A stretch of 13,817 bases of DNA. It comes from a candidate division TA06 bacterium SM23_40 (GTDB lineage: Bacteria; LJUI01; SM1-40). The number at the start of each line of letters is the position of its first letter. Position 1 is the stretch's first letter. Positions 1 to 13,817 of this stretch are shown here, in pieces. Made by a program: the position numbers and the translations under genes. The notes under the pieces are model-generated. The model had not been told where the DNA came from and searched no databases. It saw only the letters and a program-made list of their open reading frames with translations. The stretch lies in assembly GCA_001303705.1 (NCBI GenBank), contig LJUI01000096.1, positions 1-13,817 of the forward strand, written 5' to 3'.

Positions 1-327
1 CTCGGGGCCGACGATGATGACAAACAGGTTGACCTTCCGGTTATCGAGCGCCTCGAAGTTCACGCCCTTTGGAGAGACGGCAAGGCCCAGCACGAAATCA
101 GTGATCCCTTTGAGCTTGCAGTGAGGGATGGCCAAACCACCTCCGAACCCGGTCGATCCGAGCTCCTCCCGTTCCTTCAGCGCGTGGACGATCTCCTGCA
201 CCGGCGTTTCCTGCAATGCGGCTGATTGTTTCATCAGCGCGGCGAGCTCTTCCAGGGCCCTGTCTTTCGCTCTGGCCTTCAGCGACGTCTTACAGCATTC
301 GACCGTCAACAATTCGTATATCTCCAT
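1..327 (-). CDS. PTS IIA domain protein (PtsN/fructose-type), 3' end beyond window
   Basis: The first 109 residues are visible; the rest lies beyond the left edge (full-length family members are about 150 aa). The segment GSTGFGGGLAIPHCKLKGI (about residues 57-75) is the signature of the fructose/mannitol-type PTS EIIA fold, and H69 in IPHCK sits at the phospho-histidine position. The start ATG (325-327) has a GAGG about six bases upstream. The gene lies 32 bp downstream of a CPA2 antiporter on the same strand, so it is probably the second gene of that operon. No PTS permease domains are visible, which favours a regulatory (PtsN-like) role over sugar uptake. Regulation of the neighbouring antiporter is inferred from position only. 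Free-standing versus fused to a further domain cannot be decided. Confidence 0.85.
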   Translation of the reverse strand, partial: MEIYELLTVECCKTSLKARAKDRALEELAALMKQSAALQETPVQEIVHALKEREELGSTGFGGGLAIPHCKLKGITDFVLGLAVSPKGVNFEALDNRKVNLFVIIVGPE

Positions 328-359
328 TGCAGCCTCACTCACTCAAGCGCACAACGGCT

Positions 360-1607
360 CTACAGCTCAAGCCCTCTCACGATGCCGATTTTGGAGAGCG
401 GCGGCCCGATGAGCTCATTGATGAATACCGAGAAGAGCACGATATTGGCTATCCGAGCCATCATGACCTGAGCATCGCCAGAAGCCCCGTTGAGGACGGG
501 AGACGCCTGAAGGAAGAGCACGAGTCCGATCGCAACTCCTGCCTGAGGAAACATGCAGAGCCCGAGGAATCGCCTCACCTTGGCCGTCGATCCCGCCGTC
601 ACCGCTCCCAGATAGACCCCCGCGTACTTCCCGATGAGCCGGGAGATGACATAGACACCCCCCAGGGTGAGGATCGCTGTGTTCGCCAGCAGGCCGAGCT
701 GCAATTCCGTCCCCGCAATAGCGAAGAAGGAGGCGTACAGCGGAGGCGTGATGGGCTCGATTATTCCGAAGATACGGTAGTTCTTCCGGGAGAGGTTGAT
801 GAGGACCGCTCCCATCATCATGTTCGTGATCAGTGGCGAGAGGTTGAGGGAGATCGACATCGCTGTCGTCAGAAAGATCATTCCGAGCGAGATGATGAGG
901 ATCTCGTTTACCTTGAACTTCCGCACGGTTGCGACGTGGGTAATGATGCCCGCGACAAGCCCGAGAACGAGCGATAGGAGCACTTCGCGCAGGGCATGAC
1001 CGATAACGAGCCATGCGCCATGGGAGACCTCGCCGCCCAACATCGACCCGGCAAACGCCAGAATGACGGCGAACAGGAGGACACATCCGGCATCGTCGAG
1101 GGCGACCACACCGTACAGATAGTCGATGAACTCTCCTCTCACCCGCAAGCTCTGCACGATGGCGACGGTGGCCGCCGGAGCGGTAGCCGAGGCGATAGCC
1201 CCGAGCAGCAATGAGTAGACGAGCGGCAGTCTAAAGACGGTCAGGCAGAAACTCACTACCGCGAACGTCAATAACAACTGGAAGAGCGTGATGATGATCA
1301 CACCCTTACCTACTCTCCTCAGCTTTCCCAGTGCGAACTCGCCGCCGATCGTGATGGCCACGATTCCCAGGGCAACTTCTGTGACTGTCTGCAGGGACTC
1401 CGCCATATGAGCGTGGATGATACCGGTCAGGGATTCGCCGAGAAAGAGACCGGCCACGAGATAGCCGGTGATCGGGGGAAGCTTCACTCTCTCCGCCAGC
1501 TTGCCCAGAACGTAGCCGGAGATCAGGAGGATCCCCATGCTGAAGATGACGTGGTGGTTGAAGGTGTCCCTGATGTGTATGAAGATGTTGAGAATGCCTT
1601 CGGCCAT
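360..1607 (-). CDS. CPA2-family cation/proton antiporter
   Basis: A 415-residue, strongly hydrophobic protein with roughly 11-12 membrane segments and no soluble C-terminal domain. Family marks: LPPITGYLVAGLFLG (43-57) near the N-terminus, a TAP motif at 142-144 in the unwound helix, and ALDDA with paired acidic residues D171-D172 in the ion-binding helix. A DD pair is usual in electrogenic CPA2 members; an ND pair is usual in electroneutral ones, so electrogenic exchange is inferred. RLIGKY (323-328) supplies the basic residue typical of a late helix. There is no RCK/TrkA-N domain, unlike KefB/KefC; a PTS IIA gene follows instead. It exchanges Na+ or K+ for protons across the inner membrane, but the ion cannot be told from sequence. 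The ATG lacks a convincing ribosome binding site. Confidence 0.88.
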   Translation of the reverse strand: MAEGILNIFIHIRDTFNHHVIFSMGILLISGYVLGKLAERVKLPPITGYLVAGLFLGESLTGIIHAHMAESLQTVTEVALGIVAITIGGEFALGKLRRVGKGVIIITLFQLLLTFAVVSFCLTVFRLPLVYSLLLGAIASATAPAATVAIVQSLRVRGEFIDYLYGVVALDDAGCVLLFAVILAFAGSMLGGEVSHGAWLVIGHALREVLLSLVLGLVAGIITHVATVRKFKVNEILIISLGMIFLTTAMSISLNLSPLITNMMMGAVLINLSRKNYRIFGIIEPITPPLYASFFAIAGTELQLGLLANTAILTLGGVYVISRLIGKYAGVYLGAVTAGSTAKVRRFLGLCMFPQAGVAIGLVLFLQASPVLNGASGDAQVMMARIANIVLFSVFINELIGPPLSKIGIVRGLEL

Positions 1608-2010
1608 TCGCGGACTCGGTTCACATTCGATGGTGCGGGCCGGATAGACCGCCCAGAAGCTCCGCAGGACGGAGTAATAGGTGCGCTTTGGTTACAGCTA
1701 AAGATAACCCACCACCGAGCGACGAGACAAGCAAAATCTGTCCGCCGTCCGGCGCACCTGCAGCTACACGTCTGCCCTGTCGCCCCTTGCTGGCGATTCG
1801 AACCCCGTTTCAGCGGGCCATAGCCTCAATACGCGTCCCGGGTTCTCGAGCGGGCATCAGCCCGGGGGCAGAGAAGCCCACGTCTATACGGGGTCTAGAG
1901 GGTCGCGGATAGATTCGGAGAGTGCGGAGGAGGCGCCAAGGAGAGAGCGGGGGTGCGGAAGGACCATCGGCCAGGAAGTGGAGGCGGGCCGGCCCGGGCC
2001 AGCGATCACA
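1608..2010. other. Intergenic stretch without a supported gene
   Basis: About 400 bp between the end of the frameshifted radical SAM gene and the antiporter start. No open frame here looks like protein, and none carries a ribosome binding site. It holds the weak promoter candidate described separately, a short hairpin CGGGC-ATCA-GCCCG near 1850-1865, and GC-rich palindromes at 1985-2000. None has a T-tract marking an intrinsic terminator. The long minus-strand frame reaching down to 1884 is the out-of-frame run-on of the radical SAM gene. Confidence 0.5.
1701..1730 (-). promoter_or_regulatory. Candidate sigma-70-type promoter for the antiporter/IIA pair
   Basis: On the minus strand TTGTCT (1725-1730) and TATCTT (1701-1706) are separated by 18 bp, each matching 4 of 6 consensus bases. 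The site lies about 95 bp upstream of the antiporter start and points toward it. The match is weak, and many such pairs occur by chance. Confidence 0.25.
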
Positions 2011-3089
2011 TCAGTCCTGAGCGTCACCAGAGGCGGGCGTAGGTCTCCATATGGGAGATGCGAAATTACATCCTGTGCACATTCGGCTCCTGCCATGCTT
2101 GACGAGCCGACGCGCATGTCGGTACCCGGGGTTGTTCCAGATCCGCGTGAGGACGCGTCCCTGAGATTGCCGAATTTGATGCCATGCACATAATAGTTGA
2201 GAGGGCAGGCGGAGACATCGCCATTCACTGACACGAAGGGCGCGAACCAGAGCTGATTGCAGCCGCTGACCGGCTTGTCCTGATACGGAGGCGGGAGATT
2301 GAGATCGATGCCGATCTCCTGGGCCAGCCTTCCGAGATTCTGCATGTTCCGCTCCTCTTCCGGTATCAGGCACTCGGCGATCAGTGCCGGGTCGGGAGCA
2401 GGGGCGAGCCGCATGATCTGGAGCTTGTCAGCTCCCAGGTCCTTGACAAACCTCATGAGCGATGGAAACTGACGAACATTCTGCCTCATCGCCAAGGTGG
2501 TCACCGTGAGAATGGGAAGCTCTCGATCGAGATCGCGCTTGAGCTCGGCGAACTGGGCGATCGCTCCCACCACGGTCTCGAACTTCGATCCAATCCTTAT
2601 CGACTCGTGTATCTTTGCGTCGTGGCTTTCGAGAGAGATCAGCAGTTCGAACAGGCCCGATTCGACAAGCTGCCTCTCAAGGCGACGGCCGAGTTTGGAG
2701 CCGTTCGTGAAGCAGTGCACCATCGGGACCCGCCGGGCTGCATACGAGATAAACTGGGGTAGTTGGGGATGGAGAGTGGGCTCGCCGATGCCCCCGATCC
2801 AGAGATCCCTCAGATCGGGCAACGCGTCGAGTATGTCGTGAAATAGCTCTTCCGACATGTCCTGGTAGTGCGACCGGTCAAGGTATCTGTCGTGGAATCG
2901 ACGGCACATGATGCAGGAGTGGCTGCATCTACCGGTCACCTCGAGGGTCAATTGCGGGGGTGGTAGCGGGACAAAAGGAGGGCGTACTGCCAGGATCATC
3001 TTCCGCACCAGAGCTCGGCCGGCCTCGCGGGCGCCGGCCTCTCTCACCTTCTTCACAGCTCTGCCTGCCAGCTGGAGGGGCGAATCCAT
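2011..3089 (-). pseudogene. Radical SAM/SPASM domain protein, frameshifted near 2150
   Basis: The radical SAM core carries the [4Fe-4S] motif CSHSCIMC (C55, C59, C62) and GGIGEPTLHP (99-108). The SPASM region begins with C277 and C295 (NGDVSACPLNYY), then FGNLRDAS. Here the frame breaks: the expected continuation, RIWNNPGYRHARRLVKHG followed by RMCTGC, lies in another minus-strand frame ending at the TGA at 2011-2013. One base missing around 2148-2160 explains it, and restoring it gives 359 residues. The ATG at 3087-3089 is chosen because GGAGG sits five bases upstream and the domain starts soon after; longer frames from 3203 lack such a site. SPASM proteins commonly modify peptides or mature enzymes, but no precursor or partner gene adjoins, so the substrate is unknown. 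Without the shift correction, the last auxiliary-cluster ligands are lost. Confidence 0.8.
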
Positions 3090-3232
3090 ACATGCCTCCG
3101 GGGCGATTCCCCTCACGATGGACGTCATGACCGCATAACTACGGTGTCCTGCGGGCTTCGACCACGGCAGCCACACCGAGGCGACGACTAGAAGTCCCGG
3201 CATCCGATCCAGACCTTGCAGGGGCTCCGTTC

Positions 3233-3261
3233 CCTCTACCCCATTCTCACCTGCCGGTCAA
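3233..3261 (-). promoter_or_regulatory. Candidate promoter for the radical SAM gene
   Basis: On the minus strand TTGACC (3256-3261; 5/6 match) is followed after 17 bp by TAGAGG (3233-3238; 3/6 match). It points at the radical SAM gene, leaving a leader of roughly 140 nt. It lies close to an oppositely directed promoter at 3295-3322, so the region could serve both directions. Confidence 0.35.
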
Positions 3262-3294
3262 GAAGTATCCCATCTCTTCTCCTCAACGTTTCTC

Positions 3295-3322
3295 TTGACA
3301 AACGGACGAAAGGCCCTAGACT
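3295..3322 (+). promoter_or_regulatory. Candidate sigma-70-type promoter on the plus strand
   Basis: A perfect TTGACA (3295-3300) is followed after 16 bp by TAGACT (3317-3322; 4/6 match). This is the best promoter-like pair I see in the window. The predicted start is near 3329, about 20 nt before the ATG of the short frame at 3348 and about 365 nt before the TrkA-C gene, the first firm plus-strand gene. Confidence 0.5.
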
Positions 3323-3347
3323 GCCAGTCGGGAAGCTCGGACAGACG

Positions 3348-3574
3348 ATGGATTGCTGCCGGAATCCCCCGGAGGTGCGTCGTCTCATTCTGGAGGACAT
3401 AGTCAGTGCCGAGCGGGGTCCGAAGCTCGACGAATGCGACGATTGCCTTTTCGCTGCCCCGGAGATGCTCTACTATGATGACAATGATCGAGCGGCGCCT
3501 ACGCCCTGATCGGCGCCACAGTCGACGATTGCATCGAGATTCTGGAGGCCATAGGAAAAAGATCGAAAAGATGA
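3348..3574 (+). pseudogene. Short unrecognised protein, apparently frameshifted near 3497
   Basis: From the ATG at 3348 the frame gives a small acidic product including RRLILEDIVSAERGPKLDEC, a CDDC cysteine pair and MLYYDDNDRAA, then stops at 3507-3509. In the next frame, starting right at the break, the text YALIGATVDDCIEILEAIGK reads on to a TGA at 3572-3574. Both halves look more protein-like than the alternatives, and one missing base near 3495-3500 would join them into about 75 residues. A good promoter lies just upstream, but the ribosome binding site is weak. I recognise no family. It could be a real small protein with a sequence error, a decayed gene, or leader RNA for the next gene. 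Confidence 0.3.
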
Positions 3575-3694
3575 ATGAATTCCAATAGCGATGGGGATAC
3601 GGCGTTGCGCCCGGCATGACGGGCTTTGTCGATCTCGCAATGCTGATCTTCTTCAAAAAGAGAAAGTGGTTCTAGATAGAGAAGGGGGGTGTGT
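3575..3694 (+). other. Leader before the TrkA-C gene, with a weak stem-loop
   Basis: No firm gene. A GCCCG/CGGGC stem (3609-3613 with 3620-3624) followed by TTT could be a weak terminator or attenuator. One frame reads RWGYGVAPGMTGFVDLAMLI and on through FFKKRK to a TAG at 3674-3676; it looks mildly protein-like but has no ribosome binding site. A strong run of six Gs (3684-3689) is the ribosome binding site of the following gene. Confidence 0.25.
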
Positions 3695-4417
3695 ATGAAC
3701 TCGTTCCTCTTCGTCTTTGCACTTGTCGTCTCATTCATCGCGGTTCGAATCGGAGCCATCGGTTTTCAGTTAACGGGTGTCGAATGGTCGCTCGCTAAGT
3801 TCCAGGCCCTCTCGTGTTTCACGGGAACAGGATTCACCACGAAAGAGTCCGAGCTGATCGCAAGTCACCCTCAACGGCGGCGAATCGCCTCGTGGCTCAT
3901 GGTCTTTGGTAACGCCGGGCTCGTCACCCTGATAGCTACCTTCGCCAACTCCCTCAGACCATCAGCCATCGTGACTCAGGTCACGCTTCCGTTCCTGGAC
4001 ATGGTCTTTCCTCCGAGCCTTCTCCCGTTGATGAACCTATTGGTTCTTGTGGTCATTGTATATGTTGTTTACCGTATCTTCACGCAGACGACTATTGCCA
4101 GGAAGATGACGAATGCATTACGGGCGCGCATCATCAAGAGGAGGATGGTCAAGCCTGTCACGTTTGAGGAACTCGTGGTGGCAACGGGGGGCTACGGGGT
4201 GTCGAGCATCGAGATCTGTGACGACAGCCCTGTTCTGGGCAAAACGATTATCGAAACCGATCTGCGAGGCCGCGACATCACCGTTCTGGCTATCGAGAGG
4301 GGTGAGAAGACGATCCCCAACCCTTCGGCGGCCGATCGGATCTACAAGGGCGACAGGCTGATCTGTTTCGGGAAACTGCAGATGATGAGAGACGAATTGT
4401 GTGCCGCCCCTGAATAG
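3695..4417 (+). CDS. Membrane protein with C-terminal TrkA-C (RCK_C) domain
   Basis: 240 residues. The N-terminus has one membrane segment (about 3-25), then a loop with FQALSCFTGTGFTTKES (36-52), then two more segments (about 66-86 and 105-128). A basic linker (RARIIKRRMVK) leads to a TrkA-C/RCK_C domain (about 155-238), including GKTIIETDLRGRDITVLAI and DRIYKGDRLICFG. TrkA-C domains bind small ligands and gate potassium channels and transporters. The TGTGFTT stretch resembles the filter segments of TrkH/KtrB-like transporters, but three helices cannot form a pore alone, so oligomerisation or a regulatory role is inferred. The ATG at 3695 is chosen because a G-rich ribosome binding site lies five bases upstream; a GTG at 3689 overlaps that site. 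It is the only firm plus-strand gene, convergent with the hemerythrin/PAS gene. Confidence 0.75.
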   Translation: MNSFLFVFALVVSFIAVRIGAIGFQLTGVEWSLAKFQALSCFTGTGFTTKESELIASHPQRRRIASWLMVFGNAGLVTLIATFANSLRPSAIVTQVTLPFLDMVFPPSLLPLMNLLVLVVIVYVVYRIFTQTTIARKMTNALRARIIKRRMVKPVTFEELVVATGGYGVSSIEICDDSPVLGKTIIETDLRGRDITVLAIERGEKTIPNPSAADRIYKGDRLICFGKLQMMRDELCAAPE

Positions 4418-4448
4418 TCCGTAGAGATTGCCAATAGCACCAAGAAGA

Positions 4449-4490
4449 GCGGGACCGCAGTCGATCGTGCAGCAGATCGTGCGGTCCCGC
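4449..4490. terminator. Strong stem-loop between convergent genes
   Basis: GCGGGACCGCA (4449-4459) pairs perfectly with TGCGGTCCCGC (4480-4490), 11 bp. A further 5-bp CGATC/GATCG stem (4462-4466 with 4475-4479) follows past a 2-nt bulge, closing an 8-nt loop. It lies between the ends of the TrkA-C gene (plus) and the hemerythrin/PAS gene (minus). On the minus strand the stem is followed by TCTTCTT, so it is a better terminator in that direction; the plus side has only GGTTGT. It probably terminates both genes. Confidence 0.6.
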
Positions 4491-4531
4491 GGTTGTAAGG
4501 CTCACTCATTACCTGACGGACAACGTGAGGG

Positions 4532-5752
4532 TTACAGAAGTCTCTTCTCACCTTCGATTTTCTGTACATCGGTGATGTCCTGCGTCACCTCTATCACACC
4601 CAGGTACTCTCCCTTCTTGTTCCGCACCGGGAAGTAGCGTATGTAGATCAGCCGTCCCTCCATGTTGATCCAGAACTCCGCCACCTCCCTGCGACCTCTC
4701 TTGAAGTCGTCTACGATCTGGTTTACGACATGGATGCTCTTCTGGGGATGGCATTGCTGGACCTCTCGCCCGATGATCGCCTTAGTCCTCGGGAAGATCC
4801 TGTCCTTAGTCTGGCTGAAGTATCGGACTTTGTCTTCCTTGTCCACAAAGGTGATGTCGACGGGAAGACTGTCGAGCATCGACTCAAGCTCCTCCTCGGA
4901 GACCTCGCCCGTCCCGAATAGCATCTTTCCCTCCTTCACTCGCGCGGGAGCATGCGATTCAGCTACCCGAGAAGAAACCACGGCGGACTCGGGCGTGAAG
5001 GACGTGTACCCAAGTTCGTCGAACTGCCTCCCTATCTCATTCCATTCATCACCGGCGATGACCTTCAATCCAGTTGGAAAGAGGATATTGTTCTCTTTGT
5101 AGAAATGGTTCGAGAGTATCTCTGCCAGGGAGATCGCTGCGGTCTTCAGCTGCTCTCTGAAGGCATCGAATGCCATCTTCTCCCTGCCGGCGATGAGATC
5201 GTACAGACCTTTCTCAATCCCCCGTATCTTGTCGTGCTCAGTCCACATGATCGCCGGCGGCTGCGTGATGCCGTGCCTCTCGAGATAGGGAAAGAGCACG
5301 TTCTCTTCCCTCACATAGTGACTGGCCGAATCCTTCAGGCCCTCCTCGATGCGCCTCAGCTCTTCTATCTCCTCTGCACTGGATGTGAGATCGCTCGCAC
5401 TCTGCAGCGCATCAGTAACGCATTTCAACTGATCGGCAAATCCGAGAAGAGCATTGTGTTCTTCCATGAGCGTGTGGATGGGGTGCCCCGGGGGCGCGAG
5501 TGTTCCGCCCTCCTGCAACGTCTCCTTGAACAGAGCGAGGTGCAGATCACACAGCTTCAGTATCTGCTCGCGCGGCATACCTTCCTTTATGAGTTCTTCC
5601 TCTATTTGGGGTATTTCAGCCGAGGATGCATCGCCTATTACCTGCCTGAACTCTTCTTTGAGATCTTCAGGTTTCTCACCCTGGTGCAATCTCCTGATCA
5701 GTGCTTTGAGACCCTCCTTCTTCGATTTGGCGTCGTCATGCAACGGGCCCAT
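4532..5752 (-). CDS. DUF438 / hemerythrin-HHE / PAS domain protein
   Basis: 406 residues in three parts. A DUF438-type helical segment covers about 12-80. A hemerythrin-like domain (about 88-230) follows, with candidate diiron ligands in PIHTLMEEHN (H93, H99), SHYVREENVLFPYLERH (H145, E149, H160), TEHDKI (H173) and SNHFYKENNILFP (H216, E220). A PAS domain (about 288-396) closes the protein, including RTKAIIGREVQQCHPQKS and AEFWINMEGRLIYIRYFPV. There is no kinase, GGDEF or DNA-binding output, so it is a stand-alone sensor or binding protein, probably cytoplasmic. Hemerythrin-like domains bind O2, NO or iron. It starts 49 bp after the HAO-family cytochrome gene on the same strand, with AGGAG upstream of its ATG, so cotranscription is likely. 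A role in sensing or handling nitrogen oxides or oxygen is inferred from that pairing. Confidence 0.85.
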   Translation of the reverse strand: MGPLHDDAKSKKEGLKALIRRLHQGEKPEDLKEEFRQVIGDASSAEIPQIEEELIKEGMPREQILKLCDLHLALFKETLQEGGTLAPPGHPIHTLMEEHNALLGFADQLKCVTDALQSASDLTSSAEEIEELRRIEEGLKDSASHYVREENVLFPYLERHGITQPPAIMWTEHDKIRGIEKGLYDLIAGREKMAFDAFREQLKTAAISLAEILSNHFYKENNILFPTGLKVIAGDEWNEIGRQFDELGYTSFTPESAVVSSRVAESHAPARVKEGKMLFGTGEVSEEELESMLDSLPVDITFVDKEDKVRYFSQTKDRIFPRTKAIIGREVQQCHPQKSIHVVNQIVDDFKRGRREVAEFWINMEGRLIYIRYFPVRNKKGEYLGVIEVTQDITDVQKIEGEKRLL

Positions 5753-5801
5753 AATCTATTCTCCTCTGCTCTACCTCACACATCGTGGATGTAGGAGACG
5801 C

Positions 5802-7049
5802 TCATTTCTTTTTCGCCGCACGGACCGCCCGCAGTTCAGCGGCCATCGTCCTGATCTCGGTCAGATCTTCCTTCATTTCACTGAAGCCATACCACCACGC
5901 GTAGTCCGGATTGGCGTGGAATGTGCCCTGGAATGTCCTCATCCGGTGCTTGAGAAACATCACGAATAGCCTCTGCTCTATCGACGTAGGGGCATCATTG
6001 AATGCCAGCAGATCGGGAAATGGATATGCATAGCTCTCGGGTTTCTTGATGATGCCGTCCTTGTACAGGCCGGCTACAAGGCGAATCGCCTCAGCCATTA
6101 GATGATCTGCTTCCCTGATCATTTGATCGCCCTTGGCCAGCTCTCCTTTCGCGAAGTTGGAGGAGTGACACTGGTTGCAGGCCGTCATCATCTTCTTGCG
6201 CTCCGCCTGCCAATCATCCTCCGTCAGTCGGGCGACATCAGCGGCCTTCACAACCTCGAGTCTGGCCGTGGGATTGCCCTCGGGGTCGAGCACACCGAGC
6301 GCCTGGAGAATCGCGGCACGATCAGCAGCCCACTGATCGTCCTCGGGCATCGGGAGCCGGACAGCGAGGAATCCCCAGGCTGTTCTCACCGCATGGTTGC
6401 CATCCTGCATATGGCAGGTTTGACACGTCGGCGCGGCGGCGGTCTTGGGGAGCGTCCCGTTCTGCTTCAACAGATATCGAACACCGTGCTTGGACGTCGA
6501 ATACATCTCCCACTGGGGATGGTCAAATCCCATGTGGCAGGTCTGGCAGGCCTGCGGCTGTCTGGCCTCCGTGACGGAGAAGAGGTGGCGTGTATGACAG
6601 GCATCGCATGAGGCTATGCCGAACCCTGCGCCGTCCCGCCTCAGCTCAGTGATCTCCTCCTCGGTCTTCAGCCCGATCTTGTGGCACCCCCCGCACCCCT
6701 TCATCCCCTCCATCATGGCCATCGGTTGCCAGTGTGCAGTCGGCATAGCATTCATCGCGACCCATCCGAACGCATGCTTGCCCGCCGTGAACTGTTGGAC
6801 CTGCTCCTTGTGGCATGCCGCGCATGATTGGGGAGTGGGGATTTCGACCTTCTGTACGTCCTTGTGCGACGTGTGCTCATCGCCATGGCAGACCGAACAG
6901 CCGATCTCGTTCTGTCCGTGCTTGCTCAGCTGCCAATCGGATACGATGTTGGGCGTGACTTCCTCGTGGCATTCGACACAGGCCTGAGCAAAGCCACTCG
7001 TGGCGAGAAAGAGACTCGCGACACAGACGACGATCATAGCGTAGGACAT
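5802..7049 (-). CDS. Octaheme c-type cytochrome, hydroxylamine oxidoreductase (HAO) family
   Basis: 415 residues with a signal peptide (about 1-22) and eight CxxCH heme sites: C24, C51, C76, C119, C148, C168, C209 and C291. Length, heme spacing, MYSTSKHG (182-189) and the helical C-terminus after the last heme fit the HAO family. This family includes hydroxylamine- or hydrazine-oxidising enzymes and reductive nitrite/hydroxylamine-converting relatives. The protein should be periplasmic; no C-terminal anchor is seen. The true HAO enzyme carries a tyrosine cross-link to its P460 heme; tyrosines occur in NPDYAWWYGF (380-389), but their equivalence cannot be judged without alignment. The ATG at 7049 has a near-perfect AAGGAGGG six bases upstream; the longer frame from 7118 has none and would bury the signal peptide. 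No NapC/NrfH-type quinol partner is encoded here. Neighbours are arsM upstream and the hemerythrin/PAS gene downstream. Confidence 0.85.
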   Translation of the reverse strand: MSYAMIVVCVASLFLATSGFAQACVECHEEVTPNIVSDWQLSKHGQNEIGCSVCHGDEHTSHKDVQKVEIPTPQSCAACHKEQVQQFTAGKHAFGWVAMNAMPTAHWQPMAMMEGMKGCGGCHKIGLKTEEEITELRRDGAGFGIASCDACHTRHLFSVTEARQPQACQTCHMGFDHPQWEMYSTSKHGVRYLLKQNGTLPKTAAAPTCQTCHMQDGNHAVRTAWGFLAVRLPMPEDDQWAADRAAILQALGVLDPEGNPTARLEVVKAADVARLTEDDWQAERKKMMTACNQCHSSNFAKGELAKGDQMIREADHLMAEAIRLVAGLYKDGIIKKPESYAYPFPDLLAFNDAPTSIEQRLFVMFLKHRMRTFQGTFHANPDYAWWYGFSEMKEDLTEIRTMAAELRAVRAAKKK

Positions 7050-7144
7050 GGCGACCCTCCTTCGTGCGGTCAGTACCCCGGCCCTCTCTCGATAGCGAGG
7101 TAGGTGGCTCCACAACACCCGGACGGCGTAGTCTCGGGGGTCTG

Positions 7145-7984
7145 CTACTCCGTGCCGCCGGACTTCACACCACTCACTTTGACACTGACGACCGAGCTCG
7201 AGACTTCGCCCACGGCCTCGGGCGCCATTCCGGAACCTTCGATTACAGCCCTGCCTTGCGGATCAGCGAGCATGCAGTCGAGTGAGAACGCTGTCTCTTC
7301 GATCACCTCCACGTCCCGAAATCCCGCACTCTCAATCGTCGCCATGTAGGCATCCCTCATCATCGCTCCCGAGAGACATCCCACGTACCCCTCGATCGAG
7401 TTCCTTATGGATTCGGGGAGCTGCTTCAGCAAGACGAGATCTGCGACCATTATCCTACCGCCCGGTCTCAGCACTCTGAACACCTCTCTGAATACCCTCC
7501 CCTTGTCGGTCGAAAGGTTGATGACGCAGTTCGATATCACCACGTCTACGGAGTTGTCAGCCACGGGCAGATTCTCGATCTCCCCGAGCCTGAACTCCGC
7601 ATTTCGATACCCGGACGAGGCGGCGATCTTCCTCGCCTTCTCGATCATCTCTGGCGTCATGTCAACGCCTATGACCGTTCCGTTCTCCCCGACCTTGTTG
7701 GAGGCGAGGAAGCAGTCGAACCCAGCACCCGAACCGAGATCGAGGACGACCTCGCCCTCTCTGAGGGAGGCGAGCGCAACGGGATTGCCGCACCCCAGGC
7801 CCAGATTTGCTATCTCCGGAACGGTCTCCAACTCCTTCGCAGAGTATCCTATCTTCTTGCTGATGTCATGTGCAAGGCGAGGGCCTCCACAGCACGGGTC
7901 TCCGGACGCACAGCAACCGCTATCCTGCCTGGCGAACCTGGCGTACCCCTCCCTCACTGCCTTTTTGATCTCTTCTTTCTTCAT
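7145..7984 (-). CDS. arsM: Arsenite S-adenosylmethionine methyltransferase
   Basis: 279 residues. A class I methyltransferase fold with SAM motif VLDLGSGAGFD (80-90) and post-motifs GVDMTPEMIEKA and LRPGGRIMVAD. The three cysteines expected in ArsM for As(III) binding are present: C65 (LGLGCGNP), C153 (ISNCVINLS) and C203 (YVGCLSGAM). The N-terminal CCASGDPCC cluster (24-32) is common in this family and may help capture thiol-bound arsenic. The enzyme methylates arsenite in the cytoplasm to methylated and volatile species. No arsR, arsB/acr3 or arsC adjoins it. The HAO-family gene follows after 95 bp on the same strand, so a loose operon is possible. The ATG (7982-7984) has only a distant AGGA. 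Two inverted repeats and a candidate promoter lie upstream. Confidence 0.9.
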   Translation of the reverse strand: MKKEEIKKAVREGYARFARQDSGCCASGDPCCGGPRLAHDISKKIGYSAKELETVPEIANLGLGCGNPVALASLREGEVVLDLGSGAGFDCFLASNKVGENGTVIGVDMTPEMIEKARKIAASSGYRNAEFRLGEIENLPVADNSVDVVISNCVINLSTDKGRVFREVFRVLRPGGRIMVADLVLLKQLPESIRNSIEGYVGCLSGAMMRDAYMATIESAGFRDVEVIEETAFSLDCMLADPQGRAVIEGSGMAPEAVGEVSSSVVSVKVSGVKSGGTE

Positions 7985-8027
7985 GTCACGTTCGGTTCCT
8001 GCTTGTTCTGTATGCGCCAGCTTCCCG

Positions 8028-8040
8028 ATGGTACTACCAT
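8028..8040. promoter_or_regulatory. Perfect 13-bp palindrome upstream of arsM, possible operator
   Basis: ATGGTA-C-TACCAT is a perfect 6+1+6 inverted repeat, centred about 50 bp upstream of the arsM start and overlapping the candidate -10 box. It does not obviously match a known ArsR operator. Confidence 0.35.
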
Positions 8041-8063
8041 AGGTAACAGCCCGGATCAGTCAG
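8036..8063 (-). promoter_or_regulatory. Candidate arsM promoter
   Basis: On the minus strand CTGACT (8058-8063; 4/6 match) and TATGGT (8036-8041; 4/6 match) are 16 bp apart and read toward arsM, with the start codon about 45 bp beyond. Each element overlaps an inverted repeat: the -35-like box lies in the 8055-8085 repeat and the -10-like box overlaps the 8028-8040 palindrome. That arrangement suits a repressed promoter. Confidence 0.35.
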
Positions 8064-8085
8064 GAGTTCCGAGCACCTGACTGAT
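8055..8085. promoter_or_regulatory. 10-bp inverted repeat upstream of arsM
   Basis: ATCAGTCAGG (8055-8064) and CCTGACTGAT (8076-8085) pair perfectly around an 11-base spacer. There is no T-tract on either strand, so an intrinsic terminator is unlikely. It covers the candidate -35 box of arsM, so a protein-binding site is the better guess. An RNA hairpin at the end of the rimO transcript is the alternative. Confidence 0.4.
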
Positions 8086-8392
8086 GCGGTGACCGTCAGC
8101 GCGGGGCACCGGACAAAACCGATGGGGAGCGACGCCCCCCTCGATTCGTATACCGTACTCGCCCCTGCCAAATCCAGCAAAAAGTCGATCACCCGCCATC
8201 GAACCGAATCAGAAGAGCCCTCCCCAGTCCGTCCCCTCATCAAGAGAGCTCGTTCCGACTGGTCTCCTGGTTCACGCGGTACTGGTCCTCGACGAGAGGT
8301 CAGAGTGCCGGACGGAGAGGTCGACGACCGAACCACGAATGTGGCTCTCCCGATTGCATCCAGATAGTGGACACCAGGACCCGACACGAGAA
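8086..8392. other. Intergenic stretch without a supported gene
   Basis: About 300 bp between the arsM upstream region and the end of rimO. Open frames exist on both strands, but their products are rich in R, S, P and T and show no domain, membrane segment or good ribosome binding site. Short GC-rich palindromes such as GGTCG-A-CGACC near 8322 occur, but I see no tRNA or terminator. Confidence 0.45.
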
Positions 8393-9658
8393 TCACGGAT
8401 CCTGTTGCCGGGAGATCACCTCCCCCGCGAGATCGTAACCCAGCCCATCCGTGATCCGGGCCTGGCAGAACTCTCCCGGCATCGGCGCCGCACCGCGCAG
8501 GTATATCACTCCATCGATCTCCGGGGCATCTCCCGCCGTCCTTCCCACGGCGGAATATCCCCCGTGCCGATCATCCGCACCGCCTCCGAAATGCCTGTCC
8601 ACCAACACCTCAACCACTTTACCGACCTGAGATCGGGAGCGAACGAAAGCGATCTCCTGCTGGATACTCATGAGCCGGTCCCGACGTGCCTCTCTCACGT
8701 GCTCAGGGACTTGATCGGGGAGCGTCGCAGCCTCAGTCCCCTCCTGAGGGGAAAAGATGAATACTCCGAGGTGGTCGAACGTCAGCTCGCGAACCGCGCT
8801 GCAGAGGCCCTCGAATTCGCCCGGGCCCTCCCCAGGGTATCCGACCAGTACGCTCGTCCGCAACGTCAGTCCCGGGATAGCCGTCCGCAGCCCGGCTATC
8901 ATGTCTGATATCTCGCTTCCTCCCCGCGCTCTCTGCATCGAGCGCAACAACTGAGTCGAGAAATGCTGGACAGGAAGATCGAGGTACTTCACCACCTTCT
9001 CCTCTTCCCGGACGACGTCGATCATGTCCTGCGTCAGGTGGTCGGGGTGGCAATACAGGAGCCGGATCCAGTGAATGCCATCGACATCAGCGAGACGCGT
9101 CAGCAGGTCGCCGAGCAGCGATATGCCCGACAGATCGACGCCGTAGCAGGTCGTATCCTCAGCCACCAGGATAAGCTCACGGACTCCGACCTCCGCCAGC
9201 CCGCGAGCCTCGTCCACCAGCAGATCGAGCGGCTTGCTGCAGTATGGCCCTCGAAGCTGCGGAATGATACAGAAGCTACATCGGTGATCACATCCCTCTG
9301 CGATCTTCAGATAGGCCGAATGCGGAAAGGTCACGAGGTGCCGTCCGACCGATGAGCCCCACCAGCGAGATGCACCCGGGCTCCTGAGCCGGCTCACCCT
9401 CTTCCCCGCTTGGGCAAGACATCCCGCGACGACGATCCGAAGCTCAGGCCGCTCCTGCTTGAGCCGGGCCAGCCCGTCAAGAACCTCCCGCGACTCCGCC
9501 ACTGCTTCATCGGTGAACGCACATGTATTGACAAGGATGAGCTCTGCATCATCTTGCTCTGAGACGAGACGGTGATTCCGTCGCACAAGCCGTGCCAACA
9601 TCATCTCGGTATCCACCAGATTCTTGGGACACCCGAGACTGATGACGTGGATGTTCAT
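8393..9658 (-). CDS. rimO: Ribosomal protein S12 methylthiotransferase RimO
   Basis: 421 residues in the RimO order: an N-terminal UPF0004 domain with C10 (SLGCPKNLVD), C46 (VNTCAF) and C80 (AGCLAQ) binding the auxiliary [4Fe-4S] cluster; a radical SAM core with CDHRCSFC (C123, C127, C130) and AEDTTCYG; and a C-terminal TRAM domain (about 350-415). SLGCPKNLVD, YLKIAEGCD and LPVQH separate RimO from MiaB. It adds a methylthio group to an aspartate of ribosomal protein S12. It starts 18 bp after lolA, although no clear ribosome binding site precedes the ATG. The stretch between GCLAQ and the radical SAM motif (84-112) is shorter than usual and diverged; LVGLIG appears there in another frame, so a compensated pair of indels is possible. 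All cluster cysteines are intact. Confidence 0.88.
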   Translation of the reverse strand: MNIHVISLGCPKNLVDTEMMLARLVRRNHRLVSEQDDAELILVNTCAFTDEAVAESREVLDGLARLKQERPELRIVVAGCLAQAGKRVSRLRSPGASRWWGSSVGRHLVTFPHSAYLKIAEGCDHRCSFCIIPQLRGPYCSKPLDLLVDEARGLAEVGVRELILVAEDTTCYGVDLSGISLLGDLLTRLADVDGIHWIRLLYCHPDHLTQDMIDVVREEEKVVKYLDLPVQHFSTQLLRSMQRARGGSEISDMIAGLRTAIPGLTLRTSVLVGYPGEGPGEFEGLCSAVRELTFDHLGVFIFSPQEGTEAATLPDQVPEHVREARRDRLMSIQQEIAFVRSRSQVGKVVEVLVDRHFGGGADDRHGGYSAVGRTAGDAPEIDGVIYLRGAAPMPGEFCQARITDGLGYDLAGEVISRQQDP

Positions 9659-9676
9659 GGGAGGGGTCTCGGTGGG

Positions 9677-10390
9677 CTACTGCACATCGAACGTTTCGAC
9701 GCCAGCGGGGGGAACGAAGTGAAAGAGAGAATCGGGCAGTGAGGTCTTCCTCCAGCCGTGTCCGAAGTCAAACGTTGTGAGCGTCCCGGCGCCGGTGTCG
9801 ATCTCCAGGCGCATCACGTGCCACGTAGAGCGATCGATCGAAAGAATGAGTTTGCTGACATATGGGTTGACGTCGAGCGGCGTGAGCTCGAGGACGATGA
9901 GAGGTGCCTCGGCTTCACTCCCCGCCTCAGCCGCACCGCCGCTGGCGGCTGCGCCCTCCTCCGCTTCGCCCACGAGGCGGAATCGGTAAGCAATCTCAGA
10001 GTCACCGAAGAGTATGGCTGCCGGCTGGAAGCTCCGCTCAACATCTCCCAGTACACGCCTCAGCACCTGTTCGTGTTCTGGTGTGTAGATCCAGAGCGTA
10101 TCGCCATCGGTGATGATGAGCTGCTCCTGGGGCTTCTCCACTTCCATCCGCATCCTCCCGGGCTTCTTGATGAAGACCCTTCCATGCGAGCGCTGCTCAG
10201 TATCGAATTCGACGTATCGGACCGTCTGGACGAATTCGGCCTCCAGGGCATGGTGCCGCCCGTACTGCAACTGCAGCTCCTCCAACACCGCCTCCGGCGT
10301 GAGCCCACCCGATCCTCCGTCCGCGGCACTGCTCACCGCCAGGCACGCAATCACGGCGGATGCGAGAGCCTTCCTCAGATCGCTGGCCAT
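9677..10390 (-). CDS. lolA: Outer-membrane lipoprotein carrier protein LolA
   Basis: 237 residues. A signal peptide (about 1-23, ending AVSSA|ADG) directs export to the periplasm. The LolA/LolB fold is recognisable from ALEAEFVQTVRYVEFDTEQ, the conserved GRVFIKKPGRMRMEVEKP (75-92), DGDTLWIYTPEHEQVL (99-114) and a C-terminal half with LELTPLD and GTLTTFDF. LolA carries lipoproteins from the LolCDE exporter to the outer membrane. An Ala/Glu/Gly-rich insert (about 146-162) breaks the fold between strands and is probably a surface loop. The gene sits between ftsK and rimO, on the same strand. An AAAGG lies just upstream of the ATG. It is the best evidence here for a Gram-negative envelope. Confidence 0.85.
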   Translation of the reverse strand: MASDLRKALASAVIACLAVSSAADGGSGGLTPEAVLEELQLQYGRHHALEAEFVQTVRYVEFDTEQRSHGRVFIKKPGRMRMEVEKPQEQLIITDGDTLWIYTPEHEQVLRRVLGDVERSFQPAAILFGDSEIAYRFRLVGEAEEGAAASGGAAEAGSEAEAPLIVLELTPLDVNPYVSKLILSIDRSTWHVMRLEIDTGAGTLTTFDFGHGWRKTSLPDSLFHFVPPAGVETFDVQ

Positions 10391-10602
10391 AATACCTTTC
10401 GGTCAGGTTTAGATTCTGCCTGCATGTGATTGGCTAGCAGCAGCTTATTTTTCAGCAGTCTGTCGTCTGCCCCGGGCCAAGGGGCGCAGCGCGAGCGCGC
10501 GAAAGAGAAACGCTGCCGAGGCCAGGTTCCTGTGCGGGCTGGAACGGGACTGCAGGGGGGAGCTCCGGGCGGAATTCTATCGAGCTCTGTACGCTGGCGT
10601 GC

Positions 10603-12072
10603 TCACAACTCCTCGGCCTCCAGAACCTCTTCTCCGATGAGCACCTCCCGCGCCTTGCTTCCCTCGTACGGGCCTACAACGCCGGCCGCCTCCAGCTGAT
10701 CCATGAGCCGCCCTGCTCTCGCGTACCCCACCTTAAGACGGCGCTGCAGGAACGAGACCGATCCCAGCTGATGATGGATCACGAGCCGCCTGGCCTCCCC
10801 GAACAACTCATCGGGCTGATCCAGCTCAAGAGATTCCTCTTCTTCCGACTTCGAGACGATCTCCTCTTCCATCGCGCTCACAACGGGAAGAGTCCTCAGG
10901 AACCTGACGATCGACTGAGTCTCTTCGCTCGAGACGAAGGCTCCGTGTATGCGCACCGGCTCGGGCGACCCCGGGGCAAGGAAAAGCATGTCTCCCTGGC
11001 CGAGGAGCTTCTCGGCCCCGTTCATGTCCAGAATGGTACGCGAGTCTGTCTTCGACGCAACCTGGAACGCAATCCGAGAGGGGAAGTTCGCCTTGATCAC
11101 ACCAGTCAGGACGTCGACCGAAGGACGCTGCGTGGCAAGGAGAAGATGGATCCCGACAGCTCGGGACATGTGGGCGAGTCGGCCGAGATGTTTCTCGATC
11201 TCTGTCGGCATCGTCAGCATGAGATCGGAAAGCTCATCGATGACGATGACGATGTACGGCATCGGCCTCTCATCCGGCTCGAGGTTCGCGTTGTGGCTCT
11301 GGATGTCCCTCACGCCATCGGCCGCGAGATGTCGATAGCGTCTCTCCATCCAGTTGACGACAGTCGCGAGGGCCTTCGCCCCCTCACTCGCCTCGGTCAC
11401 TACAGGCATTACCAGGTGGGGTATGCCGTCGTACAGAGTAAGCTCGAGCCGCTTCGGATCGATGAGGAGAAACCTGACTTCGAACGGTGTAGCGCGAAAA
11501 AGTATGCTTGTCACGATCACGTTTATGCAGACACTCTTCCCGGATCCGGTCGCCCCGGCGACCAGAAGATGCGGCATGCGGGAGAGATCGGCGACATAGG
11601 GAGTTCCGGCGATATCGAGTCCCAGCGGGACGGCGAGCTTCGACTCGTTCTGCAGATACGCCTCTGCCGCGAGGACTTCTTTGAGATAGACTGGACTGCG
11701 CCGGCGATTGGGAATCTCGATCCCCACAACGGCCTTTCCCGGAACGGGGGCGACGACACGGATTCGCGGTGCACGCATCGCCAGGGCGAGGTCGTCGGCG
11801 AGGTTCGCGACACGGTTCACCTTCACCCCTGCCGCCGGTTCGAACTCATATCGGGTGATGACCGGGCCGGCCGCTACGTGAACCACGCTGCCATGAACGC
11901 CGAAGTCGGCGAGTTTACCCTCGACGGCATCAGCATTCTTCTCCAGCTCTTCTCTGGTCTGCCTCGTGTCGACCTTGAGCGGATCCTTGAGGAAAGAGAG
12001 GAATTCGCTCTGGTACTTGCTGTCCGTGCCGTAAGCCACAGGAGCAGCAACTTCCGGCTCGTGCTCGACCAC
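10603..12072 (-). CDS. ftsK: DNA translocase FtsK, C-terminal motor fragment
   Basis: This frame carries the whole cytoplasmic motor. The alpha part includes VVHVAAGPVITRYEFEPAAG; the RecA-like ATPase has Walker A GATGSGKSV (about 173-181 from the GTG) and Walker B IVIVIDELSDLM, followed by ATQRPSVDVLTGVIKANFP; the C-terminal gamma winged helix (about the last 65 residues, GSVSFLQRRLKVGYARAG) reads KOPS sites. FtsK pumps DNA at the septum to resolve chromosome dimers with XerCD. The frame is separated from its membrane domain by a 32-bp tandem duplication, so no ordinary start exists. I give the GTG at 12070-12072, which follows the upstream TAG by two bases and could allow reinitiation. Minus-strand frames reaching 12450 are out-of-frame run-on. 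One duplicated copy removed gives a single 762-aa FtsK. Confidence 0.8.
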   Translation of the reverse strand: MVEHEPEVAAPVAYGTDSKYQSEFLSFLKDPLKVDTRQTREELEKNADAVEGKLADFGVHGSVVHVAAGPVITRYEFEPAAGVKVNRVANLADDLALAMRAPRIRVVAPVPGKAVVGIEIPNRRRSPVYLKEVLAAEAYLQNESKLAVPLGLDIAGTPYVADLSRMPHLLVAGATGSGKSVCINVIVTSILFRATPFEVRFLLIDPKRLELTLYDGIPHLVMPVVTEASEGAKALATVVNWMERRYRHLAADGVRDIQSHNANLEPDERPMPYIVIVIDELSDLMLTMPTEIEKHLGRLAHMSRAVGIHLLLATQRPSVDVLTGVIKANFPSRIAFQVASKTDSRTILDMNGAEKLLGQGDMLFLAPGSPEPVRIHGAFVSSEETQSIVRFLRTLPVVSAMEEEIVSKSEEEESLELDQPDELFGEARRLVIHHQLGSVSFLQRRLKVGYARAGRLMDQLEAAGVVGPYEGSKAREVLIGEEVLEAEEL

Positions 12073-12124
12073 CTCTACTGAGGCGGCAGAGCGTGCTCGA
12101 CCACCTCTACTGAGGCGGCAGGGC
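12061..12124. repeat. 32-bp imperfect tandem duplication inside ftsK
   Basis: Copy 1 is 12061-12092 and copy 2 is 12093-12124. They differ at one base (A at 12090, G at 12122); the exact shared core is 30 bp (12060-12089 and 12092-12121). Because 32 is not a multiple of three, the second copy shifts the frame. The peptide AASVEVVEH is encoded at the end of the N-terminal frame and again at the start of the C-terminal frame. Confidence 0.95.
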
Positions 12125-12923
12125 GATCGGCTACCGGAGGCGCGGCGATCGAGCGAGCCTGTGATCGCGGCGGCTCGGGAGCGCTCTTCTTCGCCCGGGA
12201 TGGAATACGCTCTCTCTCCTTCAACCTCCGCCGCCGATGGCGCACCGGCCGCAGCGAGATCTTCTCTCCAAATAGATGGCCCATGGAGACCGCTCGCGAT
12301 GCGAGACCCCCTCCGACGCCCCTCATCCTCACTTCCAATATGACGAGAATCGCCATGAGCACGAGCCCGCCAAAGAGGACGTGTGCTCCGATCCGGCCGA
12401 GATATCGAATCGCCAGATCGGCGACATACCCTCCCACAAGCCCACCCCATAGTAGTTTCGTCTCAACGGCCAACCCCGTAGGGAGCGATACAGAGGTGCA
12501 GAACCAGAGCGCAAGGAGCACCAGCCAGAACGTCCCCACCATGGCCACCTCACTGCCTCGGTTGCCGACCAGGCTCACCGCCCACAGCAAGAAGACCAGT
12601 GGAAAGAGGTACCCCCCCCTACCGAGTAAGAGGGCGATCCAGTGGGCCATGTATGCGCCAACCACCCCGGCCACATTAGAGACCGAGCCCGGCGCATCTC
12701 CCAGCTGACCATAGTCCGCGGGGGAATAGGAGGCGATGCTCAGAAGGATAAGTGTGCCGAGAAGGAGAAGTGACATCCCCAGCAGCACCTGTCGCCGACG
12801 CTCACTGAGACGCGATACAACCCTGCCCAGTACGACGCCGAAGAAGACGAGCCCCGCCACGAGGAGAGTGATGGCAACTATTTTGACGATCATGAGGAGA
12901 AGCCAACGCAAGGTCTCTGGCAC
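12075..12923 (-). CDS. ftsK: DNA translocase FtsK, N-terminal membrane fragment
   Basis: 282 residues holding the septal membrane anchor. Hydrophobic segments lie near 8-33, 46-66, 85-100, 105-120, 128-147 and 180-197, followed by a basic, proline-rich linker (RHRRRRLKERERIPSRAKKS, 228-247). FtsK_4TM domains usually have four segments; an extra N-terminal one appears present. The frame ends at a TAG (12075-12077) created by the 32-bp duplication, right after AASVEVVEH; without it the frame would continue into EPEVAAPV and the motor. The start is GTG at 12921-12923 with GGGAGG about eight bases upstream. comB lies upstream, ending 78 bp before. If translated as is, this product would be an anchor without an ATPase. 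Confidence 0.8.
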   Translation of the reverse strand: MPETLRWLLLMIVKIVAITLLVAGLVFFGVVLGRVVSRLSERRRQVLLGMSLLLLGTLILLSIASYSPADYGQLGDAPGSVSNVAGVVGAYMAHWIALLLGRGGYLFPLVFLLWAVSLVGNRGSEVAMVGTFWLVLLALWFCTSVSLPTGLAVETKLLWGGLVGGYVADLAIRYLGRIGAHVLFGGLVLMAILVILEVRMRGVGGGLASRAVSMGHLFGEKISLRPVRHRRRRLKERERIPSRAKKSAPEPPRSQARSIAAPPVADRPAASVEVVEHALPPQ

Positions 12924-13001
12924 TGTCCGGCCCTCCCGTGCCTCGGCTGGCTCTCACCACCCTGAGTGTCGCAATGCCTTCAGTATCTGCTCAATGGGCG
13001 C

Positions 13002-13727
13002 TCACACACCGACGATGCGCCCCTCTTTGAACATCGGAACGACGGGGATCGAATCGATCTTGGCTGCGATTTCGATATCCTCAACGAACCCGAGGCGTGC
13101 AAGGTTGCGCCCGGCCTCAGACCCCTCAACTGCTGCCGGGATACGACGAGCGTACTTCTTGTACAGCACCTGCGCGGCAGCAGCGCCATCGTTCAACTCC
13201 ACCCCACCCTCCAGCGCCTCTGTCAGGCTCGCCACAAACATTCCGGCACATACGGCGTCCTCAAGTGCAAAGCATCCCGATCTTCCGGCACAGACAAATG
13301 AGACATCGCCCGTCGGTCTGAGAATGACGTCCAGAATACTCCGGAAGTTCACAAACGAGCCAATCAGGACATCGCGTACGGACTCGACACTTGTGATGGC
13401 CGAGGTACCGTTTGTCGTGGAGAGAATGAGTGTTCTCCCCCCTACTCGATTCCTGGTATACTCAAGAGGTGAGTTGCCAAGATGGAATCCTTCCATACGT
13501 TGACAGTCCCGCTCTCCACAGAGAAGGGTGACACTCTTGTCGAGCGTAGCGCCCAGCTCCAGCGCGGCCTCGACACTCCTGGCCGGTATCACCTCTTTGC
13601 ACCCGTTGCTGAGCGCCATAGCGATCGTGGTGCTCGTCCGTAGCACATCGATGATGACCGCGGTGCGATCCTTGACTGCATCTTCATCACACTCATCGGG
13701 AGTGAAGTGAACGTCGATAGTTCTCAT
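13002..13727 (-). CDS. comB: 2-phosphosulfolactate phosphatase (ComB) family
   Basis: 241 residues, the usual length. Family motifs are AVIIDVLRTSTTIAMAL (23-39), NGCKEVIP, GERDCQRMEGFHLGNSPLEY (71-90), LSTTNGTSAI (102-111) and VCAGRSGCFALEDAVCAG (145-162). ComB hydrolyses 2-phosphosulfolactate to sulfolactate, a step of methanogen coenzyme M synthesis; many bacteria keep ComB homologues without making coenzyme M, so the substrate here is uncertain. The ATG at 13725-13727 fits the family start and follows GGGGAGGA by about ten bases; two further in-frame ATGs upstream (13754 and 13784) would add 9 or 19 residues of unconserved sequence. The gene precedes ftsK on the same strand. Confidence 0.85.
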   Translation of the reverse strand: MRTIDVHFTPDECDEDAVKDRTAVIIDVLRTSTTIAMALSNGCKEVIPARSVEAALELGATLDKSVTLLCGERDCQRMEGFHLGNSPLEYTRNRVGGRTLILSTTNGTSAITSVESVRDVLIGSFVNFRSILDVILRPTGDVSFVCAGRSGCFALEDAVCAGMFVASLTEALEGGVELNDGAAAAQVLYKKYARRIPAAVEGSEAGRNLARLGFVEDIEIAAKIDSIPVVPMFKEGRIVGV

Positions 13728-13817
13728 CCCGGTATTGTCCTCCCCTGACGACATGCCATCGCGGCGCCCCCCCGGTGCGACCATCCCATTCCTGCAGGAG
13801 GCGTAGTGCGCTTCCTC
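13728..13817 (-). other. Right-edge segment, possibly the 3' end of an upstream gene
   Basis: Ninety bases remain. One minus-strand frame is open from the edge and closes with a TGA at 13724-13726 that overlaps the comB ATG as ATGA, the pattern of coupled genes. The other two minus-strand frames are also open here. With about 30 codons I recognise nothing and cannot say which, if any, is coding. Confidence 0.25.

Follow-up and report, generated by a model that had tools for sequence, protein, structure and literature searches.

The window analysed here, a complete contig of 13,817 bases (contig C48), carries on its minus strand an ftsK gene whose linker contains a 32-bp tandem duplication that shifts the reading frame. 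The two copies of the unit lie at 12060-12091 and 12092-12123 and agree at 31 of 32 positions; a preliminary description of this DNA had reported the same duplication with the same identity, its coordinates (12061-12124) being one base off. The exact part of the repeat is 30 bp long with a period of 32, the first copy in gene orientation occupying 12092-12121 and the second, which holds a new stop codon, 12060-12089. The copy junction, as read from the sequence, consists of the two bases CT (12090-12091), of which 12090 is the single mismatch, against 12122. An exact repeat of 30 bases is far beyond chance (exact near-tandem repeats reached 16 bases at most when 100 windows were simulated with the same dinucleotide make-up), and the 32-bp unit has no further occurrence in the genome with up to three mismatches allowed. 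The unit also contains a small, weak hairpin (CCGCCTC-AGTA-GAGGTGG, 12069-12086 and again 12101-12118; z of -1.8 for the unit), which 10 of 200 shuffles equalled.

The duplication leaves two ftsK fragments, both on the minus strand. The 5′ fragment (12075-12923) encodes the membrane anchor and the first part of the linker, with a match to FtsK_4TM (PF13491, E 6.7e-20); it starts at GTG 12923, with GGAGG 8 nt upstream, and its stop, TAG 12077-12075, falls within the second repeat copy. The 3′ fragment (10603-12462) is the motor frame, open from 12462 and with no stop before 10605, and matches FtsK_alpha (PF17854, 6.3e-32), the RecA-like ATPase domain FtsK_SpoIIIE (PF01580, 4.2e-55) and FtsK_gamma (PF09397, 5.5e-26); its homology to relatives spans about 12057-10606. 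All domains of the FtsK/SpoIIIE translocases (4TM, linker, and alpha/beta/gamma motor) are thus present and in order, and what sets this gene apart from them is the interruption of the linker by a frame-breaking duplication. Anchor and motor lie in separate frames (0 and 2) and so do not form one polypeptide as written, which bears out the earlier reading of a gene split into anchor and motor. Equally reproducible was its observation that removing one copy gives a single frame of 2,289 nt (762 aa plus stop): deleting any 32 bases with a start from 12060 to 12090 yields this identical frame, with no other change needed, a point in favour of a recent duplication.

As the gene stands, little motor protein is to be expected, since Shine-Dalgarno sequences are absent ahead of the motor-frame starts at 12450, 12072, 12039 and 11886, and the overlap from 12462 to 12078 lacks an in-frame -1 slippery heptamer (X XXY YYZ), the element that would mark a programmed frameshift. 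For the motor to be translated, ribosomes would have to reinitiate at GTG 12072 (12070-12072, minus strand), the nearest candidate, or at a later start. This GTG lies only 2 bases past the anchor stop and both FtsK parts are intact, which would suit a stable, working split in which the anchor and a soluble motor are made as two proteins; indeed, SftA of Bacillus subtilis is a soluble FtsK-like translocase without a membrane domain (PMC5357621), so that a motor of this kind is workable. The motor half here differs from SftA in having no translation start of its own and in being a fragment of a normal ftsK, and the Shine-Dalgarno-led second start of a translationally coupled split gene is missing. 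In addition, copies that still agree at 30 of 30 bases are too young to have allowed much adaptation, and every relative that could be resolved has the fused gene. We regard such a working split as very improbable.

A further reading accepts the two-copy linker as genuine and translated in the motor frame from further upstream, the true error being a single base lost between 12462 and 12092. The motor frame has no stop as far back as 12462 and a slight advantage in codon usage from 12242 on, and frame switches placed at 12119-12209 give profile scores of 851-854 bits against 852 for the one-copy version, in a region where the linkers do not align. In this low-complexity linker codon usage is uninformative as to where the frame switches, and it shows no sharp change at the duplication, which counts against the recent-duplication reading. 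However, a comparable codon signal is found in 10.6% of similar low-complexity windows, an off-frame stretch of this length stays open 6% of the time, and the reading demands a duplication plus a second, compensating change that escaped the assembly, which puts it among the least probable explanations considered.

The source genome is a 2.88-Mb draft in 189 contigs, 89.8% complete, and its FtsK is single-copy, with no second one in the draft. FtsZ and Xer-type recombinases are present. The nearest relatives of the motor are proteins of candidate division KSB1, about 57% identical over 460+ residues. Among 109 related-motor loci, 101 encode, upstream of the motor and in frame with it, 190 or more residues that include predicted membrane segments; of the other eight, a contig end truncates seven, and the last (L010) is near such an end. 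This locus, on the minus strand of another genome from 138 onwards, shows a motor-only FtsK frame beside the contig end, followed by a lolA-like gene as in the window, and was set aside as no clear second motor-only case, its upstream part falling at the contig end. A short tandem repeat occurs in the linker of 2 of the 109 relatives, in frame both times, and none of the 109 (all from outside the phylum of this genome, the best about 57% identical) has an out-of-frame duplication there. Since the relatives are fused and the genome has no other FtsK, the ancestral ftsK of this lineage is, judging from these comparisons, a fused gene with one copy of the unit.

Clean tandem duplications were searched for in 1.55 Mb, about 54% of the genome. 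Only one long case inside a gene was found besides that in ftsK: a perfect 33-bp tandem duplication on contig C58 (L167, 3198-3264; exact run 34) in a gene for a secreted, Omp28-like protein with FlgD_ig and a Por-type sorting tail. Its junction creates a TAG that divides the product into parts of 431 and 243 residues, and with one copy the frame is again continuous. Both long duplications therefore break their gene and none is in frame. Among the shorter repeats (15-21 bp), those within long frames have periods that are multiples of three, the pattern that selection leaves; repeats with any other period are intergenic or sit at the margins of genes. A 14-bp duplication on contig C23 was considered as another split gene and discarded: it is a normal gene boundary at which the Shine-Dalgarno sequence is repeated. 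Elsewhere in the genome a dispersed repeat, GACGTTGGTAGGTTCNGAAGGTTA, occurs at 83 places (up to two mismatches); the copies frequently form pairs with a spacing of 31-74 bp and, where checked, lie between genes (e.g. L117 14997-15067, L260 10429-10497 and L237 5802-5859); the ftsK window contains none.

The ftsK and C58 lesions together look like unselected events, be they very recent mutations, minority variants promoted to the consensus or assembly faults, and unlike a dedicated ftsK switch. This bears on slippage-based phase variation, which the preliminary description had offered as one explanation and for which no positive evidence emerged. According to this explanation the population would alternate, under regulation or selection, between a fused FtsK with one copy and a split FtsK with two, and tandem direct repeats can indeed contract: on Escherichia coli plasmids, the loss of direct repeats of 35 and 82 bp does not require RecA, in line with replication slippage (PMC7063769), and in ftsK a contraction would bring back the single frame. 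A phase-variable locus typically shows a many-unit array conserved in relatives, whereas there are just two copies here, of a unit found nowhere else in the genome, and no such array in the linkers of the 109 relatives. Moreover, ftsK, a housekeeping gene present once in the genome, is not the usual kind of contingency gene, and the unrelated secreted-protein gene has been hit alike. Phase variation accordingly ranks below even the working split. The same low standing goes to the idea of a population with both alleles, in which some cells would run a detached FtsK motor and chromosome clearance would be uncoupled from division in a heritable, reversible manner.

A far stronger competitor is assembly error, which the preliminary description had listed as an option. 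Overlapping contig or read ends may have been abutted and not merged, in which case the mismatch would be a strain difference or an end error and the real gene would have one copy and be intact. Such ends do exist in this assembly: among 196 contig ends, eight pairs overlap unmerged over 64-197 bp, and three of the eight differ at 2-3 internal positions, mismatches that look like strain variation. The eight pairs (among them the L114 3′ end with the L130 5′ end and the L226 5′ end with the L229 5′ end) are possible sources of false gene copies, and a second dnaE-like gene is cut by one of them. Scaffolding is indicated by short N gaps (11-52 nt); the flanks of the first two share no overlap. 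Two contigs start inside short tandem arrays (L257 1-52 and L261 1-54), which suggests that the assembler stopped there. The position of the ftsK mismatch at the junction, the second gene broken by a perfect 33-bp duplication and the lack of any in-frame case in 1.55 Mb also fit an artefact. On the other side, no overlap of 14-63 bp was found among the 196 ends, so that a 30-bp overlap is out of range; the periods (32 and 33) and exact runs (30 and 34) differ, which excludes a fixed k-mer length; two such cases in 1.55 Mb are not systematic; and the window is free of N. Base-level quality looks good as well, given that rpoB, the main dnaE and gyrA are unbroken. Taken together, an artefact is a serious contender, at somewhat under an even chance.

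The single mismatch had been taken as an argument against a simple assembly stutter, an inference that fails. Because it lies at the junction, and because the assembly contains unmerged overlaps with mismatches of their own, it does not discriminate a real duplication from an artefact: the difference between 12090 and 12122 is explained as well by a faulty contig end, by strain variation within an unmerged overlap or by misincorporation at the junction as by a later mutation.

With roughly even odds, and with the artefact close behind it, the leading explanation is that the ftsK break is a recent, non-adaptive (neutral or harmful) duplication in the sampled population. A recent date is indicated by the match of the two copies over 30 bases and by a motor that shows no decay. 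Several observations weigh against it. Homology at the junction is small (0-2 bases), whereas the clean intergenic duplications of this genome mostly extend past one period; both long clean genic duplications break their gene, as an unselected artefact would; and contig ends overlap unmerged in eight pairs, while the best relatives are only about 57% identical. Gene-disrupting, revertible tandem duplications that are short or associated with microhomology have been described for ssp1 of Schizosaccharomyces pombe (reviewed in PMC13207564). Like these, the ftsK case has two exact copies of tens of bases and a broken frame that one copy restores; it differs in its scant junction homology and in showing no sign of one-copy molecules in the population. 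The likeness to duplications from unmerged overlaps in draft assemblies lies in the mismatch near the junction and in the overlapping contig ends, and the difference in the length of the overlaps, which is well above 30 bp here.

If the recent duplication is real, it would most likely have arisen when about 32 bases were copied a second time, in the course of replication or of the repair of a break, with no more than 2-3 bases of homology at the ends. The shifted frame would bring in the stop, and the anchor (FtsK-N plus half the linker) would be made, with the untethered motor at best scarce, through reinitiation at GTG 12072. The anchor would presumably still serve division, and the role of the motor in clearing chromosome ends and activating Xer recombination would be reduced or lost. 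The two-copy allele would probably either be lost or, at a low rate, slip back to one copy.

The preliminary description had called the split gene notable on the ground that FtsK is normally essential or near-essential. In E. coli this holds for the N-terminal domain, which is essential for growth and division, but not for the linker and C-terminal motor, which are dispensable; free FtsK-C, detached from its anchor, still induces XerCD/dif recombination (PMC3140498). Because the anchor is left complete here, the lesion need not be lethal. The core of the preliminary interpretation, an ftsK split by a frame-breaking duplication, stands, and its statement on essentiality goes too far.

By itself the ftsK case matters little, as it concerns one broken or misassembled housekeeping gene. 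It does illustrate that a ‘split essential gene’ in an uncultured genome should be checked against the reads before any biological claim is made, and that a mismatch at a repeat junction is no proof of a real duplication. Should the reads confirm the two-copy form at high frequency, the lineage would exemplify, in nature, life with an FtsK motor that is untethered or missing.
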